This document shows positions 1 through 45,441 of a DNA stretch of 45,441 bases, one piece after another (the first letter of the stretch is position 1; every line of letters starts with the position of its first letter). Where the stretch lies: contig VXQP01000025.1 in NCBI GenBank assembly GCA_009838965.1, positions 1 to 45,441 on the forward strand, in the 5' to 3' direction. The notes beneath the pieces are model-generated. The model did not search any database. It worked only from the letters and a program-made list of their open reading frames with translations, and was not told the origin of the DNA. The stretch is from Chloroflexota bacterium. Lineage in GTDB: Bacteria; Chloroflexota; Dehalococcoidia; Lucifugimonadales; Australimonadaceae. The position numbers and the translations under genes were made by a program.

Positions 1-298
1 GGGTTGGGGTGGGAGTGAAAGTTGCCGTGGGAACTGGAGGGGGAGTGGGTGTGGGTTCCGGCGTCGGCACGGACGTGGGCGCATGTCCCTGCCTTACGGT
101 CACTTGCTCCCCTGCTGTAACGGTTGCCTCGCCCGCTCCCAGGGCAGTCGGTGTAGGAGCAGGTGTAGCCGTTGGAGACGGCAATGGCGCCGGCGTACCT
201 CTGGTCACGGAAACGGACCAGGAGTCGGAGCAGGCGGCCGCCAAGGGAAGCGACACGACGAGTATCAGCAGCAATGCGACGTGGGGGAGTGCGCGCAA
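1..298 (-). CDS. Thr/Pro-rich lipoprotein, 5' part only (cut by window edge)
   Basis: The frame stays open from a TTG at 298 to the window edge (99 codons). The start is chosen because AGGAG lies 8 bases upstream and the next residues form a lipoprotein signal peptide: MRA, a hydrophobic stretch, then LAAAC with the lipidated Cys at residue 23. After it comes SDSWSVSV and a long low-complexity Thr/Pro/Ala linker. The N-terminus and the upstream DNA closely match the next gene (341-1051), so the two are tandem paralogues. The globular domain lies outside the window. Function is unknown; a surface-anchored exported protein is the limit of what can be said. Confidence 0.7.
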   Translation of the reverse strand, partial: MRALPHVALLLILVVSLPLAAACSDSWSVSVTRGTPAPLPSPTATPAPTPTALGAGEATVTAGEQVTVRQGHAPTSVPTPEPTPTPPPVPTATFTPTPT

Positions 299-333
299 AC
301 GGAAGCTCCTGCGGCTCGAATGAGGGCTACCGC

Positions 334-339
334 AGTATA
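334..339 (-). promoter_or_regulatory. -10 box of the first lipoprotein gene
   Basis: TATACT on the minus strand, about 35 bases before the TTG start at 298 and directly after the stop codon of the neighbouring paralogue. The surrounding bases (GCTATACTGCGG, then CCCTCA) recur upstream of the second lipoprotein gene, so the promoter was duplicated with the gene. No convincing -35 box is seen. Confidence 0.45.
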
Positions 340-340
340 G

Positions 341-1051
341 CTAGCCGCAGAAGGTCGAGAGCGTCAGCGCAACCGAGCTGCGTATCGCTGCCGCCTGCTG
401 GAATAACTCGTTTCCAGTGCCTATGCGCCCGGGGTCCGCGTTCTGTACGCCCCGGTCGAATGCAGCGGTGCCCCTGTCGATCAAGTCGGCTGCTTCCTCC
501 ATGTCGTCTTGTATGTACTGAATGGATGATGGGACCGGTTGAACCTCGCGGATGCGTTGAGCGCTCGTCTGCAGCAGCGACAGAACCCGGCCCAACTGGA
601 GATTCCAGCCCTGATCGTCTAGACGTGAGGGATCATTGGCAACCTGGAATGCCAGCTCACCGAGGGCGGTCATGGCCTGTGCAAACTCCCCCTCTGCCTC
701 GCGCAACTTGCCCATGTACGCGCGCTCGTCGGGTAACGGACAAGGCTGGGGCGTAGGCGTCGGAGTCAAGGTCGGGGTCGAGGTGGGCATGGGCGTGGGG
801 GTAGGCTCCGGCGTTGCCGTGGGCGCTGGCCTGGGGGTGAACGTGGGCTCCGCCGCTCGATCTTCTATCACGACGGTTGCCTCGGCTTCCACCGTGGGGG
901 TCGGCGTGGGAGCGGGCCTAGCCGTTGGGGTCGGCGTTGGCGTTGGCGTGGCCCTGCTCACGGAAACAGACCAAGACTCAGAGCAGGCTCCGGCCACTGG
1001 GAGCAACACGGTGAGCGTCAGCAGGGATAAGACGAGCCGGAGTGCGCGCAA
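341..1051 (-). CDS. Lipoprotein with Thr/Pro linker and helical C-terminal domain
   Basis: 236 residues from a TTG start at 1051, chosen for the AGGGAG ribosome site 6 bases upstream and the signal peptide that follows directly ([17 protein letters not shown], lipobox VAGAC, Cys23). Upstream in-frame ATGs would bury the signal peptide behind unrelated sequence. Residues about 30-100 are a low-complexity Thr/Pro spacer, the usual wall- or surface-spanning linker of Chloroflexota lipoproteins. Residues about 105-236 look alpha-helical and rich in Ala, Glu, Gln and Asp, with no catalytic motif I recognise. It is a tandem duplicate of the gene at 1-298. Binding or scaffold role unknown. Confidence 0.7.
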
Positions 1052-1086
1052 ACGAAGCTCCCTGTGGCGTGGGTGAGGGTTCCCGC

Positions 1087-1092
1087 AGTATA
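1087..1092 (-). promoter_or_regulatory. -10 box of the second lipoprotein gene
   Basis: TATACT in the same sequence context as the box at 334-339, 36 bases before the TTG start at 1051. Conservation between the two paralogues supports a real promoter; the -35 region is not recognisable. Confidence 0.45.
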
Positions 1093-1333
1093 GCCCAGTG
1101 TGACATCCGCCCATTGCCCGTTCGATGCCCTTCCCCCTACGCTGGTTCCCTGTAGCGGGGTTGGGTTCCGGGCCCTTGCCCATCTGGGAGTGCAGTGGCA
1201 CCAAAATGGCACTTAATGGCACACCCCGCAAGGTCGCGCACCCCTGCTCGCGCCCCGGCAGGAGTGCGCCGGTTTGCCATTCCCGCGCTGCGCCGCTATC
1301 GTCCCAGTCCATTCCGAACCGTGAGGCGCACTC

Positions 1334-2425
1334 GTGAAGATCACCAATGTCCAGGCCACCACACACAACGTGCCGGTGCCCGTCCCGCTGATGGACGAGC
1401 CCGTCATGCGTCCTTTCGTCTTCTGCCAGGTCGACACCGACGCGGGCGTCACCGGCTACGGCATCTCCGGCCCGATCCAGCGGAAGGCGGTGCGCGAGCA
1501 CATCAACGCCGAACTCGGCCCGCTCGTCACGGGCATGGACCCGATGGACACGGAGCGCATCTGGCACCTCTGCTACGTCGAGCACAATCCGCGCTCGCAG
1601 ACCGGCGTGTGGTCAAGCGCGCTGAGCGCCATCGACATCGCGTTGTGGGACATCAAGGGCAAGGCGCTCGGCGTGCCGGTGTGGCGTCTGCTCGGCGGCG
1701 CGCAGCCGAACGTTCCCGCCTACATCACCTTCGGGTTGCCGGAGTACACGGAGGAGCAGCTCGTGCAGGTGGCGCGCGACTTCGTGGCGCAGGGCGAGGA
1801 CAAGCTGAAGATGGTGGTCGGCGTCGCGGGCGATCACCAGGCATGGCGCGAGGACTCCGACCGCGTCCACGCCGTGCGCGACGCCATCGGCCCCGGCGTG
1901 CAGCTCTCCATGGACGCGAACTACATGTTCCAGTTCAACAATGCGCTGAACCTCGCGAAGGCCGTCGAGGAGTGCAACGTCGAGTGGTTCGAGGAGCCGG
2001 TGTGGGGGAACGACGCCCCGCTGCTCCACGAGCTGCGGATGCGCACCAGCATCCCACTCTCCGCAGGGCAGAATGAGGGGCACCGCTTCCGCGCCCGTGA
2101 GCTGCTCGTGCACCAGTCGATCGACATCCTGCAGCCGAACGTCGTCTACTGCGGCGGCTACACGGAGGGGATGAAGTTCGCGGCGCTGGCGCAGGCGTTC
2201 AACCTGCCGATAGCCAACGGCGGCGGCTGGCCGCACCACAACATGCACCTGCAGGCCGCCGTCCCGAACGGCTGGCGCATCGAGTACCACTACGTGATGT
2301 GGAAGTGCGGCGAGATGGTGTTCGACGGCTGCGTCGGCCCGCGGCAGGGCTGGACGGCGATGCCGGAGACGCCCGGCCTCGGCCTCGAACCGAAGTGGGA
2401 CGCGCTCGCCGAATGGCGCGAATAG
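1334..2425 (+). CDS. Enolase-superfamily enzyme, mandelate racemase/muconate lactonizing type
   Basis: 363 residues from GTG. N-terminal capping domain (about 1-115) followed by the (beta/alpha) barrel. The KxK pair at Lys157/Lys159 is where the superfamily places its catalytic lysine. Candidate Mg ligands are Asp194 (MDAN), Glu220/221 (WFEEP) and Glu248 (AGQNEG). A His-rich stretch (WPHHNMH, 300-305) stands near the position of the mandelate-racemase catalytic His. This fits a sugar-acid dehydratase or racemase abstracting the alpha-proton of a carboxylate; the substrate cannot be read from sequence. It stands alone on the plus strand, convergent with glnB. Paralogous expansion of this family is a known feature of SAR202 Chloroflexota, which underlies the taxonomic guess. 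Confidence 0.88.
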
Positions 2426-2486
2426 CAGGAGGGCTCAGCCCCATCCGGAGCCGAGCCTTCCAACGGACCCTCTATCAGGCGCGGTG

Positions 2487-2840
2487 CTAGATGGCGACCT
2501 CGCCCCGCTCGCCGGTGCGGACCCGCACGACCTCGTTGACGTTTGTCACGAAGATCTTGCCATCGCCGATCTCGCCCTCATCGGGCGTGCGCGCCGCCTC
2601 GATGATGGCGGCGATGACCGCCTCCTGCATGTCGTCCGTGACGATCGTGCGCACGAGCGTCTTTGGCACCGATGCACGGCTCGCCATCGTGCCGCCGCGT
2701 CCGACGAATACCTCGACTCCGCGCTGGCGCCCCTCACCCGTCACGTTGACGTAGTAGAAGCCCTGGCACCCCGCGTCCTGCAACGCTTCCGTCACGCGGT
2801 GGATACGCTCCGGCCTGACTATCGCTTCTATGCTTATCAT
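2487..2840 (-). CDS. glnK: P-II family nitrogen regulatory protein
   Basis: 117 residues, normal P-II length. Start set at the ATG giving MISIEAIVRPERI, which aligns with E. coli GlnB; a ribosome site AGGAGAGGGG precedes it and the longer reading adds unrelated residues. The T-loop start GRQRG is at 37-41 and the C-terminal signature IGDGKIFV at 91-98. P-II trimers bind ATP/ADP/2-oxoglutarate and gate AmtB. The gene lies 70 bases downstream of amt on the same strand, the usual amt-glnK order. Unusually, the T-loop has no tyrosine: the segment of E. coli Tyr46-Tyr51 reads FVGRGGT, so classical Tyr51 uridylylation or adenylylation is not possible. Named glnK by context; glnB is equally fair. 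Confidence 0.9.
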   Translation of the reverse strand: MISIEAIVRPERIHRVTEALQDAGCQGFYYVNVTGEGRQRGVEVFVGRGGTMASRASVPKTLVRTIVTDDMQEAVIAAIIEAARTPDEGEIGDGKIFVTNVNEVVRVRTGERGEVAI

Positions 2841-2910
2841 GGCTGTTATCCCCTCTCCTGGTTCCCTAGGGGTATGCCGGCTCAGCATACCCCCAGGCCG
2901 TTCATAGTCG

Positions 2911-4104
2911 TTAGTCGGCTCCGTCGCTTACGTAGGCGCGCTCACCGTGAGCGGCCACGTCCAGGCCGATGCCCTCGTCGCGCTCGCTCACCCGCAGGCC
3001 GAGACCCGGGATCAGGTCGAGCACCTTCAGGATGATGAGTGATGCGACGAAGGAGTAAACGATCGTGGCGATGACGCCCACGGCCTGTATCCCCAACTGC
3101 TCCACGTTGCCTTCGATCAGTCCCTCGACTCCGGCGAACGCGGACACCGTAAAGATGCCGGTCGCAAGCGCGCCCCAGATACCGCCGATACCGTGGACCG
3201 CGAACACGTCCAGCGAGTCGTCAAAACCCAGCCTCGGACGGATGAGTACGGCGGCGTAGCAAAACACGCCCGCGCCGAATCCGATGCCCAGCGCACCCAT
3301 GACACCAACGGCGCCAGCGGCGGGGGTGATAGCGACGAGACCGCCGACCGCACCCGTCGCGACTCCGGCTGCGCTCATGCGCTTGTTCTGGATCTGCGAC
3401 AGGACGCCCCACGTGAGAGCGGCCGTCGCGGCTGCCGTGTTCGTCACGAGGAAGGCGTTGATAGCGACTCCGTCCGCCGCAAGACCGGAGCCTGCGTTGA
3501 AACCGAACCAGCCGAACCAGAGCAGAGCAGCGCCGATGACGACGTACGGCACGTTGCCGGGCTCAAGGCCGGGGTCACGCCGCTTGCCGAGCAGCAGCGC
3601 TGCGGCCACGGCGGCCATGGCAGCGTTGATGTGGACGACCGTGCCGCCCGCGAAGTCGAGCGCGCCGAGGTCGAACAGCCAGCCGTTGCCCGCCCACACC
3701 CAGTGGGCGATGGGCGCGTAGACCAGCGTTACCCATGCGACCAGGAAGACGAGGTAAGTAGTGAACTTGAACCGCTCTACCATCGCTCCTGTGATGAGGG
3801 CCGGTGTGATGATGGCGAACATCATCTGGAAGACAGCGAACAGCATGTCATCGCCGGGCTCGACACCGGACAGACCGACGAGGGAGAGGTCTCCCACAAT
3901 GGCGCTGCCCTCGCCGAACGCGACGCTGTAGCCCCAGAGGACCCACACGACGCTGACCACTGCCATGCTCATGAAGCTCAGCATGATGGTGCTGATGACG
4001 TTGCGGCTGCGGACTAAGCCCCCGTAGAAGAAGGCAAGCCCCGGCGTCATGAGCAACACCAGAGCCGATGCGGTCAGCAACCAGGCTATCGAACCACTGT
4101 CCAT
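2911..4104 (-). CDS. amt: Ammonium transporter Amt
   Basis: 397 residues with about 11 membrane helices. It carries the pore twin histidines at His158 (GTVVHINA) and His304 (FAVHGIGG), the FYGGLVR motif near residues 26-32 and a Phe-rich segment (ALLWFGWFGFNAGS) typical of the family. It conducts ammonium/ammonia across the inner membrane and is blocked by GlnK when nitrogen is plentiful. ATG at 4104 has a strong GGGAGGAG site upstream. It is first in a two-gene unit with glnK. The N-terminus goes directly into the first core helix, so a cleaved leader like that of E. coli AmtB is not evident. Confidence 0.95.
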   Translation of the reverse strand: MDSGSIAWLLTASALVLLMTPGLAFFYGGLVRSRNVISTIMLSFMSMAVVSVVWVLWGYSVAFGEGSAIVGDLSLVGLSGVEPGDDMLFAVFQMMFAIITPALITGAMVERFKFTTYLVFLVAWVTLVYAPIAHWVWAGNGWLFDLGALDFAGGTVVHINAAMAAVAAALLLGKRRDPGLEPGNVPYVVIGAALLWFGWFGFNAGSGLAADGVAINAFLVTNTAAATAALTWGVLSQIQNKRMSAAGVATGAVGGLVAITPAAGAVGVMGALGIGFGAGVFCYAAVLIRPRLGFDDSLDVFAVHGIGGIWGALATGIFTVSAFAGVEGLIEGNVEQLGIQAVGVIATIVYSFVASLIILKVLDLIPGLGLRVSERDEGIGLDVAAHGERAYVSDGAD

Positions 4105-4173
4105 AGCGGCACTCCTCCCGAATAGGTGATGAAAGCAGTATCGGGAAGAGGTTTTGCGCCGATGTTTCTGTCG

Positions 4174-4191
4174 TATTACGAATCTGTAACA
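4174..4191. promoter_or_regulatory. Imperfect palindrome in amt/AEC divergent region
   Basis: TATTAC-N6-GTAACA (5 of 6 positions symmetric) about 70 bases upstream of amt. The GTnAC half-site recalls GlnR-type nitrogen operators, but the second half does not match the actinobacterial GAAAC element and no regulator gene is nearby. Otherwise the 4105-4275 gap holds no clear promoter. Confidence 0.25.
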
Positions 4192-4275
4192 AAGCTAAAC
4201 GAGCGGGTCTCTGCTGCTGTTGGCGTCGAGAAGCGGGGGAGATACACTGCCTCCGTTCCCCGCTCAGGCGCCGTC

Positions 4276-5184
4276 TTGCTCAACATATTCCTCACCGTCG
4301 TACTGCCCATCTTCATCGTTGCCGGTTCCGGCGCAGCGCTGCAGCGGGTGCGTCCCGGCTCGCTGGGCCTGCTGGGTCCCGCCGCGCTCTACATCTTCGG
4401 CCCGGCGCTCGTGCTGAACGGCCTGCTGCGGACGCAGTTGCCCCTGGAGGTATCCCTGCGCATCGTCGCGGCGGCAGCCGTCACCATGTTCGCGATGGTC
4501 GCTGTCTCCTGGGTGGTATCACGTCTGCTGCGGCTCGACAGGACAACGGAGAGCGGCTTCATGCTCGCCGGAGCGTTCGGCAACTCAGGCAACATGGGCA
4601 TCCCTCTCTCGTTCCTCGCGTTCGGGGACGAAGGGCTCTCCGTCGCGATCATCGTCTTCGTCGCGCACACGTCCATCAACTGGCCCGTCGGCATCTATAT
4701 CGCCGCGCGCGGACGCGTGCGTGGCTGGGCCCCGCTGCTCCAGGCCCTCAGAGCGCCGACGCTCTACGCCGTCCCCCTCGCACTCGCGATACGCGGGTTC
4801 GACTGGACACTCCCGACGACGCTGGAGAGGCCGATCAGTATGCTGGCGGACGCGGCCATCCCCGCCATGTTGCTCGTGCTGGGCTATCAATTGGCGCAGG
4901 GCATCGAGCTTCGGCAGCCGGGCAGTATGACGACGGTCCTCGCTACTCGGCTCATCGCTGGGGCAACTGTCGGCGCCGGGGTGACGATGCTTATGGGCCT
5001 CGAAGGTGTCGTCCGCAACACCGTCGTGCTCATCGCAGCGATGCCCGCCGCCGTGTTCGTCTCCATCCTCGCAACGGAGTACCGCACGGTGCCGCGCTTC
5101 GTCGCGAGCTCCGTCATTATCGGCACGTTCGCCAGCCTCGCGACGCTGACGGTGGTGATTAACCTGCTGCAACGTTGGGACTGA
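4276..5184 (+). CDS. AEC (auxin efflux carrier)-family transporter
   Basis: Hydrophobic protein of about ten membrane segments, 302 residues from TTG 4276. That start gives MLNIFLTVVLPIFIVAGSGA, the usual AEC N-terminus; the frame is open back to an ATG at 4126, but those 50 extra residues are polar and unlike the family. No good ribosome site precedes the TTG, so the start is tentative. Two similar helical halves are visible, with GNSGNMGIPLS (about residues 95-105) as the conserved glycine/asparagine motif of the crossover helix. AEC proteins move organic anions such as malonate, malate or auxin; the substrate here is unknown. It precedes the monooxygenase gene by 38 bases. Confidence 0.85.
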   Translation: MLNIFLTVVLPIFIVAGSGAALQRVRPGSLGLLGPAALYIFGPALVLNGLLRTQLPLEVSLRIVAAAAVTMFAMVAVSWVVSRLLRLDRTTESGFMLAGAFGNSGNMGIPLSFLAFGDEGLSVAIIVFVAHTSINWPVGIYIAARGRVRGWAPLLQALRAPTLYAVPLALAIRGFDWTLPTTLERPISMLADAAIPAMLLVLGYQLAQGIELRQPGSMTTVLATRLIAGATVGAGVTMLMGLEGVVRNTVVLIAAMPAAVFVSILATEYRTVPRFVASSVIIGTFASLATLTVVINLLQRWD

Positions 5185-5222
5185 CCTGTGGGGTACCATG
5201 CAACCAACATCGGAGGTGTGCC

Positions 5223-6083
5223 ATGAAGATCGGTATCTCCTTCCCCACCCTCGAGCTGCACGACCCTGAAGAGGTGAAAGAGTTCGCACAGGGCGCGGAG
5301 CAGCTCGGCTTCCACCACATGACGGCCCTCGAGCACACCCTCGGCGTCCGCACGAGCGCCAGCTACACACCGGACGTCCACATCCACGAACCCATGGTGC
5401 TGTTCGCGTTCCTCGCTGGGGTTACCCGGACGATCCAGTTCGCGAACTCGATACTCATCCTTCCGCAGCGGCAGACCGTCGTCGTAGCGCGCCAGGCAGC
5501 GGAGATCGATGCGCTCTCCGGAGGACGCCTGCGCCTCGGCATCGGCCTCGGCAGCAACGAGGAGGAGGCCATCGGCCTTGGCACTGACTTCCACACCCGC
5601 GGGGCTCGCGTCGAGGAGCAGATCGAGGTCATGCGTTTGCTGTGGACCCAGGATGTCGTGAACTTCGAGGGGCACTGGCACCGCATCATCGACGGCGGGC
5701 TCACAGTGCTGCCCGTGCAGAGGCCCATCCCCATCTGGATAGGCGGAGGGCACGGCAGGCGGCCACTGGAGCGCATCGGCCGGCTGGCAGACGGTTGGGT
5801 CGCCGGCAGTTCCGCTCAGGGAGACGCCGAGGGGCAACTCGAGACCATCCGCAACGCATCGGTGGCCGCCGGCCGCCCGCGCGACGCCGTCCAGGTCCAG
5901 GGGCGTATGCCACTCGTGGGAGGCGGTGCGGAAGAATGGGCCTTGGCTGCCGAGCGCTGGCGTGAACTTGACGCGACGCACCTGGCAGTCAACACGAGCC
6001 GCGGCGGGTTCACGACGGCTGCCGAGCACCTCACGCTCGCCGAGCGCTTCATGGACGAGGTGGGTAAGGACCTCGCCAACTAG
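5223..6083 (+). CDS. LLM-class flavin/F420-dependent oxidoreductase
   Basis: 286 residues from the ATG preceded by GGAGGTG. Bacterial-luciferase-like TIM barrel: N-terminus MKIGISFPT, RLRLGIGLGSNEEE near residues 103-116, and PIWIGGGHGRRPLERIGRLADGW in the C-terminal half, all typical of the F420-dependent LLM subgroup. These enzymes oxidise or hydroxylate organic substrates with reduced FMN or F420. I cannot tell which cofactor is used, as no F420 biosynthesis or flavin reductase gene is present. It may be co-transcribed with the upstream carrier. Expansions of this family occur in marine SAR202 group III, where a role in attacking recalcitrant organic matter has been proposed. Confidence 0.88.
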   Translation: MKIGISFPTLELHDPEEVKEFAQGAEQLGFHHMTALEHTLGVRTSASYTPDVHIHEPMVLFAFLAGVTRTIQFANSILILPQRQTVVVARQAAEIDALSGGRLRLGIGLGSNEEEAIGLGTDFHTRGARVEEQIEVMRLLWTQDVVNFEGHWHRIIDGGLTVLPVQRPIPIWIGGGHGRRPLERIGRLADGWVAGSSAQGDAEGQLETIRNASVAAGRPRDAVQVQGRMPLVGGGAEEWALAAERWRELDATHLAVNTSRGGFTTAAEHLTLAERFMDEVGKDLAN

Positions 6084-6096
6084 CCCCGAACGCCTT

Positions 6097-6654
6097 CTAG
6101 ACGGGAGCGGCCTCCGGCAGCGCCTCCCCGTTGAGCGTGAACACGGACGTCACTTCCATGTTCTGCACCAGCGACTGCAGCGCGTAGCAGCTCGACTCCG
6201 CCATGTCCACGAGACGGCGTATGCGCTCAGGCGGCTCGTCCGACTCGACGTTGACCGTGGTCTCGAGCCCCGCAGGGCCACCAACGATAGTGCCCGCGAG
6301 CGCGGAGCCGTCGCGGTAGAAGCGCGTCGTCTGCTGCAGCCGCACCTTGCTGTAGGCGATGTGGGTCATCTCGCTCAACCGAGCGAGCTGGGTGAGCAGT
6401 CAGAACGCGACGCCCGCCGAGAAGTAGGCGAGCGGTGAAGGTGCGGTGTCGTCACCGCCGATGCGGGTCCCCTCGTCGCAGATCATCTCGAACGTGCTGC
6501 CCGTGCCGCCCCCGGAGCGGACGCGGGCCAGCTTTCGCTGGCGCTCCAGCGTCTCCGCCTCGACCTCAATGATGATCTCCCGCCGGACGCCGTCCTGACG
6601 TGCGGCGTTCGGGACAGATTCTCCCGTTCGGACCTTCCTGACGATCTCTTCCAT
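6097..6654 (-). CDS. OsmC-like thiol peroxidase, probable selenoprotein (in-frame TGA = Sec85)
   Basis: One continuous frame of 185 residues if the TGA at 6400-6402 is read through. The ATG at 6654 has AGGAG 7 bases upstream. OsmC/Ohr proteins reduce organic hydroperoxides with two cysteines. The first follows the motif seen here as PSPLAYFSAGVAF-(TGA)-LLTQLAR, so TGA falls exactly where the family has its reactive Cys. The second is kept as Cys156 (ESSCYALQ). Homology continues smoothly on both sides of the TGA with no frameshift. A 7-bp hairpin with a GGTT loop begins 12 bases after the TGA (separate entry), fitting the bacterial SECIS rule. OsmC-like selenoproteins are known from marine metagenomes. 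No selABCD gene lies in this window. The alternative is a pseudogene or a sequencing error (TGC/TGT to TGA). The gene lies 44 bases behind tRNA-Cys with no terminator seen between. Confidence 0.75.
6370..6387 (-). promoter_or_regulatory. SECIS-like hairpin downstream of in-frame TGA
   Basis: On the minus strand CTCGCTC-GGTT-GAGCGAG, a perfect 7-bp stem with a 4-base loop. The loop begins 19 bases after the TGA and its first two bases are GG. The published bacterial SECIS consensus asks for a short stem, a loop of about 3-14 bases with a G in its first two positions, and a TGA-to-loop distance of about 16-37 bases. It lies within the coding frame and encodes LARLSE, an ordinary OsmC helix. Confidence 0.65.
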
Positions 6655-6698
6655 GAGCCGCTCCTGCCGGTAAGGTTGCGCGCCGTGACGAGTGAGGT

Positions 6699-6774
6699 TG
6701 GAGGCGACGGGCGGAATCGAACCGCCGAATAGAGGTTTTGCAGACCTCCGCCTTAACCACTTGGCTACGTCGCC
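6699..6774 (-). tRNA. tRNA-Cys (GCA), CCA encoded
   Basis: Cloverleaf on the minus strand: acceptor GGCGACG/CGTCGCC, anticodon stem GAGGT/ACCTC with loop CTGCAAA (anticodon GCA), T arm GGCGG-TTCGATT-CCGCC, discriminator U73 (expected for tRNA-Cys) and an encoded CCA end. 76 bases. A promoter lies just upstream and the OsmC-like gene follows 44 bases downstream. Confidence 0.97.
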
Positions 6775-6784
6775 GTGACATACC

Positions 6785-6814
6785 AGATTAGCCAGAAACG
6801 CGCCCTTTCGTCAA
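6785..6814 (-). promoter_or_regulatory. Sigma70-type promoter of tRNA-Cys
   Basis: TTGACG (6809-6814), 18-base spacer, TAATCT (6785-6790) on the minus strand. The predicted start falls a few bases before the mature 5' end at 6774, and transcription could run on into the OsmC-like gene. Confidence 0.65.
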
Positions 6815-6864
6815 CGACAGCGCGGCGCCGCTGGGAGTAGCGGGGCGGTTGATAAAATGTTCCT

Positions 6865-7662
6865 ATGCCGTTACCTGCCCTACTCTTCCCCCTTGCCATC
6901 GCCGGCGGCTCAGCCGTGGCCCAGGCAACCGCGAAGCTGAGAAGCCACGAGCGGCTCAACGCGCTACGCGTCGAGCTGGAGGAACTGGAATCGCACCACC
7001 GCGAAGCGATCCTCCCGCTGTACGAGCAACAGGTGGGGCTCTGTCACCGGCTGGGTCTGCCGGAGCCGGAGTACCCGGCTTCCCTTCAGGAGAGTGAGAC
7101 GCTCCCTTACCCGCCACCGCTGTGGCAGCGACTCCTCAGGCGTCAGAAGCGCACCGTCGCCGATGGCTCCCCGCACTCGCGTGCCTACATCATCGGACGC
7201 CAGGGGGCCGGCTTCGCCGCCGGCACCGTCTGGAAGGTGTGGTCCGCAACGATCCTCAACCTCGTGCGTCCGGTGGGAGCAAGGCTGCTGACCCTCTTCC
7301 CAGGTGCGGCTCCGGCGGTCGGGACAACCAGTTCACTGGTGTTCGGCATAAGTTTGCGGTTCGCCCTGGGCATCGTCAGCGTGGCCGCCTTCGTCGTGGG
7401 GCCACTCCTGCTGGTATGGGCGGTCGCCCGTGAGGTCAGGAAGGTGCGGAAAGCCCGCCACGAGTTGGAGACTATCCGGACGCGGCGACACGAGGAGTTG
7501 ACCGCTTACAGGGCACGCACGCGGCTGCTGCAGCGGAACGTGCGTATGCGGGCGTACACCAGCTGCCGGGTCAGGCACCGGATACGGCAAGCGAGCGCGT
7601 ACACCTCGCGAAGACGACGTGGTAAACGCACCGTTGCTCGTTCGGAACGTCTCAGCCCCTAG
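6865..7662 (+). CDS. Unknown membrane protein with coiled-coil and basic tail
   Basis: 265 residues, family not recognised. N-terminus is a small Ala/Gly-rich hydrophobic patch (1-22). Residues about 25-60 are a charged helix with coiled-coil character (LRVELEELESHHREAIL). A clear hydrophobic segment spans about 160-192. Residues 193-265 form a second charged helix and a strongly basic tail (many Arg). This looks like a small membrane-anchored protein with cytoplasmic helices. No ribosome site is seen; instead a -10-like TAAAAT lies at 6853-6858, six bases before the ATG, suggesting a leaderless mRNA. Its 3' end overlaps the convergent Ldh2 gene by 4 bases. Confidence 0.6.
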   Translation: MPLPALLFPLAIAGGSAVAQATAKLRSHERLNALRVELEELESHHREAILPLYEQQVGLCHRLGLPEPEYPASLQESETLPYPPPLWQRLLRRQKRTVADGSPHSRAYIIGRQGAGFAAGTVWKVWSATILNLVRPVGARLLTLFPGAAPAVGTTSSLVFGISLRFALGIVSVAAFVVGPLLLVWAVAREVRKVRKARHELETIRTRRHEELTAYRARTRLLQRNVRMRAYTSCRVRHRIRQASAYTSRRRRGKRTVARSERLSP

Positions 7663-8711
7663 AGATCCAACTCCGCGCTGACGCCGTACTCCTCCGCGAG
7701 CGCCGCGAGTTTGCCCCACGTCGCATCCTCCACAAAGATGCCCTCCTGCAGGCGGCGCTGCGTGTTCCGGTGCTCGATCTCGCCGGGGTAGAGGATCTCG
7801 TCGAACCCCACCGCACGCTTGGACGCCTTCAGGTAGCCCGCGAGTTCCGTAACCTGCTGCTTGAATTCTTCCAGCGGGCGGAACGCAGCGACATCGAACA
7901 CGGCCATGAAACAGCCGTCGTTGTGGAACCCGCGCGGGTCGTGGCCGAAACCGAGGCCCGTCAGCAGGCCGGAGAGTATCTCCACGACGACGGAGAGACC
8001 GTAGCCCTTGTACCCCTCGGAGCCGCCCAGCGGCAGCAGCGCGCCGCCCTGCTCGCGCATGACTCTCGGGTCCGTCACGGGGTTGCCGCTGCTGTCGACG
8101 ACCCAACCCTCTGGGATCGGGACGCCGCGCGCCGCAGCAAGGTCCACCTTGCCTGCGGCGACCGCGCTCGTGGCCATATCTATGAACAGCGGCCCCTCCA
8201 GATTGCTCGGCACCGCGACGCAGATCGGGTTCGTGCCGAGCCGGGGCTCGCTTCCGCCGAATGGGGCGACGTTCTTGGTCGTCCTGCCGGAGTCGGCCGT
8301 CATCAGGCCTATCATGCCTTCACGTATAGCCATCAGGGGGTAGTCGGCGACACGCCCCACGTGGCTCTGGCGGTAGACCGTCGCTGCGGCGGAGCCCTGC
8401 TGTTTCCCCTTCTCGATGAGCAGGCTCATCGCCCGCTCAGAGACGACATAGCCGAACCCCCAGTGGCCGTCCGCGACGAGCGTGGAGGGCGTCTCGTTGA
8501 CGATGTCGAACGGCGCGCCGGGGACGATATGCCCGCGCTTGATGCGGTCGATGTAGGTGGGAACCTGGATGATGCCGTGGGAGTCGTGCCCCGCGAGGTT
8601 CGCACCTATCACGTGACGGGCAATGACGCCGGCTTCCGCATCGCTTGCTCCGGCACACTGGAGCAGACGGTCGGCGATGGTCTGCAGTCGGTCATGGGAA
8701 ACGGTCGGCAT
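7659..8711 (-). CDS. Ldh2-family malate/L-lactate/ureidoglycolate-type dehydrogenase
   Basis: 350 residues from the ATG preceded by GGAGGAGCC; an ATG 66 bases upstream would add unrelated residues. Motifs of the Ldh2/YbiC (type-2 malate/lactate dehydrogenase) family: ANLAGHDSHGI at 38-48 with the conserved DSHG His45, LVADGHWGFGY, GGSEPRLGTNPICVAVP, and GYKGYGLSVVVEILSGLLTG. Enzymes of this fold oxidise 2-hydroxy acids with NAD(P), e.g. malate, sulfolactate, ureidoglycolate or 2,3-diketogulonate. The substrate is undetermined. It stands alone on the minus strand, separated from the upstream tRNAs by a terminator. Confidence 0.9.
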   Translation of the reverse strand: MPTVSHDRLQTIADRLLQCAGASDAEAGVIARHVIGANLAGHDSHGIIQVPTYIDRIKRGHIVPGAPFDIVNETPSTLVADGHWGFGYVVSERAMSLLIEKGKQQGSAAATVYRQSHVGRVADYPLMAIREGMIGLMTADSGRTTKNVAPFGGSEPRLGTNPICVAVPSNLEGPLFIDMATSAVAAGKVDLAAARGVPIPEGWVVDSSGNPVTDPRVMREQGGALLPLGGSEGYKGYGLSVVVEILSGLLTGLGFGHDPRGFHNDGCFMAVFDVAAFRPLEEFKQQVTELAGYLKASKRAVGFDEILYPGEIEHRNTQRRLQEGIFVEDATWGKLAALAEEYGVSAELDL

Positions 8712-8806
8712 GGCTCCTCCGTGGGTTCTGGACGTGCGGAGCGGATTGTAGCGCCAATGCGGAGGGGCGCGTTGCATGCCGGAGTCGGAGCGCGGGCAAT
8801 AAGAAA

Positions 8807-8826
8807 CCCCGGCGGGCTTGCCGGGG
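8807..8826 (-). terminator. Rho-independent terminator of the tRNA-Trp/Leu unit
   Basis: CCCCGGC-6 bases-GCCGGGG hairpin; on the minus strand it is followed by TTTCTTATT, so it ends transcripts coming from tRNA-Leu and insulates the Ldh2 gene. Confidence 0.75.
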
Positions 8827-8847
8827 CTTCTCGTCAGATGCCGTAGT

Positions 8848-8934
8848 TGGTGCGCAGGAAGAGATTTGAACTCTTACGGGACTGCTCCCACTGCCCCCTC
8901 AAGACAGCGTGTCTACCTATTCCACCACCTGCGC
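8848..8934 (-). tRNA. tRNA-Leu (GAG), CCA encoded
   Basis: 87-base class II tRNA: acceptor GCGCAGG/CCTGCGC, anticodon stem CTGTC/GGCAG around loop TTGAGGG (anticodon GAG), a long variable arm, discriminator A73 and encoded CCA. It is the second gene of a minus-strand pair with tRNA-Trp. Confidence 0.96.
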
Positions 8935-8947
8935 CCGAGTCTGCCAG

Positions 8948-9024
8948 TGGCAGGAGTGGAAGGATTCGAACCCTCGGCCGGCGGTTTTGGAGACCGCTGC
9001 TCTACCAGGCTGAGCTACACTCCT
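8948..9024 (-). tRNA. tRNA-Trp (CCA), CCA encoded
   Basis: 77 bases: acceptor AGGAGTG/CACTCCT, anticodon stem GCGGT/ACCGC with loop CTCCAAA (anticodon CCA), discriminator G73, encoded CCA tail. tRNA-Leu follows 13 bases downstream. Confidence 0.97.
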
Positions 9025-9087
9025 GCGCTACCTCAAAGCGTAGCATTCGCTGCCTCTGAGGGTCAATCGCGCACAGGCGACAGGCGC

Positions 9088-9214
9088 CCTTAAAACGTCA
9101 GAGCCCCTCCGCTCTGGAGGGGCTGTTGACGGGCGGTAGGCCTTGCTGGAACTGGATGGCCCGGCAACCCATACCGTCATCAATCACAACGTTACACGAC
9201 GAATGCCGTGTGAG
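9088..9214 (-). ncRNA. Candidate small structured RNA, about 125 nt
   Basis: A predicted transcript from the promoter at 9221-9249 to the hairpin at 9096-9131. Inside it are ACACG/CGTGT, CGGTA/TACCG and TTGC/GCAA helices. No ORF or ribosome site is evident. It does not show the GGAAG apical loop of SRP RNA and matches no riboswitch core I know. It could be a free sRNA or a leader with an attenuator ahead of tRNA-Trp at 9024. Confidence 0.4.
9096..9131 (-). terminator. Strong hairpin with minus-strand T run
   Basis: Nine-bp GC-rich stem AGCCCCTCC/GGAGGGGCT (9102-9124) extended by CGTCA/TGACG across a small internal loop; followed on the minus strand by TTTTA. It would end the candidate small RNA. 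Confidence 0.65.
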
Positions 9215-9220
9215 CACGAG

Positions 9221-9249
9221 ACATTAACGCCTGCGCTGCGCATTGTCAA
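9221..9249 (-). promoter_or_regulatory. Consensus-like promoter facing the tRNA pair
   Basis: TTGACA (9244-9249), exactly 17 bases, TAATGT (9221-9226). It is the best minus-strand promoter in the 9132-9408 gap. That gap otherwise holds a 7-bp inverted repeat (AATCTCT 9265-9271 / AGAGATT 9287-9293) and the plus-strand promoter of the hydratase genes. Confidence 0.7.
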
Positions 9250-9349
9250 TACGTCTCTATTGCGAATCTCTGACCAGAATATCCAGAGAGATTACAGAAC
9301 ATCTACCTCAGGAGTGTTCTTGCTGCTGCCTCGTCCCCTGCAACGCCGC

Positions 9350-9378
9350 TTGACACTCCCAACGCTCGCCACTAGCCT
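9350..9378 (+). promoter_or_regulatory. Promoter of the MaoC-like gene pair
   Basis: TTGACA (9350-9355), 17-base spacer, TAGCCT (9373-9378); the predicted start is about 25 bases before the GTG at 9409, which has GGAG 8 bases upstream. Confidence 0.65.
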
Positions 9379-9408
9379 GCCGCCGACCCCAGCACCGGAG
9401 CAACGAAC

Positions 9409-9825
9409 GTGTCCATACTGACCCCCGCGATGCAGGCTGCCGTCGGAGTCGATGGCGAACCGCGCACCACCATCGTCGAACGTGGCGCCATCGAGCGCTT
9501 CGCCGCCGCCATCGGCGACGACAACCCCGCCTACCCGGACGTCGCCCCGCCAACCTTCCTCCGCTCCGTGGGCCTCGCCATCCCTGCTCTTCCCGACAGC
9601 GAGGCCGTCCCGCGCGTGCTGGACGGCGGCAGCGAGTGGACGTACGGCGAGCCGGTGCGTCCGGGCGACGCCATCACGTTCGTTACGCAGATGGAGACGC
9701 TCATCGAGCGCGAGGGACGCATGGGCTCGATGCTCATCGCCACCTACGTCACCCGCTACACGAACCAGCGCGGCGAACTCGCCGCCACACAACGCAACAC
9801 TCTCATAAGGATGCCCGCAGCATGA
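9409..9825 (+). CDS. MaoC/FAS1-type hydratase, N-terminal-half subunit
   Basis: 138 residues from GTG. Single hot-dog domain of the FAS1-like dehydratase type: FAAAIGDDNPAY at 31-42 aligns with the hydratase-2 motif GDxNPxH, but the catalytic His position is Tyr42. The C-terminal half (EWTYGEPVRPGD, VTRYTNQRGE, ATQRNTLI) is also typical. Such degenerate halves pair with an active partner to form a heterodimeric (R)-specific enoyl-CoA or 2-hydroxyacyl-CoA hydratase. The partner follows with an ATGA overlap, which supports a stoichiometric complex. Confidence 0.85.
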   Translation: MSILTPAMQAAVGVDGEPRTTIVERGAIERFAAAIGDDNPAYPDVAPPTFLRSVGLAIPALPDSEAVPRVLDGGSEWTYGEPVRPGDAITFVTQMETLIEREGRMGSMLIATYVTRYTNQRGELAATQRNTLIRMPAA

Positions 9826-10244
9826 ACACGCAACCGTACCTGGACGACGCCGCAGTCGGCACGGAACTTCCCGCTCTGGTCAAGGAGCCGACAACGCGCC
9901 AGTTGGTGATGTACGCGGGTGCATCCGGGGACTTCTACGAGATCCACTACGACAAGGACTTCGCGGCCGAGCAGGGCCTGCCTGGCGTGATCCTGCACGG
10001 CGCCCTGAAGAGCGCGTACCTCGGCCAGCTCGTAACCGGCTGGGTGGGAGCAGAGGGGCGGCTTCTGTCGCTCTCCGTACGCTATCGCGAGATGGACGTA
10101 CCGGGCGACGTGCTTACGTGCAGGGGAACGGTAGTGGAGCGGGACGAGGCGGCAGGCTCCGTGCGCTGCGATATCTGGATAGAGAACGGCGCCGGCGTTC
10201 GCACGACCACGGGCGAGGCCGTCGTCGCGCTCCCGTCGCGCTAG
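9822..10244 (+). CDS. MaoC-like (R)-hydratase, catalytic subunit
   Basis: 140 residues. The ATG overlaps the stop of the previous gene (ATGA). The hydratase motif YAGASGDFYEIH (31-42) supplies the catalytic Asp37 and His42, and LPGVILHGALKSAYLGQL is the following hot-dog helix. It probably hydrates trans-2-enoyl-CoA-type thioesters as a heterodimer with the upstream subunit; the true acyl substrate is unknown. No other beta-oxidation gene is adjacent. Confidence 0.88.
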   Translation: MNTQPYLDDAAVGTELPALVKEPTTRQLVMYAGASGDFYEIHYDKDFAAEQGLPGVILHGALKSAYLGQLVTGWVGAEGRLLSLSVRYREMDVPGDVLTCRGTVVERDEAAGSVRCDIWIENGAGVRTTTGEAVVALPSR

Positions 10245-10255
10245 CCCCGTCCGTC

Positions 10256-10275
10256 GTTCCTGAGCAGGCAGGAAC
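10256..10275. repeat. Small palindromic repeat, copy 1
   Basis: GTTCCTG-6 bases-CAGGAAC followed by CTCGC, in the convergent gap after the MaoC pair. The same element (CGTCGTTCCTG...GGCAGGAACCTCGC) recurs at 34234-34253. It resembles the dispersed dRS3/REP-like hairpins of other genomes. Confidence 0.6.
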
Positions 10276-10300
10276 CTCGCCCCTGAGCGGGGTGGAGCAG

Positions 10301-10840
10301 CTACGCCCCGTCCTGCCGGGTCTCCCAATCCTCGCGGGTCAATTCCATCAGGATGAAGTTGTAACCCGCGCGCCGCACCGGCTTCACCTCCTTGAATCCG
10401 CACATCGCGAACGCGCGGCGTGCGCGGGCGTTCCACTCCAGCGTATGCAGGTAGAGCCGGCTCATCGCCGCGTTCTTGAAGCACTGAGCCACCAGCAGTT
10501 GCACCGCCTCCCGACCGTAGCCCCTACCCCAATAGTCCCGGTTCCCGACCAGGATGCCGACCTCGCACTGCCCCTTGAAGTTGTCGATGTCGTAGACCAT
10601 GCAGTTGCCGATATGCAGGCCGTCCAGCGTGTCTATGCCGTAGCGGCGCACCCATGGCGTGGGGTATTTCAACTCGTTCGCATAGTCGCGCAGGAAGTCG
10701 GCGAGCGGCTGCCGCAGGCGCGGGGCGGCATCGAGTTCGGCGAGTTCCTGGTCCGAACGCCAGCGGTGGTCGTCCTCGCCGTCCTCGATCCGCTTGTCGC
10801 GGAGCACGACCTTCTGCCCGAGGATGCTGGTCTCGGTCAT
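10301..10840 (-). CDS. GNAT N-acetyltransferase (RimJ/RimL-like)
   Basis: 179 residues. The acetyl-CoA pyrophosphate-binding motif is YWGRGYGREA at 103-112. Strand-helix features EVGILVGNRDYWG and LYLHTLEWNARARRAFAMCGFKEV are typical of the RimJ/RimL type that acetylates N-terminal or other amines. It is the last gene of a five-gene minus-strand unit; its ATG overlaps the Nudix stop (ATGA). The acceptor substrate is unknown. Confidence 0.88.
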   Translation of the reverse strand: MTETSILGQKVVLRDKRIEDGEDDHRWRSDQELAELDAAPRLRQPLADFLRDYANELKYPTPWVRRYGIDTLDGLHIGNCMVYDIDNFKGQCEVGILVGNRDYWGRGYGREAVQLLVAQCFKNAAMSRLYLHTLEWNARARRAFAMCGFKEVKPVRRAGYNFILMELTREDWETRQDGA

Positions 10841-11283
10841 CGAACGGGCTCTCCAGCGTCCAGCGCCGCCATCGCCCGCTGCAGCACCTCACGCTCTGAA
10901 GCGTAGGTCAGCGTGTCGAAGGCTTCCATCGCGGACGCCCAGCGCACGACGTCGAACTCAGGATCGTGGTCGTCGAACGAACCGCCGCATGGACGCATGA
11001 GATAGAAGTAGACTCGCTTGTGGATGCGCTCTCCGTCGCGGGTGAACCAGTACTCGATGTGCCCCAAGGGAGTGGCTATCTCCACGGACAGGCCGGTCTC
11101 CTCCTGTACCTCACGCAGGGCCGTCTCCTCAAGCGTCTCGCCCCTGTCCGGTGTGCCCTTGGGAAGCGCCCACAGGCCGGTCTTCAGGCGGCCGCACATC
11201 GCCACCATCACGTCGCCGTCACGTTCCTCGCAGACGACTCCGCCGGCGGACACAGCCTGCGCCACCCTCGTCCCGCGCGCCAT
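10837..11283 (-). CDS. Nudix hydrolase
   Basis: 148 residues with a complete Nudix box from Gly43 to Leu65: G-x5-E-x7-REVQEETGL, metal-binding glutamates Glu58, Glu61, Glu62. Preceded by GLWALPKG, as in MutT/diadenosine-polyphosphate-type hydrolases. It cleaves nucleoside diphosphates linked to another moiety; the exact substrate is not predictable. It lies 2 bases after the HEAT-repeat gene and overlaps the GNAT gene, hence co-transcription. Confidence 0.92.
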   Translation of the reverse strand: MARGTRVAQAVSAGGVVCEERDGDVMVAMCGRLKTGLWALPKGTPDRGETLEETALREVQEETGLSVEIATPLGHIEYWFTRDGERIHKRVYFYLMRPCGGSFDDHDPEFDVVRWASAMEAFDTLTYASEREVLQRAMAALDAGEPVR

Positions 11284-11285
11284 AC

Positions 11286-12215
11286 CTACGGCTCCTGCAG
11301 CGTCAGCATGGAGAAATCCCCCTCGTCGGCTTCGAGCACGCGCAGCGCCTCCTGCGCTGCTTCACTCAGTGCCGGATCGCCCTGCTCCACGTAGTGCTTG
11401 AGCAGCTTGCGCGCTGCCGTACCGCCGATGCCGCCGATGGCCTGCACAGCCGCGAGTGCCACCTGTGGGTCGTCGTCGCTCGTCAGCTCGTGCAGGTACG
11501 GCAGCGTCTTCGGGTCCGCGAGCTCGCGGGCGGCGTTGGCTGCCTCGAACCGCATCGCGGGCATGCTGCTCCCGAACTCCACAACGATGACCGGCAGCCA
11601 TACCGGGTCACAGGTGCGCCCCATCGCGTAGACAGCACTCTGCCGCAGCAGCGCCTCGGCGCTCTGGTAGGCCCAACGTATCCAGCCGGGAACGTTCGGG
11701 TGGCGCATCGGCGCTATCGCCTCCAGCGCGCGCCGGCGCACCGCGGTTTCCTCAGTCTCATCTTCCACCGCACCAAGAAGCGCGCTCCGCACCGCGACGA
11801 TATCGCGCTCGATCAGCTTTCCCGCCTCAGCCATCTCCGCGAAATGGCCAAGCGCACCGGCAGCCGCCGCACGCGCCTCGTGGGAGTCGTCGTTCTCGAG
11901 CATCGCCGCAAGTGGGGCGATGACCGTACGGTCGCCGGTTTCCCATAGTCCGGCTGCGGCGCTGGCACGCACGGGAGCGTCGTCGTCCTCCAGGGCAGCG
12001 CACAGCAGGCCGGTGAACTCCATCTCGATATTGTCCTCGGCCATGCCCGTCGCTGCGCGGATAATCATGAGCCTGCGCGACGTGGGGATGTCGCCCCACG
12101 CCTCCAGCAACTCCCGTTGTTCATCGCGCGTCAGACCGCTGAGGCGTCCAAGGAGAGACGGCTTCAGTTCGCTGCTTGCGTCGAGCAACCGGGGGATGAC
12201 GTCGCCGAGCGCCAT
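11286..12215 (-). CDS. HEAT-repeat protein
   Basis: 309 residues, nearly all alpha-helical with repeating units such as DAPVRASAAAGLWETGD, SHEARAAAAGALGHFAE, EETAVRRRALEAIAPM, MRFEAANAARELADP and DPQVALAAVQAIGGIGG (about six HEAT/PBS-lyase-like repeats). No catalytic residues; probably a protein-protein interaction scaffold in the cytoplasm. It lies between tldE (2-base gap) and the Nudix gene (2-base gap), so it may work with one of them. Confidence 0.85.
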   Translation of the reverse strand: MALGDVIPRLLDASSELKPSLLGRLSGLTRDEQRELLEAWGDIPTSRRLMIIRAATGMAEDNIEMEFTGLLCAALEDDDAPVRASAAAGLWETGDRTVIAPLAAMLENDDSHEARAAAAGALGHFAEMAEAGKLIERDIVAVRSALLGAVEDETEETAVRRRALEAIAPMRHPNVPGWIRWAYQSAEALLRQSAVYAMGRTCDPVWLPVIVVEFGSSMPAMRFEAANAARELADPKTLPYLHELTSDDDPQVALAAVQAIGGIGGTAARKLLKHYVEQGDPALSEAAQEALRVLEADEGDFSMLTLQEP

Positions 12216-12217
12216 AG

Positions 12218-13573
12218 CTAACCCTTACTGGAGACAGAGATGCCGCCCACGGCGATGGCAGGAGCGTACAGGCTTCCCATCCAACGTCCCTCGCTGCCCA
12301 GCGCCAGCACGTCGTTCAGGGCTCGGTATGCGTTGCCGGATATCATCGTGTTCTTCACGCGGCCGGCCACGCGGCCGTTCTGCACCTTATATCCCAGCAG
12401 CACGTTCGCGTTGAAGTCCCCGCCCAGCACGTTGCTCTGTCCCGCGCCGAGCAGCCGCTCCACGATGAGCGCCTCGTCCATCCCCGCAATGATGTCGTCC
12501 AGCGCCGCGTCGCCCTCGTCTACGAGCAGCACGCTCGTCGACGGCCCCGGCAGCGACCCGAGTCCGCGCTCGCCCGCGCCGGTGCTCGCGACGCCGGCCT
12601 GTCCCGCGGTTTGCAGATCGTAGAAGAACGCCGACGCTACGCCGGACTCGATGAGCGGCAGGCGGCGGCTCGCCACGCACTCGTCGTCGGCAGGCCGGGC
12701 GCCCCCCGCATCCGCGAGTGTGGGGTCGTCGGTGAGGCTGAACCGCTCATCCACGATGCGCTCGCCCAGCCGCCCCACGAGGGGCGATGTGCCTTGCAGG
12801 ACCGACTTGCCGTTCAGCCCCGCGAGCAGCGGCGAGAGCAGCACGCTCCGCACCGCGGTCGGCATCAGTATCACGGGCATCGACTTCGTCTCTACCGCCG
12901 CCGTCTCCTTCGCCCATTCGAGCTGCCGGATGACGGACTGAACAACGGTGGAGGGGTCGTTCAGCACTGCGACGTTGCTCTCGCTGTCCATCGTGAAGAG
13001 CATGTCCTCGCCGCGTATCACCGTGCCCTCAAACCCGATCTGGAAGCGAGAACGCTCGTATGCCACGCTGCCGCCCCGGCTGTTGACGAGCGCAAGCGTG
13101 GACGTGGACTTGCCGACGCCGCCCTCTATCTGCGCCTCCGTGGAGTGCGCCCGCAGGTCGGCGATGGCGCGCTCGCCCAGCGCCACCATCTCCTCGAGCG
13201 TCGCCTCCTCGACGGAGGAGTCGTACGGGTGCACGTCCGGGTACGGCTGCGCGCCGGGGAACTCGAAGTGCGCCTCGGCGCCGAACGGGGCGGTCTCAAG
13301 GGCGGCGTCCACCAGGGCCTGCGTATCGTCCAGGTTCGACGTGGAGCTGAACCCCACCCGTCCGTCCTTGATGATGCGGAGTGCCGCGCCCATCGCGTCG
13401 TTCGCGTCCACGCCCTTGATGATGTTCGCCTCGAACCGCACAGGCGTGCTGGACGACGCGGCGTAGAAGACCTCCGCCTCGTCAGCGGAGCGGAGCGCCC
13501 GTTCCAGTATCCGCTCCGCCGCAGCCTTGGCCTGCTCCGGGGAAACGATGGCTACGCTCCTCCGATGAGGCAC
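12218..13573 (-). CDS. tldE: TldE/PmbA-type metalloprotease subunit
   Basis: TldD/PmbA family without the HExxxH zinc site, hence the TldE partner. In E. coli TldD-TldE forms a heterodimeric peptidase that matures microcin B17 and degrades unfolded peptides. Conserved blocks include SSSTPVRFEANIIKGVDAN near the N-terminus, GDFNANVLLGYKVQNGRVAGRVKNTMISGN and the C-terminal SLYAPAIAVGGISV. The start is doubtful. The conserved N-terminus (IVSPEQAK) follows a good GGAGGAG site, but the codon 8 bases after it is ATC at 13549. The nearest standard start is GTG 13573, inside the end of tldD, with no visible ribosome site. I give the GTG form (451 residues); the ATC form would be 443. Confidence 0.85.
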   Translation of the reverse strand: MPHRRSVAIVSPEQAKAAAERILERALRSADEAEVFYAASSSTPVRFEANIIKGVDANDAMGAALRIIKDGRVGFSSTSNLDDTQALVDAALETAPFGAEAHFEFPGAQPYPDVHPYDSSVEEATLEEMVALGERAIADLRAHSTEAQIEGGVGKSTSTLALVNSRGGSVAYERSRFQIGFEGTVIRGEDMLFTMDSESNVAVLNDPSTVVQSVIRQLEWAKETAAVETKSMPVILMPTAVRSVLLSPLLAGLNGKSVLQGTSPLVGRLGERIVDERFSLTDDPTLADAGGARPADDECVASRRLPLIESGVASAFFYDLQTAGQAGVASTGAGERGLGSLPGPSTSVLLVDEGDAALDDIIAGMDEALIVERLLGAGQSNVLGGDFNANVLLGYKVQNGRVAGRVKNTMISGNAYRALNDVLALGSEGRWMGSLYAPAIAVGGISVSSKG

Positions 13574-14928
13574 TGGCGGATACGGATGTGGGGGCTGCCG
13601 TTGGAGACCGGCAGGGGACTCTGCCCCGCCTTGCCGCAGCCGCCGCCCTCGTTCATCTCGAGGTCGCCCGCGATGGCGTCCAGGTTGTGCAGCGTCGTGA
13701 ACACGTTGCCGGAGAGCATCACCGGCCTGCACAGCTCCGCGATCTTCCCGTTGCGGATGCGGTACGTCTCTCCCGCGGAGAAGGTGAACATCTCCATGGA
13801 GGTCATCCCGCCGTACCAGTTCTTCACGTACAGCCCGTCCTCGACGTCCGCGAACAGGTCGTCTACGCTCGATTCGCCGGGGACGATGAACGTGTTGGTC
13901 ATGCGCACGATGGGCGCGAAGCGGTAGTTCAGCGCCCGCGCGTTGCCCGTCGGACGCTCGCCGAGCTTCGCCGCCGTCTCCCGCGAGTGCAGCCGCCCCA
14001 CGAGGATGCCCTCGCGGATGAGGTCTGTCTCCTGCCCCTGCACGCCCTCGTCGTCGTAGAGATAGGAGCCGCGCAGCGTCGGACGCGGGATGGTCGCGCC
14101 GTCCTTCACGTTCAGGTGCGCGCCGCCGAACCGCTTGCCGGGCTTCATCAGCTCCTGCAGGCGCGGCTCCGCGTAGATGTGGTCGGCCTCGGACAGGTGG
14201 CCGAACGCTTCGTGGATGAAGACGCCCGCGAGGATGGGATCGAGGATCACGGTGTACTCACCGCCCTTCACCTCCGGCGCGTCCAGCAGAGCGACCGCCT
14301 TCTGCGCCGCCTCGTTCGCACTCTCCTGCAGGTTCATCACGAACTCGAAGTCGCCGAGACTCCCGAGGCTGATGCCGTACTGCTGCACATCCGCGCCGTT
14401 GCGCGCCTGCGCGTTCAAGCGCAGGTTCACATCAACGCGCTCCTGGTCGATATACGAGCCCTCCGAGTTCGCGTACACCATGCGGCGCCGTGCGTCCGTG
14501 TAGCCGACGGTCGCCGACTGAACGCCCGGCGTGCCCATCATCACGTCCGCGTACTCGTCCAGCACCGCCTTCTTATCGGCGAGCGCCAGCGCGCTCGGGT
14601 CGCGCCCCAGCACCGGCGGGACGTGGTCCACCACCGGAGCCGTCTCCACGAGTTCGACGCGCTCGCCGCCGATGACCCGCGCCTGGTCTACCGCCTGGCG
14701 CACCTTGGTCTCGAGGCTGTCCAGGTCGTTGAACGACGCGAACCCCCAGCCGCCGCCAGCCAGCGCCCGGACGTTGCCGCCGATCGCGCTGCCGCGCCCG
14801 ATCTCCTCGAGGTCGCGGGCCCGGTAGCGGATCGTGGAGGACGACGCCTCCTCGACGTGCACCTCCACGTACTGCCCGCCCGCGTCTTTCAGCGCAGCCT
14901 CAATACGGTCTCGGATACGTTCGTCCAT
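13552..14928 (-). CDS. tldD: TldD zinc metalloprotease
   Basis: 458 residues from the ATG with GAGAGG upstream. The zinc motif HEAFGH occupies His239-Glu240-His244, with downstream EADHIYAEP. The C-terminal GGGCGKAGQSPLPVSNGSP motif is typical of TldD. It pairs with TldE encoded directly downstream with overlap. First gene of the unit tldD-tldE-HEAT-Nudix-GNAT; the MFS gene upstream ends 68 bases before it. Confidence 0.93.
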   Translation of the reverse strand: MDERIRDRIEAALKDAGGQYVEVHVEEASSSTIRYRARDLEEIGRGSAIGGNVRALAGGGWGFASFNDLDSLETKVRQAVDQARVIGGERVELVETAPVVDHVPPVLGRDPSALALADKKAVLDEYADVMMGTPGVQSATVGYTDARRRMVYANSEGSYIDQERVDVNLRLNAQARNGADVQQYGISLGSLGDFEFVMNLQESANEAAQKAVALLDAPEVKGGEYTVILDPILAGVFIHEAFGHLSEADHIYAEPRLQELMKPGKRFGGAHLNVKDGATIPRPTLRGSYLYDDEGVQGQETDLIREGILVGRLHSRETAAKLGERPTGNARALNYRFAPIVRMTNTFIVPGESSVDDLFADVEDGLYVKNWYGGMTSMEMFTFSAGETYRIRNGKIAELCRPVMLSGNVFTTLHNLDAIAGDLEMNEGGGCGKAGQSPLPVSNGSPHIRIRQCLIGGA

Positions 14929-14996
14929 GGCATAGCCTCTCGCGCGACGTTCCACGCGTTCGCAGTCTACCGAGCGCGGCGGCGACGGGCAATGCG

Positions 14997-16265
14997 CTAT
15001 GACGCGCTACGCACGCCCTCCGGCACCGTCGTCCCCCGCACCGCGCCGATGAGCAGCAGCGACCCTGCGAGCACCACGCCCGTTACAGCCAGTGTGCCCG
15101 GCGCGCCGAAAGCGTCCACGAGCAAACCGAACGGCAGGATGGCCATCGTGATGAACGAGCGCAGCATGAGGTTGATGCTCATCACACGACCGTAGAGCGC
15201 CGGGTCCGTCCGCGTGATGATGAGCGTCTGGTTGATGGTGGTATAGGCCTGGTGCGTGAAGCCCGTGCTGAACAGGAGCACGATACTGAGCGGGTAGTAC
15301 GGGGATAACGCGAACCCCGCAAGCGCCACACCGAAGCTGATCCCGATGATCATCTGCGGCAGGCCGCTTGCGAGCCGTGAGAACGATGCAACGGTCAGCG
15401 AGCCGCAGAACCCGCCGAAGCCTATCGCCGCAAACATGAAGCCCAGGAGTTCCGGCCCAATCTCCAGTACTTCCTGGAACACCGGCAGCAGGTGAACGTA
15501 CGGCATGCCCAACACCAGCATGATCAGCAGCATCCCGAACAGCAGCCGCAGGAGCGGCGTCGACATCACGTAGCGGAACCCCAGCAGCAGTTCACCGCGC
15601 ATCCCGCGCCCGCGCTGCTGCTGGGCTCGCCCCGGCGGAAACGTGAGCGACATCCCCATGGAGACCACGTGGAACACCGCAACCGTCGCGAAAGCGATGA
15701 GCGGGTCGATCCCCAACAGGATGCCGACGACGCCCGGCGCAGCGACCTGGTTGACGTTGCGGCCTGCCGCCTGCAGGGCAACGCCGTTCGGGATCAGTCG
15801 CTTCGGCAGCAGCAGCGGAACGTACGACTGGCGCACCGGCATGTTGAATGGCATCGCCGTTCCGTGCACGAGGGAGAACAGCACGAGGTGCCAGACCTCG
15901 ATGATGTCCAGGTACAGCAGGACGACGAACGCCAGCGCCATCGCCAGCAGCGCGGTCTGGGAGGCAAGCAGCACTGCACGCTTGGAGAGCCTGTCCGCGG
16001 CCACGCCGCCCAGCGGCGACATGAAGAACATGGGGATGCCTTGGGCGAGCGCGACGACTCCCACCCAGAACGCGGACCCTGTCAACTCGTAGGCGAGCCA
16101 CGGACGCGCAACCTGCGTCATCTGCCCCGCCGCGAACGTGAAGAACGTGCCGCCCCAGAGCCGCCGGTACTGCGCGAACCTCAGCGCGGAAAAGGTGCGC
16201 GGGGCGCGTTCGGCCCTGGTTTGTTCTTCATCGGTAGGCGCGCTTCCGCGCTCCGGCTGCTGCAT
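14997..16265 (-). CDS. MFS transporter (DHA3/MFS_3 type)
   Basis: 422 residues, about 12 membrane segments. FSALRFAQYRRLWGGTFF at the N-terminus, loop motif GGVAADRLSKR between helices 2 and 3, and VRQSYVPLLLPKRLIPNGVALQAAGRNVNQVAAP, all typical of the EntS/macrolide-exporter-like MFS_3 group. It probably exports a small organic molecule by proton antiport. The ATG overlaps the XDH stop (TGATG), so the two are co-expressed; an in-frame GTG one codon upstream is also possible. Related to the carrier at 34992-36251. Confidence 0.88.
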   Translation of the reverse strand: MQQPERGSAPTDEEQTRAERAPRTFSALRFAQYRRLWGGTFFTFAAGQMTQVARPWLAYELTGSAFWVGVVALAQGIPMFFMSPLGGVAADRLSKRAVLLASQTALLAMALAFVVLLYLDIIEVWHLVLFSLVHGTAMPFNMPVRQSYVPLLLPKRLIPNGVALQAAGRNVNQVAAPGVVGILLGIDPLIAFATVAVFHVVSMGMSLTFPPGRAQQQRGRGMRGELLLGFRYVMSTPLLRLLFGMLLIMLVLGMPYVHLLPVFQEVLEIGPELLGFMFAAIGFGGFCGSLTVASFSRLASGLPQMIIGISFGVALAGFALSPYYPLSIVLLFSTGFTHQAYTTINQTLIITRTDPALYGRVMSINLMLRSFITMAILPFGLLVDAFGAPGTLAVTGVVLAGSLLLIGAVRGTTVPEGVRSAS

Positions 16266-18514
16266 CACTCAGCTTGTAGCGCCCGGTAGACCTTCTCCGC
16301 CGTGACGGGAAGGTCGCGTATGCGCACACCCACAGCGTCGGCGACGGCGTTCGCGATGGCGGGCGCGGCCTGTGAGTTGGACTGCTCGCCGATACCCTTG
16401 ATCTGGTACGGCCCCCAACCGCCACCCTGCTCCTCATCCAGCAGCACCGTCCGCAACTCCGGCAGGTCGGCCGCCGTCGGTATCTTGTAGTCCGCGAACG
16501 AGGCCGTGGTCACCCGACCGTCCTCCACCGCAAGCTCCTCCTGCAGCCCGAAGCCGATGCCCTGCACCACTCCGCCGTTAACCTGCCCCTGGTGGCCGAT
16601 GGGGTTCAGGATCTTACCGGTGTCGTGCGCCGTCGTGATCGTAAGCAGCTTCACCTGTCCCGTCTCGCGGTCGACCGCCACCTCGGCCACCTGCGCCGTG
16701 AACGCCGTGTACGGGTTACGGGCCGTGTCCTGCACGTCGCCGAGCCCCACGATGGGCACGGCCGTGCGCTCCACGAGCGACGCCCACTCGACACTCTCGC
16801 CGTTATCGGTCCGCCGGAGTTCTGTGCCATCCACTTCGAGCAGGTCATCCGGCCACTCGAGGACCTCCGCCGCCACCTTGAACAACTCGCCCTTGGCGGC
16901 CTGGGCCGCGTTCCATACAGCCGCGCTCGCCATCCGCGTAACGCGCGCACCGCCGATGCCCGAGTCGAACGACGTGCTTGCCGTGTCCCACACCGCGACG
17001 CTTATCTGCTCGATGGGCATCCGCAATTCGTCCGCAACGATCTGCTGCATGACGGTGTAGGAGCCGGTTCCCTGTTCGAACACGGACGTGTTTACTGTGA
17101 CCGACCCGTCCGGGTGGAAAGTGACGCCCGCGTGCGTTTCGCCGCCCGCCTGTACACGCTCGCCGATGGCAACGCCCTTGCCGTAAGCGAAACGCTCGTC
17201 CGAGGGCTTGGATTCCCCGTAGCCCGCGGCGTGCAACGCGGCGTTCAGCGTCTCGACGGAGCGCACCTGCTCGAACACGGTGCCGAGCGAGTCCTCCTCG
17301 CCTTCGATAACGAGGTTCTTGCGGCGCAACTCCGCCGGGTCCATCCGCAGCGCCGCGGCGAGGCAGTCTATCTGTGATTCCGCCGCGAACATCGCCTGCG
17401 GCTCTCCGGGGCCGCGCATGTACCCGCATGGCACATTGTTCGTATACACCTGGTGTTCGATGATGCGGGTGTTCGCAGCCCGGTACGGCCCCGCCGCCGC
17501 GCTCGCGCCCCCGAGGTGACCGCCCGGCTTGAACCCGGCGTACGCGCCGCTGTCGTACTCCACCAGCGCTTCGTGCGCGATGATGACGCCGTCGCGCGTC
17601 GCGCCCGTTCGCACTGTAACGCGGGAGGCGTGGCGCGGGTTCGCCGACGTGAGGTCCTCGGAGTAGTCGAACACGATCTTCACCGGCCTGCCGGTGCGCG
17701 TGGAGAGCATCCAAGCGATGGGGATCGCCATCGCTGATCCCTTGCCCCCGAAGTCGCCGCCGATGGTGACCGGGTTGAACACCACGTCCGCGGCATCGAG
17801 CCCTATCGCCATCGCCACCATCCGCTTGCCCGGGTGCGGCGACTTGTTCCCGGCCCACACGTCCACCTTGCCGGACGGGTGCGCCACCACGAGACAGGTG
17901 TGCGGCTCCAGGTACGCCTGGTGCTGGCGCGGCGTCGTGAACGTGTTCTCCACGATGACGTCCGCCTCCGCCATGCCCGCGTCCACGTCGCCCTTCGCCC
18001 ACTCCCAAACGGTGTAGACGTTGCTCGGCTCCGTGACCTCCTTCGGGTAGCCCTTCACCTGCAGCATGTCCTCGTGCACGAGCGGCGCACCTTCGGCCTT
18101 TGCCTCGTCCATCGTCAGAACGGCGGGCAGCTCCTCGTACTCAACCTCGATGAGGTCGAGCGCGCGCTGCGCGATGTCCTCGTCGTCCGCGGCCACCGCA
18201 GCGACCTGTTCACCGATGAAGCGCACCACGCCCTGCGCGAGCACCGGGATGTCCAGCACGGCGCGCCCGTGCCGCGCGCCCTCATATATATCCGCGCCGG
18301 TGACTACGGCGTGCACACCCGGCACTTGTTCGGCGGCGGACGTGTCTATCGAAACGATGCGGGCATAGGGGAACGGCGAGCGCAACGTCTTCCCAAAGAG
18401 CGCTCCGTCCAGCTGGATGTCGGCAGTGTAGGTGGCGCGGCCCGTTGTCTTGTCGACGCCGTCCACTCGCGGGGTGGGCACGCCGATAGCGAGCCCCGTG
18501 GGTTGAGCAACCAT
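16265..18514 (-). CDS. Xanthine dehydrogenase/aldehyde oxidase family, molybdopterin-binding large subunit
   Basis: 749 residues covering the whole large subunit (hammerhead domain about 20-130, then two Mo-binding domains). VPTPRVDGVDKTTGRATYTADI at the start, GGDFGGKGSAMAIP near 250, YMRGPGEPQ near 365, and catalytic Glu710 in KGIGEQSNSQ. Enzymes of this family hydroxylate N-heterocycles, aldehydes or purines at a Mo-pterin centre. The active-site loop is not the AYRCSFR of CO dehydrogenase. The electron-transfer subunits (2Fe-2S CoxS, FAD CoxM) are absent from the neighbourhood, so they must be supplied from elsewhere or the function differs. It heads a two-gene unit with the MFS carrier. 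Confidence 0.9.
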   Translation of the reverse strand: MVAQPTGLAIGVPTPRVDGVDKTTGRATYTADIQLDGALFGKTLRSPFPYARIVSIDTSAAEQVPGVHAVVTGADIYEGARHGRAVLDIPVLAQGVVRFIGEQVAAVAADDEDIAQRALDLIEVEYEELPAVLTMDEAKAEGAPLVHEDMLQVKGYPKEVTEPSNVYTVWEWAKGDVDAGMAEADVIVENTFTTPRQHQAYLEPHTCLVVAHPSGKVDVWAGNKSPHPGKRMVAMAIGLDAADVVFNPVTIGGDFGGKGSAMAIPIAWMLSTRTGRPVKIVFDYSEDLTSANPRHASRVTVRTGATRDGVIIAHEALVEYDSGAYAGFKPGGHLGGASAAAGPYRAANTRIIEHQVYTNNVPCGYMRGPGEPQAMFAAESQIDCLAAALRMDPAELRRKNLVIEGEEDSLGTVFEQVRSVETLNAALHAAGYGESKPSDERFAYGKGVAIGERVQAGGETHAGVTFHPDGSVTVNTSVFEQGTGSYTVMQQIVADELRMPIEQISVAVWDTASTSFDSGIGGARVTRMASAAVWNAAQAAKGELFKVAAEVLEWPDDLLEVDGTELRRTDNGESVEWASLVERTAVPIVGLGDVQDTARNPYTAFTAQVAEVAVDRETGQVKLLTITTAHDTGKILNPIGHQGQVNGGVVQGIGFGLQEELAVEDGRVTTASFADYKIPTAADLPELRTVLLDEEQGGGWGPYQIKGIGEQSNSQAAPAIANAVADAVGVRIRDLPVTAEKVYRALQAE

Positions 18515-18584
18515 CGCAACTCCGGCAGGGATCAGGGATGCGGCAAGGATAGCACGAGCTCCCCTTAGAACCGGATGAGCGCGC

Positions 18585-19562
18585 CTACTCCCACATCCTC
18601 GCGTACGTCTCCAACGCGGTCATGAGCTGCGTCGCCGTCGTGTTGGCGCCGCTGACCGTGATGGACACCTTCTTCCCCGCCAGTGATTCCCGCTGCTTGT
18701 ACGCGCCTGCCGTAGCCACGGCTCCCGCGCCTTCCGACAGCGTGTGCGCCTCCTGGACGAGCATGCCCATCGCCTGGCGTATCTCGTCGTCGCTCACGAG
18801 CACGAAATCGTCCAGCACGTCGCGGATGATCTGCTGCGGAAGTTCGTAGCCGGACATTGTGCCGATGCCCTCGGCGAACGTGTTCATCGGCGCCTGCACC
18901 AATTCGCCCTGCTTCCAGGACAGGTAACCGGCCGACGCCGCTTCCGACTGCACGGCCCGCACCCTGACATCGGGAGCGATCACGCCGGTGACGATACAGG
19001 CGCCCGCCACCTCGGTGCCGCCCCCCAGCGGCAGGTAGAGCACCTCCACGTCCGGCAGGTCTTCAATGATCTCCAACGTCTGCGTTGCCACGCCTGCGAT
19101 GAGCAGCGGCTCGTTGACGGCGTGCACGTAACGGTAGCCTTCCTCGGCGGCCAGCCGCTCGCAGTGGGCCCTCGCCTCGTCGAAGTTCTCCCCATGGAAC
19201 ACCAGTTCCGCGCCCAGGGCCTGCATCGCCGCCACCTTCACCGGATTGGCGTTCTTCTCTGGCAGTCCGATCAGCGCCCTTGCCCTGAATATCCTGCAGG
19301 CGCTGGCTATCGACTGCCCATGATTCCCGGTCGAGGCGGTGATGAGCCCCCGGCTCCGCTCTTCCTCGCTCATGTGCGCCAGTAGGTTGATGCCGCCGCG
19401 CCCCTTGAAGGCGCCCAGGGGATGGTGCTCCTCGTGCTTCAGGTACACCTCAGCATCGAGTAACCGGCTCAGCCCCGCCGAGTACTGCAGCGGCGTCCGC
19501 GCCAAGTACGGGCCGATGGTCTTGCGTGCCTCGTAGACGTCCCGCATCGTCGGCGGTTGCAT
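18585..19562 (-). CDS. PLP-dependent threonine/serine dehydratase-family enzyme
   Basis: 325 residues of fold-type II PLP enzyme. The Schiff-base Lys53 lies in GAFKGRGG, substrate loop STGNHGQS near 95-102, phosphate-binding GGGTEVAGA, and the C-terminal SGANTT Ser. It has no ACT regulatory domain, so it resembles catabolic threonine ammonia-lyase, serine racemase or hydroxyaspartate ammonia-lyase rather than biosynthetic IlvA. Expected to deaminate a hydroxy-amino acid to a 2-oxo acid plus ammonia. The ATG overlaps the RNase D stop (TGATG), an in-frame upstream extension being a shadow of that gene. Confidence 0.88.
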   Translation of the reverse strand: MQPPTMRDVYEARKTIGPYLARTPLQYSAGLSRLLDAEVYLKHEEHHPLGAFKGRGGINLLAHMSEEERSRGLITASTGNHGQSIASACRIFRARALIGLPEKNANPVKVAAMQALGAELVFHGENFDEARAHCERLAAEEGYRYVHAVNEPLLIAGVATQTLEIIEDLPDVEVLYLPLGGGTEVAGACIVTGVIAPDVRVRAVQSEAASAGYLSWKQGELVQAPMNTFAEGIGTMSGYELPQQIIRDVLDDFVLVSDDEIRQAMGMLVQEAHTLSEGAGAVATAGAYKQRESLAGKKVSITVSGANTTATQLMTALETYARMWE

Positions 19563-20758
19563 CACGTTCCCAGCTCCCGCCGCAGCGACGCCGCGAACCG
19601 CTCCCGCTGCCACGCCCGCACCTCCGCGGACGCGCACTCGGCCTCAAGCGACCCTGGCGCGCGCGCCAGCCGCTCGAGGCTGCGCATCGGCCAGAGGATG
19701 GAGGGATCGACCTCCAACTCAGCCCCTAGGTTGGCGCGCCATCGCTTGAGCTGCGTGAGCCGCGCGGACTCGAACTTTGTCATGCGCGGGAACAGTGGTT
19801 GTGGGGGACGGGGGCGCTGCAGTGGAGGCGACGCCACGCCCGCTTTGATGGAGGCTCGTACACCTCGTCCGTAGCGTCGGACGAGCGTCGGGCTTATGCC
19901 CGGAACGTCCTCCATCGCCGTTTCGGGATGCGCCGCGAGGTGCACAAGCACGTGCGCGGGGAGCACGTACCCGGGCGGGCGGTCCAGACGCAGCGCCTCC
20001 GCCTCACGGAACTCGTACAGCGGTTTCAGCACTGCCAGGCCACGCCCATCCAGTACGTGCGCACCCTTCACCGACAGCCATGCTATCTCCGGGTCAGGTG
20101 GGACGTAGCGTATCTCCGTAAGCCGCTCGCACTCTTCCGCGACCCACGACTCCCTCCCGAGCGCGCGCAACCGCTCGTCCAGCACGTCGCACAGAGTGGG
20201 CAGATGCACCACATCGGACGCTGCGTAGACCAGCGCGTCCTCCTCGAGCGGACGCCGCGACCAGTCCGCGCGCCGCAGGCGTTGGTCTTTCGGGATGCGG
20301 ACCTCCAGCAACTCTTCCAGCAGCGACGCGAGCCCGACGCGCTCGATGCCTGCGAACCGCGCCGCGATGGACGTGTCGTAGCAGTTGGCGAACGTGAAGC
20401 CAAAATCCCGGTGCAACCCGCGCAGGTCGAAGTCGCCGCCGTGCAGCACCTTCCGGACGGAAGCGTCGAGGAAGAGGCGACCCAACGCGCCGTAGTCCAG
20501 ACCGGCGAGCGTATCCGCAAGGTACGTTTGCTCGCCGTTCGACAGTTGGAGCAGGCAGACCTTCTCCGGGTAGTGATGGCGGCTGTCGGCTTCGGTGTCG
20601 ACTCCGACCGTCGAAGAACATGCCAGCGCCGCGACCGCAGTGTCGAGCGCCCGTTGCTCATCGACGAACGAATACGGCGGAGCGATGGCCGGATCGGGGC
20701 GGGATGCTAACTGGGTTTCGATGCTCCGATGATGCGCCGTATCGGCGATGCCGGTCAA
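19562..20758 (-). CDS. rnd: Ribonuclease D
   Basis: 398 residues from TTG. DEDDy exonuclease motifs: Asp54/Glu56 (VDTEADS), Asp111 (HGGDFDLRGL), and Tyr178/Asp182 (YAASD). This is followed by a helical HRDC-like region (about 225-305) and a basic C-terminal tail. RNase D trims the 3' ends of tRNA and other stable RNA. The N-terminal start is uncertain since no ribosome site precedes the TTG and the first 25 residues are poorly conserved. It is followed with overlap by the PLP enzyme. Confidence 0.9.
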   Translation of the reverse strand: MTGIADTAHHRSIETQLASRPDPAIAPPYSFVDEQRALDTAVAALACSSTVGVDTEADSRHHYPEKVCLLQLSNGEQTYLADTLAGLDYGALGRLFLDASVRKVLHGGDFDLRGLHRDFGFTFANCYDTSIAARFAGIERVGLASLLEELLEVRIPKDQRLRRADWSRRPLEEDALVYAASDVVHLPTLCDVLDERLRALGRESWVAEECERLTEIRYVPPDPEIAWLSVKGAHVLDGRGLAVLKPLYEFREAEALRLDRPPGYVLPAHVLVHLAAHPETAMEDVPGISPTLVRRYGRGVRASIKAGVASPPLQRPRPPQPLFPRMTKFESARLTQLKRWRANLGAELEVDPSILWPMRSLERLARAPGSLEAECASAEVRAWQRERFAASLRRELGT

Positions 20759-20801
20759 TCGGGTAATAGCGCAAGTCCGGCACTATGACGGCTGTGGGGC
20801 A

Positions 20802-22019
20802 TCACCTCTGACCGAGCCGCGCCCGCCCGCCGGTCTCCCGCGCCATCAGCATCAGCATGGCGGCAGCCAGCACCAGCAGCACTGTTATCGTGATGAACGA
20901 GATGTCCGGTGTGACGAAGTAGTACAGCGCGGCAAGCAGCAGCGGCCCTGCGGTTGCGCCCACCGAGTTCGCCATCATGGAGAGCCCCATGTACATCCCG
21001 CGCTTCTCCGGCGGCGCGAGGTCCATCGCGAACGTCTGCGACGTCCCCATGCCCATCGCCTCGCCGAGGCCGAGGAACACCGCCGCGACCAGGAGCGTCG
21101 CATACACGTCCCCCACGGTCAGCGTCACTGCCGCAGCGCCCATCATCAGCAACCCCGGCCCCAGCGACCACTTCCGTCCGAAACGGTCCGCGATCATCCC
21201 GTTCGGGAACGCGAACAGGAAACCGGCTGCCGAGGTGATGCTGATAAGGAAGCCCACCACCGCCTCGTCATACGCCAGCGCGTCTACCGCGTGCACCGGC
21301 AGGAGCGTCTGCACGATGCCTGCATTGCTCATCGCGAACGCCGCCGTTGCAACCGCGACGACCGCGAATGTCCGGTTCCGGAACGGCTCGAAAGACAGCC
21401 GCGCCGACTGACGCCCTACGGCGCCGGGCTCAGCCAACTCAGGCGGACGCGTCTCTTTGACCATCGTGAGCACTACCACCACGATGACGATCTTGCTCAC
21501 CCCGTTCAGCAGGAAGACCGACTCCAGCCCGTACGTCGCCGCCAGCACGCCGCCCACCGCGGGTCCCGCAACAAAGCCCAGCCGTGTCGCCATAGTACGC
21601 AGCGCCAGCACTCGGCCGCGGCTCTCCGTCGTCGTCACGTCGGAGAGGAGCACGTTCGAGCTCGTGGCCCAGATGGCGACGCCAACCTGCCCAATCATCT
21701 CCAGCACGAAGAACGTGAGGTAGTCGTCCGCGAAGTACTGACCGACGTTGGTTACGCCACGGACGATAGGCCCCATCAGCACCATCGGCTTGCGCCCCAG
21801 TTTGTCCGTGAGGAAGCCCGTTATGGGGCCGGTGAAGGCGCGAGGGACGGCGTTGGCTGCAAGCATCACGCCAACGAGAAAGACATTGCCCGTGACGGCG
21901 AATGCGAACAGCGGGCGTCCCAGGTTCTGAGCGCCCGTGCCGAACCCCCACGTGAAGAACGAGAAGAAGATGGGGGCATGGGTAAGGGCGGGGTTCGTCC
22001 GCCGGCCTGACGCGCTCAT
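20802..22019 (-). CDS. MFS transporter (DHA1-like multidrug efflux type)
   Basis: 405 residues, about 12 membrane segments, with MFS loop motifs GFLTDKLGRKP (helix 2-3) and ADRFGRKW (helix 8-9 counterpart) plus RLGFVAGPAVGGVLA, the antiporter motif C region. This indicates proton-driven export; substrate unknown. It starts at ATG 22019, divergent from gdhA (112-base gap), and lies 43 bases ahead of the RNase D start. Confidence 0.88.
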   Translation of the reverse strand: MSASGRRTNPALTHAPIFFSFFTWGFGTGAQNLGRPLFAFAVTGNVFLVGVMLAANAVPRAFTGPITGFLTDKLGRKPMVLMGPIVRGVTNVGQYFADDYLTFFVLEMIGQVGVAIWATSSNVLLSDVTTTESRGRVLALRTMATRLGFVAGPAVGGVLAATYGLESVFLLNGVSKIVIVVVVLTMVKETRPPELAEPGAVGRQSARLSFEPFRNRTFAVVAVATAAFAMSNAGIVQTLLPVHAVDALAYDEAVVGFLISITSAAGFLFAFPNGMIADRFGRKWSLGPGLLMMGAAAVTLTVGDVYATLLVAAVFLGLGEAMGMGTSQTFAMDLAPPEKRGMYMGLSMMANSVGATAGPLLLAALYYFVTPDISFITITVLLVLAAAMLMLMARETGGRARLGQR

Positions 22020-22131
22020 GCGCTACCCGTCACCATGGCGCGAGCATAGCAGCCCCCGCGCCTCATGGCGCTCCGCCCGAGAGCAGGCCAGACGAGGCTG
22101 GGTGATATCCTCGAATTGAGAGGAGAAGACC

Positions 22132-23379
22132 ATGGCCATCAAGGAACGAAGCGCACAGGAAGACGTTCGGCTGTCGTTCGATTGCGCGGCGGACCGGCTG
22201 GGCCTGCCGCAGGGCGTGTGCATCATGCTCGTCGAACCGTGGCGCGAACTCCGCGTCTCGCTCCCCGTGCGGATGGACGATGGCCGCGTCGAGGTGTTCA
22301 TCGGCTACCGGGTGCAACACAACGCCGTGCGAGGCCCGTACAAGGGCGGCGTCCGCTACCACCCGCACGCGGATGAGGACGAGGTGCGTGCGCTCGCCTC
22401 GCTGATGACGTGGAAGACCGCGCTGCTCGACATCCCGTTCGGCGGCGCGAAGGGCGGCATCGAACTCGACCCGCACACGCTGAGCGAGGCCGAACTGAAT
22501 CGGGTCACGCGGCGCTACACCCGCAGCATCCAGCACCTCCTCGGCCCCCACCGCGACATCCCGGCCCCCGACATGGGCACCAACGCCCAGACGATGGCGT
22601 GGATGATGGACGAGTACGGCCAGATGCACGGCTACAACCCCTCTGTCGTGACCGGCAAGCCCGTCGAACTCGGGGGCTCGGCGGGACGCGAGGCTGCCAC
22701 CGGACGCGGCGCCGTGTTCGTGCTCACGGAGGCCATGCGCGACCTCGGCATGCAGGTGAAGGGCGCCCGCATCGCGGTGCAGGGGTTCGGCAACGTAGGG
22801 TCTTGGTTCGCGCGTATCGCCCACGAAGAGGGCATGCGTATCGTTGCCGTCGCCGACCTGAACGGCTCCGTCTGCAACGCGAACGGACTCGATGTCCCCG
22901 CGCTCACCGATTACGCCCGGGAGCACCGCACCGTCGCCGGGTTCACGGGTGGCGAGAACTGCCGGACCGAGGACATCTTCTCCGTCGACTGCGACGTCTT
23001 CGTCCCCGCCGCGATGGAGAACGCGCTGACCGAGGAGAACGCGTGGACGCTCCCGGCGAAACTCGTGCTGGAAGCTGCCAACCACCCCACGACTCCCGAG
23101 GCCGACCGCATCCTGCGGGAGCGCGGTATCCCCGTTCTGCCGGACATCCTCGTCAACGGCGGCGGCGTCACCGTCTCCTACTTCGAGTGGACGCAGAACC
23201 TCCAGCAGTTCAGCTGGTCGGAAGAGCGAGTGAACGAGGAGTTGCACAAGCGCATCGTCGCCGCCTACTGCGCTGTAGCAAAGAAGGCGCGGGAGACGGG
23301 ATACACGTTCCGCGAAGCGGCCATGGACATCGGCGTGGAGCGCGTCGCCCGCGCCATCGAGCTGCGCGGCTTCGTCTAG
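22132..23379 (+). CDS. gdhA: Glu/Leu/Phe/Val dehydrogenase, glutamate type
   Basis: 415 residues, ATG with GAGAGGAG upstream. Substrate-binding Lys71 (GPYKGGVRYH) and Lys95 (MTWK) and catalytic Lys107 (PFGGAKGG) have exactly the 24- and 12-residue spacing of hexameric glutamate dehydrogenases. The NAD(P) Rossmann motif is QGFGNVGSW. It interconverts glutamate with 2-oxoglutarate and ammonia. Together with Amt and P-II in the window it points to ammonium handling. It is the only gene in its transcription unit, ended by a hairpin at 23386-23405. Confidence 0.93.
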   Translation: MAIKERSAQEDVRLSFDCAADRLGLPQGVCIMLVEPWRELRVSLPVRMDDGRVEVFIGYRVQHNAVRGPYKGGVRYHPHADEDEVRALASLMTWKTALLDIPFGGAKGGIELDPHTLSEAELNRVTRRYTRSIQHLLGPHRDIPAPDMGTNAQTMAWMMDEYGQMHGYNPSVVTGKPVELGGSAGREAATGRGAVFVLTEAMRDLGMQVKGARIAVQGFGNVGSWFARIAHEEGMRIVAVADLNGSVCNANGLDVPALTDYAREHRTVAGFTGGENCRTEDIFSVDCDVFVPAAMENALTEENAWTLPAKLVLEAANHPTTPEADRILRERGIPVLPDILVNGGGVTVSYFEWTQNLQQFSWSEERVNEELHKRIVAAYCAVAKKARETGYTFREAAMDIGVERVARAIELRGFV

Positions 23380-23385
23380 GAAGTC

Positions 23386-23405
23386 CCTTCCCTCGATGGG
23401 GAAGG
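23386..23405. terminator. Hairpin between convergent gdhA and MFS genes
   Basis: CCTTCCC (23386-23392) pairs with GGGAAGG (23399-23405), followed on the plus strand by TTTAGG. A short, plausible terminator for gdhA; it lies 7 bases beyond the stop codon. Confidence 0.5.
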
Positions 23406-23406
23406 T

Positions 23407-24717
23407 TTAGGATGGGGGTGAACCGGCTGACGCGGGCTTCCGCGGCGGCTTCGCCAGCAGCACCGCCATCAGCACGATGACCAGCGCCACGAAGAAGATG
23501 AGGAACGCCAGCTCGTAGCTCTCCGTGAGGTCTTTGATCGCTCCCGCCAGCACTGCCCCGGTCGCCGACACCGGCCCGGCCAGCAGCTGGGACAGCCCCC
23601 GTATCGCACCGAGGTGCCGGCGTCCATAGTAGTTGGCGAAGATGACCGTCTGCGCGATCGTCCAGCCGCCCGTACCGAGCCCGAACACGACACCGAACAC
23701 GATCGCCACCGGTATGTTGTCCGCGAACAGCAGGATGATCATCGCGACCGCGGAGAGCACGGTGGCCAGCGCCGTGCCCCACCGCACGTGCACCTTGTCC
23801 ATGAACGCGCCCCAGGCGTAGGACGAGAGTGCCGCCGTGCCCATGATGATGAAGACGAACGCGCCGGAGAACGCCGGGCTCACCCCGCGGTCCTCCACGC
23901 TCGGCACCGCATGCACGTTCACCGCCGTCTGCGCGAAGAACACCGTCATCGTCGCGATGGTCAGCAGCCAGAACGACGCCGTGCGCTTCGCCTCGGCCAG
24001 TGTGAACGACACCTCGCCGTCCGCATCCTGCCCCCGGACGTCCGCCGGCCGCCCTGCCGCCTCGTCGGGACGCGCGCCGTCCGGCAGCAGTCCGAAGTCC
24101 TCCGGCCTCCGCCGGATGAACAGCCAGCCCGGGAGCGCGATGAGCAGGAACGTCATCACGGCCAGCGCGACGTAGGCGTGCCGCCACGAGTACGCCAGGA
24201 TGATGGGCGTCGCGATGACCAGCGGCACCATCGCCTGCCCCGCTCGCAGCCCGATGCTCATGAACGACACCGCCCGGCCACGCTTCCGGATGAACCAGTT
24301 GCCGAGCGCCACCGTAACGCCGAGGTTGACTCCCGCCAGCGCGGACGTGCGTCCGAGGCCGAACAGCCCCCAGAAGTGCCATGGCTCCGTCATCACCGCG
24401 AGCCCTAGCAGCACGCCGGTGACGATCATTCCCGCAACCACGACCGCCGTCCTCGCCCCGTATCGGTCGAGCTGTCCGCCGATGATTGACGAGAACACCG
24501 AGCCGCCGAGGCTGCCGAGCGCGAACGCCACCGAGGTCTCCCAGCGCGCCCATCCCAGCTCCTGCTCGATCGGGTTGACGAACACGGACAGCACCGGCCC
24601 GTACATAGGCACCTGTGCGAACGAGACGAGCGCGGACGTGCCGACCACGGCCCAGCCGTAGAAGACGTTCTTGAACGGCCAGAGCCGGGGGAGCGGTTGG
24701 TGCTGCTGCTCGCGCAT
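23407..24717 (-). CDS. MFS transporter, OFA/monocarboxylate-like, second of tandem pair
   Basis: 436 residues, about 12 membrane segments. N-terminal FYGWAVV in helix 1 and the central loop RRRPEDFGLLPDG mark the OFA/MCT-like subgroup that includes oxalate:formate antiporter relatives. Two similar proteins are in the window (24717-26009 and 41502-42770). It probably takes up or exchanges a carboxylate. The ATG overlaps the stop of the upstream paralogue (TGATG). The long open frame continuing upstream of 24717 is a shadow. Confidence 0.88.
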   Translation of the reverse strand: MREQQHQPLPRLWPFKNVFYGWAVVGTSALVSFAQVPMYGPVLSVFVNPIEQELGWARWETSVAFALGSLGGSVFSSIIGGQLDRYGARTAVVVAGMIVTGVLLGLAVMTEPWHFWGLFGLGRTSALAGVNLGVTVALGNWFIRKRGRAVSFMSIGLRAGQAMVPLVIATPIILAYSWRHAYVALAVMTFLLIALPGWLFIRRRPEDFGLLPDGARPDEAAGRPADVRGQDADGEVSFTLAEAKRTASFWLLTIATMTVFFAQTAVNVHAVPSVEDRGVSPAFSGAFVFIIMGTAALSSYAWGAFMDKVHVRWGTALATVLSAVAMIILLFADNIPVAIVFGVVFGLGTGGWTIAQTVIFANYYGRRHLGAIRGLSQLLAGPVSATGAVLAGAIKDLTESYELAFLIFFVALVIVLMAVLLAKPPRKPASAGSPPS

Positions 24718-26009
24718 CAGGCCGCCGCTCCGGCCGTGGACGGCGCGCGCAGGGGCTTCGCGAGATAGAACGCGGCACAGCCCACGGCGAACGTCCCAGC
24801 CGCCGCAACGAACGCCGTGTCGTAGCTGCCCGTCGTGTCGAACACGAAAGCCGCGACCAGCGGCCCGCTGATGCCCAGCAGCCCCTCGATCGGCGAGATG
24901 AACCCCTTGATCGACCCTGCGTGGAGACGCCCGAAGTAGTTCGGGATCATGATCATCTGCGCCACCGTCCACCCGCCCGTCCCGAGGCCGAACAGGACGC
25001 CGAACAGCACTGCCATCGGGTACGTCTCCGCTACGAGCAGGACGCCCATCGCCAGGAAGAACAGCCCCATCGCCGCCATGCTCACGTAACGCACGTGGAT
25101 GCGCTCCACCAGCATCCCCCAGCCCATCATCGATACCGCCGCCACGCCGGTGAAGATGCTCGCCACCGTCACGGCAAGCCCCTGGGAGATGCCCTTGTCC
25201 TCGAAGTTCGCCACCGCGTGCACGTTGATGGCGATCTGCGCCGAAAGGCCAGCCGCCATCCCCACGGTCAGCATCCAGAGTGTCCGCGTCGCACGCACCT
25301 GGCGAAGCGTCCACGAATACTCGGCCGACGCTGCCGCGCGCGGCGTATGTGCTGCCGGAGCGCTGTCGCCGTCGGGGCGGAGTCCGAAGTCCTCCGGCCT
25401 TCGCCGGATGAACACCATCGAGGGAATGGTGATGAAGAGCGCCGCCACGACCCCCAGTACGACGAACGACTCGCGCCAGCCCAGCGAGAGCAGCACCGGC
25501 AGGATGAGCAGCGGCACGACAGCCTGTCCGGTGCGTTGTCCGGCAGCGCGCATCGCGATAGCGCGTCCGCGCATGCGGATGAACCAGTTCGCGATGGCAA
25601 CCGAGGTGCCGAGCCCCACGCCCGCGACAGACACGGTCCGTGCCACCCCGTACGCCACCCAGAAATGCCACGGCTCGGTCATCGCCGCGATCGCGAGCAG
25701 CCCCGCAGTCACCAGCAGTCCGGTCACGCTCATGACGCCCCGTGCGCCGTAGCGGTCCACTATCGGGCCGACGACCGAGGCCAGCAGCGCGCCTCCCAGG
25801 CTCCCGACAGTAAACGCGACCGTGATCGTCGTGCGGGACCAGCCGAGTTCGTCCTCGATGGGCTTGACGAACACCGAGAAGACGGGGCCGTACATCGGGA
25901 CCTGAGCGATGGAGATGAAGAAGCTGGTGAAGACGATCGCCCAACCGTAGTAGGCGCGGGATGGCCACAACCGGGGCAACTGCTGTATGCGCGCGGGCCC
26001 GCTCTCCAT
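24717..26009 (-). CDS. MFS transporter, OFA/monocarboxylate-like, first of tandem pair
   Basis: 430 residues from the ATG giving MESGPARIQQLPRLWPSRA. Helix 1 begins YYGWAIV, the central loop is RRRPEDFGLRPDG, and the N-terminal AQVPMYGPVFSVFVKPIEDELGW is nearly the same as in the following gene, so the two arose by tandem duplication. Overlapping stop and start codons mean coupled translation; the two could act as a pair or on related substrates. Confidence 0.88.
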   Translation of the reverse strand: MESGPARIQQLPRLWPSRAYYGWAIVFTSFFISIAQVPMYGPVFSVFVKPIEDELGWSRTTITVAFTVGSLGGALLASVVGPIVDRYGARGVMSVTGLLVTAGLLAIAAMTEPWHFWVAYGVARTVSVAGVGLGTSVAIANWFIRMRGRAIAMRAAGQRTGQAVVPLLILPVLLSLGWRESFVVLGVVAALFITIPSMVFIRRRPEDFGLRPDGDSAPAAHTPRAAASAEYSWTLRQVRATRTLWMLTVGMAAGLSAQIAINVHAVANFEDKGISQGLAVTVASIFTGVAAVSMMGWGMLVERIHVRYVSMAAMGLFFLAMGVLLVAETYPMAVLFGVLFGLGTGGWTVAQMIMIPNYFGRLHAGSIKGFISPIEGLLGISGPLVAAFVFDTTGSYDTAFVAAAGTFAVGCAAFYLAKPLRAPSTAGAAA

Positions 26010-26038
26010 CAGGCCCCTACCATACACGCCCCCGCTCC

Positions 26039-26857
26039 CTACGACCTCCGGACCCGGCCCAGCAACGCAAGCGCCGCGAGCGGTATCGTGACGATGCCGA
26101 TGATCGCGATGCCGAGCAGCGCGACGAAGATGTCCTCCGGTACCCAGCCGTCGCTGATGAGCGAACGCATCCCGCGCAGCAGGTAGGTCACCGGGTTGTA
26201 CCGGACGATGGTCTCCATCCAGCCGGTCATCGCCTCCTGCGGAACGAACACCGGGCTCAGGAACACCACCGGGAAGAAGATGATGAAACTGGAGTTCACC
26301 GCCGCCGGGTTTCCCGTCTTCAATGCGATGGCATACGGAAAGCCGTTGTACACGATGGCCCACACGACGGTGAGCGCCAGCAGCGCAACGATGCCGATCA
26401 GCCCCGTTACGAAGTCCACGCCGATGGCGAATGCCAGGATGAACACCGGCACCGACATCGCCACCGCAAGCGCCATGTCCGCCACCATGAACCCCAACAG
26501 CATCGCGAGGCGGTTCACCGGCGACAGGGCCAGACGGTCGAAGTAGCCGTTCTGTATGTCCAGCACCAGTATGTTTGCGCGGCTCAGCCCCGTCACCGCA
26601 AACAGGATGGCCACGGGTATCTGGAACGCCTTGTAGTCGAACCCTTCTGCGGCGGCTCCGGTCGGTATCTCGGTCAGGTCCTGGAGCGCTCCCACGTTGA
26701 TGACGAAGAAGAAGACCGGGATGATGAGCGCCGGGATGAGCGTCTCCATGTCACGCGGGATGGAACGCAGCGCACGCCCGCCCAGACTTGCGATGTCGCG
26801 GAAGAACCCGGCGCGGCGCGCCGTCACCGGCGTGATGGAGCGGGTGGCCGTGGTCAC
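26039..26857 (-). CDS. ABC-2 type permease
   Basis: 272 residues from a GTG that overlaps the ATPase stop (GTGA). About six membrane segments with the ABC-2 membrane-domain pattern; FFPVVFLSPVFVPQEAMTGW and YNPVTYLLRGMRSL are the usual conserved blocks of DrrB-like exporters. With the ATPase it forms an exporter for a drug, lipid or polysaccharide-like molecule. The N-terminus (about 1-30) is basic and cytoplasmic. Confidence 0.9.
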   Translation of the reverse strand: MTTATRSITPVTARRAGFFRDIASLGGRALRSIPRDMETLIPALIIPVFFFVINVGALQDLTEIPTGAAAEGFDYKAFQIPVAILFAVTGLSRANILVLDIQNGYFDRLALSPVNRLAMLLGFMVADMALAVAMSVPVFILAFAIGVDFVTGLIGIVALLALTVVWAIVYNGFPYAIALKTGNPAAVNSSFIIFFPVVFLSPVFVPQEAMTGWMETIVRYNPVTYLLRGMRSLISDGWVPEDIFVALLGIAIIGIVTIPLAALALLGRVRRS

Positions 26858-27846
26858 GAAGCCACCCCTTCCCGCTCCGCGTCGTGCGGTGCGTCTTCCG
26901 CCTCGGCCTCCATGCGCGCGCCGGTGACGTGAAGGAACACGTCGTCCAGGGTCGGTGTGCGCAGTGTGAGCGAGTTCACCGTGACTCCCGCCTGGTTGAG
27001 TGCGAGAGCAACGTCGCTTATCAGCGCCGCGCCGTTCGCCGTGGAGATGGATATCTCGTTCTCGTACACATCCACCTGCTGAACGGAACGCACGCGCTCC
27101 AGTGCAGCGCGACCCTGCTCCGGCTCACGCACGTCCGCAACGATAACGTCGGAACCGACCGACCGTTTCAATTCGGCCGGCGTGCCCTCCGCCGACACCA
27201 CACCGTGATTGATGATACCTACCCGCTCCGCGAGCGCGTCTGCCTCCTCCAGGTACTGCGTCGTCAGAAAGATGGTCACGCCCATCTCCCGGCTGATGGC
27301 GCGCACGTATTCCCATACGCGAGAGCGGCTGATGGGGTCGAGGCCTGTAGTCGGTTCGTCGAGGAAGAGCACTTCAGGTGCGTGGATGAGCGACGCCGCA
27401 AGGTCAAGGCGGCGCTTCATACCGCCGGAGTACGTCCCGATGAGCCGACTCATCGCGTCGCCGATATCGACGAGGTGCTCGAGCTCCTCGATGCGGCGGT
27501 TCGTCTCCCTCCGGGAGAGGCCGTACAACGAGCCCTGGAGGCGCAGCAGTTCAAGGCCGGACTGTTTCGGGTCGAGCCCCACTTCCTGCAGCGCCGTCCC
27601 GATCCTCAGACGGACCTGCACCGCCTCCGACACTACGTCGAACCCGGCGACTCTCGCGCTGCCGCTGGACGGGAGCAGCAACGTCGTCAGGATCCGGAGG
27701 GTGGTGGTCTTGCCTGCCCCGTTCGGACCGAGGAAGCCGTATATCTCGCCCGGACTCACCGCGAGGCTGACGCCCTCGACGGCGCGCACCTCGCCGAACT
27801 GCCTGTAGATGTCTGTCGCTTCTATCGCGTATGTCGTATCAGTCAT
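26854..27846 (-). CDS. ABC transporter ATPase, DrrA-like
   Basis: 330 residues. Walker A GPNGAGKTT (40-48), Q-loop Gln88, signature YSGGMKRRLDL (139-149), Walker B VLFLDEP (159-165) with D-loop TGLD, H-loop near FLTTQYLEEADALAERVG. The C-terminal 100 residues are the extra domain of the DrrA/NodI daunorubicin-resistance type. It powers the ABC-2 permease directly downstream. A 117-base divergent gap separates it from the oxaloacetate decarboxylase gene; no consensus promoter stands out there. Confidence 0.93.
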   Translation of the reverse strand: MTDTTYAIEATDIYRQFGEVRAVEGVSLAVSPGEIYGFLGPNGAGKTTTLRILTTLLLPSSGSARVAGFDVVSEAVQVRLRIGTALQEVGLDPKQSGLELLRLQGSLYGLSRRETNRRIEELEHLVDIGDAMSRLIGTYSGGMKRRLDLAASLIHAPEVLFLDEPTTGLDPISRSRVWEYVRAISREMGVTIFLTTQYLEEADALAERVGIINHGVVSAEGTPAELKRSVGSDVIVADVREPEQGRAALERVRSVQQVDVYENEISISTANGAALISDVALALNQAGVTVNSLTLRTPTLDDVFLHVTGARMEAEAEDAPHDAEREGVAS

Positions 27847-27963
27847 CCTGCCTCTGTCCTTTCAAGAGGATAACACTGGGGGCCGATGGGCTATCATCGC
27901 CCCGACCAAACTACCGGCCTGCTTTGCAAGCGCACAACGGGCCGGTGTCACAGGAGCCACGCC

Positions 27964-28827
27964 ATGCACGTCACCGACCGCCGGCGCCGCCTGCGCGACT
28001 ACTTCCAGCGCGAGGGGTGCGTCCGTCCCGCCTCCGTGTTCGACCCCGTCTCGTCGCGCACCGCCTACGCCCTCGGTTTCGAGGTCGGCATGCTCGGCGG
28101 CTCGATAGCGAGCGCCGTCATCCTCGGCGCGCCGGACGTCGCCGTCATGACGCTCACCGAGCTCGCCGACCAGGTGCGCCGCATCACCCGCGCGTCCGAC
28201 ATCAGCCAGATCGTCGACGCCGACAACGGCTACGGCAACGCGCTGAACGTCATGCGCACCGTCCGGGAGCTGGAGGACGCAGGTGCGAGCGGCATGACCA
28301 TCGAGGACACGTCCCTTCCCAGCCGCTACGGCTCAGGCGGCAAGGAGGAGCTCATCCCGCTCGACGAGATGACCGGCAAGCTGCGCGCCGCTGTCGCCGC
28401 CCGGCAGGACGACGCGACCGTCATCCTCGGGCGCACGCACGCCATCAACGCCACGAGCCTCGACGACGCCGTCGAGCGCGTCGCCGCCTACGCCGACACC
28501 GGCGTGGACGGCATCTTCCTCATGGGCATCCGGGAGGAGGCGCACCTGCAGGCCGTGCGCGCCGTCACCAACCTGCCCTTCATGCTCGGCAGCACACCCG
28601 AGTCACTCACGATGGACGTCCTCGCCCCCTACGGCGTCAAGATCGTCCTGCGCGGCCACGGCACGTTCACCCAGACCGTCCGCACCGTCTACGAATCGCT
28701 CGAACACCAGGCGTCCGGTGCGCCGTCCGCCGAGCTCGCCGACCGCGAACCGACGCCGGAGATGATGGGCATCGCTACCGGCACGGCGGACTACCGCTCC
28801 GCCCGCGACGCCTACCTCGGCGGCTGA
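27964..28827 (+). CDS. Oxaloacetate decarboxylase, PEP mutase/isocitrate lyase superfamily
   Basis: 287 residues, ATG with GGAG 7 bases upstream. Metal-binding Asp85/Asp87 in VDADNGYGNALNVMRTV, and Glu114/Asp115 in MTIEDTSLP. These two blocks closely match the Pseudomonas PA4872 type of Mg-dependent oxaloacetate decarboxylase as I recall it. It lacks the EDKxxxxxNS loop of PEP mutase and the KKCGH of isocitrate lyase. Expected reaction: oxaloacetate to pyruvate and CO2, possibly on related 2-oxo acids. The stop codon lies inside a strong GAGGAGG site that introduces a 14-codon mini-frame (next entry), suggesting a downstream partner gene was lost. Confidence 0.85.
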   Translation: MHVTDRRRRLRDYFQREGCVRPASVFDPVSSRTAYALGFEVGMLGGSIASAVILGAPDVAVMTLTELADQVRRITRASDISQIVDADNGYGNALNVMRTVRELEDAGASGMTIEDTSLPSRYGSGGKEELIPLDEMTGKLRAAVAARQDDATVILGRTHAINATSLDDAVERVAAYADTGVDGIFLMGIREEAHLQAVRAVTNLPFMLGSTPESLTMDVLAPYGVKIVLRGHGTFTQTVRTVYESLEHQASGAPSAELADREPTPEMMGIATGTADYRSARDAYLGG

Positions 28828-28836
28828 GGAGGCAGC

Positions 28837-28881
28837 ATGGCTACCCTGCTGAACAAGAATGTCAACGAAGGCTCCAGATGA
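28837..28881 (+). other. 14-codon mini-frame with strong ribosome site (gene remnant or leader)
   Basis: ATG preceded by GAGGAGG 4 bases upstream, starting 9 bases after the decarboxylase stop. It encodes MATLLNKNVNEGSR and then stops. The inverted repeat at 28851 begins inside it. Most likely the start of a former downstream gene truncated by an element whose end lies at 28851; a true leader peptide seems less likely because no plus-strand gene follows. Confidence 0.35.
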
Positions 28882-28937
28882 CATCCTTGTTCCGGGTCTT
28901 ACGAGTGATGCGGGGGTGCGATCTGACATTCTTGTTC
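28851..28937. repeat. 14-bp inverted/direct repeats, possible IS remnant
   Basis: GAACAAGAATGTCA (28851-28864) is the exact reverse complement of 28924-28937 and matches the reverse complement of 28879-28892 at 13 of 14 positions. The latter two are direct repeats 45 bases apart. A partial copy (CTTGTTCAG) lies at 29113-29121. The remaining 28938-29228 holds no gene, only a weak GCC(G)TGTCC/GGACAGGC hairpin near 29080-29102. No transposase frame is seen. Interpreted as a degenerate end of an insertion element. Confidence 0.5.
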
Positions 28938-29228
28938 TCCATTTGACAGGCATTTTCAAGGCCGTGGCCTGCTTCCCGCGAACAAGGCAACAACAATCTC
29001 ATCCGTTCAAAAGTTCTGTGGTCCGGCGAGTGTCATTCTGTTGCAAATGCTGCTCTAGGGAGAGGGGCTGGCGCCACGTGCCGTGTCCTGGGGGACAGGC
29101 AACAAGGGTGATCTTGTTCAGGTGCGGGGGCGGGTTGCGTGGTCATGCAGACATGGTAGGGAGGGCTGCGTTGACCGCGCAACGGACTGGTGTCCCCTAC
29201 GCATGAGTAAATGCGCCGGCGTCTTCCC

Positions 29229-30650
29229 TTAACCTTCCTCCGCCAGTGCCGGCCAGAGGTGCCCCCAGGGGCGGGCGCGCTCCAGCGCCGCCGATGCGCG
29301 CAGCACGCCCACGTCGTCGTAAAGGCGACCCACGATCTGCACTGCGAGCGGCAGCCCATTCGAGTGGAACCCCACCGGCACGCAGGCCGCCGGGTTGTAC
29401 GCGTGGTTGAACGGCGTCGTGAAGCTCTGCGGCGGGCGCGACCGGTCCGGCATCCGCACAGCGTCAATCCGCTGCGCCGGGCCCATCGCCGGGCTCAGCA
29501 GCAGGTCGTAGTTGCGGAACCACTCCTGCACCCGCAGGCCATACCCGCGATTGCGCCGCACGATGCGTCGGTATTGCCACGCCTTTGCGTGCGGCCCGGC
29601 CTCGTACACCGGACGCGCGACGTCGCTCAGGTCGTCCAGGTGCTTCTCCAGGAAACCAGGGACCATCGCCTCGGCGGCGGCGTAGTGGTCGCCCGAGTAC
29701 GCCCACACGCCCGGCTCCAGCTCCTCCGGCTCGTCGATCGTCGGCGGGTCCGCCTCCGTCACGATGCAGCCCGCGTCCTCGAAGAAGCGCGCCGTGTCGC
29801 GCACCAGTTCGAGCGCCTCCCCGTCCATGGTGAAACCCCTGCCGAAGTCGTAGCTCACCGCGACGCGCAGCCCGCGCAGATCGCCCGACGCGAACGCGAA
29901 GTAGTCGCTCACCGGCGGCAGGTTCGACTCGCCGTCGCGCGGGTCGTAGCCGGCGAGCGCCTGCAGCACGAGCGCGGAGTCGCGCACCGTGCGCGTCATC
30001 GGGCCGTTGTGCGAGCGTCCGGGCGCCGCGCGCCACGTCTGCACCGACGGGATGCGCTGGTACGTCGGCTTGATGCCGAATATGCCGTTGATCGCCGCGG
30101 GCATCCGTATAGAGCCGCCCGAGTCGGTGCCGATGGCGAGCGGCCCGAGGCCTGCCGCCACCTGCGAGCCCGCGCCGCCGCTGGAACCCCCGCACGTGTG
30201 GTCGAGGTTCCACGGGTTGCGCCCCGGCGGGCTGATGCGGTTGTCTACAGCCCCGTGCAGCGCGAACTCAGGCAGGTTCGTCTTGCCGATGAGCACCCCA
30301 CCCTCGCGGCGGATGCGCCGCGCCATCTCCGAGTCCGGCTGCCGGTTCTCCACGAACGCCAGCGAGCCGTACGTCGTTGGATGGCCCGCCATCTCGATGC
30401 TGTCCTTCAGCGAGATCGGCACGCCGCACAGCAGCCCGCGCTCGCCGGAGCCGAGCCACGCCGCTTCCGCCGCCTGCGCCGCCTCCATCGCGTCGTCCGT
30501 ATTCACGGCGAGGAACGCGCTCAGCTTCGGGTCGAGCCGCTCGATGCGCTCGAACACCTCGCGTGTCACCTCGACGGGCGAGAAGTCGCGGCGTCGGTAG
30601 CCCTCGATCAGTTCCGTGGCGGAGAGCCGCCAGAATCCCGCGTCGCTCAT
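29229..30650 (-). CDS. Amidase (amidase-signature family)
   Basis: 473 residues. Ser-cisSer-Lys triad: Lys82 (ISLKDS), cis-Ser in CGGSSGG (156/157) and nucleophile Ser180 in GTDSGGSIR. It hydrolyses a carboxamide to acid and ammonia; the specificity loop cannot be assigned. No GatB/GatC nearby, so it is not the tRNA amidotransferase. Last gene of the five-gene unit; its ATG overlaps the stop of the ThDP beta subunit (ATGA). A long open frame upstream is a shadow. Confidence 0.93.
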   Translation of the reverse strand: MSDAGFWRLSATELIEGYRRRDFSPVEVTREVFERIERLDPKLSAFLAVNTDDAMEAAQAAEAAWLGSGERGLLCGVPISLKDSIEMAGHPTTYGSLAFVENRQPDSEMARRIRREGGVLIGKTNLPEFALHGAVDNRISPPGRNPWNLDHTCGGSSGGAGSQVAAGLGPLAIGTDSGGSIRMPAAINGIFGIKPTYQRIPSVQTWRAAPGRSHNGPMTRTVRDSALVLQALAGYDPRDGESNLPPVSDYFAFASGDLRGLRVAVSYDFGRGFTMDGEALELVRDTARFFEDAGCIVTEADPPTIDEPEELEPGVWAYSGDHYAAAEAMVPGFLEKHLDDLSDVARPVYEAGPHAKAWQYRRIVRRNRGYGLRVQEWFRNYDLLLSPAMGPAQRIDAVRMPDRSRPPQSFTTPFNHAYNPAACVPVGFHSNGLPLAVQIVGRLYDDVGVLRASAALERARPWGHLWPALAEEG

Positions 30651-31210
30651 GACGCCTCCAGCTGCTCTTTCAGCAGCGCGGTCTGTTTCGACATAGGCAC
30701 CCCCGCCCACAGCGGACCACGGTCCTCTCGCTCGATGGTCAGTTCGATGAGCACCGGCCCCGTCATCCCGAAGATCTCGGGCAGGCGCTCCAGTAAATCC
30801 TCCGCCGCGTCGATGCGAAGCGCGTCCGCGTACCCCGCGCCCTTCGCAAGCGCCACCCAGTCGAACCGCCCTGTCGCGGGCAACGGCTGGTTGCCCGTGC
30901 TCTGGTGCAGGCCGTTGGCGAAGACGAAGTGATACAGGTTCGCGGGCGACTGCCCCGCGACGGTGACCAGCGAGCCAAGCTGCATGAGCAGGCTGCCGTC
31001 GCCGTCCAGCACCATCACCTTCCTGTCGGGGCGCGCAACCGCGAGCCCCAGCCCGATCGACGACGCGCTGCCCATGCATTGCGACGCGTCGACGTGAAAT
31101 ATCTCGCCCTGCCCCGCCTGGTGCCACGGGTATATCGACTGCATCGTTACGACGGAGACGGCGTCGCCGCGCCCCTCCGCGAGTATCTCTATGGCCTCGT
31201 TCCGTTCCAT
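30647..31210 (-). CDS. ThDP-dependent decarboxylase, beta subunit (ComE-like)
   Basis: 187 residues, only the cofactor-binding domain. GDG motif at 70-72 with the closing Asn99 26 residues later, the standard ThDP/Mg motif. FHVDASQCMGSASSIGLGLAVARP precedes it. Separate alpha and beta subunits are found in sulfopyruvate decarboxylase (ComDE) and in some phosphonopyruvate/phenylpyruvate decarboxylases. Together they should decarboxylate a 2-oxo acid to an aldehyde. It lies 2 bases after the alpha gene and overlaps the amidase gene. Confidence 0.85.
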   Translation of the reverse strand: MERNEAIEILAEGRGDAVSVVTMQSIYPWHQAGQGEIFHVDASQCMGSASSIGLGLAVARPDRKVMVLDGDGSLLMQLGSLVTVAGQSPANLYHFVFANGLHQSTGNQPLPATGRFDWVALAKGAGYADALRIDAAEDLLERLPEIFGMTGPVLIELTIEREDRGPLWAGVPMSKQTALLKEQLEAS

Positions 31211-31212
31211 GT

Positions 31213-31734
31213 CTACACCGTCGGCGCTCCTACGATGAGGGCCGCGGGCCCCATCGTCTTGTGCGCGTGCTCATAGGCCGCCCTGATGTTGCCGATGTCG
31301 TCCGGTCCTTCCAGCCGCCAGTGCGACACGCCCCACACGTCCAGCGTCGGTTCCACCATCCGCACGGCGCGCGACCTGCTCTCCTCTACGGCCACCATCG
31401 GGTCGCGCTGGAACTGCCCCACGAATATGAACGTGGGGATGCGTGCGTCCAGCGGTATCGCCTTGATGGTGTTGATGGACGCGAAGATGCCGTTGTTCTG
31501 GATGACCAGCATCGGGTTCTTCCCGCCCATGTACAGTCCCGCGTTGATGCCCATCGCCTCGTCCTCGGTGCACGCCGTGATGAAGCGGATGGACGGGTCC
31601 TCCTGTAACTGCGCGATGAGCGTCTTCTGGTACGAGTCCGGGATGCAGATGACGTGGTCTATACCAAGTGCGCGCAACTCCGCCACGATGGCCGACGCCT
31701 CGACCCCGACCGCGACCGGCTTCGCCTCCGTCAT
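31213..31734 (-). CDS. ThDP-dependent decarboxylase, alpha subunit (ComD-like)
   Basis: 173 residues, the pyrimidine-binding domain. FITACTEDEAMGINAGLYMGGK (from about 51) holds the conserved Glu (57 or 59) that activates ThDP. LVIQNNGIFASINTIKAI and FVGQF follow, as in ComD. It forms the active site together with the beta subunit encoded 2 bases downstream. It starts 3 bases after the RidA-like gene. Context (amidase, RidA-like, amidohydrolase) suggests catabolism rather than coenzyme M synthesis, for which no other gene is present. Confidence 0.85.
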   Translation of the reverse strand: MTEAKPVAVGVEASAIVAELRALGIDHVICIPDSYQKTLIAQLQEDPSIRFITACTEDEAMGINAGLYMGGKNPMLVIQNNGIFASINTIKAIPLDARIPTFIFVGQFQRDPMVAVEESRSRAVRMVEPTLDVWGVSHWRLEGPDDIGNIRAAYEHAHKTMGPAALIVGAPTV

Positions 31735-31737
31735 GCG

Positions 31738-32913
31738 CTACGCTCCCGCGATGCAGGAGAGCTCGACCTCGGCGTTGCCGTGCAGGTCGACGCCAACGAC
31801 GTTCATCGTCGGCGGGTCGCCGCCCCAGTGCTCCGCCGCCAGCGCCACGAACTCGTCCTCGAAGTAGATGTCGTCGAGGAAGACTTCGAGCCGCAGCACG
31901 TTCTCCAGCGACGTGTCGAACCGATTGAGCGCGGCGTCCAGGCGGCGCAGCGCCTGCCGAGCCTGTCCGTTGCGGTCGCCGTACAGCTCCTGTTTCACCG
32001 CGCCGGTCTGCTCGTCGGCGAGCCCCGACGCAGCGGACGCGAACACGAGCCCGTTGGCCCGCACGGCCTGAGCTTGGTCCGGGTCCTCGGCCAGCCACGC
32101 CGTCTCCTTCTCCCCGCCGGGGTTGATGGCGACGCCGCCGATCTCCATGACGCCGCGACCGCCGAGCAGCGTCCCGACCGAGTACGCCGCGAACGGCACC
32201 TTTCCACCGAAGCGCTCCTTCAGCTGGTCGTAGTACGGCCCGACGTCGCCGATGCGCTTCAGCGCGCAGTCCGTCCGCACGAGGTCGTCGAGGCTTCCGC
32301 CTCCCTTCTCCAGGTGCGAGCGCAGCCACTCGTACGTGTAGAACAGCTCCGTGCTGAACTGCTCCGGCACCTCCTCGGCGGCCTCCTCGTCCGTGAACGG
32401 GTTGGAGCGCCCGCGCACGCCGATCACATACGTGAAATCGCCGCAGCGTGTGATGCGGGACGCTCGCCCGCGGTGCGGCTGGTGCACGAACACCTCCCGC
32501 TCCAGGTCCGGCGTCATCGCCATCACAACGGCGGTGAGCATGTTTACGCCCGCCATCTTGCACTGCGCGCCGAAGCTCACCGCGAGCTTGTGGCCTTCCT
32601 CGCCGAAGTGGTCAGGCCACGTCGCCATGCGCTCGAGACGCCACGACTGGCCGGACGTGAAGTTCTCTATCCACACCGCCGCGTCGCCGCCGTAGCCCAC
32701 CTGCTCCAGCCGCCGCGCCTGCCGCCCGTAGGCGTTGTTGCACTGCGGTATCGCCTGTCCGTCCAGCTCCGTGTTGACCTGCTGTGTGTCGATGTCGCGG
32801 TAGCCGTCGGAACTGGAGAGGAAGACGTAGGGGCCGTATCGGAGCACGGCGGCCATCTGCCGGTTGCGCTCGTCGCCGAGCAGGACTTCTTTCTTGTGAC
32901 GGTTCTCGGCCAA
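31738..32913 (-). CDS. Triple RidA/YjgF-domain protein
   Basis: 391 residues, three times the usual RidA length. Three repeats begin with the RidA strand pattern: VLRYGPYVFLSSSDG (23-37), ITRCGDFTYVIGVRG (154-168) and AVRANGLVFASAASG (283-297). Each carries the middle helix (RRLEQVGYGGDAAVWI; LEKGGGSLDDLVRT; LNRFDTSLENVLRLEVFLDD). RidA is normally a homotrimer that hydrolyses enamine/imine intermediates; here one chain may build the whole trimer. The active-site Arg in the PARS segment of E. coli RidA has no counterpart in the two clear repeats (KVPFAAYSV, DPPTMNVVG), so ordinary deaminase activity is doubtful. Start: TTG 32913, four bases after the previous stop, or ATG at residue 20. Confidence 0.75.
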   Translation of the reverse strand: MAENRHKKEVLLGDERNRQMAAVLRYGPYVFLSSSDGYRDIDTQQVNTELDGQAIPQCNNAYGRQARRLEQVGYGGDAAVWIENFTSGQSWRLERMATWPDHFGEEGHKLAVSFGAQCKMAGVNMLTAVVMAMTPDLEREVFVHQPHRGRASRITRCGDFTYVIGVRGRSNPFTDEEAAEEVPEQFSTELFYTYEWLRSHLEKGGGSLDDLVRTDCALKRIGDVGPYYDQLKERFGGKVPFAAYSVGTLLGGRGVMEIGGVAINPGGEKETAWLAEDPDQAQAVRANGLVFASAASGLADEQTGAVKQELYGDRNGQARQALRRLDAALNRFDTSLENVLRLEVFLDDIYFEDEFVALAAEHWGGDPPTMNVVGVDLHGNAEVELSCIAGA

Positions 32914-32917
32914 GCTC

Positions 32918-34135
32918 CTAACCCCCGTTGGCCCCGTTCGGCCCCTTGATGCCGAAGATACGCTGCGAGCGCCCCCACACGACCTCGTGAACGAGCTCCG
33001 GGTCGACACCGGTGAACATGCGCTCCATCGCCGGCGTCGCGTCCGGCCAAGTCTGCCCCTGCTCGTGCGGGTAGTCGCAGCCCCAGATGACGCTGTCGCG
33101 GATCAGGAATTCGGGGTCGGGGATCATCTTCGCCCCGATGTAGTCCTCCTCGAACGTGAACGACATGTTGTTCTTCAGGTAGTGCAGCGGCTCCTGCTCC
33201 ATCTGGTGGATCGTGTCCGCCGCGCGGTCGCTGTAGCAGCGCTGCATCCACTGGAACAGGAACGGCAGCCAGCCGATGCGGCACTCCGCCATCGAGACGT
33301 GCAGGTTCGGGTGGCGGTCGAACATGCCGTTGAATACGTACTGCGCGATGTGCTTGCCTGCGGGATTGAACGGCACCTGCGAGAAGTGCGCCAGCGACTG
33401 CCCGTGCTCGTTCGGCGGGTACGGCGTGCCCGCCGCGTCGCCGATGTGCGCGCAGATCACCATTCCCGTCTCCTCGGCTGCGGCCCACACGGGCTCCCAC
33501 ACCGGCGACCAGACGCCCTCCGCCATGTCGTTCGGGCTGAGCTCGACGGCGCGGATGCCCTGGTCGGCGAGCCGGTAGAGCTCCTCGACGCACGTCTCAG
33601 GGAACGCCGCGTGCAGCCACGGCAGCACGATCAGCCGGTCCGGGTCATAGGAGCAGAGTTCCACAGTCCAGTCGTTGAACGCCCGGTAGACGGCTTTCTC
33701 GAGCTCCTTGTCCTTGAACACCCACTTGCGCGTGTTCCCGTAGTAGACGCCCGCGTAGAACTCGCCGATGTCCATGTGCTGGATCAGTATCTCCGGATCG
33801 GACGGGGGCAGCCGGCCCTCCTCGACCTCGATGGGCAGGAACCGCTTGGCGTGGTTCGCCCAGTCCTTGCCGTCGGCGGCGAATGCGTGGATGTCGTCCT
33901 CCCAGTGCCACGCCGTGCCCTTGTGGGACTCGACGACCTTCGGCGCCTTCTCCCGGAACTCCGGGGCTATGCGCGACTGGATGACGTCGTGCGGATACCA
34001 GACGAGGTCTATGTGGTTATCCGCGGAGATGTACTTGTAATCGATATCGCCCTTGCCGCTCAGGTCGCGCCCGCCGATATTGCGCCGCGTTGCTCTCCCT
34101 CCCAGCCTGTCTGCCCGGACGTTCTCTTCCGGCAT
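32918..34135 (-). CDS. TIM-barrel amidohydrolase (amidohydrolase-2/ACMSD-like)
   Basis: 405 residues, ATG with AGGAG upstream. ISADNHIDL (37-44) replaces the classic HxH; further metal/active-site candidates are His230 (ICAHIGD), Glu284 (AECRIGWLPF) and Asp354/His357 (WGCDYPH). This pattern is common in predicted metal-dependent hydrolases or decarboxylases of the ACMSD group. It is the first gene of the operon leading through the RidA-like, ThDP and amidase genes, so it may act early or late on the same substrate. The actual reaction is unknown. Promoter at 34185-34213. Confidence 0.87.
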   Translation of the reverse strand: MPEENVRADRLGGRATRRNIGGRDLSGKGDIDYKYISADNHIDLVWYPHDVIQSRIAPEFREKAPKVVESHKGTAWHWEDDIHAFAADGKDWANHAKRFLPIEVEEGRLPPSDPEILIQHMDIGEFYAGVYYGNTRKWVFKDKELEKAVYRAFNDWTVELCSYDPDRLIVLPWLHAAFPETCVEELYRLADQGIRAVELSPNDMAEGVWSPVWEPVWAAAEETGMVICAHIGDAAGTPYPPNEHGQSLAHFSQVPFNPAGKHIAQYVFNGMFDRHPNLHVSMAECRIGWLPFLFQWMQRCYSDRAADTIHQMEQEPLHYLKNNMSFTFEEDYIGAKMIPDPEFLIRDSVIWGCDYPHEQGQTWPDATPAMERMFTGVDPELVHEVVWGRSQRIFGIKGPNGANGG

Positions 34136-34184
34136 GACTCCGCTCCTTTCGCCTCCGTACAAGTCTTCCGCACGGAGCACGGGA

Positions 34185-34213
34185 ATCGTAGGATTGGCAG
34201 AGGAGAGTGTCAA
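34185..34213 (-). promoter_or_regulatory. Sigma70-type promoter of the five-gene operon
   Basis: TTGACA (34208-34213), 17-base spacer, TACGAT (34185-34190) on the minus strand; predicted start near 34178, 43 bases before the ATG at 34135. Confidence 0.7.
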
Positions 34214-34233
34214 GGAACACCCGCCCACTCGTC

Positions 34234-34253
34234 GTTCCTGCGTAGGCAGGAAC
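34234..34253. repeat. Small palindromic repeat, copy 2
   Basis: GTTCCTGC-GTAG-GCAGGAAC, perfect 8-bp stem, flanked by CGTC and CTCGC exactly as at 10256-10275. A degenerate third copy starts near 34681 (CGTCCTGCGAAGGCTGGGAA). It lies just upstream of the GNAT start and the operon promoter. Confidence 0.6.
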
Positions 34254-34273
34254 CTCGCAGCGAGAGACAAACG

Positions 34274-34672
34274 ATGACCATCGCCTACTCCACAACCGAG
34301 ATCCCCGGCGCAGAGGAAGTAGCCAATCTCCTGCGCGCCGGAGGCTTCAACCGCCCGCTCGACGACCTCACCCGCGTCGAGCGCATGCTGCGCAACGCCG
34401 ACGTCATCGTCACCGCGCGCGACGGCGATACGCTCGTCGGTATCGTTCGCGGCCTCGCCGACTACGCGGTCTATGCGCTCGTGACCGAACTGGCGGTCGC
34501 CGCGCGGTGGAAGCGGATGGGCATCGGACGCGAACTGCTCCGCCTCTTCCGCGAGCAGGCAGGCGAGGAGTGCACCATCATCCTCCACTCCAGCGAGGAA
34601 GGGCACTCCTTCTACGGGCACCTCGGCTGGGACAACCTGACCCGCTCCTGGCGGCTGCCGCGTTCGAGGTAG
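34274..34672 (+). CDS. GNAT N-acetyltransferase, short
   Basis: 132 residues. Acetyl-CoA motif RWKRMGIGREL (79-89) after the strand LVTELAVA, and the C-terminal GHSFYGHLGWDN, which is the usual end of small GNAT domains. Weak GAGAG ribosome site. Divergent from the amidohydrolase operon. Substrate unknown. Confidence 0.88.
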   Translation: MTIAYSTTEIPGAEEVANLLRAGGFNRPLDDLTRVERMLRNADVIVTARDGDTLVGIVRGLADYAVYALVTELAVAARWKRMGIGRELLRLFREQAGEECTIILHSSEEGHSFYGHLGWDNLTRSWRLPRSR

Positions 34673-34732
34673 GCCCTGTCGTCGTCCTGCGAAGGCTGGG
34701 AATCTTTCGGGGAAACCCACCCCATACGGACC

Positions 34733-34945
34733 CTAACCGAGGCAGTGTTTGCACTCCGCCACGTCGCGCTTTCCCGTAGCCTTCGCCCAGGCATTCGCAG
34801 TCTCGCGGTCCGCGAATCCTTCAGACCAGTGGTTGTCCGGCAGGCGAGTGTCTTTCATCCCGCGCCCGTAGTTGCAGAAGCCACACGAGCCCAGGTGAAC
34901 CTTCGCCATGCTAGTAACGTCATCCACGTAGACCCAATAACTCAA
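34733..34945 (-). CDS. Small protein with two CxxC pairs (zinc-ribbon-like)
   Basis: 70 residues from a TTG with GGAAG upstream. Cys21-x2-Cys24 (GSCGFCNYGRG) and Cys65-x2-Cys68 (ECKHCLG) probably bind one zinc ion, with a short helix (DRETANAWAKATGKR) between. It begins SYWVYVDDVTSMAKVHLGSC, a pattern I have seen in short uncharacterised bacterial proteins. No function is known. It lies 46 bases after the MFS stop at 34992 on the same strand and may be co-transcribed with it. Confidence 0.65.
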   Translation of the reverse strand: MSYWVYVDDVTSMAKVHLGSCGFCNYGRGMKDTRLPDNHWSEGFADRETANAWAKATGKRDVAECKHCLG

Positions 34946-34991
34946 TCCACACTTCCATCCCGTGCATCCTGTCCGTCCATGTTCCTTCCCC

Positions 34992-36251
34992 CTACCGCAT
35001 CGACCGCAGGGTCCGCGAGAAGACCATCTCCCACAGGCCGTAGGCCACGATGACGCCGCCCGTCGCCCCCAGCGCGACGCGGCCGCCGAACAGCTCCGCC
35101 AGCCCCGTGATGCCCAGTATCGCCAGCGGCATCAGCCCGCCCATCATCGCGTTCAGCGCCTGCACCCGCCCGCGCATCTCCGGCTCCGAGTAGGTCTGCA
35201 GCATGGCGAGGTGCACGACGATCCGCCCGGAGTGCCCCATCCCTGCAGGCAGCATGAGCAGCAGCGAGAGGACGTACCAATTCGACGCCGCGAACGCCAC
35301 GACCCCCGCTCCGAACAGCGTGAAGAAGCCCACCAGCAGCAGGCCCTTCCGCTGGAAGTCGCCCAGCGACGCGGCGGTGGTCGAGCCGAGCAGCGACCCC
35401 AAGCCGTAGAAGGTGAACAGCAGGCCCACGCCGTCCGCCTCTATCTCCAGGAAGTCCTGGGCCAGGGGCAGCAGGTTCTGGAACGGCTGTCCGAACACAG
35501 TGACGACGAAGCCCACGAGCAACAGGGTGCGGATCACCGGGGTCTGCCACACGTAGCGGAAGCCCTCCAACGTGGAGCCGCTGCGGCTCCGCCGCCGCGC
35601 GGCGCCCACGCCCCGCACGGGCGTGAGGAAGAGCAGGCCCAGCGCCAGGACGTACAACACGACCACGAGGAGATAGGCCCACTCCGGGCCCGCCCGCGCG
35701 AAGATGATCCCGGCGACGAGCGGCAACAGCGTCCGGGTCGCGTTATGGGACATCGTGTGCAGGCCGGTGGCGTTCAGCAGCAGTCGCTCGTCCACGAGTC
35801 CGCCGATGATGGCGCGGCGCGTCGGCGTGATGAAGGTCATCACGGTGCCTTGGAAGACGCCGATGATGGTGACGTGCCACCACTCCAGCACGCCCAGGAC
35901 GACACCGAGCGCCGTGATGCCGGCGAAAGCAGCCATAAGCCCCGCCGCGACGATGAGGATGTTCCGCATGGAGACCCGGTCCGCGAGCGCCCCGGCGAAT
36001 GGCGACAGCACGAGCGAGGGAGCGTTGTTCGCCGCGAGGACGATGCCCAGGACTATGGGCGCGCGGTCGGCAAGGTCGTATGCCAGGATGGGGCGTGCCA
36101 GCATCGTCGCCTGCATCGCGCCCAGGAAGAACGCCATCGCGACGAAGTAGTTGCGGTACGCGGGCACCGCGAGCGCGTCGAACGTCCGCGGCCATCGGCG
36201 GCGCCCCGCCCGCTCCGCGCTCTGCGTGGGCTGCTGCGGTTCCTCGGCCAT
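34992..36251 (-). CDS. MFS transporter (DHA3/MFS_3 type)
   Basis: 419 residues, about 12 membrane segments. FDALAVPAYRNYFVAMAFF at the N-terminus, helix 2-3 loop GALADRVSMR, and PTRRAIIGGLVDERLLLNATGL are characteristic of the same subgroup as the carrier at 14997-16265. Presumed proton-driven export of a small molecule. Tail ARRRSRSGSTLEGFRY is the central cytoplasmic loop. It lies 111 bases downstream of the CMD-like gene. Confidence 0.88.
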   Translation of the reverse strand: MAEEPQQPTQSAERAGRRRWPRTFDALAVPAYRNYFVAMAFFLGAMQATMLARPILAYDLADRAPIVLGIVLAANNAPSLVLSPFAGALADRVSMRNILIVAAGLMAAFAGITALGVVLGVLEWWHVTIIGVFQGTVMTFITPTRRAIIGGLVDERLLLNATGLHTMSHNATRTLLPLVAGIIFARAGPEWAYLLVVVLYVLALGLLFLTPVRGVGAARRRSRSGSTLEGFRYVWQTPVIRTLLLVGFVVTVFGQPFQNLLPLAQDFLEIEADGVGLLFTFYGLGSLLGSTTAASLGDFQRKGLLLVGFFTLFGAGVVAFAASNWYVLSLLLMLPAGMGHSGRIVVHLAMLQTYSEPEMRGRVQALNAMMGGLMPLAILGITGLAELFGGRVALGATGGVIVAYGLWEMVFSRTLRSMR

Positions 36252-36362
36252 GGCGCGATGCTACCCCCGCGCGCCGCCCTTTGTCACAGCGGACCGGGTG
36301 GTTCCCCGTGCGAGGTCGCGGCGGCGTTGCGGCGGTCTACCCAGCGGGCGGGGGGCCAGGGG

Positions 36363-36917
36363 TCAGCGTCGCGGCGGCAGTTTATCGTCACCTGCGATCA
36401 CGTCGATGTCGAAGGCGTTGTTGAAGGCGGCTACGTACCGGTAGAGGCCGATGGTCGCGACCATGAGGATGAGCCACTGTGGGCCGTGCCTTGCCATCAG
36501 GGAATCGAACATCCGCTGCTCGACCCGGTTCGTGCGGCATAGCTGACGGCAGAGCTCGATGACGTCGCGCTCGTCGTCGTCCAGGAGGCCGCTGTCGGCG
36601 CCGGTGCGGGCAACCTCTATGGCGGCGTCACGCAGGCCCGCCGCACGGGCGGTCGAGACATGGACCGACCACTGATAGGGGGCGTCGTCCTCGTATGCTA
36701 CGGCGAGGATGGCGAGCTCGTGCAGCGCGGGGCTGACCACGCTGTCGTCATGCGTATGCCGGAGGTTCGCCAGGAAGCCCGAGGCGAGGCCGGGGCTGTG
36801 GAGCATGACCGCGAACGGCCCGCGGACGCGTCCACGCTGGGCAAAGACAGCGTCCCACTCGTGTTGTCGCTCCAGCGGAAGCTGGGTCTTGTCGGTGATG
36901 GGATCGATGCGTGTCAT
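36363..36917 (-). CDS. Carboxymuconolactone decarboxylase-family (AhpD-like fold) protein
   Basis: 184 residues from the ATG with GGAGAG upstream. Fold markers: RGPFAVMLHSPGLASGFLANL, SPALHELAILAV, YQWSVHVSTARAAGLRDAAIEVAR. The CxxC redox pair of AhpD is absent (ELCRQLCR later is a different spacing and place), so this is closer to the uncharacterised CMD group than to AhpD. Possible role in ring-lactone or peroxide chemistry; unproven. Divergent from the amidohydrolase at 37063. Confidence 0.82.
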   Translation of the reverse strand: MTRIDPITDKTQLPLERQHEWDAVFAQRGRVRGPFAVMLHSPGLASGFLANLRHTHDDSVVSPALHELAILAVAYEDDAPYQWSVHVSTARAAGLRDAAIEVARTGADSGLLDDDERDVIELCRQLCRTNRVEQRMFDSLMARHGPQWLILMVATIGLYRYVAAFNNAFDIDVIAGDDKLPPRR

Positions 36918-36970
36918 GGCTCTCTCCGGATGGGTACATCTCGGAGTGAAGGATATCGTTCGGCGAGGAC

Positions 36971-36999
36971 TGTACACAGCCGGGCGCCCGGCTTATGCT
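36971..36999 (+). promoter_or_regulatory. Promoter with perfect 16-bp palindrome in the spacer
   Basis: TGTACA (36971-36976), 17 bases, TATGCT (36994-36999). The spacer contains AGCCGGGCGCCCGGCT (36978-36993), a perfect palindrome, a likely operator for a dimeric repressor acting on the amidohydrolase-XDH unit. Both hexamers match consensus at only 4 of 6 positions. Confidence 0.45.
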
Positions 37000-37062
37000 C
37001 GCTCCGGTTGGACGTGGGGATGTGCCGAGTGTCGAGCCGAAGTCCGGGAAGGAGTTAAGTCT

Positions 37063-38142
37063 ATGGCTGTGATCGATGCCGACACGCACGTGGACGAATG
37101 CGAAGAGACCTGGCGCTACATGCCGCCCGAAGACGTGCGCCACAGGCCGGTCACGGTCGTTCCCACCGAGGACATGGGCGATGGCGCTCCAGCCCCCGGC
37201 TACACGAGGCACTGGCTGATCGGCGGCAACCTGTCGATCCGCCGCATCCGCGACGACCGGCGCACCGGCACGACCATCGACGCCCGAGAGCTGAGGAACG
37301 TCCAGACACGCCTGCGGCACATGGACGAGATGGGCGTAGACGTCCACGTCATGTACCCCACGATGTTCCTCACCTACCTGACGAGCGACCCCCACGCCCA
37401 GACCGCCATCTGCAAGAGCTACAACCGGTGGATGGCCGACAGGTCTTCCCTGAGCGAGGGACGTCTCCGATGGGTTGCGGTGCTGCCGATGCTGGACATC
37501 GAGGCCGCCGTGGATGAGATGCGCTGGGCGAGCGAGCACGGCGCCTGCGGGGTCTTCAAGCTGGCGACCGAGATGGGCAGACGGGTGACCGACCCCTACT
37601 TCTTCCCCGTCTACCAGGAGGCCAACGACCTCGATCTTGCGCTCTGCATGCACACCGGCTCGGGCGACCCGCCCGCCGGCAGCAGCGCGCCGCTCCTCGG
37701 CGACGGAGTCACCGGCACCAACGTCATCGACGCGTTCCATGCCATCGTCTTCGCCGGCCTCGCCTTCAGGTTCCCCCGGTTGCGGTTCGGCTTCATCGAG
37801 GCGGGGTCGTCCTGGATCCCCTTCGTGGTCGACAGGCTCTACGCCCGCCGGGAGCGCATGGCCTGGGCGTACCGGTCGTTCACGTACACCGACGACCTGA
37901 GCGACCTCTTCCACGAGCACCGCCTCTACGTGACCTGCCAGTCGCAGGAGGATATTCCGTACCTCCTGAAGTTCGGGACCGAAGACCACCTGATGATCGG
38001 CACGGACTACTCGCACGCGGACCTGTCGGCTGAGATCGGGGCCATAGACATCCTGCGGCGCAGGGCCGACGAGGGAGAGTTCAGCCAGACCGCGAAACGG
38101 AAGATCCTCGAGGACAACCCAAAGACCTTCTACGGTCTGTGA
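37063..38142 (+). CDS. TIM-barrel amidohydrolase (amidohydrolase-2 family)
   Basis: 359 residues, ATG with AAGGAG upstream. IDADTHVDE (4-12) at the first barrel strand, His197 (LCMHTGSG), Glu246/Trp251 (FIEAGSSWIPF), Asp315 and His318 (MIGTDYSHAD) form the expected metal/active site. A common partner of ring-cleavage and hydroxylation pathways. It lies 18 bases before the XDH large subunit, so the two are likely one operon: hydroxylation of a (hetero)aromatic or aldehyde and hydrolysis or decarboxylation of a product. Only distantly similar to the amidohydrolase at 32918-34135. Confidence 0.87.
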   Translation: MAVIDADTHVDECEETWRYMPPEDVRHRPVTVVPTEDMGDGAPAPGYTRHWLIGGNLSIRRIRDDRRTGTTIDARELRNVQTRLRHMDEMGVDVHVMYPTMFLTYLTSDPHAQTAICKSYNRWMADRSSLSEGRLRWVAVLPMLDIEAAVDEMRWASEHGACGVFKLATEMGRRVTDPYFFPVYQEANDLDLALCMHTGSGDPPAGSSAPLLGDGVTGTNVIDAFHAIVFAGLAFRFPRLRFGFIEAGSSWIPFVVDRLYARRERMAWAYRSFTYTDDLSDLFHEHRLYVTCQSQEDIPYLLKFGTEDHLMIGTDYSHADLSAEIGAIDILRRRADEGEFSQTAKRKILEDNPKTFYGL

Positions 38143-38160
38143 CACGATAGAATCCGGCGC

Positions 38161-40479
38161 ATGACTACGACAACGCACGACACGAGCACCCCCTACACGG
38201 GACAGAGCATCCTGCGATTCGAGGACGACCGCCTGCTGCGCGGCGGCGGAACGTTCATCGGCGACATGACGCTGCCGGACATGACGCACGCCGCCGTGGT
38301 TCGCAGCCCGCACGCCCACGCCCGTATCGAGCGCATCGACGCAACCGAGGCGCTCGCGATGCCCGGCGTTCTCGCCGTCATCACGGCGGGCGACGTCGAG
38401 GACGGCGCGGTGCTGGAGAGCGTCGGAAGGCCGGGACTGACGGTCAACCGGGGCGGCGCGCACCCCATCCTCGCGCTGGGCAGGGCGCTCTACGCCGGTC
38501 AGCCCATCGCAGTGGTCGCAGCGGAAACCGCTGCGCAGGCCGCCGACGCCGCGGCGCGCGTCGAAGTCGCCTACGAGCCGCTGGAGGCGATCAACGACCT
38601 GGAGCGCGCGGCGGAAGGCGGCTATCCTACGCTCCACCCTGAGATCGGCTCGAACGTTGGAGCGTTGCAGCGCACGGGCTCGGGCGACGTGGACGGCGCA
38701 TTCGCAGCCGCTGACCGGGTCGTCTCCGGCTCGTTCGTCATCCCACGCCTTGCGCCGATGCCGATGGAGGGGCGCGGCTGCATCGCCAGGTTCGAGGCGA
38801 ACGGCGACCTGATGTTCTGGTCGTCCAACCAGTCGCCGCACGACACGGCCCACCACATCGAGGAGGCGATCACGCTGCCGGGCCACGTGCGCGTCATCAC
38901 GCCGGACGTGGGGGGCGGCTTCGGGCACAAGCACCACGTCTACCCGGAGGAGGTCGCGGCCATCCTCCTCGCGATGCGGCTTCAACGCCCGGTGAAGTGG
39001 GTGGAGGAGCGGAGCGAGAACATCCACTCGTCCCACGCGCGCGGACTGGAGGCGCACGTGCAGGCCGCCGTCACGAACGACGGTCTCGTCCTCGCGATCA
39101 GGGCGCGCTTCCTGTCGGACCTCGGCGCCTACTGGATCAGCGGTGCGTTCACGTCGCCGGACAACGCGGCGAAGCGCTTCGCAGGCCCATACCACATCCC
39201 CGCCTACGACGGCGACCAGGTCTGCCTCATAACCAACCGCCCGCCCATCACCTCCTACCGGGGTGCGGGGCAGCCGGAGGCCACGTTCTGCATGGAGCGC
39301 ATGCTGGACCTCATCGGCGACGAGCTCGGCATAGACCCTGTCGACCTGCGCCGCTGCAACCTCATCCCCCCCGACCAATTCCCGTACACGACCGCGTCCG
39401 GCACGCCGTACGTGGACGGCGACTACGAACCGGTGCTCGACCGGGCGCTCGAGGTAGCGGGGTACGGTGAACTGGTGGCCCGGCGCAACCGCGAGCGGCA
39501 GGAGGGGCGCACGGTGGGCCTCGGCATCGCGCTCTCGACGAAGGGCTCCGGCGGCACAGGCGGCGACGCGGCGCGCTCGAGCGCCGCAGCGGTCGAGGTC
39601 GGCGCGGACGGCCACGTTCGCCTCACGACGGACATCTCGCCGCACGGGCAGGGCAACTCCACGACGTTCATGCAGATCACCGCGGACGCGCTCGGCGTGA
39701 TGCCGGACAACGTGACCGTCCTCCATGGTGACACGGATGGCATCGAGCCGTTCGGCCCCGGCGCGGGCACCTACGCGAGCCGGGGTCTCGTCATCGGTGG
39801 GCACGCCGTCTACCAGACGGCGCTCCAGGCGCGCGAGAAGCTGGTCGACGCGGCGTCGCACCTGCTCGAAACGCCCGCTGACGACGTGACGCTCGAAGGC
39901 GGCGCGGCGGTGTCGCGCTCGGACCCGTCGCGCTCGGTGCCGCTCGGCAGGCTCGCCGGTATGGCGGGGGATGCGGACGGCGGTTTCCGGCACTACTCGA
40001 CCTACACGCTGCCGCCGGGGAGCTTCGCGTTCGCCACCCACATCGCGTACGTCGAGATAGACCCGGACTCCGGCGACGTCCGCGTGCGCGACTTCGTCGC
40101 CGTGCACGACGTCGGGAACCTCATCAACCCGGTCATCGTCGAGGGGCAGATCCACGGCGGCGTAGTGCAGGGGTTCGGCGAGGCGATGTGCGAGGCCGTC
40201 TCCTACGCCGACGACGGCCGCCCGCGCGAGTGGTCGTTCATGGACTACGCGATGCCGCTCGCCGAGGACTTGCCGCACATGATCGTCGAGACGCACGCGA
40301 CGGAGGCGAAGAACGGCGCTATGGGCGTGCGCGGCATCGGCGAGATGCCGTCGTGCGCGAGCCCCGCGGCGCTCGCCAACGCCGTCCACGACGCGCTGCG
40401 CCAGATCGGCGCGCCGATGGTGGACATCCCGTTCACGGCGGAGCGCGTCTGGCAGGCCACCCGCCAGGCGTCGCGGTAG
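38161..40479 (+). CDS. Xanthine dehydrogenase/aldehyde oxidase family, molybdopterin-binding large subunit (form II CoxL-like)
   Basis: 772 residues. YTGQSILRFEDDRLLRGGGTFIGD at the start is the usual CoxL/CutL opening. VGGGFGHKHHVYPEE near 256-270, active loop SYRGAGQPE (form II type, not the AYRCSFR of true CO dehydrogenase), and catalytic Glu728 in VRGIGEMPSCASPAA. Expected to hydroxylate an aldehyde, heterocycle or related substrate using water at Mo-pterin cytosine dinucleotide. No iron-sulfur or FAD subunit gene is adjacent. Part of a plus-strand run amidohydrolase-XDH-PAC2-MFS. Confidence 0.92.
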   Translation: MTTTTHDTSTPYTGQSILRFEDDRLLRGGGTFIGDMTLPDMTHAAVVRSPHAHARIERIDATEALAMPGVLAVITAGDVEDGAVLESVGRPGLTVNRGGAHPILALGRALYAGQPIAVVAAETAAQAADAAARVEVAYEPLEAINDLERAAEGGYPTLHPEIGSNVGALQRTGSGDVDGAFAAADRVVSGSFVIPRLAPMPMEGRGCIARFEANGDLMFWSSNQSPHDTAHHIEEAITLPGHVRVITPDVGGGFGHKHHVYPEEVAAILLAMRLQRPVKWVEERSENIHSSHARGLEAHVQAAVTNDGLVLAIRARFLSDLGAYWISGAFTSPDNAAKRFAGPYHIPAYDGDQVCLITNRPPITSYRGAGQPEATFCMERMLDLIGDELGIDPVDLRRCNLIPPDQFPYTTASGTPYVDGDYEPVLDRALEVAGYGELVARRNRERQEGRTVGLGIALSTKGSGGTGGDAARSSAAAVEVGADGHVRLTTDISPHGQGNSTTFMQITADALGVMPDNVTVLHGDTDGIEPFGPGAGTYASRGLVIGGHAVYQTALQAREKLVDAASHLLETPADDVTLEGGAAVSRSDPSRSVPLGRLAGMAGDADGGFRHYSTYTLPPGSFAFATHIAYVEIDPDSGDVRVRDFVAVHDVGNLINPVIVEGQIHGGVVQGFGEAMCEAVSYADDGRPREWSFMDYAMPLAEDLPHMIVETHATEAKNGAMGVRGIGEMPSCASPAALANAVHDALRQIGAPMVDIPFTAERVWQATRQASR

Positions 40480-40588
40480 GGCAAGGGGGGACGCACGGCG
40501 CGGTGGGCACCCCCGTTACCGCGAGACCGGCGCGTATCGGCCACCTTAAGGGTTGCAATCCGCGCGTGGGGGGAACACTATTAGGGCC

Positions 40589-41497
40589 ATGAGAGTAGGC
40601 GAATTCGAGATACAAGAGCCTCTGCCGGAGCTGCGGTCGCCGCACATCATCGCGTCATTGACGCCATGGATCGACGCCGGCAGTGTCGGCTCGCTGAGCA
40701 TCGAGCGGCTGGAGCGCTACATGCGCGCACGCGACCTCGGCTCGCTCGCGAAGCCGGGGCACTTCTTCGATTTCACCCGCTACCGCCCTGTTGTCTACTT
40801 CGAGGACGGCAAGCGCAAGATGCGTGTCCCGAACGCCGACCTCCGCTGGGCCACCGGCCTCGGGAGCCACGACTTCATCTTCCTCCACATGCTGGAGCCG
40901 CACTCCAACGCGGAGGAGTACATCGACGCGCTGGTGGAGGTCATCTCCTACCTGAACGTGGACCGCTTCTGCCGCATCGGCGCGATGTACGACGCGGTCC
41001 CCCACACGCGCCCGCTCCTCGTCATGGGAACGCTCAACGGTCAGCCTATCGAGGACGTGGAAGGAATCGAGGGCAACCGGCGCAGGCCGTACCAGGGCCC
41101 CACCTCCATCATGAACATGGTCGGCGACCGCATCAGTGAGAGCGGGGTCGACAACATGATGCTCATGTGCCGGCTCCCCCACTACGTTGAACTCGAGGCC
41201 GACTTCGCAGGGCGCACGAAGATGCTCCAGGTGCTCTCCACGCTCTACGGCTTTCCCGCCGAGTACGCCGCCAGCCAACGCGACACGCAGCAGTACGCGC
41301 GCGTCACCGCCGAGATGCAGCGCAACTCCCAGGTGAAGTCGCTCGTCGAACGGCTGGAGTCGGACTACGACGCCCGTCGCGGCAGGCGCGAACAGCAGCG
41401 GCAGTCCGAGGAGAAGAAGGAGCTTCCACCGCTCCCGCCCTCTGTCGAGGAGTTCCTCGGCAAACTGACCGGCCCGGGCGAAGAAGAGAGCAGCTAG
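40589..41497 (+). CDS. PAC2-family protein
   Basis: 302 residues from ATG. PAC2 (proteasome-assembly-chaperone-like) signature: HIIASLTPWIDAGSVGSLSIERL near 19-41, FIFLHMLEPHSNAEEY, RIGAMYDAVPHTRPLLVMGTLNG, and MCRLPHYVE. The C-terminal 60 residues are a charged helix (DYDARRGRREQQRQSEEKKE). PAC2 homologues are widespread in actinobacteria and archaea; the bacterial role is unknown. It sits 109 bases after XDH and 4 bases before the MFS gene. Confidence 0.85.
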   Translation: MRVGEFEIQEPLPELRSPHIIASLTPWIDAGSVGSLSIERLERYMRARDLGSLAKPGHFFDFTRYRPVVYFEDGKRKMRVPNADLRWATGLGSHDFIFLHMLEPHSNAEEYIDALVEVISYLNVDRFCRIGAMYDAVPHTRPLLVMGTLNGQPIEDVEGIEGNRRRPYQGPTSIMNMVGDRISESGVDNMMLMCRLPHYVELEADFAGRTKMLQVLSTLYGFPAEYAASQRDTQQYARVTAEMQRNSQVKSLVERLESDYDARRGRREQQRQSEEKKELPPLPPSVEEFLGKLTGPGEEESS

Positions 41498-41501
41498 CCC
41501 C

Positions 41502-42770
41502 TTGGAGCAGCCGCTCCCCGGTCAGGCGCGCCGTTGGTCACGTCCCTATTACGGTTGGGTCATCGTCGCCGCCCTCGGCGTTGCCGGGGGCGCCAGCATG
41601 TTCATGGGGGTCGGCAACTTCGGCATCTTCGTCGCCCCCATGAGCGAGGATCTCGGTCTCGGCAACAGCGCCTTCGGCTGGGCACTGTCAGCGCGCCTCT
41701 TCGGCTTCGCACTCTCCGGCCCCTTCATCGGACGCCTGCTGGACAGCCGCGGCTCCCGGGTGCCGCTTGCGGTCGGCGGCATCATGCTCGGCGGAGCCTG
41801 CGTCGCGATGAGTCTCATCGAAGCAGGCTGGCAGATGATCGGCCTCGCTCTCTTCAGCGGCATGATGGGCTTCTGGGGCAGCAGCACGCTCTTCCTCACC
41901 ATCCCGATCGCCAAGTGGTTCGTCAGCAAACGGGGCCGCGCCATGTCAGTCTTCTTCCCAGCCATCCCCTTCGGCATCGGCATCTCCAGCCCGCTCACGC
42001 AGATGCTGGTCGACGCCGTGGGATGGCGCGACGCGTGGTTCATCCTCGGCATCGCCGGCGGCATCGCCATCGCCGCCGTCTCGCTGGTGTTCGTCCGCAA
42101 CAAGCCGTCCGACCTCGGTCTGCTCCCCGACGGCGAGTCCATCGAACTCGGAGCCAGCGAACACGCACGCACCTCGCGCATCGCCGAGTATTCCTGGACC
42201 GTGCGGCAGTCCATGCGGACCGGAACGTTCTGGCGCATCAGCGCAGCCTACGGGATCCTGATGGCGGTGATGGGCACCATCGGCGTCTTCTGGGTCGCGT
42301 TCCTCCTCTCACTGGGGATCCCGCCCCAGGTGTCCGCGATCGCCTTCGCGGTACAAGCGTTCACGCAGGTGGCTTCAGCCATAGCCATCGCGCCATGGGT
42401 AGACCGCGTGCAGCCGCGTTACGTGGCAATGGCCGGCTTCACCTGCATCGCCGCTGCCATGCTCGTCGCGGCGGGCGCCAGCACGGCCTGGCACGGGTTC
42501 GCGGGCGCCGCGCTGGCCGGGCTCGGCCTCGGCGGCGGCATGCTCAGCCAGACGCACATCTGGCCCGCGTACTACGGACGCGACCACATAGGCGCCGTGC
42601 GCGGCGCTGCGACGCCGATCACGCTGACCCTGACCGGTATAGGCACGCCCATCCTCGGGATACTCTTTGACGTGACAGGCTTCACCATAGGGTGGATCGC
42701 GGCGGCGGGCGCCCTGTCCGTAGGGGTCGTGCTGCTGGCGCTTTCGCCGAAGCCGCGGGCGCCGCAGTAG
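41502..42770 (+). CDS. MFS transporter, OFA/monocarboxylate-like
   Basis: 422 residues from TTG 41502, four bases after the PAC2 stop. Helix 1 YYGWVIVAAL, helix 2-3 loop GRLLDSRGSR, central loop RNKPSDLGLLPDGE. This is the third member in the window of the subgroup seen at 23407-26009. Probably imports an organic acid for the amidohydrolase/XDH pathway encoded upstream (inference from position). Convergent with the sarcosine oxidase-like gene, 7-base gap. Confidence 0.87.
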   Translation: MEQPLPGQARRWSRPYYGWVIVAALGVAGGASMFMGVGNFGIFVAPMSEDLGLGNSAFGWALSARLFGFALSGPFIGRLLDSRGSRVPLAVGGIMLGGACVAMSLIEAGWQMIGLALFSGMMGFWGSSTLFLTIPIAKWFVSKRGRAMSVFFPAIPFGIGISSPLTQMLVDAVGWRDAWFILGIAGGIAIAAVSLVFVRNKPSDLGLLPDGESIELGASEHARTSRIAEYSWTVRQSMRTGTFWRISAAYGILMAVMGTIGVFWVAFLLSLGIPPQVSAIAFAVQAFTQVASAIAIAPWVDRVQPRYVAMAGFTCIAAAMLVAAGASTAWHGFAGAALAGLGLGGGMLSQTHIWPAYYGRDHIGAVRGAATPITLTLTGIGTPILGILFDVTGFTIGWIAAAGALSVGVVLLALSPKPRAPQ

Positions 42771-42777
42771 GGAAGGG

Positions 42778-43914
42778 TCAGACGAAGCGCGAGGGAGCGA
42801 AGAGCGAGATGTCGTGGCGCGTCTCTCCGCGCTCGGCGAGGTCCGCCATAATCTCGCCTATCACGCTGCTGAACTTGAAGCCGTGACCCGAGAACCCCGC
42901 AGCGAACGACACCTGTGGCCACGCAGCGTGCTTCCCCATGATGAAGTTCCTGTCCGGCGAGTTGGTGAACATGCAGACGGCCATGCGCAGCAGCCGCCCC
43001 GCCGCCTGCGGAAAGCACCGGCGGAGGAACTCCCGCAGCATCTCCTCGTCTTCGGTCCGCCACGTCCGGTCGAGTGCATCGGGGTCGGCTGCCACGCCCG
43101 TGTCGTCGAATTTGCCGAGCTTGAGACCCGGCACGCCGAATTCCGGGAAGCCGTAGTACTCGTCGCCGTCCATCGTCACGATGAAGACCGGGAAGCGGGA
43201 CGACGCGAAGAGCGCGGGGTCGTCCGGTTCGTACCACCCCATAACCTGGCGCTCCGGCACAGCGACTTCCGCCAGCTCCGGCATGAGCCTTCCCGCCCAC
43301 GCGCCCGCCGTGAGCACGAGCGAGCCTGCCTCGTACACGCCTGACTCCGTCCGGACGCGCACTCCGCCGGAGAACGCCTCCCAGTCGAGCACCTGCTCAT
43401 CCTCGCGGACCTCCGCGCCCAGGCCGCGCGCAACGGCAACGTGCGACTCAACGCATCGCTCCGGCGTAAGGAAGCCTCCCTGCGGTTGGACTACCGCCGA
43501 CATCTCAGGGGGCAGTGCGTAGCCCGGGAAGCGCGCCGACAGCTCCGCGCTCGTCAGCACCTCGTGCGACACGTCCTGCTCCCGGCAGGCGCGCAGCGTG
43601 CTCTCGAACGCCAATGCTCCGGGAACGCCGGCATGGACGGAGCCGGTGACGTGCAGCACCTGTTCGCCCGCGCGCTCCTCCAACTCACGCCACAGCTCGT
43701 AGGCGCGAAGTCCGAGCGGCACGTACTCAGGTCCCTCGTGGAAGGCGAGCCGGATGATGCGCGTGATGCCGTGAGACGACCCCATCTCGTGCGGGACGCG
43801 GAAGCGCTCCAGCCCCAGCACCCGAAGCCCCCGCTTCGCCAGTTGATAGACCGTCGCGCTCCCCATGCCGCCCACGCCGATCACGATAGCGTCGTACGCC
43901 CTTGCGCTCGTCAA
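42778..43914 (-). CDS. Sarcosine oxidase/N-methyltryptophan oxidase-like FAD enzyme
   Basis: 378 residues from a TTG with a strong GGAGGAAAG site. FAD dinucleotide motif VIGVGGMGSA (11-20), GSSHGITRIIRLAFHEG (45-61) with the Arg residues that bind substrate carboxylate, and Cys314 in VCMFTNSPDRNFIMG at the place of the covalent 8-alpha-cysteinyl-FAD of monomeric sarcosine oxidase. FSGHGFKFSSVIGEIMADL ends the domain. It oxidatively removes a methyl from a secondary N-methyl amino acid, giving formaldehyde and H2O2, though pipecolate or N-methyltryptophan are also possible substrates. Confidence 0.9.
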   Translation of the reverse strand: MTSARAYDAIVIGVGGMGSATVYQLAKRGLRVLGLERFRVPHEMGSSHGITRIIRLAFHEGPEYVPLGLRAYELWRELEERAGEQVLHVTGSVHAGVPGALAFESTLRACREQDVSHEVLTSAELSARFPGYALPPEMSAVVQPQGGFLTPERCVESHVAVARGLGAEVREDEQVLDWEAFSGGVRVRTESGVYEAGSLVLTAGAWAGRLMPELAEVAVPERQVMGWYEPDDPALFASSRFPVFIVTMDGDEYYGFPEFGVPGLKLGKFDDTGVAADPDALDRTWRTEDEEMLREFLRRCFPQAAGRLLRMAVCMFTNSPDRNFIMGKHAAWPQVSFAAGFSGHGFKFSSVIGEIMADLAERGETRHDISLFAPSRFV

Positions 43915-44042
43915 TTCTTTCCTCCGTCACTCGACTCCCCTCTAGGCGATGGTTGCCCTTGCAGGGATAGGGATGCTAGCATTCCGACCATCCGCGTGCG
44001 GCACCCAGCCCTCGCGGGCTTTCGTGTACAGGGAGGAATCTC

Positions 44043-45314
44043 ATGTCCTGGGCCAGCAGAACTATCGTACTCGTGGTGCTGGGCATCGCCCTGCTTGCCG
44101 GTCTGACCGCATGCGGAGGCGACGACCCGGACCCCACCGCTACTCCGCAACCGGCTCCAGAGCCGACCGCAACGCCCGTGCCGGACGCCCCTGCTCCGGC
44201 CCCGGACCCCACCGCCACGCCCACGCCCTTGCCGCCTGGCGCGACGGCACCACCCGCCACAGCCACGCCCACGCCGAGGCCGGCCCCCACGGCCACGCCC
44301 ACGGCGATCCCTGAGGTGGAAGGCTTCGACGCCGAGGCGTACTTCTCCGGCAAGACCATCAAGATCATCGTCGGCTTCTCGCCCGGCGGCGGCTACGACG
44401 GCTACTCCCGCCTCCTGGGCGAGGCCGTTGAACGGCTGATGCCCGGCAACCCGAAGGTCATCGTCACGAACCTGCCGGGCGGCGGGGGACTCCGTGGCTT
44501 GCAGGAGACGATGCGCTCCCGTCCCGACGGTCTCACCATCCACCCGATGGCGCCGCGCCACCCCGCCGCCGAGGCAGGCGGGATCGACCGCGAGGACTTC
44601 GACATCAACACAGTCAACCTCATCGGCACGCCCAGCTTCAACGACGACCACCTGACGATGTGCGTGCGCCGCGACATCGCGACGAGCTGGGAAGAGGTGC
44701 TCGCCCTAGGCAGACCCATCACGACCGGCACCTCCGCCCCCGGCGGCGACATGATTGGCGGCCAGCTCATCGAAGCGCTCGGCGGGCCCATCAAGGTTAT
44801 CTTCGGCTACGAGGGCACGTCCGAGGTGCTTGCCGCGATCGACCGCGGCGAGCTGGACGCCACCACGCGGTGTGCCGACGAGTACATCTCCAACCTCTAC
44901 CCGGGCTGGTACGACGACCGGCTCCTGGTGCCGCTGTTCTGGTCCCGTTCGCCCATCGAGCAGAGCTTCCTAGACCGCATGGGCACAGGCCTCCAGACCG
45001 ACGAGGTCCGGCACATGTTCGACGTCATCGATGCGACCGAAGAACAGAAGGACGTCTTCCTGCTGGCCCAAAACCTCGAGTCCCTGGCGCGAATGTTCGT
45101 CATGGCGCCCGACACGCCGGAGGAGATCGTGCTGACGTGGCAGCGCGTCTTCCGCCAGATCGTGGAAGACCCCGAGTTCGTAGCGAAGGCGGAACTCGCC
45201 GAGCGCCCCGTGAAGTACGGCGACCCGGCGGTGCTGATCGAGAACCTCAGGAAGGCCGCAACCTTCAGCGATGAGGCGCGCGCCCTGTTCGCCACGCTCT
45301 ACGGCGCCGGCTAG
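44043..45314 (+). CDS. TctC-like tripartite tricarboxylate transporter substrate-binding lipoprotein
   Basis: 423 residues, ATG with GGGAGGAATCTC upstream. Signal peptide with lipobox GLTAC (Cys24), then a Thr/Pro-rich linker (about 30-90) like those of the lipoproteins at the other end of the window. The TctC/Bug domain starts at KTIKIIVGFSPGGGYDGYSR with LPGGGGLRG after it; the acidic-pocket motif and a Cys-containing region (MCVRRD, TTRCADEY) follow. It would bind a carboxylate outside the membrane and deliver it to TctA/TctB, neither of which is in the window. The linker before a solute-binding domain suits an organism without an outer-membrane-bounded periplasm. Confidence 0.87.
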   Translation: MSWASRTIVLVVLGIALLAGLTACGGDDPDPTATPQPAPEPTATPVPDAPAPAPDPTATPTPLPPGATAPPATATPTPRPAPTATPTAIPEVEGFDAEAYFSGKTIKIIVGFSPGGGYDGYSRLLGEAVERLMPGNPKVIVTNLPGGGGLRGLQETMRSRPDGLTIHPMAPRHPAAEAGGIDREDFDINTVNLIGTPSFNDDHLTMCVRRDIATSWEEVLALGRPITTGTSAPGGDMIGGQLIEALGGPIKVIFGYEGTSEVLAAIDRGELDATTRCADEYISNLYPGWYDDRLLVPLFWSRSPIEQSFLDRMGTGLQTDEVRHMFDVIDATEEQKDVFLLAQNLESLARMFVMAPDTPEEIVLTWQRVFRQIVEDPEFVAKAELAERPVKYGDPAVLIENLRKAATFSDEARALFATLYGAG

Positions 45315-45341
45315 GCCGCACGACAACACGGCAGATGGAGA

Positions 45342-45392
45342 GGGGGGGGGGGGGGGGGCCCCCCCGGGGGGGGCGCGGGTGGGGGGGGGGGT
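45342..45392. other. G/C homopolymer runs at window end (probable artefact)
   Basis: Runs of about 17 G, 7 C, 8 G and 11 G in quick succession, then mixed GC-rich sequence to the end. Nothing biological is recognised in 45315-45441; this looks like low-quality sequence at a contig end. Confidence 0.6.
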
Positions 45393-45441
45393 TTGCGGCG
45401 GCACGTGCCCCCGGAGCGGTGCGGCCGCGGTGCGCACCGCC

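Follow-up and report, generated by a model that had tools for sequence, protein, structure and literature searches.

A predicted OsmC-fold selenoprotein with a hairpin downstream of its in-frame UGA in an uncultured SAR202-type Chloroflexota bacterium

Results

The window analyzed here comprises positions 1 to 45,441 of contig VXQP01000025.1 of a Chloroflexota genome assembly (GCA_009838965.1). Table 1 lists the features of the locus. The minus strand of positions 6097-6654 holds a frame interrupted by a single in-frame TGA, which lies at residue 85, the position of the reactive Cys in OsmC and Ohr proteins; translation of the plus strand of the same segment gives no OsmC frame. The initial annotation had placed an OsmC-like gene at these coordinates, correctly, and had left the strand unstated. 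Its claims of a TGA at the reactive-Cys codon and of an intact frame, ATG, ribosome site, and second Cys (residue 156) are all borne out when the minus strand is read. The encoded protein is MEEIVRKV...PSPLAYFSAGVAF-U-LLTQLARLSE...SSCYALQSL...NGEALPEAAPV, where U denotes the residue encoded by the TGA.

Table 1. Positions of features at the OsmC-like locus in the window
Feature	Positions	Strand	Remarks
Predicted OsmC-like selenoprotein gene	6654 to 6097	minus	185 residues; ATG at 6654; TAG at 6099-6097
UGA codon, predicted selenocysteine, residue 85	6402-6400	minus	motif F-U-L-L-T (UxxT)
Cys156 codon (TGC), invariant partner of U85	6187..6189	minus	from translation and alignment
Likely ribosome-binding site AGGAG	6661..6665	minus	6 nt upstream of ATG
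Bacterial SECIS-type hairpin	6370..6387	minus	7-bp stem CUCGCUC/GAGCGAG, loop GGUU
tRNA-Cys	6699-6774	minus	44 nt upstream of the selenoprotein start, same strand
265-residue ORF	6865-7662	plus	adjoins tRNA-Cys; no Pfam match at E 0.001

The tRNA-Cys gene keeps its place upstream of the OsmC-like gene in four close relatives (loci L023-L026), separated from it by 44 to 151 nt, which makes co-transcription of the two genes possible. No such tRNA gene was found in L030 and L032, both of which are shorter loci. The flanking genes encode a luciferase-like monooxygenase, a membrane transport protein, an ammonium transporter, and an Ldh_2 dehydrogenase, and none of these four types hints at a substrate.

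The protein matches the NCBIfam model NF041052 (OsmC_like_Se, OsmC-related (seleno)protein) over model positions 2-144 of 144, with an E-value of 5e-49 and 165.9 bits against a cut-off of 95. The Pfam OsmC domain, PF02566, is also matched (E 3.1e-12, 47.2 bits), and a fold search agrees with the OsmC assignment. When 400 Chloroflexota genomes were scanned, 27 had an NF041052 match above the cut-off. One in-frame TGA is present in 26 of the 27 genes, aligned in every case exactly with residue 85, and none is present in the remaining gene; the selenocysteine (Sec) form is thus almost always the one found in this OsmC subfamily in Chloroflexota. The sole exception, L034, has TGC (Cys) in the residue-85 column and lacks a SECIS-like hairpin. 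The proposed alignment of homologues therefore does reveal a Cys/Sec exchange at this residue, and the UGA occupies the Cys position of Cys-containing homologues, namely L034 and the protein of PDB entry 3cje. Counting additional loci on genome contigs, 32 distinct members carry TGA and one carries TGC. All 33 aligned members retain C156 and have either Sec or Cys at position 85. C59 is variable, being Ser in 22 of the 33, so the invariant pair is U85/C156. The UxxT motif reads F-U-L-L-T in this protein, and T88 is present in 30 of 33 members.

The genome contains a second OsmC-domain gene that has no in-frame stop (L001, positions 1501-1785 (C4), 52.3 bits). It is probably a Cys-type paralogue.

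The hairpin CTCGCTC-GGTT-GAGCGAG starts 12 nt past the TGA, its loop starts 19 nt past the TGA, and the first two loop positions are G. The 7-bp stem, the GGTT loop beginning with G, and both spacings had been described in the initial annotation and are confirmed in the sequence, and its other numerical claims hold as well. The local fold energy of the 60-nt stretch is not significant (z = -0.43), and approximately 3.4% of all positions in the GC-rich window have a SECIS-like hairpin that is just as stable and lies within the permitted spacing. When the 20 codons after the UGA were recoded synonymously with local codon usage, 0.53% of 10,000 trials gave a hairpin as stable as the real one, giving a synonymous null of 0.0053 for a SECIS with G in its loop directly after the UGA. 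In a sequence search, the UGA-hairpin sequence had no second copy in the genome. The hairpin by itself is weak evidence for Sec; the comparative data are decisive.

Covariation was scored in 20 ungapped homologues from outside the window's clade. Both sides change in each of the six stem pairs (6/6), and 93.3% of stem cells are paired. The covariation score of 0.556 compares with 0.214 in shuffles, none of 500 of which scored as high, and also exceeds that of all slid registers; this set carries a modest selection bias because L028 and L055 were left out, their best hairpins having loops of different size. Within the window's clade, the hairpin register is shifted by one and the loop is GGUU, as compared to GUU elsewhere. 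The hairpin is nearly invariant there (95.9% paired, with variation limited to G-U type changes and a frayed outermost pair), so the clade itself yields no covariation signal. In many members, the hairpin underlies the residues A-K-F-S-P or A-R-F-A-P, and the amino-acid changes keep the pairing (GGCGAAGTTTTCGCC versus GGCGCGGTTCGCGCC), a pattern that suggests that the RNA itself is under selection.

Selection on the protein was examined by Nei-Gojobori comparison of the part after the UGA with L023-L026. The dN/dS values are 0.009/0.317, 0.009/0.191, 0.076/0.437, and 0.155/0.691, corresponding to ratios of about 0.03, 0.05, 0.17, and 0.22, respectively. These ratios indicate purifying selection and, being low downstream of the UGA, argue that this part is translated. 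For the two most distant of the four relatives, selection after the UGA is no weaker than before it. Decay elsewhere in the gene, which the initial annotation had named as grounds for abandoning its reading, is not seen; the remainder is intact. Under the standard code, the TGA interrupts the frame, and a pseudogene whose catalytic codon had mutated to a stop would account for it. This explanation is highly improbable. The same TGA is found in MAGs at 98, 97, 84, and 74% identity, close relatives from independent projects that include one named SAR202 cluster bacterium, and in distant genera. The part downstream of it is under purifying selection, and the hairpin covaries. The TGA-bearing members also include L027, from a MAG labelled Proteobacteria, and L028, from one labelled Acidimicrobiales, and the recurrence of TGA at this single codon, both throughout the phylum and beyond it, refutes the pseudogene reading. 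An error of sequencing or assembly that turned TGC or TGT into TGA could be imagined in MAG data such as these; it is rejected as still less probable, because independent assemblies from other projects share TGA, rather than TGC or TGT, at this codon.

The genome, 3.01 Mb in size and 96.6% complete, encodes the machinery for Sec decoding. It contains a full-length selB (688-aa open frame, 339 bits), a tRNA-Sec with the anticodon UCA, selA (523.8 bits), and selD (386.5 bits), so that the search for selA, selB, selC, and selD suggested in the initial annotation recovers all four, including the two, selB and selC, on which that reading had been made to depend. The selD gene (L019, positions 1501-2421, C46) has one in-frame TGA of its own, in the N-terminal catalytic segment TSLATCAG-U-AGKF, and an 8-bp hairpin with the loop GGC comes after it. 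It is itself a selenoprotein gene and serves as a positive control from the same genome. Among the 27 genomes with the OsmC family, selA exceeds the cut-off in 26, and the match in G342 is partial; G293, the genome with the Cys form, also has selA. This pattern has little diagnostic weight, as selA is widespread in the phylum, occurring in 31 of 40 comparison genomes. On a 3-kb contig (L004, positions 66-938 (C6)) there is a second SelB-like match, which is partial and, at 189 bits, below the cut-off. It may represent a paralogue, a different translation GTPase, or a stray contig.

A general reassignment of UGA in this genome, for example to Trp or Gly, would fit an in-frame TGA taken alone, but this alternative, with as little chance as a sequencing error, is excluded by the use of TGA as terminator in selA and in 6 of the 15 long window ORFs that were sampled and by the CCA anticodon of tRNA-Trp; the genome also has its dedicated tRNA-Sec, and the homologue without TGA carries Cys at position 85, not Trp or Gly.

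Discussion

Our analysis supports the view that the product of this gene, from an uncultured SAR202-type Chloroflexota bacterium, is an OsmC-fold selenoprotein in which U85 is inserted via SelB and the hairpin and which most likely reduces an organic hydroperoxide. We assign this explanation as a whole a probability of about 0.97. The initial proposal of a probable selenoprotein gains support from the decoding machinery, the conserved TGA, the covarying SECIS, and purifying selection. The reading of the UGA as Sec is a prediction made with high confidence from computed gene content, codon position, hairpin, and selection.

These observations allow us to propose a mechanism. The UGA at residue 85 would be decoded as Sec by SelB and Sec-tRNA(UCA), directed by the hairpin just downstream of the UGA and within the coding sequence. 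The U85 selenolate would then react with ROOH, an organic hydroperoxide or related oxidant, to give a selenenic acid, which could form a selenylsulfide with Cys156. A cellular dithiol would reset the selenylsulfide, as in the Cys-based Ohr/OsmC enzymes. We infer the substrate and the reductant from the family only. In the structure model, which is of moderate confidence (mean pLDDT 73, pTM 0.72), residue 85 sits in the middle of a long helix (74-97) and C156 lies between helices 142-155 and 157-163. The two reactive Cys residues of Ohr and OsmC are similarly placed, and the model of the window protein agrees with this arrangement. C156 is likely the resolving thiol, and the family and the fold suggest that the protein is likely a Sec/Cys hydroperoxide reductase, a putative function.

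An alternative that concerns function only, and is compatible with a selenoprotein, is that Sec is inserted into another selenol/thiol reductase or a carrier, for example one for sulfur or selenium transfer. The protein is distant from biochemically characterized Ohr, the NCBIfam Ohr equivalog reaching an E-value of only 0.088, and the neighboring genes suggest no substrate. However, the OsmC fold is present with both reactive positions invariant, and we regard this alternative as possible but clearly the less likely of the two. A more speculative suggestion, and a rather doubtful one, is that the Sec-dominated OsmC subfamily has a function distinct from the hydroperoxide reduction of Ohr/OsmC, with a dependence on Sec strong enough to make Cys versions scarce in Chloroflexota.

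The predicted hydroperoxide reductase can be compared with three known systems. With Ohr and OsmC peroxidases, it shares the OsmC fold and two conserved reactive positions, whereas Sec would take the place of the peroxidatic Cys; it falls outside the Ohr equivalog model NF052637 (13.1 bits versus a cut-off of 240). Its nearest solved relative by sequence (E 8e-11) and top fold match (E 7.6e-10, TMt 0.78) is Jann_2040 (PDB 3cje), which has Cys at the reactive position, in contrast to the predicted Sec of the window protein. The closest system is the OsmC-like selenoprotein family itself, which the Sargasso Sea selenoproteome study (Zhang et al. 2005, PMC1088965) introduced as new, with the motif UxxT and a predicted SECIS, and which is also listed in the GOS survey (PMC2398784) and later reviews, in keeping with the earlier remark that such proteins are on record from marine metagenomes. 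The NF041052 match and the UxxT motif place the window protein in this known family. Both have the same model, Sec at the reactive position (predicted here), UxxT (here U-L-L-T), and a SECIS just downstream; nothing of substance differs, and the window gene represents another species. Marine bacteria have been known to carry this family since 2005, and the window protein is a further member. A literature search combining selenoprotein with Chloroflexi or SAR202 found no paper on this gene there. Standard-code annotation would show the gene truncated at its catalytic residue. Our understanding of selenocysteine decoding is unchanged by this gene, and the new details are modest: the dominance of Sec in Chloroflexota, one Cys lineage without the hairpin, and a SECIS supported by covariation. 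To the known family, the locus adds a case of in-frame UGA from a SAR202-type lineage that combines SECIS covariation with Sec/Cys exchange.
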